A stretch of 64,000 nucleotides of DNA, taken from NCBI GenBank assembly GCA_014323865.1, contig JACONG010000016.1, positions 441,982-505,981 on the forward strand, given 5' to 3'. The translations under genes were made by a program, and so were the position numbers. The DNA comes from Rhodospirillales bacterium. GTDB taxonomy: Bacteria > Pseudomonadota > Alphaproteobacteria > SP197. Shown here one piece after another: positions 1-64,000 of the stretch (position 1 is the first letter of the stretch; every line of letters starts with the position of its first letter). The notes under the pieces were generated by a model that ran no database searches, had not been told where the DNA came from, and worked only from the letters and a program-made list of their open reading frames with translations.

Positions 1-2
1 CC

Positions 3-596
3 ACCCATGATGAGCTGATTGCCGCCATCCATGCCTTCGAGGGCTGTCCGCTCAAGCGGACGGCGACCACGACATGCATCTACGACGGCAACCCCGAGGC
101 GCGCATCATGATCATCGGCGAGGCGCCGGGGGGTGAAGAGGACAGGCAGGGCAAACCTTTCGTCGGGCCCGCCGGCAAGCTGCTCGACAGGATGCTGGCG
201 GCGATCGGGCTCGACCGCACCACGACCTACATCACCAACACGCTCTACTGGCGTCCTCCGGGCAACCGCACGCCAACGCCCGAGGAAATCATGCTTTGCC
301 TGCCGTTCCTGGAACGGCAGGTCGCTCTGATCAACCCCGCGCTCCTGGTTTACACTGGTGGCACGGCCGCCAAGGCCATGCTCAACCGGAGCGAGGGCAT
401 CACCCGTTTGCGCGGCCGCTGGTTCAGCCTGGAGCGCGAGGGACTGGAGCCGATTCCGGCCATCGCGATGTTCCACCCCGCCTATCTGCTGCGCCAGCCC
501 GCGCGCAAGAAGGACAGCTGGCGCGATCTGCTGGCGATTCGGTCCAAAGCCGAGGCGCTGGGGGTGATGCCGGGCGCGACTCCGCAGGAATCCTGA
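3..596 (+). CDS. Uracil-DNA glycosylase, family 4-like (5' end cut by window)
   Basis: Removes uracil from DNA to start base excision repair. The open frame continues upstream of the first ATG at 108 to the window edge, and the extra residues include the family pattern [13 protein letters not shown], so the gene starts outside the window. Visible motifs are [17 protein letters not shown] (the water-activating and uracil-pocket loop) and FHPAYLLR near the C-terminus, the typical second active-site motif. Some of the cysteines expected for the family 4 iron-sulfur cluster are present (in EGC, TTTC and MLCLPF). The KRRIH insertion of UdgX is absent. moaB follows 177 bases downstream on the same strand. 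The assignment to the SPO1-polymerase-related UDG group is firm; the exact subfamily is inferred. Confidence 0.9.
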
Positions 597-773
597 GGGC
601 AATCCCGGGGGGCACGGCCGTCAAATCGAGAACGCCATGGGAGAACGTCATGGCAAGACGACTGGGGCGAGACGACCGGGGCAAGCAACTGGATCGATCG
701 CTTGCGCCTCGACCCGACGACGCCCACCTTGGATGTGGTAGCCGCAGGCTCCATGACCGGGAGGAACAGCAAC
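597..773. repeat. Intergenic stretch with two short tandem duplications
   Basis: Between the glycosylase and moaB there are two independent tandem duplications: a 13-base unit at 628-640 repeated at 641-653 with one mismatch, and a 14-base unit at 657-670 repeated at 671-684 with two mismatches. No gene is visible. The end holds the moaB ribosome binding site, GGGAGG at 759-764. The duplications look like replication slippage products; no function is apparent. Confidence 0.6.
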
Positions 774-1325
774 ATGCCGGGAATTGACGAGAGCAGGGCG
801 TTTCTGGCCGTCAGGATCGCGGTGCTGACGGTCTCCGACACCCGTTCGCCTGAGGACGACCGGTCCGGCAACATCCTGGTCGAACGCATCGAGGGTGCCG
901 GTCACATTGTTGCCGACCGCCAGATCATCCGGGACGAACAGGCCGGGATCGAAGCCGCGCTAGGGCACTGGATCGGCGACGACAGCATCGACGTCGTGAT
1001 CGCCACCGGCGGCACCGGCGTGACCGGCCGCGACGTGACGCCGGAAGCCTTCGAAGCGGTCTGCGAGAAGGCGATCCCCGGTTTCGGCGAGCTGTTCCGC
1101 TGGCTGTCATTCGGGAAGATCGGCACGTCGACCGTGCAGTCCCGCGCGACCGCGGGTGTCGCCGGCGGCACCTATCTCTTTGCCCTGCCGGGTTCGCCCG
1201 GGGCCTGCAAGGACGCCTGGGACGACATCCTGGTTCATCAGCTCGATTACCGCTTCCGGCCCTGCAACTTCGTGGAACTGATGCCGCGCCTGACCGAGTC
1301 AGGCCGCGCGACCGCCCGGAAGTAG
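774..1325 (+). CDS. moaB: Molybdenum cofactor biosynthesis protein MoaB
   Basis: MoaB/MogA-type protein of molybdopterin synthesis, acting in the cytoplasm; this family adenylylates molybdopterin before molybdenum insertion, or has a supporting role where MogA is present. The molybdopterin-binding signature is clear: [15 protein letters not shown] near the N-terminus, then [16 protein letters not shown], then [16 protein letters not shown]. The ATG at 774 gives 183 residues, close to the usual 170-180, and has GGGAGG nine bases upstream; the longer frame from 702 lacks family similarity. No other moa or moe gene lies nearby, so it stands alone. Confidence 0.93.
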
Positions 1326-1344
1326 CCGTGACAACATCGCTGTC

Positions 1345-1365
1345 GGCGGGCTAGTCCGGCCCGCC
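1345..1365 (+). terminator. Hairpin after moaB, possible terminator
   Basis: A perfect 7-bp GC stem (1345-1351 with 1359-1365, GGCGGGC/GCCCGCC) with a 7-base loop lies 20 bases after the moaB stop. There is no T-tract, so a Rho-dependent or weak terminator is more likely than a strong intrinsic one. Confidence 0.35.
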
Positions 1366-1503
1366 CGGGTATGGCGATAACCGGCAACGCCCGCAATCGG
1401 CTTTGAACAGCAAAAGCCCTTGCAGGCGATGAAGCATTGGTACGGGATACGACAGGCTAGGGTGTGGTAGCTGGGATTTTGCTAGACTTGGGAGGGTATA
1501 GTC

Positions 1504-3435
1504 GTGGATGCAAGGGAATTCAAAGTCACTGACATACTAAGCCGGAATGAGAGGTTCGTCGTTCCGCTCTATCAGCGACAATATCAGTGGCACGATCATA
1601 AAGGATATGAAGGCCGCACAAGTTCCTTCTGGCTTGATGTTGTTGCGAAAGCCTCGGAAGTCATCGACAGAAACGCTCGGTTTGATCACTACATGGGAGC
1701 GCTGCTTTTGGCTCCTGAGGCGATGTCACGCTCCTTTGGAGCAACGCCTGTCGTTCAGGTTGTTGATGGGCAACAGCGCCTGACCACGTTTTTGATCATG
1801 CTGGCGGCATTGCGCGAAGTTGGCCGAGGGTACGACCATCAAGTCCTGATCGACCAGATTGAAAAATATCTGTTCAACGAAACTGGTCGCGCCGATACTG
1901 ATCCTCTTTCCCGGTTCAAGCTGACACCTACGCCCGTGGATCGGACTGTTTTCCTCGATATTCTGGAGAATCCTTATTCTGAGGTACGATCAAACAATTG
2001 GGATGAGTATTATTGGGGAGGGCGCGTACCTCAAAATACAGCAGCACGCTCACTCCGGGCCTACGAGTATTTTTATGCCCAGATCAGTGAATTTGTCTCA
2101 GATGGCATGAGCGATGAGACAGAGATCGATATCGACACTGACGAATCCGAAGAGACAACAGATAACGAGAACACGGAAGAAAGCCGGAAGAGACTGGACG
2201 CCCTGCTCGAAGCCCTCGTCTTTCATATGAAGCTGATTGTCATCACTCTTGAGCGTGAAGACGACGCGCAGGTCATCTTTGAGACCTTGAACTCGAAGTC
2301 CCAGCCCCTTCTCGCCATGGACCTCGTGAGAAACAACATCTTCCACAGAGCTGAAGCGCAATATCGCGGGGCAGAAGATGCTCGGAAGAGGGCTGAGCGC
2401 CTTTATCATGAGGTTTGGGGGCCGTTTGATCATGGTTGGTGGCGCGAGAACGCACCGAATGCCCGGCCGGCTCGACCGCGCATCGACCATTTCCTTGCAA
2501 ACGTGCTGACTGCCGAGACAGGTGATCGGATTACGGTCAGAGAACTTTATGCGGAATACCGTGCCTGGGCGACCCCGAAGCGACAACCCAGATTCGAGAA
2601 GGTGGAGGACGAGCTCGCAGTCCTTCAACGTCATGTCCCGGCCTTCGAGACTCTGGAAGGTCGCAAAAAGGGGGACGAGGCCATAGCTTGGCTGGGCGAT
2701 AGACTGCGCCTTTGGCAAAACACCACGGCTTATCCGATAGCATTCCAGATTGCCCTGGACACCGTGGATAGCGAAACGCGTTGGCAGGTCGCGAAATGGC
2801 TTGATAGCTATTTCGCAAGGCGTCTGCTATGCGATCTTACGACCAAGAACCTCAACAAAGTGTTTCCAAGATTGGCCGACACCCTTCACAGCAAGGGCGT
2901 GTCTACCGAAGTCGTCAGAAACTTCTTTTCTGGCATGACAACGGATACCGCCCGATTTCCCAACGATGCCGAACTCAAATCGGGGATTCTTGAGAGTCCA
3001 GCATACGGGCGCGTCCCTTCGCGCATCCTGTCTGACATGTTGTGGTCACTGGAACTGGCGAGCCGGTCTGGTATGACGGAAGCCACGACACGCCCGCCTT
3101 CGATAGAGATCGAACACATCATGCCCCAAAACTGGGAAGAGAATTGGTCTTTGAACGGTGAGTTCGTAGAAACGAACGATTGGCAGATACCAGGCTATCG
3201 GGAGCGCGAGGCCGCTCTCCAGACCCTGGGCAACCTGACAATCGTCACGGACCGACTCAATCCGTCCTTGAGTAACGCGGCGTTTTCGGACAAGAGACGG
3301 AAGCTGGTTGAGCACTCCAATCTTGCCATGAACCGACAGATTGCTGAGCACGACGCGTGGGATGAAATGAGCATCCGGGCTCGGGGTGAAACCCTGGCCG
3401 ATCTTGCTGCCAGGGTCTGGCCTTCACTCGCATAA
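1504..3435 (+). CDS. DUF262/DUF1524 protein (GmrSD/SspE-like restriction enzyme)
   Basis: Single-chain protein of 643 residues. The N-terminal DUF262 domain shows PLYQRQYQW (residues 21-29) and the DGQQR nucleotide-binding/sensor motif (residues 88-92). An acidic linker rich in D/E lies around residue 205-225. The C-terminal DUF1524 HNH nuclease domain shows IEIEHIMPQNW near residue 535 and LGNLTIVTDRLN near 580, giving the His-Asn-type metal site. Members such as GmrSD and SspE cut DNA carrying modified bases or phosphorothioates, using NTP hydrolysis for control. The start is GTG with GGAGGG seven bases upstream. Base composition is near 50 % GC in places against about 65 % around it, and codon use differs from its neighbours, which suggests transfer. 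No dnd/ssp modification genes are beside it, so its trigger is unknown. Confidence 0.85.
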   Translation: MDAREFKVTDILSRNERFVVPLYQRQYQWHDHKGYEGRTSSFWLDVVAKASEVIDRNARFDHYMGALLLAPEAMSRSFGATPVVQVVDGQQRLTTFLIMLAALREVGRGYDHQVLIDQIEKYLFNETGRADTDPLSRFKLTPTPVDRTVFLDILENPYSEVRSNNWDEYYWGGRVPQNTAARSLRAYEYFYAQISEFVSDGMSDETEIDIDTDESEETTDNENTEESRKRLDALLEALVFHMKLIVITLEREDDAQVIFETLNSKSQPLLAMDLVRNNIFHRAEAQYRGAEDARKRAERLYHEVWGPFDHGWWRENAPNARPARPRIDHFLANVLTAETGDRITVRELYAEYRAWATPKRQPRFEKVEDELAVLQRHVPAFETLEGRKKGDEAIAWLGDRLRLWQNTTAYPIAFQIALDTVDSETRWQVAKWLDSYFARRLLCDLTTKNLNKVFPRLADTLHSKGVSTEVVRNFFSGMTTDTARFPNDAELKSGILESPAYGRVPSRILSDMLWSLELASRSGMTEATTRPPSIEIEHIMPQNWEENWSLNGEFVETNDWQIPGYREREAALQTLGNLTIVTDRLNPSLSNAAFSDKRRKLVEHSNLAMNRQIAEHDAWDEMSIRARGETLADLAARVWPSLA

Positions 3436-3521
3436 GCCGGCGAACGCACCCCTTTGTCTCGTTGAATCCAGCGTAGTCCAGCCTGATCCAGTTCTTTTTG
3501 CGCAAGGGCCCCCCTGCGTGA

Positions 3522-4388
3522 TCAGCCCTTCCCTTTCCAGGGAATCAGCCAGCGCTCAAGACGACGCATGATGAGTTCGATGATATAGCCGATCAGGCCG
3601 ATGATGATGATGCCGATGACCACAGTGTCGGTCTGCAGGAAATTCTTGGCGATCATGATCATCGAGCCAAGCCCCTTGTCGGCAGCGACCAGCTCGGCAG
3701 CAACCACCGTGCCCCAGCATACGCCCATCGAGGTCCGCAAGCCCGTGAAGATCTCGGGCAGCGCGTTGGGCAGGATGACGTGGCGCATCACCTGGAACTT
3801 CGAGGCACCGAGCGAATAGGCAGCATGGACCTTCGAGATGCGCACACTGGAAACGCCGGCCCGCGCCGCGATCGTCATAATGAAGAGCGAGGCCAGGAAA
3901 AGCAGGAAGATCTTGGCGAACTCGTCGATGCCGAACCACAGGATGATGAGCGGGATCAGCGCGAGGGGCGGGATCGGCCGCATGAACTCGACGATGGGAT
4001 CAAAGAGGCCCCGACCGATCGACGATAGCCCCATGGCGAAGCCTAGCGGCACCCCGATCAAGGTGCCGTAGAAGACGCCGGACAGCACGCGGTAGACGCT
4101 GATGCCGACGTGGTCCCACAGCGCGACGTTACGGAAGCCTTCGCTGAGAAGCTTGATCAGCCGGTCCCAGGTCGCATCGATCGACGGCCAGTAGAACGGC
4201 TCCACGAGATCGAAGACCGAAGCGATGATCCAGGCGACGAGCAGAATCAGGATGGCGACGATCGAATAGATGCGGCCCGAGTTGACGGCTGTCGCATCAC
4301 CGAACTTGACGGTCTTCTGGCGCGTGAAGGTGTTGTCGGAGAGGCCGAGCCAGATCGAGAGCTCGGAAGGTTTCTTCTTGTCGTCCAT
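3522..4388 (-). CDS. tauC: Taurine-type ABC transporter permease TauC/SsuC
   Basis: Inner-membrane permease of 288 residues for a taurine, sulfonate or related small anionic substrate. Six or so hydrophobic segments follow a charged N-terminus, and the cytoplasmic EAA loop that docks to the ATPase is recognisable around AAYSLGASKFQVMRHVILPNALPEI. It is the last gene of a three-gene minus-strand operon; the tauB stop lies nine bases upstream. Its 3' end faces the incoming DUF262 gene 86 bases away. Family assignment is strong; the substrate rests on similarity of the whole operon to TauABC. Confidence 0.88.
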   Translation of the reverse strand: MDDKKKPSELSIWLGLSDNTFTRQKTVKFGDATAVNSGRIYSIVAILILLVAWIIASVFDLVEPFYWPSIDATWDRLIKLLSEGFRNVALWDHVGISVYRVLSGVFYGTLIGVPLGFAMGLSSIGRGLFDPIVEFMRPIPPLALIPLIILWFGIDEFAKIFLLFLASLFIMTIAARAGVSSVRISKVHAAYSLGASKFQVMRHVILPNALPEIFTGLRTSMGVCWGTVVAAELVAADKGLGSMIMIAKNFLQTDTVVIGIIIIGLIGYIIELIMRRLERWLIPWKGKG

Positions 4389-4397
4389 GGTCGCCTC

Positions 4398-5207
4398 CTA
4401 ACCTTCCGGGCTCTGCACCTGGCCCATGATCTCCTCCTCCATGTTCCAGATCATGGAGAGAACCTCTTCACGGGTGGCGACGAATTCGGCGCCGGCCTTG
4501 ACCTCACGCGCCGGTCGTTCGAGCGCCTCGTCGGGGAATGGCAGGCAGAACTCCTTCTCGATGCGACCGGGCCGCGGCGCCATGACGATCAGCCGTTCGC
4601 CCAGGAAGAGCGCCTCTTCGACCGAATGGGTGATCAGGAGAATCGTCTTGCCCGTTTCCTTCCAGAGCTTGAGCACGAGGTTCTGCATTTTCTCGCGGGT
4701 CAGGGCGTCGAGCGCGCCGAGCGGTTCGTCCATCAGGATGACATCGGGATCGTTTGCCAGGCAGCGAGCGAGCGCGACACGCTGCTGCATGCCGCCCGAC
4801 AGCTGGTAGACCGGCTTGTCGCCGAAACCCTTCAGCCCAACAGTGTTGAGCAGGTGCTCGACCTTGTCCTCGGTCTCGCTCTTGGGCTTGCCGGCCATGC
4901 GCGGTCCAAATGCCACGTTCCTGGCGACCGAGAGCCACTCGAAGAGCGCGCCCTGCTGGAACACCATGCCGCGTTCCGCGCCGGGGCCGCGCACCACGGC
5001 ATCGCCCAGCCGCACCTCGCCCGCCGTAGGCGAGAGGAAACCCGCAATGATGTTGAGCAATGTCGTCTTGCCGCAGCCCGAGGGCCCCAGGACGCTGATG
5101 ATCTCGCCCTGCGCGATATCGAGCGAAACGTCACTCAGCGCATGTACGCTGCCGCCGCCCGGCAAGGTGTAGACCATGGAAATGTTGTCGATCGCGATAC
5201 CTGCCAC
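4398..5207 (-). CDS. tauB: Taurine-type ABC transporter ATP-binding protein TauB
   Basis: ATPase subunit (269 residues) that powers uptake through the TauC permease. All signature parts are present in order: Walker A GPSGCGKTT, Q-loop VFQQGALFEW, signature LSGGMQQRVALARCL, Walker B VILMDEPLGALD and the H-loop ITHSVEEALFL. This is the nitrate/sulfonate/taurine subgroup of ABC ATPases. It lies between the binding protein gene (66 bases upstream) and tauC. No TauD dioxygenase, Xsc or taurine transaminase gene is near, so catabolism of the imported compound must be encoded elsewhere. Confidence 0.9.
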   Translation of the reverse strand: MAGIAIDNISMVYTLPGGGSVHALSDVSLDIAQGEIISVLGPSGCGKTTLLNIIAGFLSPTAGEVRLGDAVVRGPGAERGMVFQQGALFEWLSVARNVAFGPRMAGKPKSETEDKVEHLLNTVGLKGFGDKPVYQLSGGMQQRVALARCLANDPDVILMDEPLGALDALTREKMQNLVLKLWKETGKTILLITHSVEEALFLGERLIVMAPRPGRIEKEFCLPFPDEALERPAREVKAGAEFVATREEVLSMIWNMEEEIMGQVQSPEG

Positions 5208-5272
5208 GGCCCCGTCCCCGCTCTTCCGGAAAGGGTGTCGGACGGCAGGCGAACCTGCCGTCCGATTGGGTG

Positions 5273-6256
5273 CTACTGCAGATAGCTGTAGTCGATGAAC
5301 ATCGAGTAGTCGTCGAGTGACGACTCCATGTTGCCGGCCTCGACCATGACGTCGGCGACACCCTTGGTCATCGCCTGCACGCCGCCACCGAGCCAGTTCT
5401 TGCCCATCTGGTCGTCCGCGCTCGGGAAACCGAAGTTCGCGAGCATCGACGCCGTGGCGTCTTCATCCATGCCCGCGGCACCGGCGATCGTCGAGAGCGA
5501 CGCGGAGGGATCGGCCTTGTAGGCTGCGTTGGCGGCCTCGGTGACCTCCATGAACTTCCGCACAAGATCGGGATGCTCGTCGGCGAAGTCCTCGGTCACG
5601 GTCACGATGTCGAAGGTGTTGATGCCGACGGCTTCCTGCTCGGCGCCGGTCATCAGCGGCGAGCCGACTTCCTTCATGCGATCGAGCGCACCGCCGAAAG
5701 CGCAGCCCATGACGACGTCGCCACGGATCAGCGCGACGGCCGCGTCGGCCGGGTTCATCTGTACGAGTTCGACCTTGGAGGCATCGACACCGAGGTGGTC
5801 GAGCGTGCGCAGCAGCTTGTAATGGGTCACGTTGCCGATCGGCGTGGCGACCTTCATGCCCTCGAGCTCGCTGGCGTTCTCCCGGGTGATGCCGGAGTCG
5901 TCGCGAACAACGCAGAGATCATTCTCGGCATAGGTCACGGCGATGCCAACGAGCTTGAGCGGCGCACCGTTCGAGACACCCACGACGAAGGGCACAAAGC
6001 CCTGGCTGTAGGCGATATGCACATCGCCCGAGACCATGGCCTGGGTCATCTCGTTGCCGTTGCCGAAGGCGCGCCATTCGACCTCGACACCGAGCGCCTC
6101 ATCATAGGTCTTCTCGACCTGGGCGACCTGGTTTGCGGTCGGCCATTCGAGGAAATAGGCCACGGTGATCTTGTCGAGCGCAAGCGCGCCGGTGGCCGTG
6201 GAAACAAGAGCGAACGCGCCAGCCGCAACGCCCGCCATCAGTTTTTTCATGGACAT
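5273..6256 (-). CDS. tauA: Taurine-type ABC transporter substrate-binding protein TauA
   Basis: Periplasmic binding protein of about 327 residues. The ATG at 6256 is chosen because a strong GGGGAGG lies ten bases upstream and a typical Sec signal peptide follows (MSMKKLMAGVAAGAFALVST, cleavage near ALALD). The mature part opens with DKITVAYFLEWPTANQVAQV and carries FGNGNEMTQAMVSGDVHIAY, characteristic of TauA-like proteins. The open frame extends to 6352 but that part has no signal-peptide logic. It heads the tauABC operon; palindromes upstream (6372-6387 and 6445-6463) may control it. Taurine is the likely ligand, but other sulfonates or amines are possible. Confidence 0.88.
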   Translation of the reverse strand: MSMKKLMAGVAAGAFALVSTATGALALDKITVAYFLEWPTANQVAQVEKTYDEALGVEVEWRAFGNGNEMTQAMVSGDVHIAYSQGFVPFVVGVSNGAPLKLVGIAVTYAENDLCVVRDDSGITRENASELEGMKVATPIGNVTHYKLLRTLDHLGVDASKVELVQMNPADAAVALIRGDVVMGCAFGGALDRMKEVGSPLMTGAEQEAVGINTFDIVTVTEDFADEHPDLVRKFMEVTEAANAAYKADPSASLSTIAGAAGMDEDATASMLANFGFPSADDQMGKNWLGGGVQAMTKGVADVMVEAGNMESSLDDYSMFIDYSYLQ

Positions 6257-6371
6257 GGGTTTCTTACCTCCCCAGAGGACCGGAGGATTCCGGCAATTGC
6301 ACAAGAAGAACCCATGCTGGAGGTTATCGTGAGATGCCGCAACCGGCACCACATCAACCGAAGGCCTGCAT

Positions 6372-6387
6372 TTGCCCCTTGAGGGGC
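6372..6387. promoter_or_regulatory. Palindrome upstream of tauA, candidate operator
   Basis: TGCCCCT-TG-AGGGGCA is a perfect 7+7 inverted repeat with a two-base centre, 116 bases upstream of the tauA start. It could be a dimeric regulator site in the tau promoter region. No sigma-70 hexamers were clear next to it. Confidence 0.3.
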
Positions 6388-6444
6388 ATCCCGGCCTGCC
6401 TTGCCCGGCACGGTCTCCCTACGCTTGCAGTTCACACTGGAATC

Positions 6445-6463
6445 TGGTGCCAGTCTGGCACCA
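6445..6463. promoter_or_regulatory. Inverted repeat between the MFS gene and tauA
   Basis: TGGTGCCA-GTC-TGGCACCA is a perfect 8+8 inverted repeat with three central bases. It lies 41 bases after the MFS gene stop and about 190 bases before tauA, both on the minus strand. It may be a terminator hairpin for the MFS gene (no T-tract follows) or an operator for tauABC; the TGGT...ACCA ends recall GntR-type sites. Confidence 0.35.
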
Positions 6464-6503
6464 ACGAGTCCCGATAGTGCGGACCAGTCTTGCGTCCGCC
6501 CCA

Positions 6504-7748
6504 TCAGGCTGAGGCGACGACGGGCTGCGGCCGAGTGCCCCTCGTGATTGTCATGACGGCGACCAGCAGCGCGAGATTGACCACGTTCGCCGCGAAGCCG
6601 AGCAGGAAGGCCCAGCGATAGGTGCCGGTCCAATCGAACATGGAGCCGGCGAACTGGCCGCCTGCCGCCATGCCGATGGCGCCGAAGAGGAAGATCACGC
6701 CGACGCGCCAGCCCAGGCCCTGAGACGGATAGATCGCGCGCAAGGCGACGGCGTACATCGGCACCAGGCCGCCGAAGCCGAAGCCGAAGACCGTCGCGCC
6801 GACCAGCAGCACCGCATAGCTGTCGATCGGAGCGAGGATCAGCAAGCCTGCAGCCTGCATGCCCGAACCCAGCAGCATGGCCTTCATGCCGCCGATGCGG
6901 TCGGCCAGGAATCCCATGCCGAGGCGGCCGACGAAGGATGCGCCCATGATCCAGGCCAGCAGGAAGGCACCGTCCGAACTGGTGTAGCCGATGTCCTGGG
7001 CATGGGAGGCAGCGTGGACCAGCGGCATGGCCATGGCGACGCAGCAGCACAGGATCGCCGCACACAGGAGACCGTGCGGTAGATTCCCGGCAACACCGCC
7101 GACCTGGAAGCCGCCAACCTGGCGCTCGATCCGTTCGGCCTGCATGGCGCTCCAGCCCGGCGGGTTGCCGCGCAGCAGAAGAACCAGCGGCGGCATCGTA
7201 ACCATGGCGAAGGCGCCGTAGATGAAGGTCGCACCGCGCCAGCCGTAGAGTGCGATGAGACTGTCGAAGACATAGGGCCATATGATGCCGGCCAGACCCT
7301 GGCCTGAGGCGACAATGGCGACAGCCAGCCCGCGCTTGCGGTCGAACCAGCGGGTCGCCGTTGTGATCAGTGGCGCAAAAAGCGTGGCATTTCCCATGAA
7401 GCCTATCATCACACCGAAGATCAGGCAGAACTGCCAGGCCTCGGTCACGCGGGTCAGCGCGAGGGCGCCCGAGGGAATCATCATGGCGCCGATAAGCGCC
7501 ACCGGTGCCACGCCCACCTTGTCGGCCCAGCGGCCCATCAGGATACCACCCACGCCGGTGCCCAGCATCTCGAGCGCATAGGCCGCCGACGTCGTACCGC
7601 GCGACCAGCCCATGTCGTCGGAGATCGTCTTCACGTTCGACCACAGCAGGTACTCGATCCCCATGCCGATCGAGATCAGCAACAGCGACGCGAGGGCAAC
7701 GCGCCAGGCCGACAGGCTGTCGGCGACACCGTCCGGGGGCTGCGTCAT
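6504..7748 (-). CDS. Major facilitator superfamily transporter
   Basis: A 12-helix inner-membrane carrier of 414 residues. The start at 7748 (MTQPPDGVADSLSAWRVALAS) is chosen because the longer frame to 7862 begins with translated tandem repeat and sequence belonging to the neighbouring gene. The conserved loop 2-3 motif appears as GRWADKVGVAP and loop 8-9 as GFLADRIGGMKA. A long central loop (RIERQVGGFQVGGVAGN) separates the halves. The arrangement resembles monocarboxylate or oxalate/formate-type MFS carriers, but the substrate cannot be read from the sequence. It precedes tauABC on the same strand with a 247-base gap. Confidence 0.82.
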   Translation of the reverse strand: MTQPPDGVADSLSAWRVALASLLLISIGMGIEYLLWSNVKTISDDMGWSRGTTSAAYALEMLGTGVGGILMGRWADKVGVAPVALIGAMMIPSGALALTRVTEAWQFCLIFGVMIGFMGNATLFAPLITTATRWFDRKRGLAVAIVASGQGLAGIIWPYVFDSLIALYGWRGATFIYGAFAMVTMPPLVLLLRGNPPGWSAMQAERIERQVGGFQVGGVAGNLPHGLLCAAILCCCVAMAMPLVHAASHAQDIGYTSSDGAFLLAWIMGASFVGRLGMGFLADRIGGMKAMLLGSGMQAAGLLILAPIDSYAVLLVGATVFGFGFGGLVPMYAVALRAIYPSQGLGWRVGVIFLFGAIGMAAGGQFAGSMFDWTGTYRWAFLLGFAANVVNLALLVAVMTITRGTRPQPVVASA

Positions 7749-8443
7749 CGAAACACCATAGGATAGGAGGCCATAGGATGGGAGGCCATAGGGCGGGAGG
7801 GAACGGACATCGGACCTCGCTGAACGCAGCGAGCCTGGATCCGCTTCCGGCGGGCGCGCCATCGCGCGAGATCATCGGCGGTATCGATGTCGTGCAAGAC
7901 ACCGAGCAGTGCGACACGGGCATCGGCAGGCAGACCGGCCAGCGTATCGGCGAGCGCATGTTCGCTCGACCAGCGAACCGCTCCGAAGAGAGACCTCAGG
8001 CGCAGGGACGGGCCCGCGCCAATCAGCCAATAGCCGCCGTCGTCGGACGGACCGAGGACCGCATCATGGCTGCGCAGCAGGCGGAAGGCCTGTGCGATGT
8101 GACCGGGCGTCAGATCGGGGATGTCACTGCCGACAATGAGGACCGGTCCCGGGGGCCTGCCATCGATCGCCGCCTGCATGCGTTCGCCGAGATCGCCGTC
8201 CGACTGCGGAACGACCGGCAGGCCCAGGGTCCACGTCTCGTCGCCTGTCGCCGCATCGGGCGGGGTCACGGCAACCACGGTGGACCAGCGCGACGATCGC
8301 CCGATGCGCGTCAACATGCGCCGCAGCATGGATCGATAGAAGGCGAGCGCGGCCGCGTTCCCGATCCCGGCGGCAAGACGCGTCTTGACCCGGCCGGGCT
8401 CCGGGCGCCGGGCCATCACGACGACATGGCGCCGATCTCTCAT
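7745..8443 (-). CDS. DUF2064 / TIGR04282-type glycosyltransferase-fold protein
   Basis: About 232 residues with a nucleotide-sugar-transferase (GT-A) fold of the TIGR04282 (arsenosugar-biosynthesis-named) group. Recognisable parts are VVMARRPEPGRVKTRLA at the N-terminus, LIVGSDIPDLTPGHI (metal-binding GSDIP) and LGPSDDGGYWLIG. The ATG at 8443 overlaps the TGA of the upstream gene by four bases (ATGA), indicating coupled translation. The last 15 codons carry three in-frame 15-bp repeats encoding PMASH, PMASY and PMVFR, an odd C-terminal tail produced by tandem duplication. Reaction and substrate are not established for this bacterial pair; the arsenic link is only inherited from the family name. 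Confidence 0.8.
   Translation of the reverse strand: MRDRRHVVVMARRPEPGRVKTRLAAGIGNAAALAFYRSMLRRMLTRIGRSSRWSTVVAVTPPDAATGDETWTLGLPVVPQSDGDLGERMQAAIDGRPPGPVLIVGSDIPDLTPGHIAQAFRLLRSHDAVLGPSDDGGYWLIGAGPSLRLRSLFGAVRWSSEHALADTLAGLPADARVALLGVLHDIDTADDLARWRARRKRIQARCVQRGPMSVPSRPMASHPMASYPMVFR
7756..7800. repeat. 15-bp tandem repeat, three copies
   Basis: Three copies of a CCATAGG(A/G)...GGAGG unit at 7756-7770, 7771-7785 and 7786-7800. The unit length of 15 keeps the reading frame of the DUF2064 gene, whose C-terminus it extends, and it lies just upstream of the MFS start. Confidence 0.85.
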
Positions 8444-9120
8444 CCGTAAAGCTTCACGATGACGCGGGGCGGAACGCCCAGGTAGTACGACGCGAGGCAT
8501 ACCAGGTTGCGCAGCATGCGCGGTGTATAGCCCATGCGTCGGTACCGCGCCGGGCTCGTGACGGCGTCGCACGGCAGGGTCATCAGCCGCCGCCGTCCGA
8601 TGCGGCGCACCATGTCGACGTCCTCCATGATCGGTATCGGCTTGAAGCCGCCCAGGCGGTCGTAGTGCGTCCGCGCGATAACCAGCCCCTGGTCGCCGTA
8701 GGGCAGGCCGAGCCATCGGCTTCGGCGGCTGGCGAACCACTCGACGCGGCGCGCACCGGACGCCTCGTCATCGAAGCGCAGGCGAAACACCGCCGCGCTG
8801 TCGGCGTTGTTCCGGTCACCGACGAAGCCGGCGATGAGACGGTCCCAGCCGTCGTCGAGCCAGGTGTCGGCGTGCAGGAAGAACAGCCATGGCGCGTCGG
8901 ACGCCGCGGCCCCGGCGGCGAGCTGGCTGCCCCTGCCGCGAGCCGCCTCGACCAGCGTCACGCCGAGAGCACGCGCGAGCTCCGGCGTCGGATCGCTCGA
9001 TCCGCCGTCGACCACCACAGGCTCGATCGCCAGGACATCCGTTGCCTGCACGCGCTCAAGCGTCCGCTGCAAGCCCGCAGCGGCGTTGAGTGCCGGGATG
9101 ATGACGGCGATGCGTTCCAT
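8440..9120 (-). CDS. TIGR04283-type family 2 glycosyltransferase
   Basis: A GT2 (GT-A fold) protein of 226 residues. The N-terminal strand MERIAVIIPALNAAAGL, the substrate motif VVVDGGSSDPT, the DxD-type HADTWL and the later GLPYGDQGLVI and PIMEDVDMVRRI are all hallmarks of the TIGR04283 group. The ATG at 9120 fits the family start; the longer frame to 9180 adds an unrelated stretch. It forms a coupled pair with the DUF2064 gene (ATGA overlap), an arrangement seen in many bacteria. No ArsM or other arsenic gene is present, so the product sugar conjugate is unknown. No membrane segment is visible except a weakly hydrophobic C-terminus. Confidence 0.83.
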   Translation of the reverse strand: MERIAVIIPALNAAAGLQRTLERVQATDVLAIEPVVVDGGSSDPTPELARALGVTLVEAARGRGSQLAAGAAASDAPWLFFLHADTWLDDGWDRLIAGFVGDRNNADSAAVFRLRFDDEASGARRVEWFASRRSRWLGLPYGDQGLVIARTHYDRLGGFKPIPIMEDVDMVRRIGRRRLMTLPCDAVTSPARYRRMGYTPRMLRNLVCLASYYLGVPPRVIVKLYG

Positions 9121-9189
9121 GACACCGATCATACCGATGATATATCGGCTTCGTGAAATCCGCTTGACGGACTTGTTCACTGTTCTTTT

Positions 9190-9204
9190 GTTCTTTTAAT
9201 GTTC
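9190..9204 (+). promoter_or_regulatory. LexA-type SOS box GTTC-N7-GTTC
   Basis: GTTC at 9190-9193, exactly seven bases, then GTTC at 9201-9204 matches the direct-repeat SOS operator known for alphaproteobacterial LexA. Two more GTTC tetramers lie just upstream at 9175 and 9182. The box ends 22 bases before the ATG of the radical SAM gene and about 70 bases before the divergent glycosyltransferase start, so it could control either, most simply the radical SAM gene. Confidence 0.65.
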
Positions 9205-9226
9205 TTATGCTGATTCGGGAGGAACA

Positions 9227-10327
9227 ATGACTCAACACCGGGCACATTTGTTGCAGCGCAAGGGCCGCGGCGCCGCGAGCAACCGCAGCGGCCGTTTCGA
9301 AACGCACACAAGGGAGGCATTCGACGACGGCTGGGGCACGATCGACGAGGACCTCGAACCGCTCAATACCGAGATCGGCATCGATTCGAGCCGCACCGTG
9401 ATCGCACGGAACAACTCGCCCGATATTCCGTTCGACCGCGCGATCAACCCCTATCGCGGCTGCGAGCACGGCTGCGTCTATTGCTTCGCGCGCCCGACCC
9501 ACGCCTGGCTCGGCCTGTCGGCCGGGCAGGACTTCGAATCGAAGCTTCTGGTGAAACCCGACGCCGCCCTGCTGCTGCGGCAGGAACTGGCGCGGCCGGG
9601 TTATCGGCCGCAGGTGATCGCGCTGGGGACCAACACCGATCCCTACCAGCCGATCGAGCGCGGCTACAGCATCACGCGCCAGGTGCTGGCGGTACTGGCC
9701 GAGTGCCATCACCCCGTCGGCATCGTGACGAAGTCGGCGCTGATTGCCCGGGATGTCGATATCCTGGGTCCCATGGCCGCCGGGAATCTGGCGCGCGCCT
9801 GCATCTCGGTCACCACGCTCGATCGCACGCTGGCGCGCAGGATGGAGCCACGTGCACCGGCCCCCGCGAAGCGGCTCAAGGCGATCGAGGCACTGGCGCA
9901 GGCCGGCGTGCCGGTCGGTGTGATGTTCGCCCCGGTGGTGCCTGGCCTGAACGACGGCGAGATGGAGGACGTGCTGCAGGCCGCGCGTGACGCCGGTGCG
10001 AGCACGGCGGGCTACGTGCTTCTCCGGCTGCCGCTCGAGATCAAGGACCTGTTTCGCGAGTGGCTCGAGGCGCACTATCCCGACCGTGCCGGGCGCGTGA
10101 TGGCGCTGGTGCGCGACTGCCGCGGCGGGCGCGACTACGATCCCGAATGGGGCAAGCGCATGAGGGGCACAGGCCCCTTCGCCGACATGGTTGCCCGACG
10201 CTTCGCCATCGCCTGCCGCCGCTATGGCCTCGACAAGCGACGCTGGGAGCTCGACACCACGAAGTTCGTCAAGCCGAGCGCCGACGCCAACCAGTTCGCC
10301 CTGCTCTGGCCGTCGCTCGCTTCGTGA
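9227..10327 (+). CDS. PA0069-family radical SAM protein (SplB-like)
   Basis: A 366-residue radical S-adenosylmethionine enzyme. The [4Fe-4S] motif CEHGCVYC (Cys79, Cys83, Cys86) follows a conserved NPYRGCEHGCVYCFAR block, and GTNTDPYQPIER and TKSALIARDVDIL are typical of the PA0069/Rv2578c group, distantly related to spore photoproduct lyase. The ATG at 9227 has GGAGG seven bases upstream. A LexA-type GTTC-N7-GTTC box directly upstream suggests induction on DNA damage, which would fit a repair or tolerance role, but the reaction of this family is not known. It stands alone, divergent from the glycosyltransferase pair. Confidence 0.88.
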   Translation: MTQHRAHLLQRKGRGAASNRSGRFETHTREAFDDGWGTIDEDLEPLNTEIGIDSSRTVIARNNSPDIPFDRAINPYRGCEHGCVYCFARPTHAWLGLSAGQDFESKLLVKPDAALLLRQELARPGYRPQVIALGTNTDPYQPIERGYSITRQVLAVLAECHHPVGIVTKSALIARDVDILGPMAAGNLARACISVTTLDRTLARRMEPRAPAPAKRLKAIEALAQAGVPVGVMFAPVVPGLNDGEMEDVLQAARDAGASTAGYVLLRLPLEIKDLFREWLEAHYPDRAGRVMALVRDCRGGRDYDPEWGKRMRGTGPFADMVARRFAIACRRYGLDKRRWELDTTKFVKPSADANQFALLWPSLAS

Positions 10328-10527
10328 CGGAGCAACGGCCCATGTCCATGACGTCTTCGAACCATGGTGAAGACAGCTGATCTTCGCCTGACCATCCAGA
10401 CCTTGCTCTACGGCCTGATGCCGATCTGACGATGCCCGCGTCATGGCCGCCCGTGTGAAGGACGTTCTGCGCTGCTGACACCGCAATGTCTTCATCACAC
10501 CACAGATGCGCGTGATAAAGTCGCCCG
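10328..10527. other. Intergenic region without a gene
   Basis: Two hundred bases between the radical SAM gene and the antiporter. A weak inverted repeat, GTCTTC...GAAGAC, lies at about 10350-10371 and could help end the upstream transcript. No RNA gene, promoter or small ORF could be supported. Confidence 0.4.
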
Positions 10528-11898
10528 ATGGAACACGGCTCCGATCTCACGAACATCGCCGTCCTGATTTCGGTGGCACTGGTCTGCGGCCTCACGCTGG
10601 CGCGCATCCGGCAGCCCGCGATCGTCGGCTACATCCTGGCCGGTGTCGTGCTGGGTCCGTCGGTCCTGGGGTTCGTTCAGGATCGTGAACAGATCACGCT
10701 GCTCGCGGAACTGGGTGTGCTGCTCCTGCTCTTCACCATCGGTATGGAGCTCGACGTCAGCCACTTCCGCTCGGTCCTGCGCTTCGCCTTCATCGGTACG
10801 GGTCTTCAGATCGTCATCGCGACAACGGTCATCCTGACCCTTTCCTGGCCGCTGGGCTGGCCCTGGCAACAGAGCATCCTGGTCGGTTTCGGCGTCGCGC
10901 TCTCGTCGACGGCGGTCACGATCAAGCTTCTCGAGGACGTGGGCGAGATCCACAACGAGGTCGGCCAGAGGGCGATTGCCATCCTGATCGCCCAGGACCT
11001 CGCGATCGTTCCGATGATGCTCTTCGTGGCGACGCTCGCGCCCGACACCTCGGTCACGATCCGCGCGATTCTGCCGCTGATCGGATCGGTTTTCATCCTG
11101 GCGGGGCTCATCTGGTTTCTCGGTCGGCGCGGCCGGATCGATCTGCCGATCATCCAGTTCGCCCGCAACCAGGCCGACCTGATCGCCGTGGGGGCGGTGG
11201 CGTTGTGCTTCGCCGCCGCGGCTGTCAGCGGCCTGTTCGGCATGTCGACCGCCTATGGCGCGTTCCTCGCCGGCCTGCTCCTGGGCAACTGCACCGATCG
11301 CGAACAGATGCTGCGCGTCACGCTGCCGATCCAGGGGCTTCTGCTGATGGTCTTCTTCCTGTCGATCGGGCTTCTGATCGACCTTGGCTTCATCTGGGAC
11401 AACTTCGGCGAAATCCTTCTGATGCTGCTTCTGGTCACGCTGGGCAAGACGGCCATGAACGTTGGCATCCTGCGCTTCCTGAAGGAACCGTGGCCGCGTG
11501 CCTGGCTCGGCGGCGTCGCGCTTGGCCAGGTCGGCGAGTTCTCGTTCGTGCTCTTCGCTCTCGGTCTCTCGGTCGGTGCGATCGACAGCGAGGGCTACCG
11601 TCTGTTCGTTGCGGTGATCGCGCTCAGCCTGATGATCAGCCCGCTCTGGCTCGACAGCGCACGCCGCCTGCAGCGCCTCGCCGTCCATGCCGACTCCTGG
11701 CGTGAGCTGATGACACGACTCTACCCGCAGGCGACCGACCGCACGGTGCGCTCGGCCGCGTGGCTGCAGACGATCCGCGAAGAGCTGACGCGCCGCCACA
11801 GCAGAGCTTTGCCCGAGAGCCTGATTGATGAGCCGCCGTCCCGGACCCGCCGGAAAAACGATGATAAAAACGATGATGGGTCCGGACCTGACGTTTGA
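10528..11898 (+). CDS. CPA2-family monovalent cation:proton antiporter
   Basis: Inner-membrane Na+/K+:H+ exchanger of the KefB/GerN type, 456 residues. About 12 hydrophobic segments run from residue 8 to 385; [27 protein letters not shown] and [16 protein letters not shown] are characteristic of the CPA2 Na_H_Exchanger domain, and [11 protein letters not shown] contains the ion-binding-region Asp. Unlike KefB/KefC there is no C-terminal TrkA-N (RCK) NAD-binding domain; the tail is only about 70 charged residues. The 3' end overlaps the start of rnhB. Ion specificity cannot be told. Confidence 0.86.
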
Positions 11899-12475
11899 GG
11901 CCGCCGTCGCGTCCCCGGTGGCCGGGGTCGACGAGGTTGGGCGCGGTCCCTGGGCCGGACCCGTCGTTGCAGCCGCCGTCATTCTCGATCCGACAGCCAT
12001 TCCCGAGGGCCTCGACGATTCAAAGAAACTGACGGCACGGAAACGCGATGCTCTGGCAGAGCAGATCGCGGTGAGCGCCGCGGTCGGTGTCGGCATCGCC
12101 AACGTCGCCGAAATCGATCGGCTCAACATCCTCGCGGCATCCATGCTCGCCATGACCCGGGCGATCGAAGCGCTGGCGATCGCGCCGGCCCACGCCCTGG
12201 TCGACGGCAACCGGGCACCGTCGCTCGCCTGCCCGGTCACGACGATTGTCAAGGGCGACGGCCGCTCGGTCTCGATCGCCGCGGCGTCGATCGTCGCCAA
12301 GGTCACACGCGACCGCATGATGACCGATCTGGCCAAGCGCCACCCGGGCTACGGCTGGGAGCGCAATGCCGGATACGGCACTGCCGAACACCGTGCGGGT
12401 CTGGAGCGCCTCGGGCTCACGCCGCATCACCGCCGTTCGTTCAAGCCAATCGCTGCGCTCGCCGGTTTGCCGTGA
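11873..12475 (+). CDS. rnhB: Ribonuclease HII
   Basis: Cuts RNA in RNA-DNA hybrids and removes single ribonucleotides. The [15 protein letters not shown] motif holds the first acidic pair, DDSKKL and VDGNRAP the next conserved positions, and [17 protein letters not shown] the third. I chose the ATG at 11873 because it places the conserved core about 15 residues from the start as in relatives (200 residues); upstream starts at 11825 (TTG), 11828 and 11861 lie within the antiporter gene and none has a clear Shine-Dalgarno. The last 35 bases overlap the convergent mutY gene. Confidence 0.9.
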
Positions 12476-13523
12476 GGGCGTGACGCGCGACCTTGCGCGT
12501 CAGGGTGGGCAGCGCGAGCTCACCGAAGTCGTCGGGGTGATGCCAGGTGCCATCCGGTTCGCCGTCGTCTCCGCCCGCTGCCGCCACCTGCAGATCGAGG
12601 GTGAAATGCGTAAACCCGTGACGCACGACATCGGGCAGAAGGACCCAGTGGCGTGCCGCCGGGGCGTGGGTAAGCGCCTCGTCGAGCGACCATGCCATGT
12701 TGCGCCAGGGGGTCGACGGCACCTCAAGCATCCCGCCCAGCAACCCCTCGTCGGGGCGCGTCCGCAACAGCACCGCGCCATCGGGCCGTTCGAGCCAGAA
12801 AACAAGGCCGTGGCGATGCGGGCGCGCCTTCTTGGGCGCGGGCACCGGCAGATCCCCGGCGCTCCCTGAGCGGTGCCCCTCGCAGCTGTCGCCCCAGGGA
12901 CAGATGCCGCAGGCCGGATTGCGCGGGGTGCAGACGGTTGCGCCAAGATCCATCAGCGCCTGGGCGAAATCCCCCGGTCGGTCGACCGGCACGAGCGCTT
13001 CAGCGCGGCTGCGAATCCGCTTCCCGGCGGCAGGAAGCGGCTCAGTGATGGCATCGAGACGGGCGATCACCCGCTCGACATTGCCGTCGACCGCGGCTGC
13101 TTGCCGATCAAACGCGATCGCTGCGATCGCGCCGGCCGTGTAGGCCCCGATTCCCGGAAGGTCGCGCAACCCTTTCTCCGTATCCGGGAAGCGACCGCCC
13201 AGCTCGCCCGCGACGATGCGCGCGCAATCGTGAAGTCGCCGTGCACGTGCGTAATAGCCGAGCCCTGCCCAGGCCGCCATGACCGCATCGCGTTCGGCCG
13301 CAGCGAGCGCGGTCACCGTCGGCCAGCGTTCCAGAAAGCGCAGAAAATAGGAGATCACGGCCTGCACCGTGGTCTGCTGCAGCATGATCTCGGAGAGCCA
13401 GACACGATAGGGGTCGGGCTGCTCACCGGGCCGCGCGCGCCACGGCAGATCACGCCGGTGCCGGTCATACCAGTCGAGCAAGCTGCCCGTCAGGTCATCA
13501 TCTGTCGTTGACGCCTGTGCCAT
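12441..13523 (-). CDS. mutY: A/G-specific adenine DNA glycosylase MutY
   Basis: Removes adenine mispaired with 8-oxoguanine. Order of parts: [13 protein letters not shown] (catalytic Glu) near residue 45; helix-hairpin-helix [29 protein letters not shown] with the catalytic Asp; an iron-sulfur loop [17 protein letters not shown] with C-X6-C-X2-C-X5-C spacing; and a C-terminal NUDIX-like 8-oxoG recognition domain ([19 protein letters not shown]). Length of 360 is normal. It is convergent and overlapping with rnhB, and divergent from dciA with about 100 bases between their starts. Confidence 0.96.
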
Positions 13524-13626
13524 CGCCTCGCCACATTACTGACGCACTCGGTCTGCAGCCATGGGGATCGGCGCGGCCGGAGCGTGCTGCACCGGTAGCA
13601 CAGGTTCCCATAGGGAAGGGGCAGCG

Positions 13627-14127
13627 ATGGCCACGACCAGGGCCGGCAGCAGGAAGACCGACGAGCGGCGGCGCAGGTATCCGATCCGCGCCGGTTTGCT
13701 GCTGCCCGAAGCGGCTGCCCGCGCCTATCGCAAGCACGGCTTTGCCGAAGCCCGGCTCATCACCGACTGGGCCGCGATCGTCGGGGAACGCCTGGCCGAT
13801 GTGTGCGTACCGGAAAAGCTGGCACGCGATCGCGCCCTGACCGTTCGGGTGGTGCCTGCCTTCGCGCTGGAGCTCCAGCATCTGGAACCCAGGGTTCTGG
13901 AACGCATCGCCACCTTCTTCGGGCATCCGGCCGTCAGCCGGCTGAAGCTGCGCCAGGGAGAGATCCTGCGCGACGATAGCCCGCGCAGACGCGAACCGCG
14001 CCCGCTCACGGAAGCGGAACAAGCCGTTCTCGACGCCCAGCTGGATACGGTCGACGACACCGCCCTGCGGGCCGTGCTGGAGCGGCTGGGTCGCGCCGTC
14101 CTGGGTTCAGGACGGGACGTCGCGTGA
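13627..14127 (+). CDS. dciA: DciA-like (DUF721) protein
   Basis: About 166 residues with a DUF721 domain. DciA is the ancestral bacterial loader of the DnaB replicative helicase, replaced by DnaC in a few lineages. The conserved core is visible: LITDWAAIVGERLADVCVPEKL followed by a basic/hydrophobic KH-like fold (LTVRVVPAFALELQHLEPRVLERI) and a C-terminal charged, probably disordered tail. Start ATG at 13627 has GGGAAGGG six bases upstream. The order mutY-dciA-dsbA-smc is common in Rhodospirillales. A perfect consensus DnaA box lies seven bases after the stop. Confidence 0.82.
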   Translation: MATTRAGSRKTDERRRRYPIRAGLLLPEAAARAYRKHGFAEARLITDWAAIVGERLADVCVPEKLARDRALTVRVVPAFALELQHLEPRVLERIATFFGHPAVSRLKLRQGEILRDDSPRRREPRPLTEAEQAVLDAQLDTVDDTALRAVLERLGRAVLGSGRDVA

Positions 14128-14133
14128 CCGGAT

Positions 14134-14142
14134 TTATCCACA
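14134..14142 (+). promoter_or_regulatory. Consensus DnaA box
   Basis: TTATCCACA matches the high-affinity DnaA 9-mer exactly and is the only perfect copy I noticed in the window. It lies between dciA and the DsbA-like gene, upstream of that gene's promoter candidate. A single box can occur by chance; an effect of DnaA on nearby transcription is possible. Confidence 0.35.
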
Positions 14143-14175
14143 GAGACAACGCCTTGTCAGGGAGTGGGGGGACAC

Positions 14176-14205
14176 TTGAGGCGCCGGTCTCCCGCCCGCT
14201 ATACT
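14176..14205 (+). promoter_or_regulatory. Candidate sigma-70-type promoter of the DsbA-like gene
   Basis: TTGAGG at 14176-14181 and TATACT at 14200-14205 with an 18-base spacer. Transcription would begin near 14212, which argues that the coding start is one of the later codons (14227 ATG or 14272 TTG) rather than the ATG at 14212. Confidence 0.45.
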
Positions 14206-14271
14206 TCAGTCATGTCAAGCCGAGTTATGTCAACCCGTTCCGGCGTCTCGTATCCCAAAGAGGATCGGACC

Positions 14272-14877
14272 TTGCTGAACAGACGCGTGTTTCTGACCGC
14301 CGCTGCCACCGCGGCGGTTCTGCCCGTTGTCGGCGCCCGTGCCCAGGATCCGGTGATGCTGCCGGACATGGTGCTGGGCGACGCGGATGCGCCCATCGAG
14401 ATCATCGAATACGCCTCGATGACCTGCTCCCATTGCGCTGCGTTCCACAAGGAGACCCTGCCGAAACTGAAGATGCGGTACATCGATACGGGACGCGCCA
14501 GGCTGGTGTTCCGCGAGTTCCCGCTCGACCGTGTGGCGCTCGCCGCCTCCGCCATTGCACGCTGCAGCGGCGAAGAGCGCTTCTTCCCCCTCGTCGACGT
14601 GCTGTTCCAGACCCAGGACCAATGGGCTCGCTCCGACGATCCGATCGGCGCGATCGAACAGATCATCCGCATGGGCGGTCAGGATCCCGCGTTCGTCAGC
14701 GCATGCCTCGAAGACCAGGAAATCATCAACGGCATCCTGGCGATCCGACTCGACGGCTCGAATCAGTACGAGATCAGCGCGACTCCGACGTTCATCGTCA
14801 ACGGCGAGAAGACCGCCGGCAATATGAGCTTCGAGGCGTTCGACGAGCTTCTGCGCAACATCGAGGGCAACGTCTGA
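14272..14877 (+). CDS. DsbA-family thiol:disulfide oxidoreductase
   Basis: Exported thioredoxin-fold protein of 201 residues. The active site is CSHC in ASMTCSHCAAFHKETLPKL, and the cis-proline loop is SATPTFIVNG. I favour the TTG start at 14272 because AGAGGA sits seven bases upstream and the product begins with a short signal peptide, MLNRRVFLTAAATAAVLPVV, including an RR pair that could also act as a Tat-like signal. In-frame ATGs at 14212 and 14227 are alternatives. The protein resembles the DsbA/BdbD-like exported oxidoreductases found beside smc in alphaproteobacteria; oxidase or isomerase activity cannot be told apart. Confidence 0.85.
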   Translation: MLNRRVFLTAAATAAVLPVVGARAQDPVMLPDMVLGDADAPIEIIEYASMTCSHCAAFHKETLPKLKMRYIDTGRARLVFREFPLDRVALAASAIARCSGEERFFPLVDVLFQTQDQWARSDDPIGAIEQIIRMGGQDPAFVSACLEDQEIINGILAIRLDGSNQYEISATPTFIVNGEKTAGNMSFEAFDELLRNIEGNV

Positions 14878-14929
14878 ATGATGCAATGCTCGTTCCATCG
14901 CCAACCCTCATCCGGCTGAGAGCGCGAGC

Positions 14930-18370
<3,441 letters not shown>

Positions 18371-18430
18371 CCATCTCAACCCTTTGAAATCATTGTGTTA
18401 TTCGGGAATCGAAAGAGTCTCCCGGTGTCC

Positions 18431-18459
18431 TTGACACGACATGGGAGCCTCCGTATGTT
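18431..18459 (+). promoter_or_regulatory. Promoter of the F0 ATP synthase operon
   Basis: TTGACA at 18431-18436, a 17-base spacer, then TATGTT at 18454-18459: a close match to the sigma-70 consensus. Start of transcription is expected near 18466, about 50 bases before atpI. Confidence 0.7.
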
Positions 18460-18515
18460 TCGTCCGCTCTTTCGCCTGGTTCCGGGTGCTCCGCGCATGA
18501 CGAAGGGCGGTGGTC

Positions 18516-18881
18516 ATGACCAAGCAGGACTGTCCGTCAGATCTTTCCGACTTGCAGCAGCGGATCGCCGCCGTACGCGAACGGGAGGACGCCGCCAGAC
18601 GGCCCGATTCCCGGAAGCGCGCGACAGCGACCGGCTACGGCATGGCTATCCGGTTGGCGATGGAGATGGTTGCGGCCCTGGCCGTGTCCGTCTTTCTGGG
18701 TCTCTGGATTGACGGCGAGTTGGGCACCGCGCCCCTGTTTCTCATGATCCTGCTGGTCATGGGCATGGGGGCCGGATTTATCAACGCTTACAAGGCCGTA
18801 AGCGGCTTTACACACGGATCGCTCCGCGCTCCGAAGAACGACGAGAAGAACGACAAAGAGGACCGGGCGGGTGGCGACTGA
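18516..18881 (+). CDS. atpI: ATP synthase protein I (AtpI/AtpZ-like)
   Basis: Small inner-membrane protein (121 residues) that heads ATP synthase operons; related proteins help assemble the c-ring or move Mg2+ and Ca2+. Two hydrophobic segments, MAIRLAMEMVAALAVSVFLGLWIDG and PLFLMILLVMGMGAGFINAYKAV, follow a charged N-terminus, the usual pattern. The ATG at 18516 is preceded by a GAAGGG-type site; GTG at 18510 is an alternative. The last 11 bases overlap atpB. The annotation depends on both sequence pattern and position. Confidence 0.87.
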   Translation: MTKQDCPSDLSDLQQRIAAVREREDAARRPDSRKRATATGYGMAIRLAMEMVAALAVSVFLGLWIDGELGTAPLFLMILLVMGMGAGFINAYKAVSGFTHGSLRAPKNDEKNDKEDRAGGD

Positions 18882-19632
18882 CTCTCACGGCGATGGCGGA
18901 CACAGCCCTCTCGAGCAGTTTGCTGTTTCGAAGATCATCGGGATCGACATCGGCGGTCTGTCGTTCCACATCACCAACTCCGTCGTCTGGATGATGGCCG
19001 CCACGGTCCTGATCATTGCCTTCACCACGATCTTCATGCAGAAGCGCGCTCTTGTTCCGGGCCGGATGCAGTCCCTGGTCGAAGTCTCTTACGAGTTCAT
19101 CGCCAACATGATTCGCGACAATGTCGGGAGCGAGGGCCGGCCCTTCTTCCCGTTCATCTTCACGATCTTCATGTTCGTGCTGTTCTGCAACATGCTCGGT
19201 ATGCTGCCCTACAGTTTCACGGTAACGAGCCAGATCATCGTGACCTTCGCACTCGCCTTCACCGTCTTCATCGGCGTCACCATCGTCGGCTTCGTGAGGC
19301 ACGGCCTTGGCTTCTTCGGATTTTTCCTGCCCCACGGCGTGCCGGGTTTCCTCGCACCTCTCGTCATCCCGATCGAGGTGCTGAGCTACCTGATCCGCCC
19401 CGTCAGCCTGGGTCTGCGTCTGTTCGCAAACCTGACTGCCGGCCACACCATGCTCAAGGTGTTCGCGGGCTTCATCGCCCCGCTGGGTGCCTTCTACATC
19501 CTCCCGGGTGCGATCCCGATGGCGGCGACCATCGGCCTCACCCTTCTCGAATTCGCGATCGCGTTCCTGCAGGCCTATGTCTTTGCAGTGCTGACCTGCA
19601 TCTATCTGCACGACGCGATCCACATGCACTGA
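18871..19632 (+). CDS. atpB: F0F1 ATP synthase subunit a
   Basis: Membrane subunit a (253 residues) that forms the two proton half-channels next to the c-ring. The essential arginine is in PVSLGLRLFANLTAGH, and GMLPYSFTVTSQI and the C-terminal LEFAIAFLQAYVFAVLTCIYLHDA helix are typical. The start is GTG at 18871 with AGAGGA upstream, overlapping atpI by 11 bases, so translation is probably coupled. The order atpI-atpB-atpE-atpF'-atpF without F1 genes following is characteristic of alphaproteobacteria, in which the F1 operon lies elsewhere. Confidence 0.97.
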   Translation: MATDSHGDGGHSPLEQFAVSKIIGIDIGGLSFHITNSVVWMMAATVLIIAFTTIFMQKRALVPGRMQSLVEVSYEFIANMIRDNVGSEGRPFFPFIFTIFMFVLFCNMLGMLPYSFTVTSQIIVTFALAFTVFIGVTIVGFVRHGLGFFGFFLPHGVPGFLAPLVIPIEVLSYLIRPVSLGLRLFANLTAGHTMLKVFAGFIAPLGAFYILPGAIPMAATIGLTLLEFAIAFLQAYVFAVLTCIYLHDAIHMH

Positions 19633-19707
19633 ATCAACGGTGCTCTCGGGGGCGCTCCCGGGAACGCCACAACAAACCTCAAAGGACCAGGGAAGAGGAC
19701 ATTGATC

Positions 19708-19935
19708 ATGGAAGCTGAAGCTGCAAAGCTCATTGGTGCCGGTCTGGCCGTGATCGGCCTTGGCGGCGTCGGTGCCGGTATCGGCAACATCTTCGCCTCA
19801 ATGATTTCGTCGGTCGGCCGCAACCCGGCCGCGGCGGGTAACGTCCAGGGCTTCATGTGGATCGGCTTCGCGCTGGTCGAGGCCGTGGCGCTCTACGCGC
19901 TGCTCATCGCGCTTCTGCTGCTCTTCGTGTTCTGA
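19708..19935 (+). CDS. atpE: F0F1 ATP synthase subunit c
   Basis: Proteolipid of 75 residues that builds the rotating ring. Two hydrophobic helices are joined by the polar loop RNPAAA; the proton-carrying carboxylate is Glu58 in FALVEAVALYALL. The glycine-rich first helix (GAGLAVIGLGGVGAGIG) is standard. The ATG at 19708 is preceded by GAAGAGG; the TTG at 19702 is an unlikely alternative. The 75-base gap after atpB contains a GC-rich inverted repeat around the GGGGGCGCTCCC sequence that might tune c-subunit expression, as subunit c is needed in many copies. Confidence 0.97.
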   Translation: MEAEAAKLIGAGLAVIGLGGVGAGIGNIFASMISSVGRNPAAAGNVQGFMWIGFALVEAVALYALLIALLLLFVF

Positions 19936-19999
19936 TCGCCGCGCCGGACCGTCTGACGGGTCCGGCGCATGTTCTTTCCGAACAGGAAGGCTCGAAGCC

Positions 20000-20485
20000 A
20001 TGCCTCAGTTGGAATTCTGGCACTTTCTGCCGCAGTTTTTCTGGCTCGTCGTTTGTTTCACGATCCTCTACTGCGTGATGGCCTTCGTCGCACTGCCGCG
20101 CATCGGCAGCGTGCTGGCCAAGCGCAAGGAGAAGGTCGAAACCGACCTCGACGCTGCCGAGAAGGCCAGGTCGCAGGCCGATGCGGCGCTGGAAGCCCAC
20201 GAGGCTTCGCTGACCGGCGCCCGTGACGAAGCCCATGCCGTGATCGCGGCGGCCTCGGAAGCCGGTGCCAGGGCGGCCGAAACGCGCAACCGCGAGCTCG
20301 ACGCCGAGATCGCCGGGCAGATCGAGGAAGCCCGGCGCGCTATCGCCGACGCCAGGTCCGAGGCCATGGACAACCTGACCGGCATGGCAGCCGAAGCGGC
20401 ACGCGATGCGACCGCCAGGCTGATCGGTGTCGAGGTCTCCGAAGACGACGTCAACAGGGCCGTCGCGGCCTCCAGGGAGGCCTGA
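20000..20485 (+). CDS. F0F1 ATP synthase subunit b'
   Basis: Peripheral-stalk subunit of 161 residues: one N-terminal membrane helix (FWHFLPQFFWLVVCFTILYCVM) followed by a long, highly charged coiled coil. The LPRIGSVLAKRKEKVETDL junction after the membrane helix is typical of b' (AtpF2/AtpG) in alphaproteobacteria and cyanobacteria, where b and b' form a heterodimer. The gene directly precedes atpF, with only two bases between them. AGGAAGG lies upstream of its ATG. Confidence 0.92.
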   Translation: MPQLEFWHFLPQFFWLVVCFTILYCVMAFVALPRIGSVLAKRKEKVETDLDAAEKARSQADAALEAHEASLTGARDEAHAVIAAASEAGARAAETRNRELDAEIAGQIEEARRAIADARSEAMDNLTGMAAEAARDATARLIGVEVSEDDVNRAVAASREA

Positions 20486-20487
20486 GG

Positions 20488-20979
20488 ATGGACAAGCTCT
20501 TTGCGGATCCGACCTTCTGGGTCGCAATCGGTTTCTTCGCGGCCATTGCAATCGTCTGGAAGCCACTCTCCAGGATGATTCTGGGCGGCCTCGATCGCCG
20601 TAGCGAGAAGATCGCAAGCGCGCTCGACGAGGCCCGTCGCCTGCGCGAGGAGGCCCAGGAACTGCTGGCGTCCTACGAGCGCAAGCAGCGTGAGGCCACC
20701 AGGGAAGCCGAGGGTATTGTCAACCAGGCGCGCGAGGAAGCGGACCGTTTGACCAGGCGGGCCGCCGAGGATCTCGAGAATCAGGTCGCGCGCCGCCGAC
20801 AGCAGGCCATGGACCGTATCGGCCAGGCCGAGGCGGACGCTGTGCGCGAGGTTCGCACAAGCGCGGTCGATCTGGCGCTGAAGGCCACCCGCAAACTGCT
20901 TGACGACAGGATCGGTGAAGCCGAACAGGCCAGGCTGGTCGACGACGCAATCGCCGAGGTCGCCAGGCGGCTGCACTGA
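20488..20979 (+). CDS. atpF: F0F1 ATP synthase subunit b
   Basis: Second peripheral-stalk subunit (163 residues) that pairs with b'. An N-terminal hydrophobic segment (PTFWVAIGFFAAIAIVWKPL) anchors it, then LGGLDRRSEKIASALDEARRLREEA begins the coiled coil. It is the last gene of the F0 operon; the stop codon lies inside a 12-bp, three-copy tandem repeat (20978-21013). The F1 genes are not in the window. Confidence 0.93.
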   Translation: MDKLFADPTFWVAIGFFAAIAIVWKPLSRMILGGLDRRSEKIASALDEARRLREEAQELLASYERKQREATREAEGIVNQAREEADRLTRRAAEDLENQVARRRQQAMDRIGQAEADAVREVRTSAVDLALKATRKLLDDRIGEAEQARLVDDAIAEVARRLH

Positions 20980-21013
20980 GTTCCCGGGAGAGTTCCTAGG
21001 AGAGTTCCCAGCA
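20978..21013. repeat. 12-bp tandem repeat, three copies, at the atpF stop
   Basis: Units GAGTTCCCGGGA, GAGTTCCTAGGA and GAGTTCCCAGCA follow one another without gaps and include the atpF stop codon. The rest of 21014-21235 shows short GC-rich inverted repeats but no gene; no copy of the tRNA-Ser 3' end, which would mark an island boundary, was found there. Confidence 0.8.
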
Positions 21014-21235
21014 TATCCGGAGGCAAATCCGGACCCCGAAAGGGCATCGGCGCCAACGCCGGTGCCCCTCGTCTTCCCGAAGAGATCGAGGCACGTGTCT
21101 GGCCAGTGACGCTCTGACGGATGGGGGCTTCCGCCCGGTGACCTCCGGGAGGCCATCGCAACGATTATCGATAGCTTGACGCCACAGCACGGCACGAACG
21201 TCTTCGCCGCCGGGGATAACAATGATCGTTCAATG

Positions 21236-22288
21236 TCAATCGATGTCGAGCGGGGGCAGGGTGTTCACGATTTTCACGGTCTCCAGGCTGACGGTGATGA
21301 CACGCCGGAACAGGTCGAGCGGGTAGCGGGGATCGCCCATGGTCTCGTTGGCAAAGTCGTTGGCATCGTTGACGATGCCGCTGGCCTTGTCGGTCTTCAC
21401 CGCCTGCCGTTGCATCACCCATTCGAGTGCGGGCCTGCCGTTGACGATGTAGTCCCAGGCTTCCGGCGGAATGTCCGTGATGACGATGTGCTCGTTGTAG
21501 ATGACCGTGGTTCTGTCCTTCTCCCGTCCCTTGCCGCCGAACTTCATCTTCCTCACCCGGTAGAACGCGACCGGATCGGTCCGGGCCTCCGTTATCAGGC
21601 GGTGGTCGCCTTCCCTGAAGGTGACCGCAAAGGGCTCGACGCTGCCGAAATTCACATGCAGGTCGCCAAGGGCGCGGCCCGCATCGCGGAAGGCGGCAAA
21701 ATCCTCGAAGCGCTTCACCGGCGGAATGCGCGGCAGGGCCTTGGCGAGGTTGTTTCCGAAGCGTGTGCGATAGTCGGGCGCATGAAGCAGGCCATAGATA
21801 TAGTAGAAGAGGTCTTCCTTGCCGATGTCCCGACCGGGATAGGCGGCGCGGAACGGTGCCAGCCCCGCATCGGCAATGGCCTCGCGGCGGGTGAGGTCAT
21901 GGCCGGTTTCGGTCTCCCCGCCGCTCAAGAGACCGCCCTCCGGCCCTGCCTGCTCGTAGAGGTAGAGCGGGAAGCACTGGCCTTTTTCTATCGTGTCAAA
22001 ATTGGGCACCGCGTCCGTCATCAGTGCTGAAAACCCGGCCCCCGCTCCGGTGCCCGAGACCTGGATGACCCTGTTTTTTGCCTCCGCATGGGGGAAGATG
22101 CGCGGCATCCGGTAGACCATCTCATTCAAGCGGCGGTCAAAATAAAGCCATTGTTTGTGAAACGGGCGATAGAGGCTGGGAACGATGTTCCCCGCGTCGA
22201 ATGCTATCCTGCGGCCCTTCTTCAGGTCCTGTTTCAGGGCGCGGCTCCAGTTGATTGCCCTGGAGTCGGTGTTGACGAAGCCATCCAC
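21236..22288 (-). pseudogene. 3' part of the frameshifted restriction-modification gene
   Basis: This 350-codon frame continues the large restriction-modification gene in another reading frame. It begins inside the target-recognition region (GFVNTDSRAINWSRALKQDL, then SLYRPFHKQWLYFDRRLNEMVY), which in related single-chain enzymes directly follows the methyltransferase part. Its first ATG is not a natural start: the codons before it (reading Asp-Val) continue the alignment. It carries the DNA-specificity domain and ends at 21236 about 250 bases from the convergent atpF. Without it the upstream polypeptide would lack most of its recognition domain. Confidence 0.8.
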
Positions 22289-25200
22289 ATCGGGCTTTCC
22301 CCGGCCTCGGCATGGCGGTCAGCTTCGGCGTTGTAGAATTCGATCATGCGGGCCATGTTGTCCATGAGTTTCCTGTGGCTCGACTGGATGCACCATGCAT
22401 CGCGGCTGGTGACAATTCCGCAGGAGTAATTCCCGAATATCGCCATATCGGCTGACGTCTTGTCACCCATTGCAGGGAAACGCTCGAAGCTCCGGTCCAC
22501 CTGATCGAGCCAGTCGTTGTTCGCGTCCGGCGTAATCTGTGTCCAGTTCCCGGCCTGTGTGATGCCATCGATCGAACGGAAGTCCCGGATAAGGCCCAGC
22601 TTCTGTTCGCGGTCGAGATCGTCGCCGATGTCGTGGAAACGGATGTGCCCGTGTTCCGTCGCCCCGGGGTTCTTGACCAGAATGGCAATGGATGTGCCGG
22701 TCATGCTGGCCGATCCGAAGATGTTCCCCCCTTCCCCGGCAGCCCCCTTCGAGAGCATATCCTTGCGGATGTCGCCCCGCAGGTGGAACACATAAAGATC
22801 GCTGAACTCCTCGGCCAGACACGCGCGCAGACCGTCCATCGCATTGCCATCAATCCAACCCGCATTGGTGACAAAGGCCATCACGCCCGCATCCCCGATC
22901 CGGTCGCTGGCCCAGCGGAAGGCGCGGATGTAGCTGTCATAAAGGTTTTTCTTCAGCACAGCATTGGAACGATCCGCGTAGGTGTCCCTGATCCTGGCGT
23001 CGAGGTTTTCGTATTTCAGATTCTTTGCATTATCGTTTTCTTTCTTCTGCCCGGCAGAATAGGGCGGGTTGCCTACGATCACCCGGATATCGAGTTTCTT
23101 CTGCCGCGTCCGGCGTTCCGAATTGTCGGGCAGCAGGTCGGCGATCATGTCGCGTTCCTGTTCGTACATCTGGAACGTGTCGGTCAGCGCGATACCGGTA
23201 AAGGGCTCGTAGGGCGCGTTGTCCGACAATGCGCCATGGGCCCGTTCACGATACACGGTCTCGATATTGATGGCCGCGATGTAATAGGCCAGCAGCACGA
23301 TCTCGTTGGCGTGAATCTCACAGGCGTATTTGTGCGCCATTTCTTCGGGCGCGATCAGGTCCGACTGCAGGAGCCGGGCGATGAAGGTGCCCGTGCCGGT
23401 GAAGGGGTCGAGGATATGCACACCCCTCGATCCCAGTGTCTGGCCGAACTGAGCCTTCAGCACGTCATTGACCGAACGGAGGATGAAGTCCACCACCTCG
23501 ACCGGCGTGTAGACGATGCCCAGCCGCCCGGTCAGGTGCGGAAAGGCATTGCGGAAGAACCGGTCGTATAGATCGGCGATCAGCCTCTGGCGCCCGTCGG
23601 CGGTGACCACATCTTCGGCGCGGCGCGCCACGCTGGCATAGAACCGGTCCAGGTCTGTCGTTTCCTTTGCCAGATTGTGGCCATGCAACTGTTCCAGCAC
23701 GGTTTCCATGGCACGCGATACCGGGTTCTGTGCCGTAAAGGCGTTGTCCCCGAAGAGCGTGTCGAAGACAGGCTTCGCGATGAGATGCTGGGCCAGCATC
23801 TCGATGGCCTCCGCCTCGGTGATCGACGGGTTCAGGTCGTCGCGCAGTTCCTCAAGGAACGCCAGGAAGGCCTGCCGCGCCGGGCCGTCACAGGCAACGA
23901 TGGTCCCGATGCGTGTGATGTGCGTGCCGGCAATCCGCGCGATATCCCCGGTCCAGGTTTCCCAGTAGTCGCGGGTGCCGCATTTCTCGACAATCCTCGC
24001 CATGATGGCGCGGGTTACGGCGTCGAATGCCAGCTCGTACTGGGGTTCCGGGTTATGGATGTACCGGGCTCCCGGGTCACGGCCCCCGCGCCCTTCCTTC
24101 CCGGTCCCGCCGGTGGAGAAATCCTCGACAACGGCGGTCACCGCATCGAGTTCCGCCACACGTATCAGGGCGATCCGGTCGCTGATATCCTCGCCGATGC
24201 GGGCCTGGTTGATGCGCGCATCGAGCCGTTCGTCATGGGCGCGCAGCGCGTTCAGGATCTGCCAGATCACCCGGTAGCGCTCATTGTCATTGAGCGCCTC
24301 CTCGGGGCTGATGTCGGGCGGAATGGCAACGGGCAGGATGACATAGCCCAGCGTCTTGCCTTCGGCCCGGCGCATGACGCGGCCCACCGACTGCACCACT
24401 TCGATCTGGCTCTTGCGCGGATGCATGAACAGGATCGCATCCAGGGCAGGCACGTCCACCCCTTCGGACAGAACCCTTACGTTGGTCAGGATGCGGCAGG
24501 TGTCCTCGCCTGCCTCTTCACGGAGCCAGTCCAGCCTCTCCTCGCGCGCCGAAGCATTGAATTTGCCGTCGATATGGCGCACCTCGGTGGTGATGTGCCG
24601 GACATCCTCGCCGGAGTCGCTGGTGTATTCGGCAACCACCTGCGCAAACTCCTTCTCGACGATGCGGGAGGCGGCAATTTTGTCGCAGAACACCAGCGCC
24701 CGCTTCATGGGGCAGGTATCGTCCTTCATGCCCTCCTTCGCCAGCGCCTTGTAGCAGCCGACGATCTTGGTCGCGTCGCCCAGCGTCAGTTCGGGCCCGT
24801 CGCGCAGGCGGTTCTGCACAGTCGTCGAGACCAGCCTTTCGTCCACCGCCAGCACGACCACCTTGTAATCGGTCAGCAGCCCGTCCTCCACCGCCTGGCC
24901 AAAGCCCAGATGGAACAGTGTCTCGCCGAACATCTCCGCGTCATCCATCGAGGCGAGGGCGGCCTCATGGTCGTCCGCCTTCCGCTTCGCCCCTTCCCCG
25001 AAGATACGCGGCGTCGCCGTCATGTAGAGCCGCTTGCGGGCCGACACGTGTTCGTTGCGGTGGATGCGCACGAAGGCGCTGTCGTCCTCCCCCTTGAGCG
25101 TGACGCCCGTGGTGCGGTGCGCCTCGTCGCAGATCGCGAGATCGAACGCCGGCAGGCCGTGGTCCTTCTGCGCGCGGGTCAGCACGTCGATGGAGTGATA

Positions 25201-26196
25201 GGTGGCAAAGACCACCGTCATCCGCTCCGCCGGGGCACCGGCCACCTGACCGGCGAGCCGGTCCGCATCGGTCGTGGCCGGAAAGGCCAGGTCATGCACG
25301 GTCAGGTCGAGGCTGTCGGGGTCCGGCCGCCTCTTGCCCACCGCCTGATCCGAGCAGACCGAAAAGGCGGTGAAGTCCTGCGCACAGTCGGTCTTCCATT
25401 CGCGCACCGTCTGCGACATCAGCGCCAGCGACGGCACCATGCAGAGCACACGCCCGCCACGCCCCGCCATGGTCTCGGCAATCGCAAGCGCGGTGAAGGT
25501 CTTGCCCGTGCCACAGGCCATGATCAGCTTGCCGCGGTCGGCGTCTGCAAGACCCTTGGTCACCGCCTGCAGCGCATTGCGCTGGTGGTCGCGCAGCTCC
25601 TTCTTCGGCGCGAGGCTGACCGTGCCGCTGCGCAGGAACCGCGACCAGTCGATGCCGCTGGCCTCCAGCTCGCCAAGCCCGATCCGGTTCCAGTTCTTCG
25701 AGAGGTTTTCGAGCGTTTCCTTCGCATTTCGCCCGAAGCCGTCCTGGCTCGTGTCAACAATAATCAGGCGGGTGAACGTCTCGTTTCCCGCCGCCGAGAT
25801 GAAGCTGTCGATCGCGGGCTTGGAGATGCGCCCGCCGCGCTCCAGAAACTTGCACTGGATCGCCGCATGGCCCGAGCCGTCGGCATGTGTCGCCACCAGA
25901 TCGATCCCGATGTCGGTCCTCGCCCGGCCCTGCGCCTCGGCCCACTCGCCATAGGGCTTCACATCCGACCAGAACTGTTTCTGCACCGGATCGTGCAGAA
26001 GATAGGCGCGCACAACCCGCTCGAAACAGTCGCCCTTCTCGCGTTCCGAACGCGCCTCGGCGCGAAATCGCTCCAGAATGTCGCGCAGCGACATTGCGCC
26101 CGGCTCCGCCGCCGGGCCGCCATCTGTCACCGCCCTGACGTCATGCCGTGGATCTTGTTCGTCTTTGTCCGTTCCCGTCATAACCTTTTCCGTCAT
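22234..26196 (-). CDS. Type ISP restriction-modification enzyme (LlaGI-like), frameshifted near 3' end
   Basis: A single-polypeptide restriction-modification protein. Parts in order: an Mrr-like PD-(D/E)xK nuclease (Asp99 in GIDLVATH, QCK at 114-116); a superfamily 2 helicase/translocase with GTGKT near residue 225, CDEAHRTTG near 355 and SVGRVMRR; an adenine-N6 methyltransferase with DPFTGTGTF near 928 and NPPY near 1041; then the start of the target-recognition domain. The frame shifts at about residue 1303, adding a short foreign tail, and the rest lies at 21236-22288. Together they would give about 1650 residues, typical of LlaGI/LlaBIII. Start ATG 26196 has GGAG seven bases upstream; the apparent extension to 26304 is translated tRNA. 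The whole gene could be active only if the frameshift is a sequencing error. Confidence 0.88.
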   Translation of the reverse strand: MTEKVMTGTDKDEQDPRHDVRAVTDGGPAAEPGAMSLRDILERFRAEARSEREKGDCFERVVRAYLLHDPVQKQFWSDVKPYGEWAEAQGRARTDIGIDLVATHADGSGHAAIQCKFLERGGRISKPAIDSFISAAGNETFTRLIIVDTSQDGFGRNAKETLENLSKNWNRIGLGELEASGIDWSRFLRSGTVSLAPKKELRDHQRNALQAVTKGLADADRGKLIMACGTGKTFTALAIAETMAGRGGRVLCMVPSLALMSQTVREWKTDCAQDFTAFSVCSDQAVGKRRPDPDSLDLTVHDLAFPATTDADRLAGQVAGAPAERMTVVFATYHSIDVLTRAQKDHGLPAFDLAICDEAHRTTGVTLKGEDDSAFVRIHRNEHVSARKRLYMTATPRIFGEGAKRKADDHEAALASMDDAEMFGETLFHLGFGQAVEDGLLTDYKVVVLAVDERLVSTTVQNRLRDGPELTLGDATKIVGCYKALAKEGMKDDTCPMKRALVFCDKIAASRIVEKEFAQVVAEYTSDSGEDVRHITTEVRHIDGKFNASAREERLDWLREEAGEDTCRILTNVRVLSEGVDVPALDAILFMHPRKSQIEVVQSVGRVMRRAEGKTLGYVILPVAIPPDISPEEALNDNERYRVIWQILNALRAHDERLDARINQARIGEDISDRIALIRVAELDAVTAVVEDFSTGGTGKEGRGGRDPGARYIHNPEPQYELAFDAVTRAIMARIVEKCGTRDYWETWTGDIARIAGTHITRIGTIVACDGPARQAFLAFLEELRDDLNPSITEAEAIEMLAQHLIAKPVFDTLFGDNAFTAQNPVSRAMETVLEQLHGHNLAKETTDLDRFYASVARRAEDVVTADGRQRLIADLYDRFFRNAFPHLTGRLGIVYTPVEVVDFILRSVNDVLKAQFGQTLGSRGVHILDPFTGTGTFIARLLQSDLIAPEEMAHKYACEIHANEIVLLAYYIAAINIETVYRERAHGALSDNAPYEPFTGIALTDTFQMYEQERDMIADLLPDNSERRTRQKKLDIRVIVGNPPYSAGQKKENDNAKNLKYENLDARIRDTYADRSNAVLKKNLYDSYIRAFRWASDRIGDAGVMAFVTNAGWIDGNAMDGLRACLAEEFSDLYVFHLRGDIRKDMLSKGAAGEGGNIFGSASMTGTSIAILVKNPGATEHGHIRFHDIGDDLDREQKLGLIRDFRSIDGITQAGNWTQITPDANNDWLDQVDRSFERFPAMGDKTSADMAIFGNYSCGIVTSRDAWCIQSSHRKLMDNMARMIEFYNAEADRHAEAGESPMWMASSTPTPGQSTGAAP

Positions 26197-26222
26197 ACTG
26201 GGCTCCACAATGTGCGGCCGCG

Positions 26223-26310
26223 TGGCGGAGGGAGCGGGATTCGAACCCGCGAGGGCTTTCACCCAACACGCTTTCCAGGCGTGCGCCTTGAACCGCTCGG
26301 CCATCCCTCC
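26223..26310 (-). tRNA. tRNA-Ser (anticodon GGA)
   Basis: On the minus strand the acceptor stem GGAGGGA (26310-26304) pairs with TCCCTCC (26233-26227), followed by discriminator G and an encoded CCA at 26225-26223. The T-arm GGTTCGAATCC is intact, the anticodon loop reads CTGGAAA giving GGA for UCC/UCU codons, and a long variable arm is present as expected for serine. The restriction-modification gene begins 27 bases after the CCA on the same strand. Confidence 0.96.
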
Positions 26311-26485
26311 GGAAGGGTGCGAGCCTAGAACGTCTTCATCTCAAGCTGAATGGAAAAAGGGGGCCCCCATTCGTTCCGCCACATGATTCTGTACCCACAA
26401 GTCACACGGGAAGCAGATATGGCGCGTTGTTACGGATTGGACCTTCGCCACCGCAGGATATGACCGCGATCAAATTGAATCTGCT

Positions 26486-27988
26486 CTAGGCAGCCCGGTT
26501 TGTCTCCGGTTGCGGTCGCCAAGTCAGCACCGGATGGCGGGCTGCCGCCGTTTCGTCCAGGCGGCTCCAGGGTGCCAGATGCGGTGCGTCGTGGAACCAC
26601 GCGGCGTCGCCCGACTGTGCGCGCTCCATGAGGTGCAGCATGGTGTCGCAGAAGAGGTCGAGGCTCTGCCTGCTTTCGGTCTCGGTCGGTTCGATCAGCA
26701 TGGCACCGTGCACGACCAGCGGGAAGTACATGGTCATCGGGTGAAAACCCTCGTCGATCATTGCCTTGGCGAGGTCGAGCGTGCTGACGTCGGTGTCCCT
26801 CAGCGTGTGATCGTCGAACAGGCACTCGTGCATGCAGGGGCCGGGGAACGGCAGGTTGTAGGCACCCTTGAGGCGCGCCATGACGTAGTTGGCGTTGAGC
26901 ACCGAATCCTCGGCGACCTGGCGCAGGCCGTCCGAGCCGTGGCTCATCATGTAGGCCAGGGCACGCACGAACATGCCCATCTGGCCGTGGAATCCGCGCA
27001 GCCGGCCAAAAGACTTGCCGGTCGCATCCTGTTCCACCAGCGACCACGATTCGCCGTCGGCCACGACGCAGGGCAGCGGCGCATAGGGCACGAGCGGCTC
27101 CGACAGAACCACGGGCCCGCTGCCCGGCCCGCCGCCGCCGTGCGGCGTCGAGAAGGTCTTGTGGAGGTTGATGTGCATGGCATCGACACCGAGGTCGCCG
27201 GGCCTGACCCGGCCGACGATGGCGTTGAAGTTCGCACCGTCGGCATAGAAAAAGGCGCCTGCGTCATGGATCAGCTCGGCCACCTGGACGACCTCGTCCT
27301 CGAACAGGCCGCAGGTGTTGGGGTTGGTCAGCATGAGCGCTGCGACATCCTCATCGAGCGCTTCCCTGAGCACCTCGACATCAATGCGCCCGCGCGCATT
27401 GGCGGGGATCGACTCGACCTTGTAGCCGCACAGCGCCGCCGTCGCCGGGTTCGTCCCGTGGGCCGATTCGGGCGCGAGAACGCGCTTGCGCGCATCGCCC
27501 CGGTCGGTCAGCGCGGCCCGGATCGTCATGAGCCCGGCGAGCTCGCCATGGGCACCCGCGGCCGGCGACATCGCCACACCCGGCATGCCCGTCAGCGTGC
27601 AGAGCCAGTGGGCCAGCGTGCCGATCAGTTCCAGGCAGCCCGTCACCGTCTGTTGCGGCTGCAGGGGATGCGCCATCGCAAAGCCTGGCAGACGCGCCAC
27701 CTTCTCGTTGAGCCGGGGGTTGTGCTTCATCGTGCACGAGCCCAGAGGGTAGAGCCCGGCATCGATCGCGTAGTTCTTCTGGGAGAGCCGGGTGAAGTGG
27801 CGCACCACCTGGGGTTCCGACACACCGGGCAGGCCTATCCGGCCTGCGCGTTCCAGGCCGCCGAGCTTCAGGGCCAGGCCCTCGGGCTCCGGCAGGTCGA
27901 CACCCGTGCGGCCGTCGGCATCCTGTTCGAACAGCAGTGGTTCGTGCATCACAAGGCCACGATGGCCCGAGGACGTCATCTGGGTCAT
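26486..27988 (-). CDS. gcvPB: Glycine dehydrogenase (decarboxylating), subunit 2
   Basis: C-terminal half of the two-chain P-protein, 500 residues. It binds pyridoxal phosphate through the lysine in [21 protein letters not shown] and decarboxylates glycine, passing the aminomethyl group to Gcv[22 protein letters not shown] and [13 protein letters not shown] are diagnostic. The ATG at 27988 overlaps the end of gcvPA by four bases. It closes the gcvT-H-PA-PB operon; the minus-strand tail at 26340-26370 has a GC-rich, self-complementary stretch followed by five T residues that may end transcription. Confidence 0.97.
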
Positions 27989-29331
27989 GACAGCACCTCC
28001 CCAAGACGGTCGGCGAGCGCTGTGATCTCATCCGGTGTCGTCATCTCGGTCGCCGCCACAACCATCAGCTCGGCCACGTCGTCTCTCCCCGGCATGAAGC
28101 GCGAGAGCGGAACGCCGCCCAGAACGCCGCGCGCGGCCAGGGCATCGACCACGCCGGCCGCCGGTTTCGACAGCCGCACCGTGAACTCGTTGAAGTAGCT
28201 CTCGTTCAGCACCGTCACACCGTTGACCGCAGCGAGCGCCGCCTCGGTTCGCAACGCCGCCTCATGATTGAGATGGGCCAGGCGCGTCAGACCGGCCTCA
28301 CCGAGCAGCGACAGGTGGATCGTGAAGGCAAGGGCACAGAGGCCGGAGTTCGTGCAGATGTTGCTGGTCGCCTTTTCGCGGCGAATGTGCTGTTCGCGCG
28401 TCGAGAGTGTGAGCACATAGCCGCGCCGCCCGTCGACATCGGTGGCCTCGCCCGAGAGTCGGCCCGGCATCTGGCGCACGTACTTCTCGCGGGTTGCGAA
28501 GAGGCCAAGGTAGGGGCCGCCGAAACCCGTGGGATTGCCGAGCGACTGGCCTTCGCAAACAACGATGTCAGCGCCCATCTCGCCGGGGGGGGTGACAAGG
28601 CCGAGCGAGACCACCTCGGTCACCACGGCAACCAGAAGCGCGCCCGCGGCGTGGCAGGCATCGGCCAGGACACGAAGATCACGCAGCCGGCCCATGACGT
28701 CGGGCGTCTGAACGACGACACAGCTCGTGTTCCCGTCGATCAGCGCCGCGAGGTCCTGGACGCCTTCAGGGTTGAGCTCCTGGCTCGCGATCTCGAAGTC
28801 GCCGTAGCGCGCGTAGGTCTCGACGGTCTCGCGGTAATGCGGATGAAGCCCGCCCGACAGCACCGCCCTGTGACGTCGTGTGACGCGGTTGGCCATCAGC
28901 ACCGCTTCGGCCGCGCCCGATGCGCCGTCGTACATTGAGGCGTTGGCCACATCCATGCCGGTCAGCATCGCAACCATGGTCTGGAACTCGAACAGCATCT
29001 GCAGCGTGCCCTGACTCACCTCGGGCTGATAGGGTGTGTAGGAGGTGAGGAACTCGCCGCGCTGAATCAGGGCATCGACCGTGGCCGGAATGTGATGGCG
29101 ATAGGCACCGCAGCCGACGAAGCTCGGCGTATTGCCGCCATGCAGGTTCTTCGCCGCCATCGCTCCCAGGGCGCGCTCGACGGCAAGTTCGCCCTGATGG
29201 GGCGGCAGGTCGACCGGGCCGTCGAGCCAGACATCGTGCGGCACGTCCACGTAGAGGTCGTCCATGCTGCCGGCGCCGATCACATTCAGCATGGCCCGGC
29301 GGTCGGAGTCGGTATGGGGCAGGTAGCGCAT
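27985..29331 (-). CDS. gcvPA: Glycine dehydrogenase (decarboxylating), subunit 1
   Basis: N-terminal half of the split P-protein, 448 residues. It lacks the PLP lysine but keeps the fold and dimer contacts; [19 protein letters not shown] at the start, [21 protein letters not shown] and [20 protein letters not shown] are hallmarks. The gene overlaps gcvH by one base and gcvPB by four, so the three are probably translated as a coupled unit. Confidence 0.97.
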
Positions 29332-29708
29332 CAGTCGAGCTCCGCCAGAAATTCCTGATAGGCCTTCTCGTCCATCAGCTCCTTGAGCTGGGCGGGGTTG
29401 TCGACACGCATGCGAACGAACCAGCCCGAGCCATAGGGCTCAGCATTCACCTGGGCGGGGTCTTCGGAGAGCGTTTCGTTGACCTCGACGATCTTGCCGT
29501 CGAATGGCGCGTAGACCTCGCTGGCCGCCTTGACCGACTCGACGACGCAGGCTTCCTCGTTCCGGGTCACGCTGCGCCCGGTCTCCGGCAGTTCGACGAA
29601 GACGACGTCGCCCAACTGCTTCTGGGCATGGTCGGAAATGCCGATCGTGGCGATGTCGCCGTCGACCGCCACCCACTCGTGATCCTTGCTGTAAAGTCTG
29701 TCGCTCAT
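29331..29708 (-). CDS. gcvH: Glycine cleavage system H protein
   Basis: Lipoyl carrier protein of 125 residues that shuttles the aminomethyl intermediate between the P, T and L proteins. The lipoylated lysine is Lys60 in [15 protein letters not shown]. The start [13 protein letters not shown] is typical. It follows gcvT by 12 bases and overlaps gcvPA by one. Confidence 0.97.
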
Positions 29709-29720
29709 GTCTGGTCTCCC

Positions 29721-30848
29721 TCAACCTCTGTGATAACCCGGTGGTACGAAGGGCAGTGCGGCCACCTCGGCGGCAACTCCCCTGCCCCGCAACTCAAGCT
29801 CCAACGCCGTGCCCGGCGTGGCATGGTTCGCATCGACATATCCCATGGCGACCGGCCCGCCGACGGTGGCACCGAAGCCGCCGCTGGTGACATGCCCGAT
29901 CTCACGGCCGTCGCCGTCCCGGACGGCCGCGCCTTCACGCACCGGCGCCCGGCCCTCGGGCCGGATGCCGATACGCTTCCGCGACGGACCGTTGCGAAGC
30001 TGCTCCTGAACGACCGTTGCGCCGGGAAAGCCGCCTTCGGTGCGCCGCCGCTTCTGGATGGACCAGGCGAGCCCGGCCTCGACCGGCGTCGTCGTTCTAT
30101 CGATGTCGTGCCCGTAGAGGCAGAGCCCGGCCTCAAGTCTGAGGCTGTCGCGTGCGCCCAGCCCAACCGGCTCGACCTCGTCCTCCTCCAGGAGACGACG
30201 CGCCAGAACCTCGGCCGCGTGGCCCGGGACGGAAATCTCGCAGCCGTCTTCGCCGGTGTAGCCCGAGCGGCTGATCAGCAGGCGCTCGCCCTGCCAGGTC
30301 CAGGTCGCCGCCTGCATGAAGGTCAGCTGCGCGACCTCGGGGATGAGGCGCGCCATCACGCCGATCGCCCCGGGCCCCTGCAGGGCAATCAGCGCCCGGC
30401 TCTCCAGCACCTCGATCTCGCAGTCGCCGGACAGATGTTTCTGCATCAAGGCGAGGTCGTCGGCCTTCGTCGCGGCGTTGACCACCATGTAAAGGTGATC
30501 GCCCATGCAGGTGATCATCAGGTCGTCGAGAATACCGCCCTGTTCGTTGGTGAACTGGGTGTAGCGTTGCCGGCCCGGCTTCAGGTTGACGATATCGGCC
30601 GGCACAAGCCGTTCCAGCGCCGCGGTGACGGTCCCGAGCGGCGCGCCGCCCCTGGCGGTCAGCCGCATCTGTCCCATGTGTGAGACATCGAACAAGCCTG
30701 CCGCGCTGCGTGTGTGCTTGTGTTCGGTGATGATGCCGGACGGAAACTGCACCGGCATGGCGTAGCCCGCAAAGGGCACGATGCGCGCGTCACGCTCCCG
30801 GTGAAGGCCGAGCAAGGGGGTCGTCAGCAGGTCGTCATCCGTGTTCAC
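29721..30848 (-). CDS. gcvT: Glycine cleavage system aminomethyltransferase (T protein)
   Basis: Transfers the one-carbon unit to tetrahydrofolate and releases ammonia. About 375 residues. The folate-binding core LFDVSHMGQMRLTARG and the later SRSGYTGEDGCEISVPG and AGLCLYGHDIDRTTTPVEAGLAW are standard. The GTG at 30848 is chosen because GGAGG sits seven bases upstream and it gives the normal length; the frame continues into the riboswitch region. It is the first gene of the operon controlled by the tandem glycine riboswitch. Confidence 0.95.
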   Translation of the reverse strand: MNTDDDLLTTPLLGLHRERDARIVPFAGYAMPVQFPSGIITEHKHTRSAAGLFDVSHMGQMRLTARGGAPLGTVTAALERLVPADIVNLKPGRQRYTQFTNEQGGILDDLMITCMGDHLYMVVNAATKADDLALMQKHLSGDCEIEVLESRALIALQGPGAIGVMARLIPEVAQLTFMQAATWTWQGERLLISRSGYTGEDGCEISVPGHAAEVLARRLLEEDEVEPVGLGARDSLRLEAGLCLYGHDIDRTTTPVEAGLAWSIQKRRRTEGGFPGATVVQEQLRNGPSRKRIGIRPEGRAPVREGAAVRDGDGREIGHVTSGGFGATVGGPVAMGYVDANHATPGTALELELRGRGVAAEVAALPFVPPGYHRG

Positions 30849-30894
30849 CCGAACACCTCCGCGCAACAGCAACAGCCGGCGTGTACGCCACGCC

Positions 30895-31080
30895 TGCGTT
30901 GCCCCCTCTGTCGCACGACCTGAGAGTGTTCGCCGGCCGAGCCGGCTTTCCCCTTCGGTGAGACGGCACAAGACGCCGCCTGCTCTCCAGAGTGGCCATC
31001 CTGCTGCGGTCCGTTTGCCTGAGAGTTTCCGGGGCAGGTTGCTCCTTCGGCACCGGTCATCACCGGTCTCTCCCGCAGCA
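30895..31080 (-). promoter_or_regulatory. Tandem glycine riboswitch
   Basis: Two adjacent glycine aptamers on the minus strand. The first runs from GCGGGAGAGA near 31075 through GCCGAAGGAGCAA and ACTCTCAGGCAAA to GGACCGCA; the second from CTCTGGAGAG through CACCGAAGGGG and ACTCTCAGG to CAGAGGGGG near 30903. These conserved boxes occur in the same order in known gcv riboswitches. The element ends about 50 bases before gcvT and has its own promoter just upstream. Glycine would switch on the cleavage operon. Confidence 0.92.
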
Positions 31081-31096
31081 TTCAGCGGCCATGTCT

Positions 31097-31125
31097 ATTA
31101 TCGGTGCTGGGCGACGCCAGGGCAA
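31097..31125 (-). promoter_or_regulatory. Promoter of the gcv riboswitch-operon
   Basis: On the minus strand TTGCCC (31125-31120), a 17-base spacer, then GATAAT (31102-31097). This places the transcript start near 31090, ten bases before the first riboswitch helix, as expected. Confidence 0.65.
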
Positions 31126-31172
31126 CCGCATTCACGCGACCGTGATAACGACCGGTGTGGCGGGGCCGGTGT

Positions 31173-31197
31173 GGCGGGATCGGCGACCGATCCCGCC
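31173..31197 (-). terminator. Hairpin after the lipoprotein gene
   Basis: An 11-bp perfect stem (GGCGGGATCGG / CCGATCCCGCC) with a CGA loop lies 12 bases past the lipoprotein stop and before the gcv promoter. No T-tract follows, but the stem is strong enough to insulate the two transcripts. Confidence 0.5.
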
Positions 31198-31209
31198 GGC
31201 GTCCGAACG

Positions 31210-31758
31210 CTAGAACACCTGCAGCGCCCGGCTCTCGCCAAGCTGCTCCGGGGTCAGCTGGTAGCCGATATAGATGGTGTAGAACGACGCGTCGGAGATC
31301 TTCGCATAGCGCAGGCTCTGGAAGACGTCCTCAATGTGGCCGATCTCGAGCGCATCGCCCGGAAACGCGATGTCGATGGCGAAGACCTGCTTGGCCAGGA
31401 CGTTGCCCTCCGGATCGGCGACCGCGACAAAATAGGGCAAGCGGGCCACGGGTCCCTCCGCCGCCGGTCCGCGCAGGGCGCGCACGGCGAAGCGCACCTC
31501 GACGTCGACCCGATTTTCCTCGGAATAGTAATCGCAGACCCAGTCGACCGCACCGATGGCAGCGTCGAAACGGACGTCGAGCATGTCGCGGCCCTCGCCC
31601 GGCGCGTAGAGCGTAAGTTCGGAGGCTTCGTCGACGATCAGAACCTGGGGACAGGTCAGAACGACAGTCGCTTCGCCTCCGGTATCGCAGGCGGCCAGTG
31701 CCAGAAGCGCCAGCAGGGGCAACGCAAAGCGTCGACGGGACCGTTGTCCGGACGTCAT
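31210..31758 (-). CDS. Putative lipoprotein of unknown function
   Basis: About 182 residues. A basic N-terminus (RSRRR) leads to a hydrophobic stretch ending in the lipobox LALAAC with Cys24 as the predicted lipid-attached residue, so the protein should be anchored in a membrane facing the periplasm. The rest is acidic and looks like a beta-rich domain; there is a CDYYSEENRVDVEV segment and a second cysteine pair that might form a disulfide. I do not recognise a family. ATG 31758 is preferred over TTG 31770 because it places the charged n-region normally. It lies between the CDGSH gene and the gcv operon, same strand. Confidence 0.72.
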   Translation of the reverse strand: MTSGQRSRRRFALPLLALLALAACDTGGEATVVLTCPQVLIVDEASELTLYAPGEGRDMLDVRFDAAIGAVDWVCDYYSEENRVDVEVRFAVRALRGPAAEGPVARLPYFVAVADPEGNVLAKQVFAIDIAFPGDALEIGHIEDVFQSLRYAKISDASFYTIYIGYQLTPEQLGESRALQVF

Positions 31759-31774
31759 CGGCACCGGCAACAGA

Positions 31775-32017
31775 TCAGAGCCTGTTGTGTGTGCCGTCGC
31801 AGAACGGCTCGCTGCCGCTGTGCTTGCAACCGCAGAACCAGACGGTCTTGTCTTCCTCGGCCGTGTAGATGCAGGGCTTCATGCCAACAGCCTTGTGGGC
31901 ACCGTCGCAGAACGGCTGGGTCGCGCTGCGCCCGCAGCGGCACCAGAAATACTTCTCTCCCGCCTTGATCCCGACCTTGTAGGGGCCCTTTTGGGCAATC
32001 ACGACCTCGTCGCTCAT
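31775..32017 (-). CDS. CDGSH-type iron-sulfur protein with two clusters
   Basis: An 80-residue protein with two NEET/CDGSH motifs, each binding a [2Fe-2S] cluster with three Cys and one His: [16 protein letters not shown] (Cys26, Cys28, Cys37, His41) and [16 protein letters not shown] (Cys62, Cys64, Cys73, His77). Such small soluble proteins take part in redox or iron-sulfur transfer. The ATG at 32017 gives the compact family length; the longer frame to 32185 is unrelated. It is divergent from ispH, itself an iron-sulfur enzyme, which may be coincidental. Confidence 0.88.
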
Positions 32018-32156
32018 GTCTCGTCCTTCCATGATGGCAAGGGAACGGTTATGTGAAAGTGGCGCTACCATAGTGGCGCAGAGGTCCGTGAACAAGCTCG
32101 CGAAGGGGCGCGCGCTGCAACACTGGCCTGCAAAACCGAACGAGGAAAACGACGCG

Positions 32157-33116
32157 ATGAACGTGCTCCGGGAGCGGCCAGCCATGCATGTCCTGCTTGC
32201 CAGTCCCCGCGGCTTCTGTGCGGGTGTCGACCGTGCGATCCAGATTGTCGAACAGGCGATCGAACAGTACGGCGCGCCGGTCTACGTCCGCCACGAGATC
32301 GTGCACAACCGCTTTGTCGTCGAGGCGCTGGAGGAGAAGGGCGCCATCTTCGTTGAGGAACTCGACGAGATTCCCGATGACGATCGGCCTGTCGTGTTTT
32401 CGGCCCATGGCGTGCCGAAGGCCGTGCCGGCGGAGGCCAGGAGGCGCGATCTGTCTTACCTTGATGCGACCTGCCCGCTGGTCAGCAAGGTTCACCATGA
32501 GGCCGGGAAACATCATCGTGCCGGACGCAAGATGATCCTGATCGGCCATGCCGGCCATCCCGAGGTCGTCGGCACCATGGGCCAACTCCCCGGTGGCGCG
32601 ATCATTCTGGTGCAGTCCGAGGACGAGGCCGAATCCGTTGCTGTCGATGACCCCGCGGCCCTCGCCTACATCACGCAGACGACGTTGTCGGTCGACGACA
32701 CCGCCTCGATCGTGGAAATCCTGCGCCGGCGGTTTCCTGACATTCACGGGCCGCACCGTCAGGACATCTGCTACGCGACCACGAACCGGCAGGAGGCGGT
32801 GAAGGCCATCGCCGAACGCTGCGACCTCATGCTGGTGATCGGCGCGAGCAATTCGTCGAACTCCGTACGCCTGTTCGAGGTCGCCAGGACCTCCGGTGCC
32901 AGCAACGCCATGCTGATCGCCCGGGCGTGCGAGCTCGACCCCCATGTGCTCGATGGCGTGCGCACACTCGGCATCACCGCGGGTGCCTCCGCGCCTGAGA
33001 TCCTTGTCGAAGAGGTGCTCGAGGCGCTGGGGCGCGACCACAACATTACCATCGAGGAGGTCGAGGTCACCCGCGAGAATGTTCACTTCAAGCTGCCCCG
33101 CACGCTGGCCGGCTGA
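32157..33116 (+). CDS. ispH: 4-hydroxy-3-methylbut-2-enyl diphosphate reductase
   Basis: Last enzyme of the MEP isoprenoid pathway, making IPP and DMAPP. The three cluster-binding cysteines are visible in [13 protein letters not shown] (Cys21), [10 protein letters not shown] and [20 protein letters not shown] and [15 protein letters not shown] are also typical. I chose ATG 32157 (319 residues, GAGG eleven bases upstream); ATG 32184 is a shorter alternative, and the frame up to 32016 overlaps the divergent CDGSH gene. thrB and rnhA follow in an apparent operon. Confidence 0.96.
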
Positions 33117-33128
33117 CGCGTTCGTCAC

Positions 33129-34097
33129 ATGGCCGTCTACACCGACGTCGCCGCAGAGGAACTTGAGGCCTTCCTCGCCGACTACGATCTGGGCTCGCTG
33201 CTCTCGCTGAAGGGCATTGCGGAAGGCGTGGAGAATTCCAACTACTTCGTCATGACCGATGCGGGCCCGTTCATTCTGACCCTCTACGAGAAGCGGGTCA
33301 GCGCCTGCGACCTGCCGTTCTTCCTGGGTCTGATGGATCACCTCGCACGGCAGGGTTTCCCCTGCCCGACCCCGATCAAGGACCGCAGCGGTGCGGCGCT
33401 CAAGGAGCTGAACGAACGTCCGGCGGCGCTCATCAGCTTTCTGAAGGGGCTGTCGCCACGCCGCGTCTCGGTCGAGCATTGCGCAGCAGTCGGCCGCACG
33501 CTGGCCGAGATGCACATCAAGGGCGCCGATTTCAGCATCAAGCGTCCCAACGCCCTTTCACTCGCCGGCTGGCAGAAGCTGGCTGACGGCTGTCGAGGCC
33601 AGGGCGACGGTGTAGCGCCCGGCCTGTGCGATGAGATTGCCGCCGAACTCGAGGTGATGCAGGCACAGTGGCCGGCGGATCTCCCAGCCGGAATGATCCA
33701 CGCGGACCTCTTCTGTGACAACGTCTTCTTCGACGGCGGCCAGCTCTCGGGCGTGATCGACTTCTACTTCGCCTGCAACGACCTTCTGGCCTACGACGTA
33801 GCGATCTGTCTCAACGCCTGGTGCTTTGAGAACGCGCACGAGTTCAACGTAACGAAGGCGCGCGCCATGCTTGACGCCTATCGCCAGGTTCGCCCCTTCG
33901 AATCCGCCGAGATCGTCGCCCTGCCGTTGCTCGCGCGCGGCGCAGCCCTGCGATTCCTGCTCACCCGGCTGTTCGACTGGCTGCATCCGGTCGACGGCGC
34001 CCTGGTGACGCCGAAGGATCCGAGGGAATACCTCGCCAGGATGCGTTTCCATCGCGGCGTCGACAGCGCGGTCGCCTATGGATTGATGGACTCTTGA
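33129..34097 (+). CDS. thrB: Homoserine kinase (ThrB type II, APH fold)
   Basis: Phosphorylates homoserine for threonine synthesis. The 322-residue protein has the aminoglycoside-phosphotransferase fold used by alphaproteobacterial and pseudomonad ThrB rather than the GHMP fold. [12 protein letters not shown] near residue 30 is the nucleotide loop, [14 protein letters not shown] the catalytic HxDxxxxN segment and [19 protein letters not shown] the metal-binding Asp region. The 3' end overlaps the TTG start of rnhA by four bases. threonine synthase (thrC) is encoded 3.8 kb away on the other strand. Confidence 0.95.
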
Positions 34098-34540
34098 GCG
34101 AACCTGTCACGATTTACACCGATGGTGCGTGTTCGGGGAATCCGGGCCCCGGCGGCTGGGGTGTGCTCATGCTGTGGCGTGACGAGGAGAAGGAGCTGAC
34201 CGGCGGTGCGTTCGAGACGACGAACAATCGCATGGAGCTCCTGGCCGCGATCCGTGCGCTCGAAGCGCTGAAGCGTCCGACCAGGGTGATCCTCCACACC
34301 GACAGCACCTATGTGAAGGACGGCATCACGTCCTGGCTGCCGCGCTGGAAGACCAACGGATGGAAGACCTCGGCCAGGAAGCCGGTGAAGAATACTGACC
34401 TCTGGCAGGCGCTCGACGCCGCGGCCGAACGCCACGAGATCGACTGGCGCTGGGTCAAGGGACACGGAGGCGATCCCGGAAACGAGCGGGCCGACGACCT
34501 CGCGCGTCAGGGCCTGGCGCTCTATCTCGGAGAAATCTGA
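34094..34540 (+). CDS. rnhA: Ribonuclease HI
   Basis: Degrades the RNA strand of RNA-DNA hybrids. All catalytic positions are visible: [16 protein letters not shown] (Asp), NRMELLAAI (Glu), [12 protein letters not shown] (Asp), [17 protein letters not shown] (His region and Asp). Length of 148 is standard. The start is TTG at 34094, inside the thrB stop region, implying translational coupling. The window also carries RNase HII. Confidence 0.97.
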
Positions 34541-34550
34541 AAGAACGTTC

Positions 34551-34597
34551 TGTTTTGTTGTTGCCTCGGTCGCTGGGCGTGTGAGGCAAACGAAACA
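34551..34597. terminator. Imperfect hairpin between convergent rnhA and peroxiredoxin genes
   Basis: A stem formed by TGTTTTGTTGTTGCCTC (34551-34567) and GAGGCAAACGAAACA (34583-34597) with a few mismatches and a 15-base loop. It sits between two gene ends that face each other and is T/A-rich at the outer stem, so it could stop transcription from both sides. Confidence 0.45.
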
Positions 34598-34641
34598 GGA
34601 CAACGAGCGCTCCAGGATGGCTCTGAGCGCCCGGTTCTTCG

Positions 34642-35124
34642 TCAGCCGAGCTGCTCGAGCATCGTCTCGGCGCTCGTCGAGCCGTAGCCCTCTTCGTCGA
34701 CGTTGAGCTGCTGGACGACACCGTTGTCGACCAGGATCGAGAAGCGTTTCCCGCGCATGCCGAAGGCGACGCCCGAGAGGTCGAGCTCGAGGCCCAGCGC
34801 CCTGGAGTAGTCGGCAGCGCCATCGGCCAGCATCATGACCTTGTCGCCCACGTTCTGGTCGTCGCCCCAGGCGCCCATGACGAAGGCGTCATTGACCGCC
34901 ATGCAGGCAATCGTATCGACACCTTTGGCCTTCAATGCATCGTGGTGCAGCACGAAGCTCGGCAGGTGCCTGGCCGAGCAGGTCGGCGTAAAGGCACCCG
35001 GCACCGAGAACAGGACGACCTTCTTGCCGTCGAACAGTTCGCTGGTGCTGACCTCGGACGGTCCGTCGGCCGTCATGATGTGCATGGTGCCCTGGGGCAT
35101 GGTGTCACCGACCTTGATCGTCAT
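34642..35124 (-). CDS. Peroxiredoxin, Prx5/PrxII type
   Basis: Thiol peroxidase of 160 residues that reduces hydrogen peroxide and organic peroxides. The peroxidatic cysteine is Cys49 in PGAFTPTCSARHLP, and a second cysteine (Cys74 in IACMAVND) is 25 residues later, the spacing seen in PrxII proteins that use glutaredoxin or glutathione. There is no fused glutaredoxin domain. ATG 35124 has a purine-rich GGGAGAGAGAAG upstream. The gene is convergent with rnhA and divergent from yqgE. Confidence 0.93.
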   Translation of the reverse strand: MTIKVGDTMPQGTMHIMTADGPSEVSTSELFDGKKVVLFSVPGAFTPTCSARHLPSFVLHHDALKAKGVDTIACMAVNDAFVMGAWGDDQNVGDKVMMLADGAADYSRALGLELDLSGVAFGMRGKRFSILVDNGVVQQLNVDEEGYGSTSAETMLEQLG

Positions 35125-35277
35125 CGCTCTTCTCTCTCCCTGGTGAATAGCGGCCCTGGCGTTGCCGGGTCCGCTCTGATATGGCCCCGCGCCGTGCCAC
35201 ACTCAAGCCACGATTCGGTGGCGCAATTCGATACATATACCGCTGGTCTTGAACCGGCCACGGGGTATCCTGTTACC

Positions 35278-35301
35278 GGTTGGGGCGAGGGTTGGGGCGA
35301 G
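35278..35301. repeat. 12-bp perfect tandem duplication upstream of yqgE
   Basis: GGTTGGGGCGAG at 35278-35289 is repeated exactly at 35290-35301, 26 bases before the yqgE start. The wider 35125-35327 interval is the divergent promoter region of the peroxiredoxin and yqgE genes, but no convincing sigma-70 hexamers were found. Confidence 0.75.
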
Positions 35302-35327
35302 CCGCAACGGAACGGGAGTGCGAATCA

Positions 35328-35903
35328 ATGGCCGATGACGGCTATCTCGAAGGACGTTGCCTGATTGCCATGCCCACAATCGGCGATCCTCGCTTTGACC
35401 GGACGCTGATCTACATGTGCGCCCACAGCGCCGACGGGGCCATGGGCCTTGTGGTCAACAAGCCTCTCGAGGACTTCTCCTTCGCCGCGCTCCTGGGGCA
35501 GATGGGGATCGAGGTGCGCAGCACGGCCGACGCCATCCGCCTTCACTTCGGCGGGCCCGTGGAGACGGGCCGGGGCTTCGTGCTGCACAGCGATGACTAC
35601 ATGCACGACGGCACCCTGCAGATCGCGACCGGTGTGGCGCTGACCGCAACCATCGACGTGCTCAAGGCCATGGCCTGCGGCGACGGGCCTCAGAGCAGCA
35701 TTCTCGCGCTGGGTTATGCCGGCTGGGCGCCGGGCCAGCTCGACACCGAAATCCAGGCCAACGGCTGGTTGACCTGCGAGGCTGATCCGGAGTTGCTGTT
35801 CGGCGGCAATGTCGACGACAAGTGGCAGCAGGCGTTGTCGAGCATCGGCATCGATCCCGCGCTGCTCAGCACCGATGCCAGCGACATGGGCAGGCCGAAC
35901 TAG
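35328..35903 (+). CDS. YqgE/AlgH family protein
   Basis: A 191-residue cytoplasmic protein of the UPF0301 (YqgE/AlgH) family. Typical parts are LIAMPTIGDPRFDRTLIYMCAHSADGAMGLVVNKP near the start, LHFGGPVETGRGFVLHS, and ALGYAGWAPGQLDTEIQANGWL. The molecular role is not known; AlgH has been linked to alginate regulation in Pseudomonas. ATG 35328 has GGAG about nine bases upstream. Its TAG stop lies within CTAG, which also serves as the stop of the convergent GNAT gene on the other strand. Confidence 0.92.
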   Translation: MADDGYLEGRCLIAMPTIGDPRFDRTLIYMCAHSADGAMGLVVNKPLEDFSFAALLGQMGIEVRSTADAIRLHFGGPVETGRGFVLHSDDYMHDGTLQIATGVALTATIDVLKAMACGDGPQSSILALGYAGWAPGQLDTEIQANGWLTCEADPELLFGGNVDDKWQQALSSIGIDPALLSTDASDMGRPN

Positions 35904-36520
35904 GGCGCTTCCCGCTTCTGTCGTGCGATCCGCTCGCGCCATTCGGTATCGACCAGGGCGAAGAGCAGGTGATCGCGCCAGATGCCGTCGATCTTCAGGT
36001 AGCTTTGCGCCAGGCCTTCCATGCGGAAGCCGCGCGCTTCCAGAAGGCAGCGGCTCGGTTCGTTCGTCGGCAGGCAGGCGGCCTCCAGACGATGGAGGTC
36101 GAGACCGTCGAAGGCATGGCCAATCACCGGTTCGACCGCCTCGGTCATGTAACCCTGCCGGGCGTGGCGCTCGCCGATCCAGTATCCCAGGGTCGCGGCC
36201 TGGGCCACACCACGGCGAATATCGCTCAGCGTCACACCGCCGAGGAGCACGTCGTCCTCGGCGCGAAAAATGAGAAAGCTCTGGGCGATGCCCTGCTCGC
36301 GATCACGCGCCTGGGTCCTGAGTCGGCGGCGAAACGCGGCCTGGGTCAGAGCATCGCGCGGCCAGGTCGGTTCCCAGGGCTGCAGGAAGGCGCGGCTCTC
36401 ATTGCGCAATCGCGCCCAGGCGCTCCAGTCATCCATCACGCCCTGGCGCAGAACCAGACGCCGGCTGGTGAGCTGCGTGCTGCCGGACTCGTTTGCAGGT
36501 TTGCGAAGAAGTCCGAACAC
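35900..36520 (-). CDS. GNAT acetyltransferase (RimJ/RimL-like)
   Basis: About 206 residues, resembling ribosomal-protein-alanine N-acetyltransferases. LTSRRLVLRQGVMDDWSAWARLR opens the domain; the acetyl-CoA region is TLGYWIGERHARQGYMTEAVEPVIGHAFDGL, and RLEAACLPTNEPSRCLLEARGFRMEGL is the classical C-terminal part. The start is GTG at 36520, nine bases after the M16 protease stop on the same strand; the frame further upstream lies inside that gene. The acceptor protein is not known. Confidence 0.88.
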   Translation of the reverse strand: MFGLLRKPANESGSTQLTSRRLVLRQGVMDDWSAWARLRNESRAFLQPWEPTWPRDALTQAAFRRRLRTQARDREQGIAQSFLIFRAEDDVLLGGVTLSDIRRGVAQAATLGYWIGERHARQGYMTEAVEPVIGHAFDGLDLHRLEAACLPTNEPSRCLLEARGFRMEGLAQSYLKIDGIWRDHLLFALVDTEWRERIARQKREAP

Positions 36521-36528
36521 CGGCGTCT

Positions 36529-37788
36529 CTAGTTGAAGCGGCTGGCGATGCGATCGTATTGACCGATGCCTTCCTTGGGCCCGATCGTCGCCACAGTCGG
36601 CGCGGGCTGATCGAGCAGGCGACCGGCGCAATCGCCAACATCCTGCGGGGTCACGGCATCCAGCCGCTCGACGACCTCGTCCTGCGGCATGGGCCGACCG
36701 TGGATCAGCATCTGGCGCGCCAGCACCTCGCAACGCGAGGTCGTGCTCTCGCGTGACATCAGAAGGCCTGCCTTGAGCTGGGTCCGGGCGCGTTCGATTT
36801 CCGCAACTTCGAGTCCATCGGCGGCGCGGACGAGCTCGTTGGCGATCACCTCGGACACCTCGGCACCATCCTCGTCGGCACAGCCCGCATAGATGCCGAA
36901 CAGCCCGCCGTCGACGAAGGCCGAGTGGAACGCATAGATGGCATAGGCCAGTCCGCGCTTCTCACGAACCTCCTGGAAGAGGCGCGACGACATGCCGCCG
37001 CCCAGCGCGTTGGTGAAGAGCTGGACAGGGTAGTAGTGAGGGTCGTCAAAACCGAAGCCGTCGAAGCCAGCGATCAGATGAAGCTGCTCAACGTCGTCGT
37101 CCTGCCCGACGGTACCCCCGGCGTAACTCGCCGGTTCGGCAACATGGCCGTTCGACCGGCGCAAACCGGCGAACTGCTGCTCGGCCAGACGGACCAGCGC
37201 ATCGTGGTCGACCCCGCCCGATGCCGCGAGGATCATGCTGTCGGCGGTGTAGTAGCGACCCATGAAGTCGAGCACCGACTGGCGCGTGAAACCCTCGACC
37301 CGTTCGGATGTGCCGAGAATCGAGCGGCCCATGGGCTGATCGGGGAAGGCACGCTCCTGGAAGAGGTCGAAGATCAGGTCATCGGGAGTGTCGTGAACCT
37401 GGGCAATCTCCTGCATCACGACCCAGCGCTCACGCTCCAGCTCGGTCTCATCGACCGCGGAGTTCTGCAGAATGTCGGCGAGCACATCGACTGCAAGCGG
37501 AACGTCGTTCTTCAGGACACGGGCGTAGTAGGCTGTGTGCTCACGCGACGTGTAGGCGTTCACGTGGCCGCCGACGTCCTCAATCTCCTGGGCGATCGCC
37601 TGGGCGTCACGCCGCGCAGTGCCCTTGAAGGCCATGTGTTCCAGGAGATGGGAAATGCCGTTGAGATCAGCGGGCTCGTCGCGCGCGCCGACATCGACCC
37701 AGACACCGACGGCAGCCGACTCGACCCCGTCGATCAAGTCTGTCGCGACACGCATACCGTTGTTCAGCGTGGTGACGTTAACAGTCAT
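36529..37788 (-). CDS. M16 family zinc metalloprotease
   Basis: Mitochondrial-processing-peptidase-like protein of 419 residues. The inverted zinc motif HLLEH (His47, Glu50, His51) is followed by the distal Glu in ELERERWVVMQEI. The second, inactive-type domain carries the R/Y pair region around GGGMSSRLFQEVREKRGLAYAIYAFHS. No signal peptide is seen, so it is probably cytoplasmic. It follows thrC in the common alphaproteobacterial order thrC-M16-GNAT. Confidence 0.94.
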   Translation of the reverse strand: MTVNVTTLNNGMRVATDLIDGVESAAVGVWVDVGARDEPADLNGISHLLEHMAFKGTARRDAQAIAQEIEDVGGHVNAYTSREHTAYYARVLKNDVPLAVDVLADILQNSAVDETELERERWVVMQEIAQVHDTPDDLIFDLFQERAFPDQPMGRSILGTSERVEGFTRQSVLDFMGRYYTADSMILAASGGVDHDALVRLAEQQFAGLRRSNGHVAEPASYAGGTVGQDDDVEQLHLIAGFDGFGFDDPHYYPVQLFTNALGGGMSSRLFQEVREKRGLAYAIYAFHSAFVDGGLFGIYAGCADEDGAEVSEVIANELVRAADGLEVAEIERARTQLKAGLLMSRESTTSRCEVLARQMLIHGRPMPQDEVVERLDAVTPQDVGDCAGRLLDQPAPTVATIGPKEGIGQYDRIASRFN

Positions 37789-37853
37789 GATCCTCCCATG
37801 CCTCGCGCGGCGTCTTTGCGCGCTGTCACGAAGCCTTAACCAACAGAACTCCT

Positions 37854-39248
37854 TTACCGCGATTCGCGCGAAATGAAAGCCTGAACGGCGTCGAGATCGC
37901 TCGGTACGACGGTTGCCCTCTCGGGCAGGTCCATCACCCTTGCCAGTCCGGCCGGCATCTCTGGCCTGTGTCCAACAGCCGACGCGACCGCATCGGAGAA
38001 CTTCGCGGGATGCGCCTGGGCGTGTGTGATGACCGGAACGGCGGGATTGACAGCACCCGTAGCACGTGCCGCGACGGTGCCGCAGGCCGTGTGAGGATCG
38101 ACCGTAACACCGCGCTGCTCCTCCATGCGCCGGATCTCGGCACGGATACCCTCATCGTCGAGACGATGGCTCGCCATGAGCGCGGCAGCCCGGGCATGAG
38201 CGTCGGGCTGGACCTCGAACCCGCCCGACTGGGCCAGACGCGCCATCAGGCGGCCCGTCGCCTCGCTGTCGCGACCGTGCACCTCGAACAGCAAACGCTC
38301 GAAGTTGCTGGATACCTGGATGTCCATGCTGGGCGAGAGCGTCGGCACGACACCCGTCGGCCGGTACGAACCGCTGTCGAGAAAGCGATGGAGAATGTCG
38401 TTGGCATTGGTCGCCACAATGAGCCGTTCGATCGGCAGGCCCATCTGCTGCGCCACGTAGCCCGCAAACGCGGCGCCGAAGTTTGCCGAGGGGATCGCAT
38501 AGGCAACCGGGCGGTCGGGCGCGCCGAGTCGCACGGCTGAAGCGACGTAGTAGGCCGCCTGCGCCATGACTCGCGCCCAGTTGATCGAGTTGACCGCCGC
38601 CATGTTGATCCGCTCACGGAATGCCTGATCGTTGAACATGGCCTTCACGAGCGCCTGACAGTCGTCGAAGGTTCCCTGGACGGCGATGCAGTGGACATTG
38701 GGCGCATCGACCGTGGTCATCTGGCGACGCTGGACCTCGCTGACCCGGCCTTCGGGAAACAGGATGAAGACGTCCATGTTGTCGCGCCCGGCACAGCCCG
38801 CGATCGCCGCCGATCCGGTATCGCCCGAAGTCGCGCCGACGATCGTGATGCGCTGGCCGCGGCGGTCGAGCGCACGGTCGAACAGGCGACCGAGAAGCTG
38901 CAGCGCGAGGTCCTTGAAGGCGAAGGTGGGACCGTGGAAGAGTTCCAGAAGCCAGTCGTTGTCGCCGGTCTGGATCATCGGAACGACGGCCGGGTGATCG
39001 AACACGGCGTAGGTCTCGGACGTCATCGCCTCGAGCGCGTCGAGTTCGATCCAGCCCTCAACGAAGGGGTGGATCACACGCGCGGCGATCCCGGCGTAAG
39101 GCATGCCCTGCATGGCGCGGAAGGCGTCTGCGTCCAGGCGGGGCCAGGTCTCGGGCAGGTAGAGCCCACCGTCCGAGGCGAGCCCCACCAGAAGCGCGTC
39201 TTCGAAGTCCAGGACGGGTGCTGTGCCCCTGGTGCTGAGATAACGCAT
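37854..39248 (-). CDS. thrC: Threonine synthase
   Basis: PLP enzyme converting O-phosphohomoserine to threonine, 464 residues. The N-terminal MRYLSTRGTAPVLDFEDALLVGLASDGGLYLPE and the PLP lysine (Lys112 in TFAFKDLALQLLG) mark the long, plant/fungal-unlike bacterial type II form; VGATSGDTGSAAIAGC is the phosphate-binding loop. It lies downstream of a truncated M32 gene and upstream of the M16 protease. Confidence 0.97.
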   Translation of the reverse strand: MRYLSTRGTAPVLDFEDALLVGLASDGGLYLPETWPRLDADAFRAMQGMPYAGIAARVIHPFVEGWIELDALEAMTSETYAVFDHPAVVPMIQTGDNDWLLELFHGPTFAFKDLALQLLGRLFDRALDRRGQRITIVGATSGDTGSAAIAGCAGRDNMDVFILFPEGRVSEVQRRQMTTVDAPNVHCIAVQGTFDDCQALVKAMFNDQAFRERINMAAVNSINWARVMAQAAYYVASAVRLGAPDRPVAYAIPSANFGAAFAGYVAQQMGLPIERLIVATNANDILHRFLDSGSYRPTGVVPTLSPSMDIQVSSNFERLLFEVHGRDSEATGRLMARLAQSGGFEVQPDAHARAAALMASHRLDDEGIRAEIRRMEEQRGVTVDPHTACGTVAARATGAVNPAVPVITHAQAHPAKFSDAVASAVGHRPEMPAGLARVMDLPERATVVPSDLDAVQAFISRESR

Positions 39249-39281
39249 GGTCAGCCGGGATAACGCTCTTCGAGATGGGAT

Positions 39282-39599
39282 TCAAACGCCGAGGTCGGGA
39301 GCGGGGCGCCGGTCGCCTGTTCGCATGGCACCCCTCGCGGCACATATCATTTCGAGGTTTTTGGACTGCCACGGCGCATGCGGATATACGGCCTCGGCTT
39401 CGTCGAGAAGATCGGATGGCGACGAATCCGTCTTGTGCTCGCGGGCGAGCAGCTCCAGCACCACGAGCTTATCGACGCGCGGTTCCGCACCTCCCGACGG
39501 CAGGATCGTCTCGCGGTCCCAGTGCAGGACGCCGTGAATCTGGCTGAGCGCCATGATCCGGGCGAAGCGGTCTTCGAGCGCCTCCCGGACTGCGCTCAT
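39282..39599 (-). pseudogene. Truncated M32 carboxypeptidase (N-terminal remnant)
   Basis: The first roughly 80 codons match the start of M32 (Taq-type) carboxypeptidases: RFARIMALSQIHGVLHWDRETILPSGGAE, then LVVLELLAREHKT and SDLLDEAEA, ending with a PWQSKNL segment. Full-length members have about 500 residues and the HExxH zinc site; none of that remains, so the 3' four-fifths have been deleted and replaced by about 20 unrelated codons. The ATG overlaps the surf1 stop (ATGA), showing the former place of the gene in the operon. A functional role for the remaining peptide is unlikely. Confidence 0.75.
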
Positions 39600-40300
39600 G
39601 CACTGTCTCCGTTGTCGTCCCGGCGGCGAAGGCGCAGGAACGCCACGACCGCGGCGGCACCGGCGAGCAGATACCAGGTGATGGCGTATTCGAGATGCCG
39701 GTTGGGTGGATCGAAACGGGCCTGACCACCCTCCAAAGCGGCATCGGTCGGGTCCTCATCGGCGTGGATCACGACAGGCAGCAGCGCGACCCCTGCTGTT
39801 TCGCCGGCCGCATCAAGGTCGATCCAGTACCAGGCCTCACCGGCCGGATCGTTATCATTGGTGAAGAGCGTCGGCGTTTCACCGGGGCGCATCACGCCCG
39901 TCACCGTAACGACCTCATCGGGTGCCGAGGAAACGGCCTCGAGCGCAAGCTTGAACGAATCGGCCCTCAGGGCACCGCGGTTGACGAGCACATAGTGGCC
40001 GTCGTCAAGCAGGAGCGGGGTGAGGATGTGATACCCGGGATTGCTGTCGGCCTTGATCCTGTAAAGCGCGAAGTTGCGCGGCATGAACCGGCCTTCCGCC
40101 ACCACAGGGGTCCACTCCTGCTCCCCGGCGGGCAGCAGAAGGGCGTCTCCGAGCGCCATTGGCTCGCCCGCAAGGCGGGCCTCCATGGTCTCGATCAGGC
40201 CGGACTTCCAGGACAGCCGATAGAGCTGCCAAGTGCCCAGAGACAGCAACAGCGCGACGACAACGGCGGCGACGACAACAGCAACGGTCCGGCGGGCCAT
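39596..40300 (-). CDS. SURF1-family cytochrome oxidase assembly protein
   Basis: Inner-membrane factor for haem a insertion into cytochrome oxidase, 234 residues. There are two membrane helices, one near each end (VAVVVAAVVVALLLSLGTWQLYRL and AITWYLLAGAAAVVAFL), with a periplasmic domain between; LGTWQLYRLSWKSGLI, VNRGALRADSF and NRHLEYAITWY are conserved SURF1 signatures. It follows the DUF983 gene by three bases and ends overlapping the M32 remnant. Confidence 0.93.
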   Translation of the reverse strand: MARRTVAVVVAAVVVALLLSLGTWQLYRLSWKSGLIETMEARLAGEPMALGDALLLPAGEQEWTPVVAEGRFMPRNFALYRIKADSNPGYHILTPLLLDDGHYVLVNRGALRADSFKLALEAVSSAPDEVVTVTGVMRPGETPTLFTNDNDPAGEAWYWIDLDAAGETAGVALLPVVIHADEDPTDAALEGGQARFDPPNRHLEYAITWYLLAGAAAVVAFLRLRRRDDNGDSA

Positions 40301-40303
40301 CGT

Positions 40304-40684
40304 TCAGTGATCCCCCGGCTCGTTCTCGAAGCCGGCGACACGGTGTTTGTATTGGAGTGCGATCGTCACAGCCTTGAAGGGACGCAGGAGCAACAACGAC
40401 CCGCCGAGGATCAGAGGCACAAGGATCAGGGCATGGACCCGGAACGGCGGCTCGTAACTCAGTTCGATGCAGGCAGCGAAGACCGCCGTGAGGAGCCCGT
40501 AGATCGGGATGACGAAAACGGCCGGCCCGTCGCCGGCATCTTCATGGGCGAGCTTGAGACTGCAGACATCGCAGCCCTTCGCCACACTGGGATAGCCGCG
40601 ACACAGCCTGCCCTCGCCGCAACGCGGGCAGCGGCAACCTGGCCCAGCGGAAAACGGGGACACGTAGCAGTCGTGGCCTGTCAT
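40304..40684 (-). CDS. DUF983 family membrane protein
   Basis: A 126-residue protein found in alphaproteobacterial cox clusters. It begins with a zinc-ribbon-like part, CRCPRCGEGRLCRGY and CDVCSLKL, followed by two hydrophobic segments (AVFVIPIYGLLTAVFAACIEL and HALILVPLILGGSLLLLRPF). The CxxC pairs suggest a metal-binding role, perhaps in oxidase assembly, but this is inferred from context. ATG 40684 has GAGAGG upstream and lies after the palindrome that follows coxC. Confidence 0.85.
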   Translation of the reverse strand: MTGHDCYVSPFSAGPGCRCPRCGEGRLCRGYPSVAKGCDVCSLKLAHEDAGDGPAVFVIPIYGLLTAVFAACIELSYEPPFRVHALILVPLILGGSLLLLRPFKAVTIALQYKHRVAGFENEPGDH

Positions 40685-40702
40685 GACCTGCCCTCTCAAG
40701 CA

Positions 40703-40734
40703 ATGCCGGCCCGTTCGATCGAACGGGCCGGCAT
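40703..40734. terminator. Perfect 32-bp palindrome after coxC
   Basis: The sequence from 40703 to 40718 (starting ATGCCGGCCC, ending TTCGA) is followed at once by its exact complement to 40734. As RNA it gives a 14-bp stem with a four-base TCGA-type loop. It lies 21 bases past the coxC stop and 19 bases before DUF983, where it could stop, slow or protect the 3' end of the cytochrome oxidase transcript. No T-tract follows. Confidence 0.6.
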
Positions 40735-40754
40735 CGCAACGATAACAGCGGGGG

Positions 40755-41579
40755 TCAGTGGTGGGCGATCTCGCCCACGCCCCACCAGTAGATGCAGCAG
40801 AAAAGGAACAGCCAGACGACGTCGACGAAGTGCCAGTACCAGGCGGCCGCCTCGAAGCCGAAGTGCTGCTCGGGCGTGAAGTGGCCCTTGTAGGCACGCA
40901 CCAGGCAGATCGCCAGGAAGATGGTTCCGACAATGACATGGAAGCCGTGGAAGCCGGTCGCCATGTAGAACGTCGAGCCGTAGATGTTGGCTCCGCCCGG
41001 ATCGCCCCAGCCGAACGGCGAGATGGCGTACTCATAGGCCTGGAAGCTGGTGAAGGTCAGACCCAGCACGACGGTGACCCACAAGCCGGCGATCAGTTGA
41101 TCCCGGTTGCCTTCCTTGAGCGCATGGTGCGCCCAGGTCACCGTCGTGCCCGAGGTCAGAAGGATCAGCGTGTTGATGAACGGCAGATCCCAGGGATCGA
41201 AGGTCATGATGCCTTCGGGTGGCCAGATCTTGCCCATCTGCTCGGTCGGGAACAGCGCGGCGTTGAAGTAGGCCCAGAACCAGGCGACGAAGAACATGAC
41301 CTCCGACGCGATGAAGAGCGCCATGCCGTACCGCATGCCGAGCTGGACCACGGGGCTGTACGCCTTGTCGTGGTGCGCCTCGCGGATCACGTCGCGCCAC
41401 CAGAAGAACATCGTGGTGAGCACGAGAACGACACCGGGCAGGAGCATCCACCAGCGCGATTCGTCGGCGAACATCATGATCGCGCCAAGCGCCAGCACGA
41501 GCGCGGAGAACGCACCCAGCGCCGGCCAGGGGCCCGGTTCGACCAGATAGTAGGGATGCTTCGGTGCGTGATCGGCCAT
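40755..41579 (-). CDS. ctaE: Cytochrome c oxidase subunit III
   Basis: Seven-helix membrane subunit of the aa3-type oxidase, 274 residues. The N-terminal HPYYLVEPGPWPALGAF, the conserved VMFFVAWFWAYFNAALFP, and TGFHGFHVIVGTIFL and AAWYWHFVDVVWLFLF are standard for CoxC/CtaE. It comes after ctaG on the minus strand and is the last structural subunit of the cluster. Confidence 0.97.
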   Translation of the reverse strand: MADHAPKHPYYLVEPGPWPALGAFSALVLALGAIMMFADESRWWMLLPGVVLVLTTMFFWWRDVIREAHHDKAYSPVVQLGMRYGMALFIASEVMFFVAWFWAYFNAALFPTEQMGKIWPPEGIMTFDPWDLPFINTLILLTSGTTVTWAHHALKEGNRDQLIAGLWVTVVLGLTFTSFQAYEYAISPFGWGDPGGANIYGSTFYMATGFHGFHVIVGTIFLAICLVRAYKGHFTPEQHFGFEAAAWYWHFVDVVWLFLFCCIYWWGVGEIAHH

Positions 41580-41601
41580 GGGCCTCTCCCCCTCGTGTCA
41601 A

Positions 41602-42198
41602 CTAGTTGGCGACCGCGCCGGTCCCATCGTCCAGCGCAGCGTTGGTTGTGGTTTCGGCGTCCTCAACCTGGAAGAAGGTATAGGACAGCGTGATGGTACG
41701 GACCTCGGAAGTCAGCGGATCGACGAACAGCTCCGGGTCGACGAAGAACGTCACCGGCATGGCCACGCTCTGACCGGGCTGAAGCGTCTGCTCGATGAAG
41801 CAGAAGCAGTCGATCTTGGCGAAATAGCCGCCGACCTTCTGCGGCGTCACGTTGTAGGTCGAGGTTCCCGCAACCGGTCGGGCGGTCGGGTTCGAGGCCT
41901 CGTAAAACGCGGTGATCTGCTTGCCGACGGGTGCGGTAATCTCCAGTTGCATGGGCTGGAAGTCCCACGGCATCCCGCGGGCGGTGTCGGCGTTGAAGCG
42001 GACGGTGACCAGCGGCGCATCGTCGGCGGCGCCCGGCGCCACGTCGGCCGTCGTGGTCGTTCCGCCGTAGCCGGTGACCCGGCAGAAAAGGTCATAGAGC
42101 GGCACGGCACCGGCTGTCAGCGCCGTCATGCAGGTCAGCACAAAAATGACGGACAGCACGGTCGTGCGGTTGCGTTCGTTGAGAGGACGCTTGCTCAT
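41602..42198 (-). CDS. ctaG: Cytochrome c oxidase assembly protein CtaG (Cox11)
   Basis: Copper chaperone that delivers Cu to the CuB site of subunit I. It has one N-terminal membrane helix (TTVLSVIFVLTCMTALTAGAVPLYDLFC) and a periplasmic domain with the copper-binding CFCF motif (KIDCFCFIEQTL), followed by MPVTFFVDPEL. Length of 198 is normal for Cox11. It sits between the small coxF gene (3 bases) and ctaE. Confidence 0.96.
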   Translation of the reverse strand: MSKRPLNERNRTTVLSVIFVLTCMTALTAGAVPLYDLFCRVTGYGGTTTTADVAPGAADDAPLVTVRFNADTARGMPWDFQPMQLEITAPVGKQITAFYEASNPTARPVAGTSTYNVTPQKVGGYFAKIDCFCFIEQTLQPGQSVAMPVTFFVDPELFVDPLTSEVRTITLSYTFFQVEDAETTTNAALDDGTGAVAN

Positions 42199-42201
42199 CG
42201 C

Positions 42202-42321
42202 TCAGCCGCCCAGCTTGACGACCGTGATGATGTAGAACAGCACGACGCACCCCGCCAGAGCAAGACCCAGCGCGATGTTGCGCTTGCGCTTCTTCTGGCT
42301 GCCGGTGTCGTCATCAGCCAT
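42202..42321 (-). CDS. Small CoxF-like cytochrome oxidase protein
   Basis: A 39-residue protein, too small for most ORF lists. A hydrophilic N-terminus (MADDDTGSQKKRKRN) is followed by one membrane helix, IALGLALAGCVVLFYIITVV. Small one-helix proteins of this design lie between ctaB and ctaG in many alphaproteobacterial clusters and are called CoxF. The start overlaps the ctaB region with the ATG two bases before its stop codon, and it ends three bases before ctaG, so it is in the same translation-coupled unit. The name rests on position and topology. Confidence 0.72.
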   Translation of the reverse strand: MADDDTGSQKKRKRNIALGLALAGCVVLFYIITVVKLGG

Positions 42322-42322
42322 C

Positions 42323-43231
42323 TCACAACAATCCTGCCACGGCTTGATCGACCATGAGCAGCGCGAAGAGCAGAGCCAGATAGAGGATCGAGTACTTGAA
42401 CATCCAGCGGGCCGCCTCGTCCGTCCGATGCCGGACGATCCGAACCGCGCCGCCGATGAAGACAAGCGACAAGAAACCCGCGCCAAGTGCGTAGACGAAG
42501 CCGGCCGCGCCGAGCAGCGAGGGCATCATCGACAACGGCAGCATCAGGAGACTGTAGATCAGAATCTGGCGGCGCGTCGTTTCCGCACCGGCCACAACCG
42601 GCAGCATCGGAATGCCCGCCGCCTGATAGTCGCCCGAACGATAGAGCGCCAGCGACCAGAAGTGCGGCGGCGTCCAGAAGAAGATGATGGCAAAAAGCGA
42701 CAGCGAGGCCAGTGAGACGTCCCCCGTCACCGCAGCCCAGCCGATCATCGGCGGAAAGGCGCCCGCCGCACCGCCGATGACGATGTTCTGCGGCGTCCGG
42801 CGCTTGAGCCAGATCGTGTAGACGAAGACGTAGAACGCGATGGCCGTGGCCAGCAACGCGGCGGCGACCCAGTTGATCGCGAGGCCCATGACCATGACCG
42901 AGGCTGCGGCGAGAACGACACCGAACTGCAGCGCACTCTCAGGCTCGACACGACCGGCCGGGATCGGGCGATGGCGCGTGCGGCGCATGATCGAGTCGAC
43001 ATCACGCTCGTACCACATGTTGATGCAACCCGAAGCGCCTGCGCCCACGGCGATGCAGAACACAGCCACAATCGCGAGCACCGGATGCAGCGAGCCCGGC
43101 GCGACCATTAGGCCAACCGCGCCTGTGAACACGACAAGCGACATCACGCGCGGCTTGAGCAGCGCGAAGAAGTCGGACGGCGTTGCCGAAAGCGACGGCG
43201 CCGTTGCCGTGATGCCGGTGTCAGTTGTCAC
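42323..43231 (-). CDS. ctaB: Protoheme IX farnesyltransferase (haem O synthase)
   Basis: Membrane prenyltransferase of the UbiA superfamily that adds a farnesyl group to haem b to make haem O for the oxidase. About nine hydrophobic segments, 302 residues. The two Asp-rich motifs are NMWYERDVDSIMRRTRHRPIPAG and the later YRSGDYQAAGIPML region. It lies between ctaD and coxF. Confidence 0.96.
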   Translation of the reverse strand: MTTDTGITATAPSLSATPSDFFALLKPRVMSLVVFTGAVGLMVAPGSLHPVLAIVAVFCIAVGAGASGCINMWYERDVDSIMRRTRHRPIPAGRVEPESALQFGVVLAAASVMVMGLAINWVAAALLATAIAFYVFVYTIWLKRRTPQNIVIGGAAGAFPPMIGWAAVTGDVSLASLSLFAIIFFWTPPHFWSLALYRSGDYQAAGIPMLPVVAGAETTRRQILIYSLLMLPLSMMPSLLGAAGFVYALGAGFLSLVFIGGAVRIVRHRTDEAARWMFKYSILYLALLFALLMVDQAVAGLL

Positions 43232-43254
43232 GTTGCCGGAACCTCAGCCCTGGC

Positions 43255-44865
43255 TCAGTGCGCCGAGGGACCCTTGGCGCCCATGTAGGGCGGATCCTCA
43301 AAGGTGTGGAACGGCGGCGGCGAATCGACCGTCCACTCCAGCGTCGTCGCACCCTCACCCCAGGGGTTGGCCGCACAGCGCTGTCTCTTCGAGACGTAGA
43401 TCTCCCAGAGCACATAGAAGAAGACCAGCATGCCGAAGGCTGTGATGTAGGAGCCGATCGACGACACCATGTTCCAGCCGGCATATGCCTCCGGATAGTC
43501 CGGAATACGGCGCGGCATGCCCGCCATGCCCAGGAAGTGCTGCGGGAAGAACGTGACGTTCACACCGATCAGCGTGATCCAGAAGTGCAGCTTGCCGGCC
43601 CATTCCGGATACTGGTAGCCCGACATCTTGCCGATCCAGTAGTAGAAGCCGCCGAACAGCGCGAACACCGCGCCCAGCGACAGCACGTAGTGGAAGTGCG
43701 CGACAACGAAGTAGGTGTCGTGCATGGCATGGTCGATGCCGGCATTCGCCAGAAGCACACCCGTGACGCCACCCACCGTGAACAGGAAGATGAAGCCCAG
43801 GGCCCACAGAATCGGCGTCGTGAACTCTATCGATCCGCCCCACATCGTTGCGAGCCAGCTGAAGATCTTCACGCCCGTCGGCACTGCGATCACCATGGTG
43901 GCGACCACGAAATAGGCCTTGGTGTCGACGTTCATGCCGACCGTGTACATGTGGTGCGCCCACACGACGAAGCCGACGAAGCCGATCGCGACCATGGCGT
44001 AGGCCATGCCGAGATAACCGAAGATCGGCTTGCGCGAGAAGGTCGAGATGATGTGGCTGACGATACCGAAGGCCGGCAGGATCAGGATGTAGACCTCCGG
44101 GTGACCGAAGAACCAGAACAGGTGCTGGTAGAGGATCGGGTCACCGCCGAGCGCCGGATCGAAGAAGCCGGTATCGAAGTTGCGATCGGTCAGCAGCATG
44201 GTGATCGCGCCCGCCAGAACCGGCAGCGAAAGCACCAGAAGGAAGGCGGTCACCAGGACCGACCACGCAAAGAGCGGCATGCGATGGAGCGTCATGCCCG
44301 GTGCCCGCATGTTGAAGATCGTCGTGATGAAGTTGATCGCGCCCAGGATCGAGGACGCACCTGCGAGATGAATCGCGAGGATCAGACAGTCGACCGCCAG
44401 ACCCGTGCTGTATGTTGTCGAGAGTGGCGCGTAGATTGTCCAACCGGCGCCGGTACCGCCGTCGATGAAGACTGATGCGACGACCAGGATGCCCGCGGGA
44501 ACCAGCAGCCAGAAGCTGATGTTGTTCATGCGCGGGAATGCCATGTCGGGCGCGCCGATCATGAGCGGCACCATCCAGTTGCCGAAGCCGCCGATGAACA
44601 CCGGCATGATCATGAAGAAGATCATGATCAGGCCGTGGCTGGTCATCAGAACGTTGTAGAGTTGATGGTCGCCACCGAGGATGCCCTCACCCGGCGATGC
44701 CAACTCCATGCGGAGCAGGATCGACATGGCGAACCCGACGAGACCGAAGACGAACCCGTAGATCAGGTACATCGTTCCGATGTCCTTGTGGTTCGTCGAA
44801 TAGAGGTATCGCAGGAAACCCGTGGGATGGTGATCGTCGTGGGCGTGGACGTGGCTCTCGCTCAT
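43255..44865 (-). CDS. ctaD: Cytochrome c oxidase subunit I
   Basis: Catalytic subunit of 536 residues holding haem a, haem a3 and CuB. Twelve membrane helices; the haem and CuB ligands lie in [32 protein letters not shown] (His-Pro-Glu-Val-Tyr cross-link region), WAHHMYTVG and [15 protein letters not shown]. The K-channel YILILPAFG with the Tyr of GHPEVY indicates an A-type haem-copper oxidase. It follows ctaC with 41 bases between. Confidence 0.98.
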
Positions 44866-44906
44866 CTTGTCTCTCTCTTCCGCGTTGACGCTATCGCGTT
44901 ACCGGT

Positions 44907-45752
44907 TCAGTTCTGGTCGTTGGCGGCCAACTCGACCTTGTCGGCCGGCACCTTGCCCTGGGCAACCTGTTGCTCGTTCACCCATGCTTCGAATTCTTCG
45001 GGCGACACGGCTTCGACCATGATGGGCATGAAACCATGGAGCTGACCGCAAAGCTCGGAGCATTGGCCGTAGTACATGCCCTCGGTGTTGAGCTCGATCC
45101 AGAACTCGTTGAGGCGGCCCGGCACCGCATCCATCTTCGCGCCAGCCGCTGGGAGCGCCCAGGCGTGGATGACGTCTTCGGAGGTCAACTGCACACGTAT
45201 GACCTGACCGACCGGCAGCACGACGGCCTCGGCGGTGGTCAGCAGGCGCAGTTGCCCGGGCTCAAGCTGGTCTTCGGGCACATACGACCCATCGACCTCA
45301 ATGCCGCCGTGATCGGGATACTCGTAATACCAGCTCCACTGGTAGCCGACGGCCTTGATGGTGATGTCGGCCTCGGGGATCGTTTCCTCGTAATAGAGCA
45401 GGCGCAGGGACGGAATGGCGATGCCGACCAGAATGAGGATCGGCACGACCGTCCATACCACCTCGAGCGTGGTGTTGTGTGTGTTGGTCGATGCTTCCGG
45501 ATTGCTGCTCCGTTTGAAGCGGAACAAGATGTAGGCCATCAGTGCCAGAACGAACGCCGAAATGACGATCATCATCGGGAAGAGGGCCCAGTCGTAGAAC
45601 GAGTAGATGCGTTCCATGATGGGAGACTGGGCTTCCTGGAAGCCCCATTGCCATTCTACCGGGGCGCCGATCGTTTCCTGCGCCAGCGCCGAAGATACGC
45701 CCACCAGAACGGCACCAGCCGCTGCCACGAAACCCAGGAGCGATGTTTTCAC
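44907..45752 (-). CDS. ctaC: Cytochrome c oxidase subunit II
   Basis: Holds the CuA site that takes electrons from cytochrome c. A signal peptide (VKTSLLGFVAAAGAVLVGVSSALAQ) and two membrane helices precede a periplasmic cupredoxin domain with HAWALPAAGAKMDAVPGR and the CuA ligands CSELCGQLHGFMP. The start is GTG at 45752 because AAGGAG lies about seven bases upstream and the signal peptide begins here. It is the first gene of the cox cluster; about 275 bases separate it from the divergent tldD. Confidence 0.97.
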   Translation of the reverse strand: MKTSLLGFVAAAGAVLVGVSSALAQETIGAPVEWQWGFQEAQSPIMERIYSFYDWALFPMMIVISAFVLALMAYILFRFKRSSNPEASTNTHNTTLEVVWTVVPILILVGIAIPSLRLLYYEETIPEADITIKAVGYQWSWYYEYPDHGGIEVDGSYVPEDQLEPGQLRLLTTAEAVVLPVGQVIRVQLTSEDVIHAWALPAAGAKMDAVPGRLNEFWIELNTEGMYYGQCSELCGQLHGFMPIMVEAVSPEEFEAWVNEQQVAQGKVPADKVELAANDQN

Positions 45753-45948
45753 CGCGTCTCTCCTTATATTTTGCTGCGGACACCACCGGGTACGTATCCG
45801 CAAGCCGAGCGTACCATCCCGGTGAGCCGGATTTCAGGCCCGCCGCCCCCTTATCCGGGTCGCCAAGGGATGGTCTTTACATGCGGACAATACACGAGCC
45901 GGAGCGCGTTTCACAAGCCCGTGACAACGTGAAAAACTGCCCGAAAAT

Positions 45949-45963
45949 GTGAGGAATTCTCAC
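45949..45963. promoter_or_regulatory. Inverted repeat in the ctaC/tldD divergent region
   Basis: GTGAG-GAATT-CTCAC, a 5+5 inverted repeat with an AT-rich centre, in an otherwise GC-rich 276-base divergent region. It is a possible regulator site for ctaC, tldD or both; the match is short. Confidence 0.25.
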
Positions 45964-46028
45964 TTTCAGGATGATGGTCTTTGCTGCGACAGGGGCCATA
46001 TCGAGAAGTCGAACCGAGGAGAGTTGCC

Positions 46029-47459
<1,431 letters not shown>

Positions 47460-47461
47460 CC

Positions 47462-47803
47462 TGCATCGGCCTCGGCCGACAGCTGCGCAATCAGATCGGG
47501 CACGATGTCGATGCCGACGTAGTCGACATCGAGACTCAGACGCCGGATCCAGCTGGCGTCGCCGCATGGCGCATCAAGCAGCACGCGGGTCTGCAGTCGC
47601 GCCAGCAGGACCGGAAGCGCGGCCCGCAAGGTATCGGTTTCGGCGTCTTCGGAGCCCAGGCCGGAGGTCGACGTCGCGGCCCCCCAGAGGTTGGTCCGAT
47701 GAATCCTGACGAAACGTTGCCTGAGATCGAGACCGCGGAACTGCACACGATCCGCATCGAACCGGCGATGTGCAAGAACAGGAGGCCGGTCTGCGTCGTT
47801 CAC
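47462..47803 (-). pseudogene. Truncated class I methyltransferase
   Basis: The open frame runs from 47803 through the tldD stop to 47240, but only the first roughly 105 codons look like a real protein: RIHRTNLWGAATSTSGLGSEDAETDTLRAALPVLL, then the SAM-binding VLLDAPCGDASWIRRLSLDVDYVGIDIVPDLI. Intact members of this methyltransferase group have over 200 residues; here the similarity stops near 47490 and the frame then runs antisense into tldD. The 3' half was probably lost by deletion next to tldD. Confidence 0.65.
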
Positions 47804-47808
47804 TGTAT

Positions 47809-49170
47809 CTAGAACGCTAACTCCGTGAAGACCCGCTCGATGTCACCCTTCCAGGCGTTCTCGTAGCGATCGAGCAGGTCATCAGCGGGCGTGCGGCCGG
47901 AGACGACGATCTCCATCAGCGAGTCGAGGAAGTGCACTTCGTCGAGGCTGCCATCGTACTCGCGCCGCAGCCGCAGGCCCTCGCACGAGATCGCCAGCAT
48001 CTTCTGGGCGACGTCCTGGACGGTGCCGTCGCGGAAGGGCGCCTTCAGGCCCATCGACGGGACGTCGTCCTTCATCTTGACCTGCTCGTTCCAGGTCCAG
48101 TCCTTCACCAGGTCCCAGGCGGCATCAAGCGCCGTCTGCTCGTAGAACAGGCCGGTCCACAGCGCGGGCAGCGCGCAGATGCGGCGCCAGCTTGCGCCGT
48201 CGGCACCGCGCACCTCCATATAGCGCTTGATGCGGACGTCGGGGAACAGCGTGGTCAGGTGGTCTTCCCAGTCCGTCACGGTCGGGATTTCGCCGGGCAG
48301 CGCGGGCAGCTTGCCCTCAAGGAAGTCGCGGAACGACATGCCCGAGGCGTCGATGTACTGGCTGTCGCGCATCACGAAGTACATCGGAACGTCGAGCGCA
48401 TAGTCGACGTAACGCTCAAAGCCGAAGCCGTCCTCGGTGGCGAACCTCAGGAGCCCGGAGCGGTCGTTGTCGACGTCGGTCCAGACATGGGCGCGCTTGG
48501 AGACGTAGCCGTTTGGCTTACCTTCGGTGAAGGGCGAGTTGGCAAAGAGTGCGGTGGCGACCGACTGCAGCGCCTGGGCGACCCGGAACTTCTGCACCAT
48601 GTCGGCCTCGGAGCCGAAGTCGAGGTTCGCCTGGATCGTGCAGGTCCGGATCATCATGTCGAGGCCCATGGTGCCGACCCTGGGCATGTACTCGCGCATG
48701 ATCTTGTAGCGGCCCTTGGGCATCCACGGCACATCCTCACGCGTGTCGCGCGGACGGAAGCCAAGGCCGAGGAAGATGATGCCGAGTTCCTCGGCGATCT
48801 CCTTGCACTGGTCGAGATGGGCGTTCACCTCCCGGCATGTCTCGTGCAGCGTCCTGAGCGGTGCGCCCGAAAGCTCGACCTGACCGCCCGGCTCAAGCGA
48901 GACGTGCTGACCGTCCTTCCTCAGGCCGATCACGTTCTCGCCCTCGTTCATCGGCTCCCAGCCGAAGCGCTGCAGTTCCTCCAGGATGGCCCGGATGCCG
49001 TTCTGCGCATCGTAGGTCAGCGGCGCGAAGGTCGTGGCGTCGTATGCGAACTTCTCGTGTTCGGTACCGATCAGCCAGGTTTGCTTGGGCTTGCACCCGG
49101 TTTCCAAGCGCTCGATGAGCTGCGCCTTGCTGGTGATCGGTGTCGTGTTCTGCGTGGAAGGAATGGACAC
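47809..49170 (-). CDS. gshA: Glutamate-cysteine ligase
   Basis: First enzyme of glutathione synthesis, 453 residues, of the plant/alphaproteobacterial GCS2-type. WLIGTEHEKFAYD near residue 35 and the VSLEPGGQVELSGAPL segment form the active site; MMIRTCTIQANLDFGSEADMVQKFRV and ADGASWRRICALPALWTG are also typical. It is followed by the methyltransferase remnant and preceded by rsmE on the same strand. Confidence 0.95.
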   Translation of the reverse strand: MSIPSTQNTTPITSKAQLIERLETGCKPKQTWLIGTEHEKFAYDATTFAPLTYDAQNGIRAILEELQRFGWEPMNEGENVIGLRKDGQHVSLEPGGQVELSGAPLRTLHETCREVNAHLDQCKEIAEELGIIFLGLGFRPRDTREDVPWMPKGRYKIMREYMPRVGTMGLDMMIRTCTIQANLDFGSEADMVQKFRVAQALQSVATALFANSPFTEGKPNGYVSKRAHVWTDVDNDRSGLLRFATEDGFGFERYVDYALDVPMYFVMRDSQYIDASGMSFRDFLEGKLPALPGEIPTVTDWEDHLTTLFPDVRIKRYMEVRGADGASWRRICALPALWTGLFYEQTALDAAWDLVKDWTWNEQVKMKDDVPSMGLKAPFRDGTVQDVAQKMLAISCEGLRLRREYDGSLDEVHFLDSLMEIVVSGRTPADDLLDRYENAWKGDIERVFTELAF

Positions 49171-49200
49171 GGCCGGTCGCCCCCTATGCCGTGGAATGGG

Positions 49201-49947
49201 TCACGGAGCGGACGCCCCGTCCCGATCAGTCGCGATGGGTGCCACAGCCCGCGTACTTTGCCAAGCGGCAAGCGCAGCCACGGCGGCCGTCTCGACCCGA
49301 AGGATGTTGGGCCCCAGAGAGACCGGCACGACCGCGGGCCGGGCCTTGAGGCGTTCCAGCTCCTCGGGCGCAAAGCCGCCTTCGGGGCCGACCAGAAAGG
49401 CGGCGGGGCCATCGGGCCAATCGGCTGCGGGTCTGCCGCTGCCGGTTTCGTCACAAACCATAAGGGGTCTGACCTCGGGCCAGCCGTTCAAAAGATCGTC
49501 AAGCGACTGCTGATCGGCGCAGTCAGGCAGGTCCAGTCGGCCGCATTGCTCGGCAGCCTCGAGCGCCCAGCCTTCCATTCTGTCCCGCCGCGCGAGCGGT
49601 GGTTCCGTCCGGGCCAGCGTCACAGGCTGCAGGCGTGTGGCACCGAGTTCGGTGACCTTCTCGACGAGGAAGCGCAGGCGATTCTTCTTCGGCGGCGAGA
49701 ACAACAACCAGGGACCGTCGGCCAGAACCTGCGGACGCAGCCGTTCCGAACAGATAGCACCGTCGCCGTCGAACAAGGCCAGCCACTCGCCGTCCACGCC
49801 GTTGAACAGGCGCAGCGCATCGCCTTGCCCGAGCCGCATGACACGTGCGAGATAGTGACGCTGTTCGGATGGCAGCGCAACTGGCGCGTCCGCCGACAGC
49901 GGAGACGAGACATGGAGGCGCGGCATGGGCCGCCCGTCACGGCGCAT
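49201..49947 (-). CDS. rsmE: 16S rRNA m3U1498 methyltransferase RsmE
   Basis: SPOUT-class methyltransferase of about 248 residues that methylates U1498 of 16S rRNA. The N-terminal PUA-like domain starts PRLHVSSPLS; the C-terminal knot carries FLVGPEGGFAPEEL and VSLGPNILRVETAAVAAL, the SAM-binding core. ATG 49947 has GAGAGGG a few bases upstream; ATG 49926 (MPRLHV) is an equally possible start. The gene starts 15 bases from the divergent ubiA and precedes gshA. Confidence 0.94.
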   Translation of the reverse strand: MRRDGRPMPRLHVSSPLSADAPVALPSEQRHYLARVMRLGQGDALRLFNGVDGEWLALFDGDGAICSERLRPQVLADGPWLLFSPPKKNRLRFLVEKVTELGATRLQPVTLARTEPPLARRDRMEGWALEAAEQCGRLDLPDCADQQSLDDLLNGWPEVRPLMVCDETGSGRPAADWPDGPAAFLVGPEGGFAPEELERLKARPAVVPVSLGPNILRVETAAVAALAAWQSTRAVAPIATDRDGASAP

Positions 49948-49962
49948 GGACCCTCTCAGGCG

Positions 49963-50868
49963 ATGATCGCTTCCAGCGATAGCCCGAAGCCCGCCGCACC
50001 GGCAAGCTGGGTCGACGCCCGCGCGCCCGGGCCGTTGCGGCCGTGGCTCCACCTGGCGCGTGCCGGCGGCCCGATCGGCTACTGGCTCCTGATGTGGCCG
50101 TGCTGGTGGTCGGTGGCTCTGGCCGGTGGCGGCTTGCTCCACGTCGACCTCTTCGTGCTGTTCCTCATCGGCGCGATCGTCATGCGCGCGGCAGGCTGCG
50201 TGATCAACGACATCCTCGACCGCGACATCGACGCCCAGGTCGAACGCACCAGGACCCGTCCGCTCGCCAGCGGCGCGGTGACGCTGCGCGGTGCCCTGAT
50301 CTATCTCGCACTCCTGCTCCTGCTCGGTTTGGCCGTCCTTCTGCAGCTGAACAAGGCCGCTATCATCATCGGCGCCGCATCGCTCGGGCTGGTCGCGCTC
50401 TATCCCCTGATGAAGCGCCTGACCTATTGGCCCCAGCTCTTCCTGGGTCTGACCTTCAACTGGGGGGCGCTGGTCGGCTGGACAGCCATGGAGGGAAGCC
50501 TCTCGCTCGCCCCGCTGATGCTTTATGCCGGCTGCATCTGCTGGACCATCGGCTACGACACAATCTATGCTCACCAGGACAAGGCCGACGACATCAAGAT
50601 CGGTGTGAAATCGACCGCGCTGCGCTTCGGCAACAGGACCAAACCCATCGTGTCCGTCTTCTACGTTCTGTTCGTGGTGGGACTGGTCGCTGCCGGCATC
50701 GAGACCGATCGGGCCTGGTACTACTACCCCTTCCTGCTGGTGATCCTCGCTCAGCTCAATTGGCAGGTCAGGACGGTCATCCTGGACGATCCGAACTCCT
50801 GCAAGCAGCGCTTCGCGTCGAACGGCCAGATCGGTATCTACTACTTCCTGGTTCTTCTGGTGACCTAG
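49963..50868 (+). CDS. ubiA: 4-hydroxybenzoate octaprenyltransferase UbiA
   Basis: Attaches the polyprenyl tail in ubiquinone synthesis. 301 residues with about eight membrane helices; the two Asp motifs are NDILDRDIDAQVERTRTRPL and YAHQDKADDIKIGVKSTALRFG. ATG 49963 fits the family start. The gene is divergent from rsmE with only 15 bases between the chosen starts, so its promoter must lie within the rsmE coding sequence. Confidence 0.95.
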   Translation: MIASSDSPKPAAPASWVDARAPGPLRPWLHLARAGGPIGYWLLMWPCWWSVALAGGGLLHVDLFVLFLIGAIVMRAAGCVINDILDRDIDAQVERTRTRPLASGAVTLRGALIYLALLLLLGLAVLLQLNKAAIIIGAASLGLVALYPLMKRLTYWPQLFLGLTFNWGALVGWTAMEGSLSLAPLMLYAGCICWTIGYDTIYAHQDKADDIKIGVKSTALRFGNRTKPIVSVFYVLFVVGLVAAGIETDRAWYYYPFLLVILAQLNWQVRTVILDDPNSCKQRFASNGQIGIYYFLVLLVT

Positions 50869-50995
50869 GCAGGAGCGTCGACTGACTGCGGGGTACCGTC
50901 TGCAGGCGTGTGCGTCTTTGTTCAAGGCGGTTCCCATCGCTCGAAACGGGATGAGGCCAGCAGCAGAAACCCTAAGGCTGCAGTTTCGGGGGCTG

Positions 50996-51027
50996 TTGAC
51001 AGTGAAATTCTGATCAATAATTCTGAT
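50996..51027 (+). promoter_or_regulatory. Candidate promoter and direct repeats before the binding-protein gene
   Basis: A perfect TTGACA at 50996-51001 is followed at 16-17 bases by a poor -10 (TAATTC/AATTCT). The same place holds two AATTCTGAT direct repeats (51006-51014 and 51019-51027), 13 bases apart, which could be a regulator site. This AT-rich patch stands out in the 266-base gap upstream of the gene at 51135. Confidence 0.35.
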
Positions 51028-51134
51028 TGCGAGGCAGAATGGAGTGGTGGAATACTGCTCTCACATTTTCACGACATGTTGAGCCTGTTATCAGCGACAA
51101 CGAACCGGCCTGGGCGGCCTAGAGGGAGGACACG

Positions 51135-52739
51135 ATGCCGACATCAACAAACCATGACGACCTGAGAGCACTTGCCGTGACGCGCGGCCTGAACCGCCGC
51201 GAGTTCATGAACGCCGCTGCAGCGTCCGGCCTGACCGTGGCTGCGGCCAGCACGCTCTGGTCCGAGGTTGCCGTGGCCGAACCGATGCACGGCGGACATG
51301 TCACGATCGGCTGCGACGGCGGTGCGGCGGTCGACAGCTTCGATCCACTCAAGGCGCAAGGTGCCGACCACATCACGCAGGCGGCCTTCTGCCGATTCGA
51401 CACGCTGACCGAACCGGGCCCGGACGGCTCGCCCATGGGCAGCCTGGCCGAAAGCTGGGATGTCTCGGATGACGGCGCGACCTGGACCTTCAAGCTGCGC
51501 GAGGCGGAGTTCCACAACGGCAAGACCGTAACCGCCGCCGACGTTGTTTACTCGCTCAATCTGCATCGCAGCGAAGATAACCTCTTCGCTGAAGGCAAGA
51601 ACATCATCGGCGCGCTCGGCGAGATTCGTGCCGACGGACCCGACACCGTCGTGATGGTGCAGAACGAGGTGAACTTCGACCTGCCCACCCATCTGACCGC
51701 GTTCGGACTGCTGATCGGCCCGGAAGGCACGACAGACTGGGAGACGGCGCCGGGGACCGGCCCCTACGCGCTGGAGGAGTTCGAGCCCGGCATCAACTTC
51801 ATCGGTGCGAAGTATGCCAACTTTTACCGCGACGATCAGGGCTACTTCGACTCCGTTGAGATTCTCAACATTGATGACCCGGCGTCACGCTCGAGCGCGT
51901 TGCTCGGTGGCTCGGCCGATGTCATCGGCCAGCCCGACGCGCGTACTGCCGGCCTGCTGGGCCAGACCTCCGGTTACTCGCTGCTCGAGGTGCCGGGCAC
52001 CCAGCACTACACGACGGCGATGCGGACCGATTTGGATCCGCTCACCGACAACAATCTCCGGCTCGCCGTGAAGTACGGTATCAAGCGGCAGGAGATCGTC
52101 GACAAGATCTTCGGCGGCTACGGCTATGTCGGCAATGACCATCCGATCGGCCGCAACACGCAGTTCTTCAACACCGATCTGCCGCAGCGCGAATACGATC
52201 CCGAGAAGGCTGCCTATCACCTCAAGCAGGCCGGCTTCGACAGCATCGACCTGACGCTGTCGGCGAGCGATGGCGCCTTCGCGGGGTCGGTCGACATGAG
52301 CGTGCTGATGGCCGAGTCGATGAAGGAGGCCGGTATCAACGTGACCGTCGACCGCGCGCCGGGTGATGGCTACTGGTCCGAGGTCTGGCGCGTGGCACCG
52401 TGGTGCTGCGTCTACTGGAGCGGCCGCCCGACGGTCGACTGGATGCTGACCTCGACCTACGTCTCGTCCTCATCGTGGAATGACACGTACTTCAAGAACG
52501 AGCACTTTGACTCGGTCTTGGCTGCCGCCCGCGGGGAACCGGACGAGACTCTACGTCGCGAGATGTACTTCGAGCTTCAGGAAATCCTGAACATGGACGG
52601 TGGGACGACGGTGGTTGCCTTCGCCAGCTCGCTCATCGGCGCATCCGACCGCTTGGCCCACGGTGCGGTCGGCGGCACTCGCCGTCTCGACGACTCGCGG
52701 CTTGCCCGCCGATGGTGGGCCGCCGACGGAGAGGCCTGA
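51135..52739 (+). CDS. ABC transporter substrate-binding protein, family 5 (peptide/opine type), orphan
   Basis: A 534-residue periplasmic binding protein of the DppA/OppA class. The N-terminus has a twin-arginine export signal, LNRREFMNAAAASGLTVAAA, so it is probably exported folded. LAESWDVSDDGATWTFKLREAEFHNGKTVTAADVVYSL is the standard SBP_bac_5 block, and KYGIKRQEIVDKIFGGYGYVGND lies in the second lobe. No permease or ATPase genes are adjacent, which is unusual for this family. The next gene is a CocE-type hydrolase on the same strand 65 bases downstream, so both may deal with the same peptide- or ester-like compound. Confidence 0.9.
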   Translation: MPTSTNHDDLRALAVTRGLNRREFMNAAAASGLTVAAASTLWSEVAVAEPMHGGHVTIGCDGGAAVDSFDPLKAQGADHITQAAFCRFDTLTEPGPDGSPMGSLAESWDVSDDGATWTFKLREAEFHNGKTVTAADVVYSLNLHRSEDNLFAEGKNIIGALGEIRADGPDTVVMVQNEVNFDLPTHLTAFGLLIGPEGTTDWETAPGTGPYALEEFEPGINFIGAKYANFYRDDQGYFDSVEILNIDDPASRSSALLGGSADVIGQPDARTAGLLGQTSGYSLLEVPGTQHYTTAMRTDLDPLTDNNLRLAVKYGIKRQEIVDKIFGGYGYVGNDHPIGRNTQFFNTDLPQREYDPEKAAYHLKQAGFDSIDLTLSASDGAFAGSVDMSVLMAESMKEAGINVTVDRAPGDGYWSEVWRVAPWCCVYWSGRPTVDWMLTSTYVSSSSWNDTYFKNEHFDSVLAAARGEPDETLRREMYFELQEILNMDGGTTVVAFASSLIGASDRLAHGAVGGTRRLDDSRLARRWWAADGEA

Positions 52740-52804
52740 CGGTCTGCACGGACTGTGAGAGGGGCGGCGTATCTGGCGCCGACCCATCTCCTGTGTGAGC
52801 CGCC

Positions 52805-54823
52805 ATGACATCGCGTGATGACGGAACCGTCGCCTTCTGCGAGGTCGAGCATCTCTGGATTCCCATGCCGGACGGCACGCGTCTCGCCGCGCGTCTGTGG
52901 CTGCCGGAGGGTGCCGAACGCGCGCCGGTCCCGGCCGTCCTTGAGTACATTCCCTATCGCAAGCGCGACCTGACCCGATTGCGCGATGAGCGCAATCACA
53001 GGGTCTTTGCAGCCGCGGGTTATGCGTCGATGCGTGTCGACATGCGTGGCTCGGGCGACTCCGAAGGCCTGATGGTTGACATGTACGGCGCTGACGAACT
53101 TGATGACGCCATCGCCGTGATCACCTGGCTTAGCGAACAGCCTTGGTGCGACGGCAACGTCGGCATGTTCGGGCAGTCCTGGGGCGGCACGGCCAGCCTG
53201 CAGGCGGCGCAGCGGCGGCATCCCGCCCTGAAAGCGGTGCTGGCCTGCTGCGGCACCAACAACCGGTTCGATGATGATATCCACCATATGGGCGGCTGCC
53301 TGCTGACCGACACGGTCGAGTGGGGTGCCCAGCTTCCGGCAATCATTGCCTCCCCACCGGATCCGCAGTCGGTCGGCGACGGCTGGCGGGCGCAGTGGAT
53401 GACCCGCCTCGAGGCCCAGACGTTCCCTCTGGAGAACTGGATCCGCCACGAATGGCGCGACGACTACTGGCGTCATGGTGCGGTCAACGAAGACCCAGAC
53501 GCGATCGCTTGTCCCGTCCTGGCCGTCGGCGGTTGGGCCGACCGCTACAGCAACACGGTCATGACCCTGCTCGAACAGCTCGGCGACCGGGCATGGGGCA
53601 TTGTCGGGCCTTGGGGCCATCACTACGCCTTCTCTGGCAACCCGGGTCCGATCATCGGTTTCCAGCAGGAAGCGCTGCGCTGGTGGGATCGCTGGCTCAA
53701 AGGGATCGACACCGGCATCGACCGGGAGCCTCACTTGCGCGTCTGGCGCATGGAGTACCAGCAGCCGGCCGACTGGGTCGCCGAGCGCACGGGATGCTGG
53801 ATCGCCGAGATATTCTGGCCCTCGCCCCGTGTGACGCCCCAGACGTTCCATCTTGCCGATGGTCGCCTCAACGGGTCCGGTGAGCCACCGACAGGAACGG
53901 CCGCGGTGCCTGTCTCGGGCGTCGTCGGTCTCAAGGCCGGCGACACCGGCTACTTCGGTCGGGTGGGCGGTCTGCCGCTGGCCCAGCAGGACGACGACGT
54001 GGGCGCACTGGTGTTCGAGTCCGCGCCGCTTGAGGCGCCCTTCGACGTCTTGGGCCAGCCGGTGCTCGAGCTCAAGGTGCTGTCCGACCAGCCGGTGGCG
54101 ACACTGCACGTGCGCCTCAACGACGTGCCGCCCGAGGGCGACGTCGGACGCGTCAGCTATGTCATCCGCAACCTGGCGCTCGACGACGGCGGCAGCCCCG
54201 ATGACACACTTGCCGAGAGCGGTCGTCGCCGCTGCCGCATCGTCTTCCCCAACACCGCCTATCGTTTCGAGGCGGGCCACCGCATCCGGCTGGTGCTCGC
54301 CGATTCATGCTGGCCGCAGATCTGGCCCGCCCCGGACCTGGCGCATCTCAGCATCGAGCAGGCCTCCGCACGGCTCCATCTGCCGCGGCGCAACGGCGAT
54401 GATGCGGCCGATCGTCATGTCACCTTCGCAAGACCGCTGCCTGCGCATGACGCCCAGAACGAAGTGCTGCGCAACGCGATCGTCGACCGCACGGTGCAAC
54501 ACGACTCGGAGACCGGCCGCATCACCGCCGCCTGGCACAACACGCCATCGCTGGTCCGCTTCGGCGCAACCGGCCTGGAATTCGGTTCGGAGACGCGCTG
54601 CGAGCACACGGTCCTGCCGGGCAGTCCCCAGAGCGCAACATGCCGCGTCGAACACAGCCTGAGCTATCGACGCGACGACTGGTTCGTCGAGGTGCGCTGC
54701 GTGGCGGAGCTTTCGTCGACCCCGACGACCTTTCAGCCGCGCGGCCGTCTCACGGTTCGCGAAAACGGAGAGACCCTGTTCGAGCGCGACTGGTCGCCCA
54801 ACATCCCCCGTACCTGCTCCTGA
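52805..54823 (+). CDS. CocE/NonD family alpha/beta hydrolase (S15-like)
   Basis: A 672-residue hydrolase like cocaine esterase, X-Pro dipeptidyl-peptidase and alpha-amino acid ester hydrolases. The nucleophile is Ser125 in MFGQSWGG; the acid is in VGGWADRYSN and the histidine in GPWGHHYAF. A C-terminal jelly-roll domain (VLELKVLSDQPVATLHVRLNDVPPEG) completes the typical layout. No signal peptide is visible. It follows the family 5 binding protein gene, suggesting that an imported peptide-like or acylated compound is the substrate. The last 120 residues extend beyond the usual family end and look like an added beta-domain. Confidence 0.9.
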   Translation: MTSRDDGTVAFCEVEHLWIPMPDGTRLAARLWLPEGAERAPVPAVLEYIPYRKRDLTRLRDERNHRVFAAAGYASMRVDMRGSGDSEGLMVDMYGADELDDAIAVITWLSEQPWCDGNVGMFGQSWGGTASLQAAQRRHPALKAVLACCGTNNRFDDDIHHMGGCLLTDTVEWGAQLPAIIASPPDPQSVGDGWRAQWMTRLEAQTFPLENWIRHEWRDDYWRHGAVNEDPDAIACPVLAVGGWADRYSNTVMTLLEQLGDRAWGIVGPWGHHYAFSGNPGPIIGFQQEALRWWDRWLKGIDTGIDREPHLRVWRMEYQQPADWVAERTGCWIAEIFWPSPRVTPQTFHLADGRLNGSGEPPTGTAAVPVSGVVGLKAGDTGYFGRVGGLPLAQQDDDVGALVFESAPLEAPFDVLGQPVLELKVLSDQPVATLHVRLNDVPPEGDVGRVSYVIRNLALDDGGSPDDTLAESGRRRCRIVFPNTAYRFEAGHRIRLVLADSCWPQIWPAPDLAHLSIEQASARLHLPRRNGDDAADRHVTFARPLPAHDAQNEVLRNAIVDRTVQHDSETGRITAAWHNTPSLVRFGATGLEFGSETRCEHTVLPGSPQSATCRVEHSLSYRRDDWFVEVRCVAELSSTPTTFQPRGRLTVRENGETLFERDWSPNIPRTCS

Positions 54824-55294
54824 CCCACGCGGTCAGTAGATCGTCTGACGAACGCGCTCCGGATACGCGGCCTCGTCGGCGTCGTGATCGGCCTCGGCCT
54901 CGACAAGGAAGTGGGCTAGCTCGCCGAGATGACGGCTGCGGATCTCCGCGCCGATCGCGTTGACGCCTCCGGGGAAAAGCGATAAATCGCGCTTGGTGCG
55001 TATTTCAGCCGTTTGCACAGCTTGCGCACAGTTCAGTCCGTCGACCCGCTGTCGCGGATCAACGCTTCGACGGTCCCAACGATACGTTCGGCCGAAAGTG
55101 TGGCGCGGGCCACGGCATGTCCCCCCAACTCGTCGGATCGGGGCTTGTTGACGTCCCGTTCCTCCGCCGCGCATTCCAGTGAACCGCGTTCATCGTTCAA
55201 TTGCTGTGGATGAAACGAGCCTTGTCGGTGTCCGTAACGCACGGAATTTGTTGAACGAATCACCGTGTAACCAGAACGGGAGACCTTTGAAGCC
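54824..55294. other. 471-base region without a recognised gene
   Basis: Between the hydrolase and modA. On the minus strand a frame ending at 54833 reads about 45 codons with coding-like codon use (GAEIRSRHLGELAHFLVEAEA onward to a YPERVRQTIY end), which may be the tail of a decayed gene, but I cannot name it and no start is supported. The rest holds no RNA gene or clear promoter. Just before modA there is a GGGAGA ribosome site. Confidence 0.3.
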
Positions 55295-56095
55295 ATGCCG
55301 TCGCGCAGCATCCCCAGAACAATCCACAGATTGGGACGAGTCGTTTTCGGCCTCGTTCTCAGCCTGTCGATGGCGGTGCACGCCGACGAGGACTCACCCA
55401 TCGTGGTGTTCGGCGCGGCAAGCACGACCGATGCGATGACTGCCCTGGCCGATCGCTTCACCCAGGACACCGGCATCCCGGTTCTGACCGCCTTCGCGTC
55501 GAGCTCCTCGCTCGCGCGCCAGATCGAACATGGAGCACCAGCTGCCGTGTTCGTTGCCGCAAACCCGGCCTGGATGAACTACTTGGATGATCAGGGGTTG
55601 CTGGCTGAGGGCACAAGGCGACCGGTCGCCGGTAATCGCCTGGTTCTGATCGGTCTGGCCGATTCCGGACAACGACTCGGGGGTGCCGGACTGACGGAAA
55701 CACTGTACATCGGTCTCGGTAAGGATGGCAGGCTAGCCGTGGGCGATCCGCTTCATGTCCCGGCAGGCATTTATGCCCTGCAGGCGATCGACGCTCTGGG
55801 CCTGCGTGCGGACCTGGAACCGCGCCTGGCGCGCGCCGCGGATGTGCGCGGTGCGCTGGCGCTGGTCGAACGCGGCGAGACGCCGCTCGGCATCGTCTAT
55901 GCCACCGACGCCGCCGTGACAGACCGGGTGGTGGTGGTCGCCGGCGTACCGAGTACCTTGCACGATTCCGTTCTCTACCCCGCCGCCGTGGTGGCGGCCG
56001 GCGACGGCGAGGCGGCCCGCCGGTTCTTGGATTTTCTCTCGGGTCCCGAGGGGATCGCGGCCTTCTCCGAAGCGGGTTTCACAGCCCCGCCCTGA
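55295..56095 (+). CDS. modA: Molybdate ABC transporter substrate-binding protein ModA-like
   Basis: Periplasmic oxyanion-binding protein, 266 residues, with a signal peptide (HRLGRVVFGLVLSLSMAVHA, cleavage before DED). IVVFGAASTTDAMTALADRF and FASSSSLARQIEHGAPAAVFVAAN carry the Ser and Thr residues that hold molybdate or tungstate; FLSGPEGIAAFSEAGF is the usual C-terminus. modB and modC are absent, so it is an orphan here. moaB at the other end of the window shows that the organism makes molybdenum cofactor. Confidence 0.88.
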   Translation: MPSRSIPRTIHRLGRVVFGLVLSLSMAVHADEDSPIVVFGAASTTDAMTALADRFTQDTGIPVLTAFASSSSLARQIEHGAPAAVFVAANPAWMNYLDDQGLLAEGTRRPVAGNRLVLIGLADSGQRLGGAGLTETLYIGLGKDGRLAVGDPLHVPAGIYALQAIDALGLRADLEPRLARAADVRGALALVERGETPLGIVYATDAAVTDRVVVVAGVPSTLHDSVLYPAAVVAAGDGEAARRFLDFLSGPEGIAAFSEAGFTAPP

Positions 56096-56097
56096 CG

Positions 56098-56598
56098 TCA
56101 GCTCTCGACGATCAAGCGGCTCTCGGTTGTCAGTCCTGCGAGAATCTCTTCGAAATCGTCGCGCGTGAAGGCAACGCACCCGGCCGTCGGACCCCAGTCA
56201 TGGCGTGCGAGGTGCAGGAAGATGGCGCTGCCCGCGCCCGCAACCGGCGGATCATCGTTGTGCCCAACCACAACGACGAGGTCGTAGAGATGGTCGTCGC
56301 GCCACATCTCCTCGTGGCTGGCGTCGAAGGGCAGGCGGACCGGGTGGTTGTAGTCGGTATGATCGGGCGCATCGCACCAGCCGTCGTCCGGCGCGATGGG
56401 TGCGGATGGCAGGATACATCGAGGTGGTTCACCCTTGTCCGGGCGGTAGAGCAGGTGGCGCAGCGGCCAGGTGCCGACTGGCGTACCGCCGTCGCCCTCG
56501 CGCTTGTTGGCGACGATGCCGCCGGACCCCAGGGCGCAGCGGTAATCCTTGCCGCCGAACCGGCAGACCCCGTCGGCGCTGACGACGAGATCGCTCAC
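56098..56598 (-). CDS. L,D-transpeptidase (YkuD) fold protein
   Basis: A 166-residue protein with the catalytic motif HLARHDWGPTAGCVAF, His129 and Cys141, of L,D-transpeptidases that crosslink or edit peptidoglycan. It is unusually small, being almost only the catalytic domain (KREGDGGTPVGTWPL at the front) and no signal peptide is visible. The start is GTG at 56598, which overlaps the stop of the upstream Lon-like gene (GTGA), so they are translated in tandem. Cytoplasmic members of this short type occur in alphaproteobacteria; their substrate is uncertain. Confidence 0.87.
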   Translation of the reverse strand: MSDLVVSADGVCRFGGKDYRCALGSGGIVANKREGDGGTPVGTWPLRHLLYRPDKGEPPRCILPSAPIAPDDGWCDAPDHTDYNHPVRLPFDASHEEMWRDDHLYDLVVVVGHNDDPPVAGAGSAIFLHLARHDWGPTAGCVAFTRDDFEEILAGLTTESRLIVES

Positions 56599-59042
56599 GG
56601 TTTCTCGGTGGCGCGGCGGTCGACGCCGCGCTCGGTCAGGACGGTGTCGAACCGTTCGAGCTGTGCCATGGCGCGACCCAGCACGGTGTCGGGCGGGTAA
56701 ACGCCGTTCGCGTCGGGTTCGCCGGCGGGAACGCCAGTCAGGAGTTCGATCGCCTCGGCTGCGGTCGTCACCGACCAGACATGGAAACGGTCCTCGCGCA
56801 TGGCCTCGACTACCTCGTTCTTGAGTATGAGGTTGCGTTCGTTGCTGACCGGGATGATCGCCCCCTGCTTGCCGGTCAGGCCGGCCTCGGCGCAGGAGCG
56901 GAAGAAGCCCTCAATCTTGTGGTTGGCCCCACCGATCGCCTGGACCTCGCCAGCCTGGTTGAGCGAGCCGGTCATGGCGATGTCCTGGCGCACGGTCAGG
57001 CCGGCGAGCGAGGACAGGATGGCGCAGGTCTCGGCCAGCGAGGCCGAATCGCCTTCGACCCCGCCGTAGGACTGCTCGAAGGTGATCGAACACGAGAACG
57101 ACAGCGGGAAGCGCCGGGCGAAAAGACCGTTGAGATAACCCTCGACGATCATCGCGCCCTTCTGCTGGATCGGACCGCCCATGGCGACGCGTCGTTCAAT
57201 GTTCATGATGCCGTAGGCCCCGGCATAGGTCCGTGCGGTGATCCGGCTGGGCAGGCCGAAGCTGTGGTCGCCCAAGCCCAGGTAGACCATGCCATTGACC
57301 TGGCCGATCTTGCTACCGTCGGTGTCGATCATCACCGTGCCATCGGTGATGCGCTCTTGGCTGTGCGCCTCGGGTCGGCCGTTGCGTCTCCGCCGCTCGA
57401 TGATAGCGCGCTCGATGCAGTCACCGCTGATCTCGTCCTTGCCGGAGAGCTTGCCGGCCTCGGACAGAAGGTCGGCGATGAGCTCGAAACGCGACGAGAG
57501 CTTCTCCCGGTTGTCGGCCCAGCGCGAGGCGTGGCCCATCAGGCTGTCGATCGCGCCGCCGTCGCAGCGCCGGCCTTGGGCGACGGCCTGTTTCTGGATC
57601 AGCCGGGCGAAGAGGGCGACATCGTCGTCGTTGGCCGGGACCTGCGGATTGATCTCGGCCTTCACCTTGAAGTTCGTGCGGAACTCCGGATCGGTGCCGA
57701 GCAGCCGGTGATACCAGACCGGCGCGCCAACCAGCACGACCTTGACGTCGAGCGGGATGGGTTTCGGCTTCGGCGTGCCCGTCAGCGGCACGCTGCCGTA
57801 GCGGTGCAGCTCCTCAATGCGGATCTCGTGATCCCGCAGCGCACCCTTCAGGAAATGCCAGGTGACCTGCTGGGCGGCGATGGCGTCGGCGCGCAGAACC
57901 AGGATGCCGCCGTTGGCGCGGTGCAGCGCGCCGCCGCGAATCATCGTGAAGTCGGTATGCAGCGTACCCGTGACCGGCAGGTACTCGATGGCCCCGAAGA
58001 CATTCTCATAGGTCGGGTTCGGCTCCAGCACCACGTTGGGATGCGCGGTGTCGCCGTTGTCGACCAGCAGATTCACCGCATAGCGGCGGTTGAGTTCGCC
58101 GGTCCCCCGGGTCGACTGCTCGCCGTCCGGAACCGGCTTGGCTTGCGGCGGCTGCCGCTGGGCGGCCTGGCCGTCCTGCTGCTGCATGTGCTGCTGGAAG
58201 AGATGCAGGTTGTCGAGGATGTCGGCGCGCAGCTCGGCCAGCCAGCGGGTCAGACCCTGGTGTCCGCTGTAGTTCGCCTCCAACTCCGAAAGAAGCGTGC
58301 CGGTGGTCTCGTCGGCGGTGTTGCGATTGATCTTGCGGATGTCGCGCATCAGGTCCAGCTCGGCTCGGCGTGCGTTGGCGCGCAATTCCATCATCGCCGG
58401 GTCGAGCGTCTCGACCGCCGATTCGAGCACCGCCCGGCGATCGTCCGGCAGCGCCATCAGCTCTTCCTGACTCAGCGGTTTGCCATCGTCGCCGATGATG
58501 ACGAGCGAGAGCCCCTGCGGTCCCGACCAGACATCGAGCCCCTGGGCGTGCGCCATCTGGCGCAACTCGCCATAGGCCGAATCGAGCTGCGCCTTGGTGT
58601 CCTCCTGAGCGGTGCGGATCCTATCGGCATAGGCGTCCGAGGTGAAAGCCTTCTTGAGCGCGTCGGTCAGGGCGGGCAAGAGCTCCGCCATGCCGTCGCG
58701 AAACTGGCGCCCCTTGCCGGCGGGCAGGCGCACTGGTCGCGGCTTGTGGGGACGGCGGAAGTTGTTGAGATAGACCCAGTCGCTCGCTGGCTCCCCGCCC
58801 TCGACATGGTCCTCGAGATACTCGAGCGTCGCATCCATCCGGCCCGACCGGTCTTCGCCCAGCACAAAGACATTGTAGCCGGGGTCCGACATCGAAAGCG
58901 CGAAGTCGAGCGCATCCCGCGCCAGCGCGTGTGACGACAAGTCGAACAGCTGAATGTCGTCAAGCCCGTCCGTACTGGCATCGAACCGGCCGGCAAAGCT
59001 GGGCCGGCAGACAACATCATGGGAAAGCTTCCTGGCGGGCAT
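56595..59042 (-). CDS. Lon-like AAA+ protease (AAA_32/LonB-type)
   Basis: An ATP-dependent serine protease of 815 residues in the AAA_32 plus Lon_C group. The N-terminal nucleotide loop reads VLGEDRSGRM, a degenerate P-loop normal for this group; a long coiled-coil follows at about residues 150-300 with a Q-rich linker (QQHMQQQDGQAAQ). The sensor and arginine-finger region lies near RTNFKVKAEI. The protease domain has the Ser-Lys dyad: Ser in GVEGDSASLAETC near residue 663 and Lys in ERNLILKNEV near 740. ATG 59042 is preferred to the longer frame start at 59159. It overlaps the downstream YkuD gene by four bases. Confidence 0.9.
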   Translation of the reverse strand: MPARKLSHDVVCRPSFAGRFDASTDGLDDIQLFDLSSHALARDALDFALSMSDPGYNVFVLGEDRSGRMDATLEYLEDHVEGGEPASDWVYLNNFRRPHKPRPVRLPAGKGRQFRDGMAELLPALTDALKKAFTSDAYADRIRTAQEDTKAQLDSAYGELRQMAHAQGLDVWSGPQGLSLVIIGDDGKPLSQEELMALPDDRRAVLESAVETLDPAMMELRANARRAELDLMRDIRKINRNTADETTGTLLSELEANYSGHQGLTRWLAELRADILDNLHLFQQHMQQQDGQAAQRQPPQAKPVPDGEQSTRGTGELNRRYAVNLLVDNGDTAHPNVVLEPNPTYENVFGAIEYLPVTGTLHTDFTMIRGGALHRANGGILVLRADAIAAQQVTWHFLKGALRDHEIRIEELHRYGSVPLTGTPKPKPIPLDVKVVLVGAPVWYHRLLGTDPEFRTNFKVKAEINPQVPANDDDVALFARLIQKQAVAQGRRCDGGAIDSLMGHASRWADNREKLSSRFELIADLLSEAGKLSGKDEISGDCIERAIIERRRRNGRPEAHSQERITDGTVMIDTDGSKIGQVNGMVYLGLGDHSFGLPSRITARTYAGAYGIMNIERRVAMGGPIQQKGAMIVEGYLNGLFARRFPLSFSCSITFEQSYGGVEGDSASLAETCAILSSLAGLTVRQDIAMTGSLNQAGEVQAIGGANHKIEGFFRSCAEAGLTGKQGAIIPVSNERNLILKNEVVEAMREDRFHVWSVTTAAEAIELLTGVPAGEPDANGVYPPDTVLGRAMAQLERFDTVLTERGVDRRATEKP

Positions 59043-59319
59043 AGGCGGGTCCCTGGACTGGTGTTGTCGACAGCCTCCCACGCTCCCAGTGACCGCTGCA
59101 AGACCGAGCGAACCGTTGTAACCTGGAGTGCGGCCATGGCGATGTCCTTTCTCAACCATTCTTCCTTGCTGGCCGAGTTGGCGAACCCATCAAGTCCTAT
59201 CACAAATAAGTTGATGAATGTGGTAGGGTGTGCTGCACCGGACCGAACGGTCTCTGTATAGCTGCCTGTGGACAGGAGTTCCCGCCCCTGCGTGACGATT
59301 AACTGAACGGGGTTCAAAC

Positions 59320-60006
59320 ATGTCGGGTCGAACCATTCTGATTGTCGATGACGACGAAGCGCTGCGCCATTCGCTGGCCGAGCAGCTCCATCTGCATGAG
59401 GAGTTCGACGTCGAGGAGGCCGGGACCGGCACCGAGGCACTCGAGATCACCAAGGACGACCGCTTCGACCTGATCCTGCTCGATGTCGGCCTGCCCGACA
59501 TGGACGGCCGCGAGCTCTGCCGCCTGATGCGCCGTGGCGGCCAGAAGATGCCGATCATCATGCTGACGGCGGCCGCCGGCGAGGCTGACACGATCCTGGG
59601 CCTGGAATCGGGTGCGAACGACTATGTCACCAAGCCGTTCCGCCTCGGTGTGCTGCTCGCCCGCGTGCGCGCCCAGCTGCGACAGCACGAGCAGAGCGAG
59701 AATGCGGTCTTCAACATCGGCCCCTACACCTTCCGGCCCGCCGCCAAGCTGCTGGTCCACGATGAGACCAGCCAGAAGGTGCGCCTGACCGAGAAGGAAG
59801 CCTCGATCCTCAAGTTCCTCTACCGTGCGGGCAACAAGGCGGTTGGCCGCGATGTGCTGCTCGACCAGGTCTGGGGCTACAACGCGGGTGTCGCGACCCA
59901 CACGCTCGAGACCCACATCTACCGGCTGCGCCAGAAGATCGAGGACGACCCCTCGAGCGCTCGTTTCCTGCTCACTGAGCCCGGCGGTTACCGTCTGAAT
60001 CCATGA
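59320..60006 (+). CDS. Response regulator, OmpR/PhoB type, orphan
   Basis: A 228-residue DNA-binding response regulator. Receiver domain: acidic pocket Asp10-Asp12 in ILIVDDDEALR, phosphorylation site Asp55 in LILLDVGLPDMDG, Thr83 in IIMLTAAA and Lys105 in YVTKPF. Winged-helix domain: LTEKEASILKFLYRAGNKAVGRDVLLDQVWGYNAGVATHTLETHIYRLRQKIEDDP. No histidine kinase is adjacent, so its partner must be encoded elsewhere. It is divergent from the Lon-like gene with about 277 bases between the starts. Confidence 0.93.
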   Translation: MSGRTILIVDDDEALRHSLAEQLHLHEEFDVEEAGTGTEALEITKDDRFDLILLDVGLPDMDGRELCRLMRRGGQKMPIIMLTAAAGEADTILGLESGANDYVTKPFRLGVLLARVRAQLRQHEQSENAVFNIGPYTFRPAAKLLVHDETSQKVRLTEKEASILKFLYRAGNKAVGRDVLLDQVWGYNAGVATHTLETHIYRLRQKIEDDPSSARFLLTEPGGYRLNP

Positions 60007-60103
60007 GCGGGCAGGACGCGCCGGCGGCATCCTGGACCGCTCGTTGCCAGAAACACGTCAGGGCAATGTGATGGTCTTGGCCCGTATCCTCCCGATCCCT
60101 CTC

Positions 60104-60255
60104 CCCTGTGGGCAAAGGGCAGCGGAGGCTTGGTGAAGCGGGGCCGAACCCAGCCGGAGCAGGGTGAGGGTTGCTGATCTCTGATGGTATCGCCTGACCA
60201 TGGGCCTGCGCCGGTCAACCCTCACTGCGGTCCTCTCCCAGTCTTGGGAGAGGGG
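60104..60255. repeat. Nested inverted repeats, possible dispersed element
   Basis: Three nested or side-by-side complementary pairs: CCCTCTCCC near 60104 with GGGAGAGGG near 60246; GTGAGGGTTG (60164-60173) with CAACCCTCAC (60216-60225), a perfect 10-bp pair; and a local hairpin CCTCTCCCA-GTCT-TGGGAGAGG (60232-60253). This layout of GGGAGAGGG and GTGAGGG arms is like the small palindromic repeat elements dispersed in many proteobacterial genomes. It lies between the response regulator and the MFS remnant. Confidence 0.55.
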
Positions 60256-60270
60256 GGGCCAGAGACCCAC

Positions 60271-60915
60271 TCAGGAGACGAGTTGATTCGGGGGCGGCAG
60301 CGTTTCTAACGATTCCAGCGCCCAGGGGCTTCCTCTTCGCGGTCGCTGCGGGCCCGCGCGATCGTGATTGTCGTGAGCAGCATGCCGAGTGGGATGCCCC
60401 CCGCGCAGCAGCCGGCCGGTGATGAGCGCGCTGACCAGCACGGCGACGACACAAAGCGCGTTGGCGGCGGGATCGACGGCGAAGTCCTCGACCATGTACT
60501 GCGGCAGCCAGGTCATGAAGGCGATGTACTGGCCGCTCCAGATCGCGAAGGTGCCGCCCGAGAGCCAAAGGGTGCTCTGCTCCGTCCGGTTCGGGCAGTC
60601 ACTGGCCGACGAACCGGCAAGGCCTATCAGCACGCCGCGTACGGTCTTACGACGCAGCCAGATCCAGCAGGCCACCAGGGCGGTGAAGCCGAGCGAGAGC
60701 CATCACAGCGGACGCCAGCCTATGCTTTCGAAGAACAAGAGGCCCGCACCGAGCGCAAGCAACTGCCCGACCGACACCCGGATCGCCACGATGCCGGCCA
60801 CGAACGGCAGATCGCGCGCCACTGCGCTGCGGTTGGCGATGGCAGGCCCGGCAACGGCGAAAACAGCATAGTCCAGCTCCTCGACCGCGCCGTGCGGGGC
60901 GGGCGTTGCGGTCAC
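60271..60915 (-). pseudogene. Decayed MFS transporter gene
   Basis: Two minus-strand frames together resemble the C-terminal half of an MFS carrier: VAGIVAIRVSVGQLLALGAGLLFFESIGWRPL, then an in-frame TGA, then WLSLGFTALVACWIWLRR and LSGGTFAIWSGQYIAFMTWLPQYMVEDF. After LITGRLLRGG the frame breaks again; GIPLGMLLTTITIARARS continues in a third frame and soon stops. The N-terminal six helices are missing. At least one stop, one frameshift and a large deletion are therefore present, and no function can remain. It lies directly after pyrE on the same strand. Confidence 0.72.
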
Positions 60916-60919
60916 AAGT

Positions 60920-61474
60920 CTAGCCGCCCGTGATGTCGGTCAGTGTGACCAGCGCGTCGAAGGAAATGTTCTCGGCGGCATAGAGCTCACGGCCGCCCTG
61001 CTGACGGTCGACCACGGTGATCACCCGGTCGACGATGCCGCCCTCGGCGCGTACGGCCTCGACCGCGGTCATAGTCGAGCGGCCGCTGGTTATGGTGTCC
61101 TCAAGCAGCGCGATCCGATCGCCCTGCTGCATCTGGCCTTCGATCTGGCGCTGGGTGCCACGCGTCTTGGCCCTCTCGCGTACGTAGAACCCGCGTAGCG
61201 GTGCGTCCGCGCTGTGGCTCGCGATGACCACCGAGGTGACCACCGGGATCGCCGCGGTCGCCATGCCGCCGACCGCGGCGATCGAGGAATCGACCAGGCG
61301 CGCCAGCAGCATCGTGCCGATCAGCGCAGCGCCCTCTGGATGCATGATCACGCGTCGGAGGTCGATATAGGTCGTCACGCGGCTGCCCTGGGCGAGTTCG
61401 AAATCGCCGCCTTCGAGCAGGGCATGGTCGCGGATCAGGGTGAGCAGGCGCTCCTTGTCATGGGTATCGTTCAT
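60920..61474 (-). CDS. pyrE: Orotate phosphoribosyltransferase
   Basis: Makes orotidine monophosphate from orotate and PRPP in pyrimidine synthesis. It has 184 residues, the short form. GGDFELAQGSRVTTYIDLRRVIMHP marks the orotate end, GGMATAAIPVVTSVV the flexible region and IALLEDTITSGRSTMTAVEAVR the PRPP-binding loop (usual form VEDVITTGGS; the Ser-Gly-Arg is a slight variant). RAKTRGTQRQIEG carries the catalytic lysine region, here Lys-Thr-Arg. It is divergent from the MBL-fold gene by about 137 bases. Confidence 0.9.
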   Translation of the reverse strand: MNDTHDKERLLTLIRDHALLEGGDFELAQGSRVTTYIDLRRVIMHPEGAALIGTMLLARLVDSSIAAVGGMATAAIPVVTSVVIASHSADAPLRGFYVRERAKTRGTQRQIEGQMQQGDRIALLEDTITSGRSTMTAVEAVRAEGGIVDRVITVVDRQQGGRELYAAENISFDALVTLTDITGG

Positions 61475-61611
61475 GGGGAAATCCGTTGGTATTCAACAAT
61501 GGCGCAGGCGGGATGGTTCCGCGCCATGCGCCGGTATACCCTCTGATGACGGTATGGTGCGAGCGTGTTTCGCGTTCGCAAGGCGGGCAATTCGGGACAA
61601 GGAAGCCTTGG

Positions 61612-62442
61612 GTGACGTCTGACGGGGACTTTTTCGTCCGGTTCTGGGGTGTCAGGGGCAGCATTCCCTGTCCCGGGCCGGCCACGGTGCGCTACGGCGG
61701 CAACACCTCGTGCCTTGAGGTGCGCTGCGGCGAGCGTCTGTTGATCCTTGATGCTGGCACTGGCCTGCGGGGTTTGAGCGGCTCGCTGCCGCCCGGCCCG
61801 CTCGATGCCGATCTCTTCATGACCCATACCCACCTCGATCACGTCTGCGGCTGGCCCTATCTGGAGGCGCTAGGCGATCCGGGCACGCGGCTGACCGCCT
61901 GGTCGGGCCATCTCAAGCCGCCCCATACGCTCGAAAGCGTGCTGGAGCGGTTCCTCAAGGATCCCGTCACGCCGGTTCACGAGGACACGCTGAGGGCCGA
62001 GATCGACTGGCGGGCCTTCATGATCGGCGACATTCTGGAACCGCGCCCGGGCATCACGGTGCGCACCGCCAAACTGAACCATTCCAACGATGCCTGCGGC
62101 TATCGCGTCGAATATGCGGGAAAAGCGATCTGCTACATCACCGACACCGAACACGTGATCGACGAGCCCGACGAGAATGTCCTGGGTCTGATCGAAGGTG
62201 CGGATATCGTCATTTACGACGCGACCTACACCGACGAGGAGTTCCCGAAGTTCATCACCTGGGGGCACTCGACCTGGGAGGAGGGTGTGCGCCTGAGCGA
62301 CGCCGCTGGCGTCAAGACCTTTGTCGCCTTTCACCACGATCCCAGCCACGACGACGACCGCATGGACCAGATCGCCGCTGATCTCCATGCCGCACGCCCG
62401 GGCTCTGTCGTCGCCTGTGAAGGCATGGTGCTGCGGCCGTGA
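61612..62442 (+). CDS. Metallo-beta-lactamase-fold hydrolase
   Basis: A 276-residue MBL-fold enzyme similar to the phosphodiesterase-like group that begins VRFWGVRGSIPCPGPATVRYGGNTSC. The metal motif is MTHTHLDHVCG (HxHxDH), with further ligands in LNHSNDACGYR, ITDTEHV and FHHDPSHDDDR. The start is GTG at 61612 with AAGGA eight or nine bases upstream; the frame continues to 61486 but is not family-like. The gene overlaps the next methyltransferase gene by four bases (GTGA). A phosphodiester or cyclic nucleotide substrate is plausible; an adenylate-cyclase-like gene lies 950 bases downstream. Confidence 0.88.
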   Translation: MTSDGDFFVRFWGVRGSIPCPGPATVRYGGNTSCLEVRCGERLLILDAGTGLRGLSGSLPPGPLDADLFMTHTHLDHVCGWPYLEALGDPGTRLTAWSGHLKPPHTLESVLERFLKDPVTPVHEDTLRAEIDWRAFMIGDILEPRPGITVRTAKLNHSNDACGYRVEYAGKAICYITDTEHVIDEPDENVLGLIEGADIVIYDATYTDEEFPKFITWGHSTWEEGVRLSDAAGVKTFVAFHHDPSHDDDRMDQIAADLHAARPGSVVACEGMVLRP

Positions 62443-63293
62443 CGGGGATCAGCCGGTGCCTGCGCGGGTTGCGACTGGGACTCTCGACGCTCACCGGTCT
62501 GAAGCGCCAGGGCTTCTGGATTCCCTACCGCTATGCCCACACCCTGCCCGACGCCGGCCAGCGCGAGGCCTATGAACCCATCGAGCGGCTGTTCGCCGAT
62601 CACCGCGCCATCTTCGAGGCGATGCTTGCCAAGGCCGAAGAGTTTGCCGCCGATCTCCAGGCGATCGGGACCAACGATGCGGCACTCGGTCCACGCTGGA
62701 ATCAGGACTGGTTCCCGAGGCTCGATGCGGTGGTGGCCTACGCCATGATCCGGTTGGCCGAACCGGCGCGCGTGATCGAGGTCGGCTCGGGCCACAGCAC
62801 GCGCTTCATGGTGCGCGCCATCATGGACGGCGGGCTCGTCACGCGGCTGAGGTCGATCGATCCTGCACCGCGGGCGGCGATCGACGGGCTCGGGATCGAG
62901 GTCGTGCGTCGGCCGCTTCATCGCGCCGACAGCGACATCTTCCGCACCCTGGCATCGGGCGACGTGCTGTTCATCGACTCCAGCCACATCGCCATGCCCG
63001 GAAGCGACGTCGACCAGCTCTTCAATCGGGTGCTGCCGCTCCTGCCGCCGGGTGTCCTGGTCCACATCCACGACATCTTCCTGCCCGACGACTATCCCGA
63101 GACCTGGGGCTGGCGTGGCTATAACGAACAGCTCGCCGTGGTGCCGCTTCTGACGTCCGGCGCCTGGCAGCCGCTGTTCTCCAGCCGCTACATGACGACC
63201 CGTGCACCCGAACGGATCGACGCCTCGGTGGCCGGGCGCCTGCCGCTCCCCAAGGGGGCATTCGAGACCAGCCTTTGGCTCGTCCGACGATGA
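62439..63293 (+). CDS. Class I SAM-dependent methyltransferase
   Basis: A 284-residue protein with a Rossmann-fold methyltransferase domain of the Methyltransf_24 kind. Motif I is VIEVGSGHSTRFMVRAI; LRSIDPAPRA and DVLFIDSSHIAMPGSD follow, the latter with the Asp usual for this group, and HIHDIFLPDDYPETW near the end. The start is GTG at 62439 overlapping the MBL gene stop. The acceptor is not evident; similar genes are often near sugar- or cell-surface-modifying loci. Confidence 0.85.
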   Translation: MTGISRCLRGLRLGLSTLTGLKRQGFWIPYRYAHTLPDAGQREAYEPIERLFADHRAIFEAMLAKAEEFAADLQAIGTNDAALGPRWNQDWFPRLDAVVAYAMIRLAEPARVIEVGSGHSTRFMVRAIMDGGLVTRLRSIDPAPRAAIDGLGIEVVRRPLHRADSDIFRTLASGDVLFIDSSHIAMPGSDVDQLFNRVLPLLPPGVLVHIHDIFLPDDYPETWGWRGYNEQLAVVPLLTSGAWQPLFSSRYMTTRAPERIDASVAGRLPLPKGAFETSLWLVRR

Positions 63294-63391
63294 GGCAGCA
63301 CGCAGGCCATGGCCTCACGCGTGTCCCACGGGCAAATGAAGGGGCGTGTGCACGTCGCCTGCTAGACTGCGGGCATGCGGAGGACTGAACC

Positions 63392-64000
63392 ATGAAGGCG
63401 CTGCTGCAGAAGATCAGCACGCTGCTGTTCGGGCCGCCGGTGACCGGCGACCTGTCCGATCGCGTGCGCCAGCAGATCGCCGCCGACCAGGCCTCCAGCG
63501 AGATCCTGATCGGCTGGGTGCAGATGGCGGGCATCGTGCTGTTCGCAGTGCTCTACACGGCCACACGCAAGACCTTCCCGGCCGATGCCATGCTCGAGCC
63601 GGTGCCCTGGGCGCTGGGCGCCTACTTCATCTTCACCGTGATCCGGCTCTTGCTGGCACACGCCAGGTGCTTGCCGGCGTGGATGATCGCGATCTCCATC
63701 GTGGTCGACATCACCGTGCTGCTGGTGACGATCTGGAGCTTCCACATCCAGTACATGCAGCCGCCGGGGTTCTCGCTGAAGGGCCCGACGATGCTCTATC
63801 TCTTCGGCCTGATCGCGCTGAGGGCGCTCCGGTTCGATCCGCTCTACGTGGCCATGGCGGGCGCGGTCTCGATCATCGGCTGGCTTGCGCTGGTGTTCTA
63901 CGCGGTTAGGGCGTCGAACGAGCCAAGCGCCATCACCCGGGACTACATCCACTATCTCCATTCGTCGGACGTTCTGATTGGCGGCGAGATAGACAAGATC
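63392..64000 (+). CDS. Membrane-bound adenylate/guanylate cyclase-like protein (3' end cut by window)
   Basis: An open frame of 203 codons running off the window end. GGAGG lies eight bases before the ATG. The N-terminal cytoplasmic segment (PVTGDLSDRVRQQIAADQASSEILIGWVQ) is followed by about six membrane helices, among them MAGIVLFAVLYTATRKTF, VPWALGAYFIFTVIRLLLAH, MIAISIVVDITVLLVTIWSF and LYVAMAGAVSIIGWLALVFYAV. This helical module with the FDPLYVAMAG block is typical of class III nucleotidyl cyclases of alphaproteobacteria, whose catalytic domain would lie beyond the edge. The catalytic part cannot be seen, so the function is inferred from the membrane module. Confidence 0.68.
   Translation, partial: MKALLQKISTLLFGPPVTGDLSDRVRQQIAADQASSEILIGWVQMAGIVLFAVLYTATRKTFPADAMLEPVPWALGAYFIFTVIRLLLAHARCLPAWMIAISIVVDITVLLVTIWSFHIQYMQPPGFSLKGPTMLYLFGLIALRALRFDPLYVAMAGAVSIIGWLALVFYAVRASNEPSAITRDYIHYLHSSDVLIGGEIDKI

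Follow-up and report, generated by a model that had tools for sequence, protein, structure and literature searches.

The 64,000-nucleotide stretch of Rhodospirillales DNA analysed here (the window) carries a horizontally acquired gene that sits between two housekeeping regions and, judged by its encoded domains, adds a new member to the single-chain GmrSD family. The results below show that its domains and motifs are intact, that its sequence has been under selective constraint and that it is acquired and solitary; they also cover the fold of its product. The best overall explanation, which we hold to be probable, is an acquired, solitary, single-chain GmrSD-family nuclease that would be NTP-driven, modification-dependent and in need of no partner; the protein is most likely a type IV restriction enzyme that depends on DNA modification. 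The locus is laid out as follows.

1504–3435, plus strand: 643-aa single-chain GmrSD-family gene (DUF262 + DUF1524), from the open reading frame, Pfam, PADLOC and the fold model
1528–2343, plus strand: GmrSD_N (DUF262) domain, residues 9–280, from Pfam and conserved positions in 20 aligned proteins
2989–3402, plus strand: GmrSD_C (DUF1524) His-Me (HNH-like) nuclease domain, residues 496–633, from Pfam and the alignment
768–1325, plus strand: left flank, moaB-like gene, present in all 10 genomes of the genus, own included
3522–4388, minus strand: right flank, tauC-like permease gene, with orthologues in congeners
1336–3521, no strand: inserted segment, 2186 bp against 181 bp in the congener G008, with blastn breakpoints at 1335 and 3522

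The gene is an unbroken frame of 643 codons, with a GTG start that lines up with the starts of its relatives in the alignment, a Shine–Dalgarno-like GGGAGGG stretch directly 5′ of that GTG, and a TAA stop. The initial annotation had described a solitary DUF262–DUF1524 gene, and this held: the frame is single and intact, and both Pfam domains lie in the same chain above the cut-offs for their families, GmrSD_N with an E-value of 2.5e-29 and 103 bits against 33, and GmrSD_C with an E-value of 2e-26 and 93 bits against 23. Among PADLOC models, the protein matched Orf5 best (9.5e-80), followed by mREase_IV (2.1e-72) and HEC-06 (3.2e-53), with the match to mREase_IV, the type IV model, spanning residues 5–641. 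A scan against NCBIfam returned a single sub-threshold match (E = 0.08) that we put down to chance. A scan for sigma-70-like promoters and for terminators likewise gave nothing above chance, with no sigma-70-like promoter upstream.

The conserved positions of both domains are in place. GmrSD_N carries P21-x-Y23-Q24-R25, D88-GQQ-R92 and F259-xxx-N263, and GmrSD_C carries E537, H538, P541, N577 and N586. Across an alignment of 20 proteins, which omits a homologue with an internal TGA (L043), one that runs off its contig end (L046) and a fragment (L007), Q24-R25, D88GQQR92, F259, N263, H538, P541, N577 and N586 are invariant in 20 of 20. These are the motifs given for GmrSD in passages of PMC4619093, and they agree with the TgvAB motif list in an excerpt of PMC11411939. 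Three motifs printed in the former passages are (I/L/V)(E/D)H(I/L/V)xPQ, L(G/A)NLxLLxxxN and NxxFxxKK (PMC4619093). The first corresponds to IEHIMPQ (residues 536–542), the second to LGNLTIVTDRLN (575–586), which exceeds the printed pattern by one residue and has I/V for L/L, and the third to NAAFSDKR (591–598), in which R replaces the last K.

Comparison with congeners locates the insertion. Gene labels used here (moaB, tauABC, smc, atpB and gcvP) come from the initial annotation or from our reading of the translations; orthologues of the tauC-like gene are 86–91% identical in six of the nine other genomes of the genus and 70% identical in a seventh. In G008 the moaB-like (85%) and tauC-like (91%) genes adjoin, with no DUF262–DUF1524 gene between them, and blastn homology to this locus (L010) stops at window position 1335 and restarts at 3522. 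Because the moaB and tauC neighbourhoods are rearranged in several other congeners, the empty-site comparison is with G008 only and, taken by itself, could possibly reflect loss there rather than gain here. Low GC together with absence from all nine congeners favours gain in the window genome. The presence/absence comparison of sister strains, proposed at the outset as a check, found the gene missing from the syntenic G008 site and from the nine other genomes of the genus: among the 10 genomes the window's own is the only one with a full-length homologue, G003 giving only a partial match (query residues 17–107) to a different protein. Across the class, 6 of the 385 genomes searched, own included, hold a homologue at E ≤ 1e-40. 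A repeat search at the insertion found no bracketing direct or inverted repeats, only a left-flank repeat and repeats within the gene, and no transposase or integrase adjoins the gene among the open reading frames read.

The composition of the gene is equally distinct. Its GC content is 0.538, whereas the window averages 0.647, and its GC3 is 0.593 against 0.811–0.860 in all 11 other window genes measured, in line with the low GC relative to neighbours noted earlier. When the window was scanned in 311 segments of 1932 bases with a step of 200 bases, a single segment (0.3%) fell at or below the GC of the gene, and it overlaps the gene itself. Even composition and conservation at this locus in every relative had been named as evidence against acquisition; the profile is uneven, and with the empty G008 site and the lack of a full-length copy in nine congeners, the proposal of an acquired gene is borne out. 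Between the gene and its 74% relative (L006), codon positions 1, 2 and 3 differ by 0.22, 0.14 and 0.60, a comparison used in place of dN/dS (NG86) because dS was saturated. This third-position bias indicates purifying selection on the gene, perhaps exerted in donor lineages, so that present use is not proven by the constraint.

L006, the nearest relative found, comes from a Rhodospirillales metagenome-assembled genome, where it likewise stands alone at an unrelated locus and has a low GC content (0.545 within a locus of 0.627). A tree joins the window gene, L006 and three 49–50% relatives (L005, L008 and L007) in a five-row clade with support of 100/99; the long branches L047, L044, L045, L088 and L054 are unsure, and only the clade that holds the window gene is used here. 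Of the 49–50% relatives, the one from Ciceribacter (L005) adjoins hsdR, hsdS and hsdM as read by eye, the one on a Gemmobacter plasmid (L008) lies inside an hsdR–hsdS–DUF262–hsdM arrangement, and the one from Tropicimonas (L007) has its N terminus swapped for an IS110-like transposase piece. At L007 7383–9533, one frame fuses a piece of an IS110-type DEDD transposase to an N-terminally truncated DUF262–DUF1524 protein. Among the 14 plasmid relatives examined of 20 listed (H1–H3, H5–H8, H12–H14 and H16–H19), type I genes lie within 7 kb in four (H1, H3, H5 and H7) and not in the other ten. Another relative, L045, is in what looks, from reading translations, like an Hma cluster. Relatives in phage records number five, each 22–23% identical. 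Of 80 viral loci, 36 were selected, and 3 of the 36 were discarded for internal stops. GmrSD homologues often adjoin type I restriction–modification genes according to passages of PMC4619093, and parts of PMC11411939 describe the same association, so the context of the roughly 50% relatives is not new.

An AlphaFold2 model of the protein built from 37 sequences (pLDDT 88.1, pTM 0.82) gave 11 Foldseek matches at E ≤ 0.001, all to DndI, SspE or BrxU, with DndI first (E = 6.3e-16). VIA-align superposed 545 residues of the model on DndI with a Z-score of 23.3 and an rmsd of 7.2, against a Z-score of 4.4 for the best unrelated row; for the C-terminal part of SspE the Z-score was 22.6 over 347 residues (rmsd 3.4), a tie with DndI. 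The sequence profile also ranked DndI first among solved structures (E = 4.2e-39), and PDB chain 20yv matched at E = 2.8e-23. DndI of Salmonella Cerro 87 (PDB 9JFL; PMC11662687) is therefore the closest solved relative in both sequence and fold, and BrxU (7p9k/7p9m; PMC8565348) is a further fold match. The large rmsd values (7.2 for DndI; above 20 for BrxU and full-length SspE) make the placement of the domains tentative.

Two features of the host genome limit which modification the enzyme may recognise. DndC and SspD belong to the PAPS-reductase family. A TIGR03183 profile search found no DndC in the window's own genome (G000, given as 99.88% complete), and a PF01507 search found no PAPS_reduct-family protein there while returning positives in 14 of 14 control genomes. 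A phosphorothioate self mark of the DndI/SspE type is thus unlikely. Lacking any PAPS_reduct-family protein, the genome may also miss assimilatory sulfate reduction. It encodes one cytosine-5 methylase, beside an EcoRII-C restriction enzyme gene (L145 3214–6201, contig C16, about 725.7–728.7 kb). DNA containing 5-methylcytosine can be cut by BrxU, according to passages of PMC10952713 and PMC8565348, and if the host methylase is active, an enzyme cutting at its EcoRII-like 5-methylcytosine would be self-toxic. Sequence context could separate host 5-methylcytosine sites from the enzyme's targets; the host background leads us to favour a phage DNA modification that is bulkier or of another type.

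From characterised relatives we infer NTP use, sensing, cleavage and phage restriction. The N-terminal DUF262 (ParB/Srx-like) domain would bind NTP and detect modified incoming DNA; hydrolysis of the NTP in the DGQQR pocket would shift the domains and release the C-terminal His-Me nuclease (H538, N577 and N586), which, once freed, would cut or nick the modified DNA. The enzyme would require neither a partner gene nor a methylase, and its target is likely other than the 5-methylcytosine of the host's EcoRII-like system, with no reliance on phosphorothioate self marks.

The closest solved structure counts against this explanation, because DndI works in reverse of GmrSD logic, cutting unmodified DNA and being restrained by modification (part of PMC11662687). 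By analogy, the nuclease might be active by default on unmarked DNA, with a host mark other than phosphorothioate, such as type I or type ISP m6A, sparing host DNA; relatives in type I operons would in that case serve as additional effectors that read the HsdM mark. The rank of DndI in both the profile (E = 4.2e-39) and Foldseek (E = 6.3e-16) searches, the 49–50% relatives adjoining or embedded in type I operons (Ciceribacter, Gemmobacter plasmid) and a complete type I system with a second hsdM/hsdS pair elsewhere in G000 are all consistent with such mark-reading. We nevertheless judge it unlikely: those type I genes are unlinked to the window gene, ten of the 14 plasmid relatives examined lack type I genes within 7 kb, type I-embedded TgvAB targets hypermodified phage DNA (in an excerpt of PMC11411939), and the literature passages at hand do not describe mark-reading of this kind for the GmrSD family. 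We also regard as unlikely a reading in which the five-row clade (window gene, L006, L005, L008 and L007) forms a GmrSD subfamily of previously undescribed specificity, built most like DndI; such a subfamily would have to spare host EcoRII-like 5-methylcytosine if the methylase is active and, with phosphorothioate marks lacking, might instead recognise a different phage modification or a methyl mark of the type I systems that house its relatives.

That the protein is instead an SspE/DndI-like effector that senses phosphorothioate and has lost its modification genes is highly improbable. Its fold matches both proteins and Y23 pairs with the phosphorothioate-sensing Y25 of DndI in a pairwise match (residue as given in part of PMC11662687), but G000 has neither DndC nor a PAPS_reduct protein, and six of the 20 aligned proteins have F at position 23 where the other 14 have Y, so an aromatic residue there may be a family trait. 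A mobile-element relic, decaying or silent and now without function, would fit the foreign composition, the absence of a promoter-like match and the truncated, IS110-fused Tropicimonas relative; the full-length frame, the intact motifs throughout and the third-position-biased change from L006 argue otherwise and make this reading very unlikely. The preferred reading is a modification-dependent nuclease of the GmrSD kind.

Single-chain GmrSD enzymes such as Eco94GmrSD have the same DUF262–DUF1524 fusion and motifs in passages of PMC4619093; family members described there often lie beside type I genes, whereas the window gene is solitary among housekeeping genes. The comparison with GmrSD and SspE made in the initial annotation survives for the fusion architecture and is weakened for the SspE mechanism. 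SspE has the same two domains and fold, and both it and DndI use host phosphorothioation as a self mark (part of PMC11662687), but SspE depends on phosphorothioation by SspABCD and the partners of DndI are iscS-dndBCDE, whereas G000 has no PAPS_reduct-family match and no dndC match. The absence of an accompanying modification gene was upheld, with none evident by eye among the open reading frames listed for 1–9 kb. BrxU stands with HEC-05 and HEC-06 among the closest known systems. The PADLOC match to HEC-06, a GmrSD-like protein embedded in Hma systems, has no counterpart in the surroundings, since no BREX or Hma (helicase, methylase, ATPase) genes were seen by eye among the open reading frames at the locus. 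TgvAB of Vibrio cholerae is GmrSD-like and, like the roughly 50% relatives, type I-embedded (excerpt of PMC11411939), but it requires two proteins, and the window gene is single with no adjoining second DUF262 gene. A TgvAB-type pair was rejected, the neighbours being the moaB-like and tauC-like genes.

The window gene alters nothing basic in the field. It provides an empty-site example of a one-gene defence module moving among Alphaproteobacteria, either solitary or type I-linked, in a genome whose cytosine-5 methylase gene and lack of phosphorothioation genes restrict what the substrate could be.

Other restriction systems exist in G000, one of them within the same window, as do two further DUF262 genes away from the window gene. 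One of these (L042 7304–8977, contig C4) matches NsnA (4.7e-67) and PD-T4-2_A (6.2e-53) and is followed by a HEPN_RiboL-PSP gene, likely making a PD-T4-2-like defence pair; the other (L041 6344–7948, contig C16, about 709.8 kb) has no DUF1524 match and matches PDC-M55C in PADLOC (1.2e-58). The restriction system in the window is a type ISP restriction–modification enzyme (21236–26304, minus strand) with Mrr_cat_2, ResIII, ISP_coupler, N6_Mtase and Type_ISP_C domains, which starts at a tRNA-Ser gene (26223–26310). A frameshift in either the genome or the assembly divides it into two frames near 22.24–22.29 kb, with Type_ISP_C profile positions 1–49 in the first frame and 46–342 in the second.

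What the first reader, a model, noticed from the sequence alone, without database searches (positions are those of the whole stretch)
26190..26312. Restriction-modification gene starts 27 bases after a tRNA-Ser CCA end
There is hardly room for a separate promoter, so the restriction gene may be transcribed from the tRNA-Ser promoter, tying its expression to tRNA processing. tRNA 3' ends are also common integration sites, which fits an acquired gene here. No integrase and no second copy of the tRNA 3' end were found at the other side.
Basis: partly seen in the sequence, partly recalled or inferred. Interest (0 to 1): 0.5.

Follow-up and report, generated by a model that had tools for sequence, protein, structure and literature searches.

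The report
Restriction gene beside a displaced tRNA-Ser
A DNA-cutting defence gene sits right behind a second, displaced copy of a serine tRNA gene, at a spot where related bacteria have neither, and it looks like the broken, stranded remains of the tRNA-anchored mobile islands that carry this kind of gene elsewhere.

Summary
The geometry is real: a well-formed tRNA-Ser(GGA) with encoded CCA (26223-26310, minus) is followed on the same strand by a Type ISP restriction-modification gene. In 15 of 18 homologues the start matches ATG 26094, which leaves 128 nt. A frameshift near 22290 cuts off most of the specificity domain.

Neither tRNA nor gene is at this place in relatives: both are absent in 13 of 13 family genomes where gcvPB and atpF are neighbours. 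The genome has a second tRNA-Ser(GGA) downstream of lepA, as have 10 of 15 relatives. So the tRNA here is an ectopic extra copy, and the simple 'island integrated into a resident tRNA' reading fails.

The integration idea keeps indirect support. Three of 18 homologous genes lie between a tRNA-Ser and a 14-nt repeat of its 3' end, with a P4-type integrase. The native tRNA-Ser here has a decayed integrase behind it.

IS630-family relics flank the tRNA-gene unit. The displaced tRNA keeps a -10-like element but not the -35, so tRNA-promoter drive is weak. Best reading: a stranded, decaying piece of a tRNA-Ser-anchored defence island.

The parts
26223..26310 (-). ectopic second tRNA-Ser(GGA) gene with encoded CCA; 97% identical to the lepA-linked copy; three differences, which by eye fall in loops
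26311..26327 (-). tRNA leader with -10-like TAGGCT; 14 of 17 letters equal to the native copy's leader; native -35 missing
26095..26222 (-).
22235..26094 (-). Type ISP restriction-modification gene, first frame from the likely start: Mrr nuclease, helicase, ISP coupler, N6 methylase, first part of the specificity domain
21236..22288 (-). rest of the Type ISP gene in another frame: most of the C-terminal specificity domain; ends like homologues do (LPPLDID)
21136..21212 (+). relic of the 3' end of an IS630-family transposase gene; 12 other clear copies in the genome
26325..26489 (+). IS630-derived miniature element: left end fused to right end, CTAG at both edges, the right edge in the gcvPB stop codon
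20488..20979 (+). atpF-like ATP synthase b subunit gene, left neighbour conserved in relatives
26486..27988 (-). gcvPB glycine dehydrogenase subunit 2 gene, right neighbour conserved in relatives

Best explanation
This is a displaced and decaying fragment of a defence island of the kind that anchors at tRNA-Ser genes. The fragment consists of a full extra tRNA-Ser(GGA), cut 5' at its -10-like element, plus the Type ISP gene behind its 3' end. It lies in the convergent gap between gcvPB and atpF. The tRNA starts just behind the gcvPB stop codon if the small IS630-derived element now lying between them is a later insertion. IS630-family pieces, dispersed through this genome, lie at both edges and may have taken part in the move or in later decay.

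Shown: the ectopic tRNA; absence of tRNA and gene from this place in relatives; tRNA-Ser islands around three homologous genes; an integrase relic at the native tRNA; IS630 relics at both edges; the frameshift in the assembly; the missing -35. Inferred: that tRNA and gene arrived together, the order of events, and the role of IS630.

If the gene were expressed whole, the enzyme would act as known Type ISP enzymes do: methylation, ATP-driven translocation and cleavage by a single chain. As sequenced, the specificity domain is out of frame, so function is probably lost.
For: Empty site: gcvPB and atpF are convergent neighbours on one contig in 13 of 15 other family genomes, 90 to 6285 bp apart, with no tRNA and no Type ISP gene between them in any of the 13. 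In the other two the genes lie on separate contigs (G015) or far apart (G008).

Ectopic tRNA: one search finds two copies at 97-100% in the own genome, and one close copy (88-97%) in each of 16 other genomes; the 17th, G016, has only a 77% match. The second own copy lies 54 bp downstream of lepA. In relatives the copy is downstream of lepA on the same strand in 10 of 15: within about 1.5 kb in 6 and 1.5 to 8.1 kb away in 4 more (G011, G012, G005, G002). In the other 5, lepA is on another contig or not found. Homology of the two own copies covers the tRNA plus 17 nt upstream and stops at the CCA.

Island habit: of 18 homologue loci, 6 hold a tRNA, 4 of them tRNA-Ser. In L035, L039 and L040 the last 14 nt of that tRNA recur beyond the Type ISP gene and a P4-type integrase lies beside one end (Pfam run on the L040 one only). 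Native tRNA-Ser here: an Arm-DNA-bind_3 integrase relic 112 nt behind it. G009 has a three-domain integrase at the same tRNA, and G005 a 19-nt 3'-end repeat 2.4 kb away.

IS630.
Against: No integrase and no attR-like repeat lie beside the displaced unit. No genome was found that carries the same tRNA-gene pair in an island, so the joint move is not seen directly. Three of the six tRNA-bearing homologue loci show no 3'-end repeat, and 12 of 18 loci have no tRNA within the fetched flanks. Four of those 12 (L033, L038, L044, L047) have a more distant integrase-like gene (25-26% identity) upstream of the Type ISP gene, so other carriers than tRNA-Ser islands may exist. The IS630 pieces do not form a tidy composite transposon: the left piece is a 77-bp internal fragment, and the right one sits in its own CTAG target as if it had inserted separately.
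Confidence: 0.6

Rival explanations
1. The tRNA-Ser was duplicated into the gcvPB-atpF gap first. A P4-type island carrying the Type ISP gene then integrated at the 3' end of that copy, and later lost its integrase and right end.
For: Homology between the two tRNA copies stops exactly at the CCA, as at an attL junction. tRNA-Ser ends are used by such islands in three homologue loci and in this genus.
Against: No attR and no integrase at the site. No relative shows the tRNA alone at this place (0 of 13). It needs two rare events.
Confidence: 0.2
2. IS630-mediated move: two IS630 elements in the same orientation carried the tRNA and the gene between them, or recombination between IS630 copies inserted a circle.
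For: IS630-family pieces in the same orientation at both edges, the family being dispersed in this genome.
Against: Neither edge piece is a whole element. The right one has left and right ends of its own and CTAG at both edges, which fits a separate later insertion. Such relics are common here, so chance association is possible.
Confidence: 0.15
3. One reading: the restriction gene is co-transcribed with the tRNA from the tRNA-Ser promoter and released by tRNA processing.
For: Same strand, no terminator-like or promoter-like site called between them, and a usable GGAG before ATG 26196.
Against: Likely start at 26094. The -35 of the tRNA-Ser promoter pattern is missing. The gene is frameshifted.
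Confidence: 0.1
4. An assembly or binning artefact joined the tRNA-gene block to this place, or produced the frameshift.
For: The genome is in 18 contigs, and the frameshift sits in a stretch with short runs of G, A and C.
Against: The contig is 905 kb and the genome 99.88% complete with 0.58% contamination. Edge relics match the same genome's own IS630 copies, and the tRNA resembles the own native copy.
Confidence: 0.07

Closest known systems
Type ISP restriction-modification enzymes (LlaGI, LlaBIII)
   Same: Domain order Mrr nuclease, helicase, ISP coupler, N6 methylase, ISP C-terminal specificity domain, as the abstract of PMC4666363 (start seen in the listing) describes for the type.
   Different: Here most of the specificity domain is split off by a frameshift. 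The 18 close homologues are alphaproteobacterial by their record titles (class recalled); relatives also lie on plasmids (802 records with a match, 148 over at least 80% of the query). That LlaGI is lactococcal is recalled.
tRNA-anchored defence islands with P4-type (arm-type) integrases, such as E. coli hotspot 37 at leuX (passages of PMC12707154)
   Same: Defence gene directly behind a tRNA 3' end; integrases at the same tRNA in the genus; three homologous genes in such islands at tRNA-Ser.
   Different: No integrase and no second att at this place, and the tRNA itself is an ectopic extra copy rather than the conserved chromosomal site.
IS630-family miniature elements (MITE-like)
   Same: Ends of an IS630-family element fused, CTAG at both edges, dispersed copies.
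   Different: Here a piece lies at each edge of a tRNA-defence gene unit; a role in its movement is not shown.

Membership tests
Type ISP restriction-modification enzyme | Mrr-type nuclease, helicase, coupler, methylase and ISP specificity domains in one chain | tested here: inconclusive
   All five domains present over Pfam cut-offs in the right order, but in two reading frames; sequence family met, single chain not met as sequenced
Type ISP restriction-modification enzyme | ATP-driven translocation, cleavage and methylation activity | not testable with these tools
   needs the protein
tRNA-anchored genomic island | gene block directly behind a tRNA 3' end, absent from relatives | tested here: met
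tRNA-anchored genomic island | the tRNA is the conserved resident site, present without the island in relatives | tested here: not met
   0 of 13 comparable relatives have a tRNA at this place
tRNA-anchored genomic island | repeat of the tRNA 3' end at the far side | tested here: not met
   19-nt pattern with up to 2 mismatches: no copy near the gene other than the tRNA itself
tRNA-anchored genomic island | integrase gene in the block | tested here: not met
   tblastn with two recombinases of L040 (P4-type and Xer-like): no hit in the 64-kb window at E 1e-4
IS630 composite transposon | two whole IS630 copies at the edges with outer TA duplications | tested here: not met
   left piece is an internal 77-bp fragment, right piece a 165-bp fused element

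The most novel reading that the evidence does not exclude
A defence island can take its own tRNA attachment gene along. The ectopic tRNA-Ser(GGA), cut back to its -10-like element, may now be expressed only by read-through or by a promoter in the IS630-derived element, while also offering a fresh, movable attachment site for P4-type integrases at a new chromosomal place.
Probability: 0.12. Interest if true: 0.55.

Novelty: new variant of a known kind. Interest (0 to 1): 0.33.

Why it matters
It shows how 'a defence gene next to a tRNA' can mislead: here the tRNA is not the old site but part of what was added. It also gives a concrete link, in three named alphaproteobacterial genomes, between Type ISP genes, P4-type integrases and tRNA-Ser ends. 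If tRNA genes do travel with islands, each move creates a new docking site, which bears on how defence islands spread along a chromosome.

Tried and rejected
A 10-bp direct repeat GAACGTCTTC at 21196-21205 and 26328-26337 first looked like a target duplication around tRNA plus gene. Both copies proved to lie inside IS630 sequence (one internal, one at the left end), so it is not counted as such. The same applies to an apparent 11-bp repeat at 21202 and 26443 (seen by eye).

A terminal inverted repeat between the two edges was looked for by exact words: none of 9 nt or more, two of 8 nt against about 0.9 expected in shuffles.

RNA-level control of the likely start by pairing with the tRNA 3' end: the inverted repeat 26104-26120/26214-26230 is not used in the minimum-energy fold of tRNA plus leader. 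The leader with the first codons folds better than its shuffles (z -3.19), but together with the tRNA it does not stand out (z -1.33). Not pursued.

A foreign donor for the tRNA: among 385 genomes drawn from the class, the own native copy is the closest (94% over 105 nt). That draw shows only G008 of the genus, besides the own genome, among its matches. G005, compared, is nearly as close (93% over 107 nt). A donor outside the genus is thus less likely; own lineage or a near relative stays open.

A shared element with the Type ISP genes of G008: the one with the coupler domain lies about 84 kb from that genome's tRNA-Ser(GGA) and is about 47% identical; a second related frame there is 39% identical. 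Taken as unrelated events.

The promoter comparison used hexamers chosen after looking at the alignment, so it is a description, not a blind test. Three of the 17 other copies (G011, G013, G049) do not show the pattern.

Of the homologue loci, five carry a tRNA within their short flanks (L125, L126, L139, L142, L144), not counting the own one. Only L125 and L126 were tested for a 3'-end repeat, without success.

One search was added for it and raised the count to 10 of 15 (downstream of lepA, not always adjacent).

Full report
What is there. A tRNA-Ser(GGA) gene with encoded CCA lies at 26223-26310 on the minus strand (Rfam 60.6 bits). Behind it on the same strand is a Type ISP restriction-modification gene: Mrr nuclease, ResIII/helicase, ISP coupler and N6 methylase in one frame, and most of the ISP specificity domain in another frame, 21236-22288. 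The frame change lies near 22290. The C-terminus matches those of homologues (LPPLDID in L042 and L045), so apart from the frame change the gene has both its ends. By eye the usual motifs (Walker A, DEAH, NPPY) are intact in the first frame; these motif names are recalled. The long frame 22234-26304 also runs in frame through the tRNA, which is a reading-frame accident.

The start codon. Reading the upstream frames of the 18 homologues shows that 15 have an ATG opening the conserved block M(Q/E)LxxLL, at the place of own ATG 26094; L036 and L041 have one 3 and 9 codons further upstream, and L045 has none there. The 34-codon stretch before it has a lower third-position GC (64.7% against 82.1%). 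ATG 26094 is the likely start, and the spacer is 128 nt. ATG 26196 is not excluded, since it has a good GGAG before it.

The place in relatives. The family holds 16 genomes including this one. In 13 of the other 15, gcvPB and atpF are convergent neighbours on one contig. The gap between the protein matches is 90-254 bp in seven genomes and longer in G014 (969 bp), G002 (3334 bp), G003 (6285 bp), G011, G012 and G013 (about 1.7, 3.7 and 2.3 kb, from the coordinates). None of the 13 has a tRNA (ARAGORN) or a match to the Type ISP protein (tblastn, E 1e-5) there. The two others cannot be compared (G015 on separate contigs, G008 rearranged). The coupler domain is found in 2 of 16 family genomes, here and in G008 at an unrelated place.

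The tRNA is an extra copy. One search finds a second tRNA-Ser(GGA) in the genome, 97% identical, about 268 kb away and 54 bp downstream of lepA. In 10 of 15 relatives the tRNA-Ser(GGA) is likewise downstream of lepA on the same strand: within about 1.5 kb in G001, G003, G006, G007, G008 and G015, and 1.5 to 8.1 kb away in G011, G012, G005 and G002. In G009, G010, G013 and G014 lepA is on another contig, and in G004 it was not found. So lepA marks the old site. The two own copies share the tRNA and 17 nt before it (14 of 17 letters), and nothing beyond the CCA. Over tRNA plus leader the displaced copy is 94% identical to the native one and 93% to that of G005, and no genome among 385 drawn from the class is closer than the native one. 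The three differences fall by eye in loops (alignments), so both copies look usable.

The promoter. Before 14 of 17 other copies the sequence reads TTG(C/T) at the -35 place, then 17 nt after that hexamer TAGG(T/G)T, the latter starting 17-18 nt (25 in four genomes) before the tRNA. The displaced copy has TAGGCT at 17 nt, but TTCAGC where the -35 should be. The hexamers were chosen after seeing the alignment. The first three letters of TAGGCT coincide with the CTAG edge of the IS630-derived element, and hence with the gcvPB stop-codon sequence. So the move kept the -10-like part and lost the rest.

The edges. Sequence 26338-26453 has 13 other copies or partial copies in the genome and 26443-26480 has 10 (24 matches including itself at E up to 1). 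Sequence 21136-21212 has 12 others (of 17 matches, one being itself and four weak). Alignments show an element with CTAG edges at 26325-26489 whose left and right ends are fused, and an internal fragment at 21136-21212. Next to 4 of the 12 copies of the second kind lies a DDE_3 transposase piece (C4, C8, C16 and C18). One relic frame matches the IS630 transposase model weakly (E 0.00056, far below its cut-off) and no Pfam family at E 0.001. The family is therefore IS630-like and decayed.

Islands of the homologues. Of 18 homologue loci from named genomes, six hold a tRNA and four of these are tRNA-Ser. In L035 (Celeribacter), L039 (Kordiimonadales bacterium IMCC3096) and L040 (Roseivivax) the last 14 nt of the tRNA-Ser recur on the other side of the Type ISP gene, with a P4-type integrase beside one end (Pfam domains checked for L040 only). 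L041, L045 and L046 show no such repeat, nor do L125 and L126, whose flanks are short. Four loci without a tRNA (L033, L038, L044, L047) have a distant integrase-like gene upstream of the Type ISP gene (25-26% identity). In this genus the same tRNA-Ser is used: G009 has a three-domain integrase behind it, the own native copy has an integrase relic, and G005 has a 19-nt 3'-end repeat 2.4 kb away. L115 (G008) shows neither. The other relatives' tRNA-Ser loci were not tested for this.

Reading. Members of this gene family travel in tRNA-Ser-anchored islands, and this copy still sits directly behind a tRNA-Ser 3' end. But the tRNA is displaced, the integrase and right end are missing, IS630 relics mark the edges, and the gene is broken. 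The simplest account is a stranded fragment, tRNA plus cargo, in a gap that also took other inserts in relatives. That tRNA and gene moved together is inferred from their common absence in relatives; a two-step history remains possible.

Literature. Searches of the held library listed 1 of 1, 12 of 24, 1 of 1, 8 of 16 and 0 of 0 papers. No title or abstract start seen in these listings describes Type ISP genes at tRNA-Ser or an ectopic tRNA moving with a restriction gene; the papers themselves were not read for it. Only passages of PMC12707154 were read (12 of 16 places); PMC4666363 was seen as the start of its abstract in the listing.

Noticed in passing
L112 (G002) 3979-7314: The same gcvPB-atpF gap in a relative holds a 3.3-kb insert with the same 24-nt sequence inverted at its outer ends (by eye), an IS1595-type transposase and an IrrE-like metallopeptidase: the gap is a repeated insertion place.
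   Followed up: partly
L122 (G003) 2448-8734: Another relative has 6.3 kb of seemingly metabolic genes in the same gap (by eye and recall: a substrate-binding protein, an SDR oxidoreductase and a homocysteine methyltransferase).
   Followed up: no
L040 3583-15365: An about 11.8-kb island in Roseivivax jejudonensis between tRNA-Ser(GGA) and a 14-nt repeat of its 3' end, with a P4-type integrase, a Xer-like recombinase (by eye) and a Type ISP gene.
   Followed up: partly
L045 7707-8001: In Marinovum algicola a tRNA-Phe ends about 220 nt before the matched start of a Type ISP gene on the same strand; no 3'-end repeat was found in the locus.
   Followed up: partly
G000 contigs C1, C4, C5, C6, C8, C10, C13, C14, C15, C16, C18: The genome is strewn with short relics of one IS630-like element, ends and transposase pieces apart, many miniature.
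   Followed up: partly
L107 8023-8463: A decayed P4-type integrase lies 112 nt behind the native tRNA-Ser(GGA), a trace of an older island there.
   Followed up: partly
26104-26120 and 26214-26230: A 17-nt inverted repeat, 82% complementary, joins the tRNA 3' end region with the GGAG before ATG 26094; the predicted fold of tRNA plus leader does not use it.
   Followed up: partly
L033, L038, L044, L047, upstream of the Type ISP match: Four homologue loci without a tRNA carry a distant tyrosine-integrase-like gene upstream of the Type ISP gene, which suggests a second kind of carrier.
   Followed up: no
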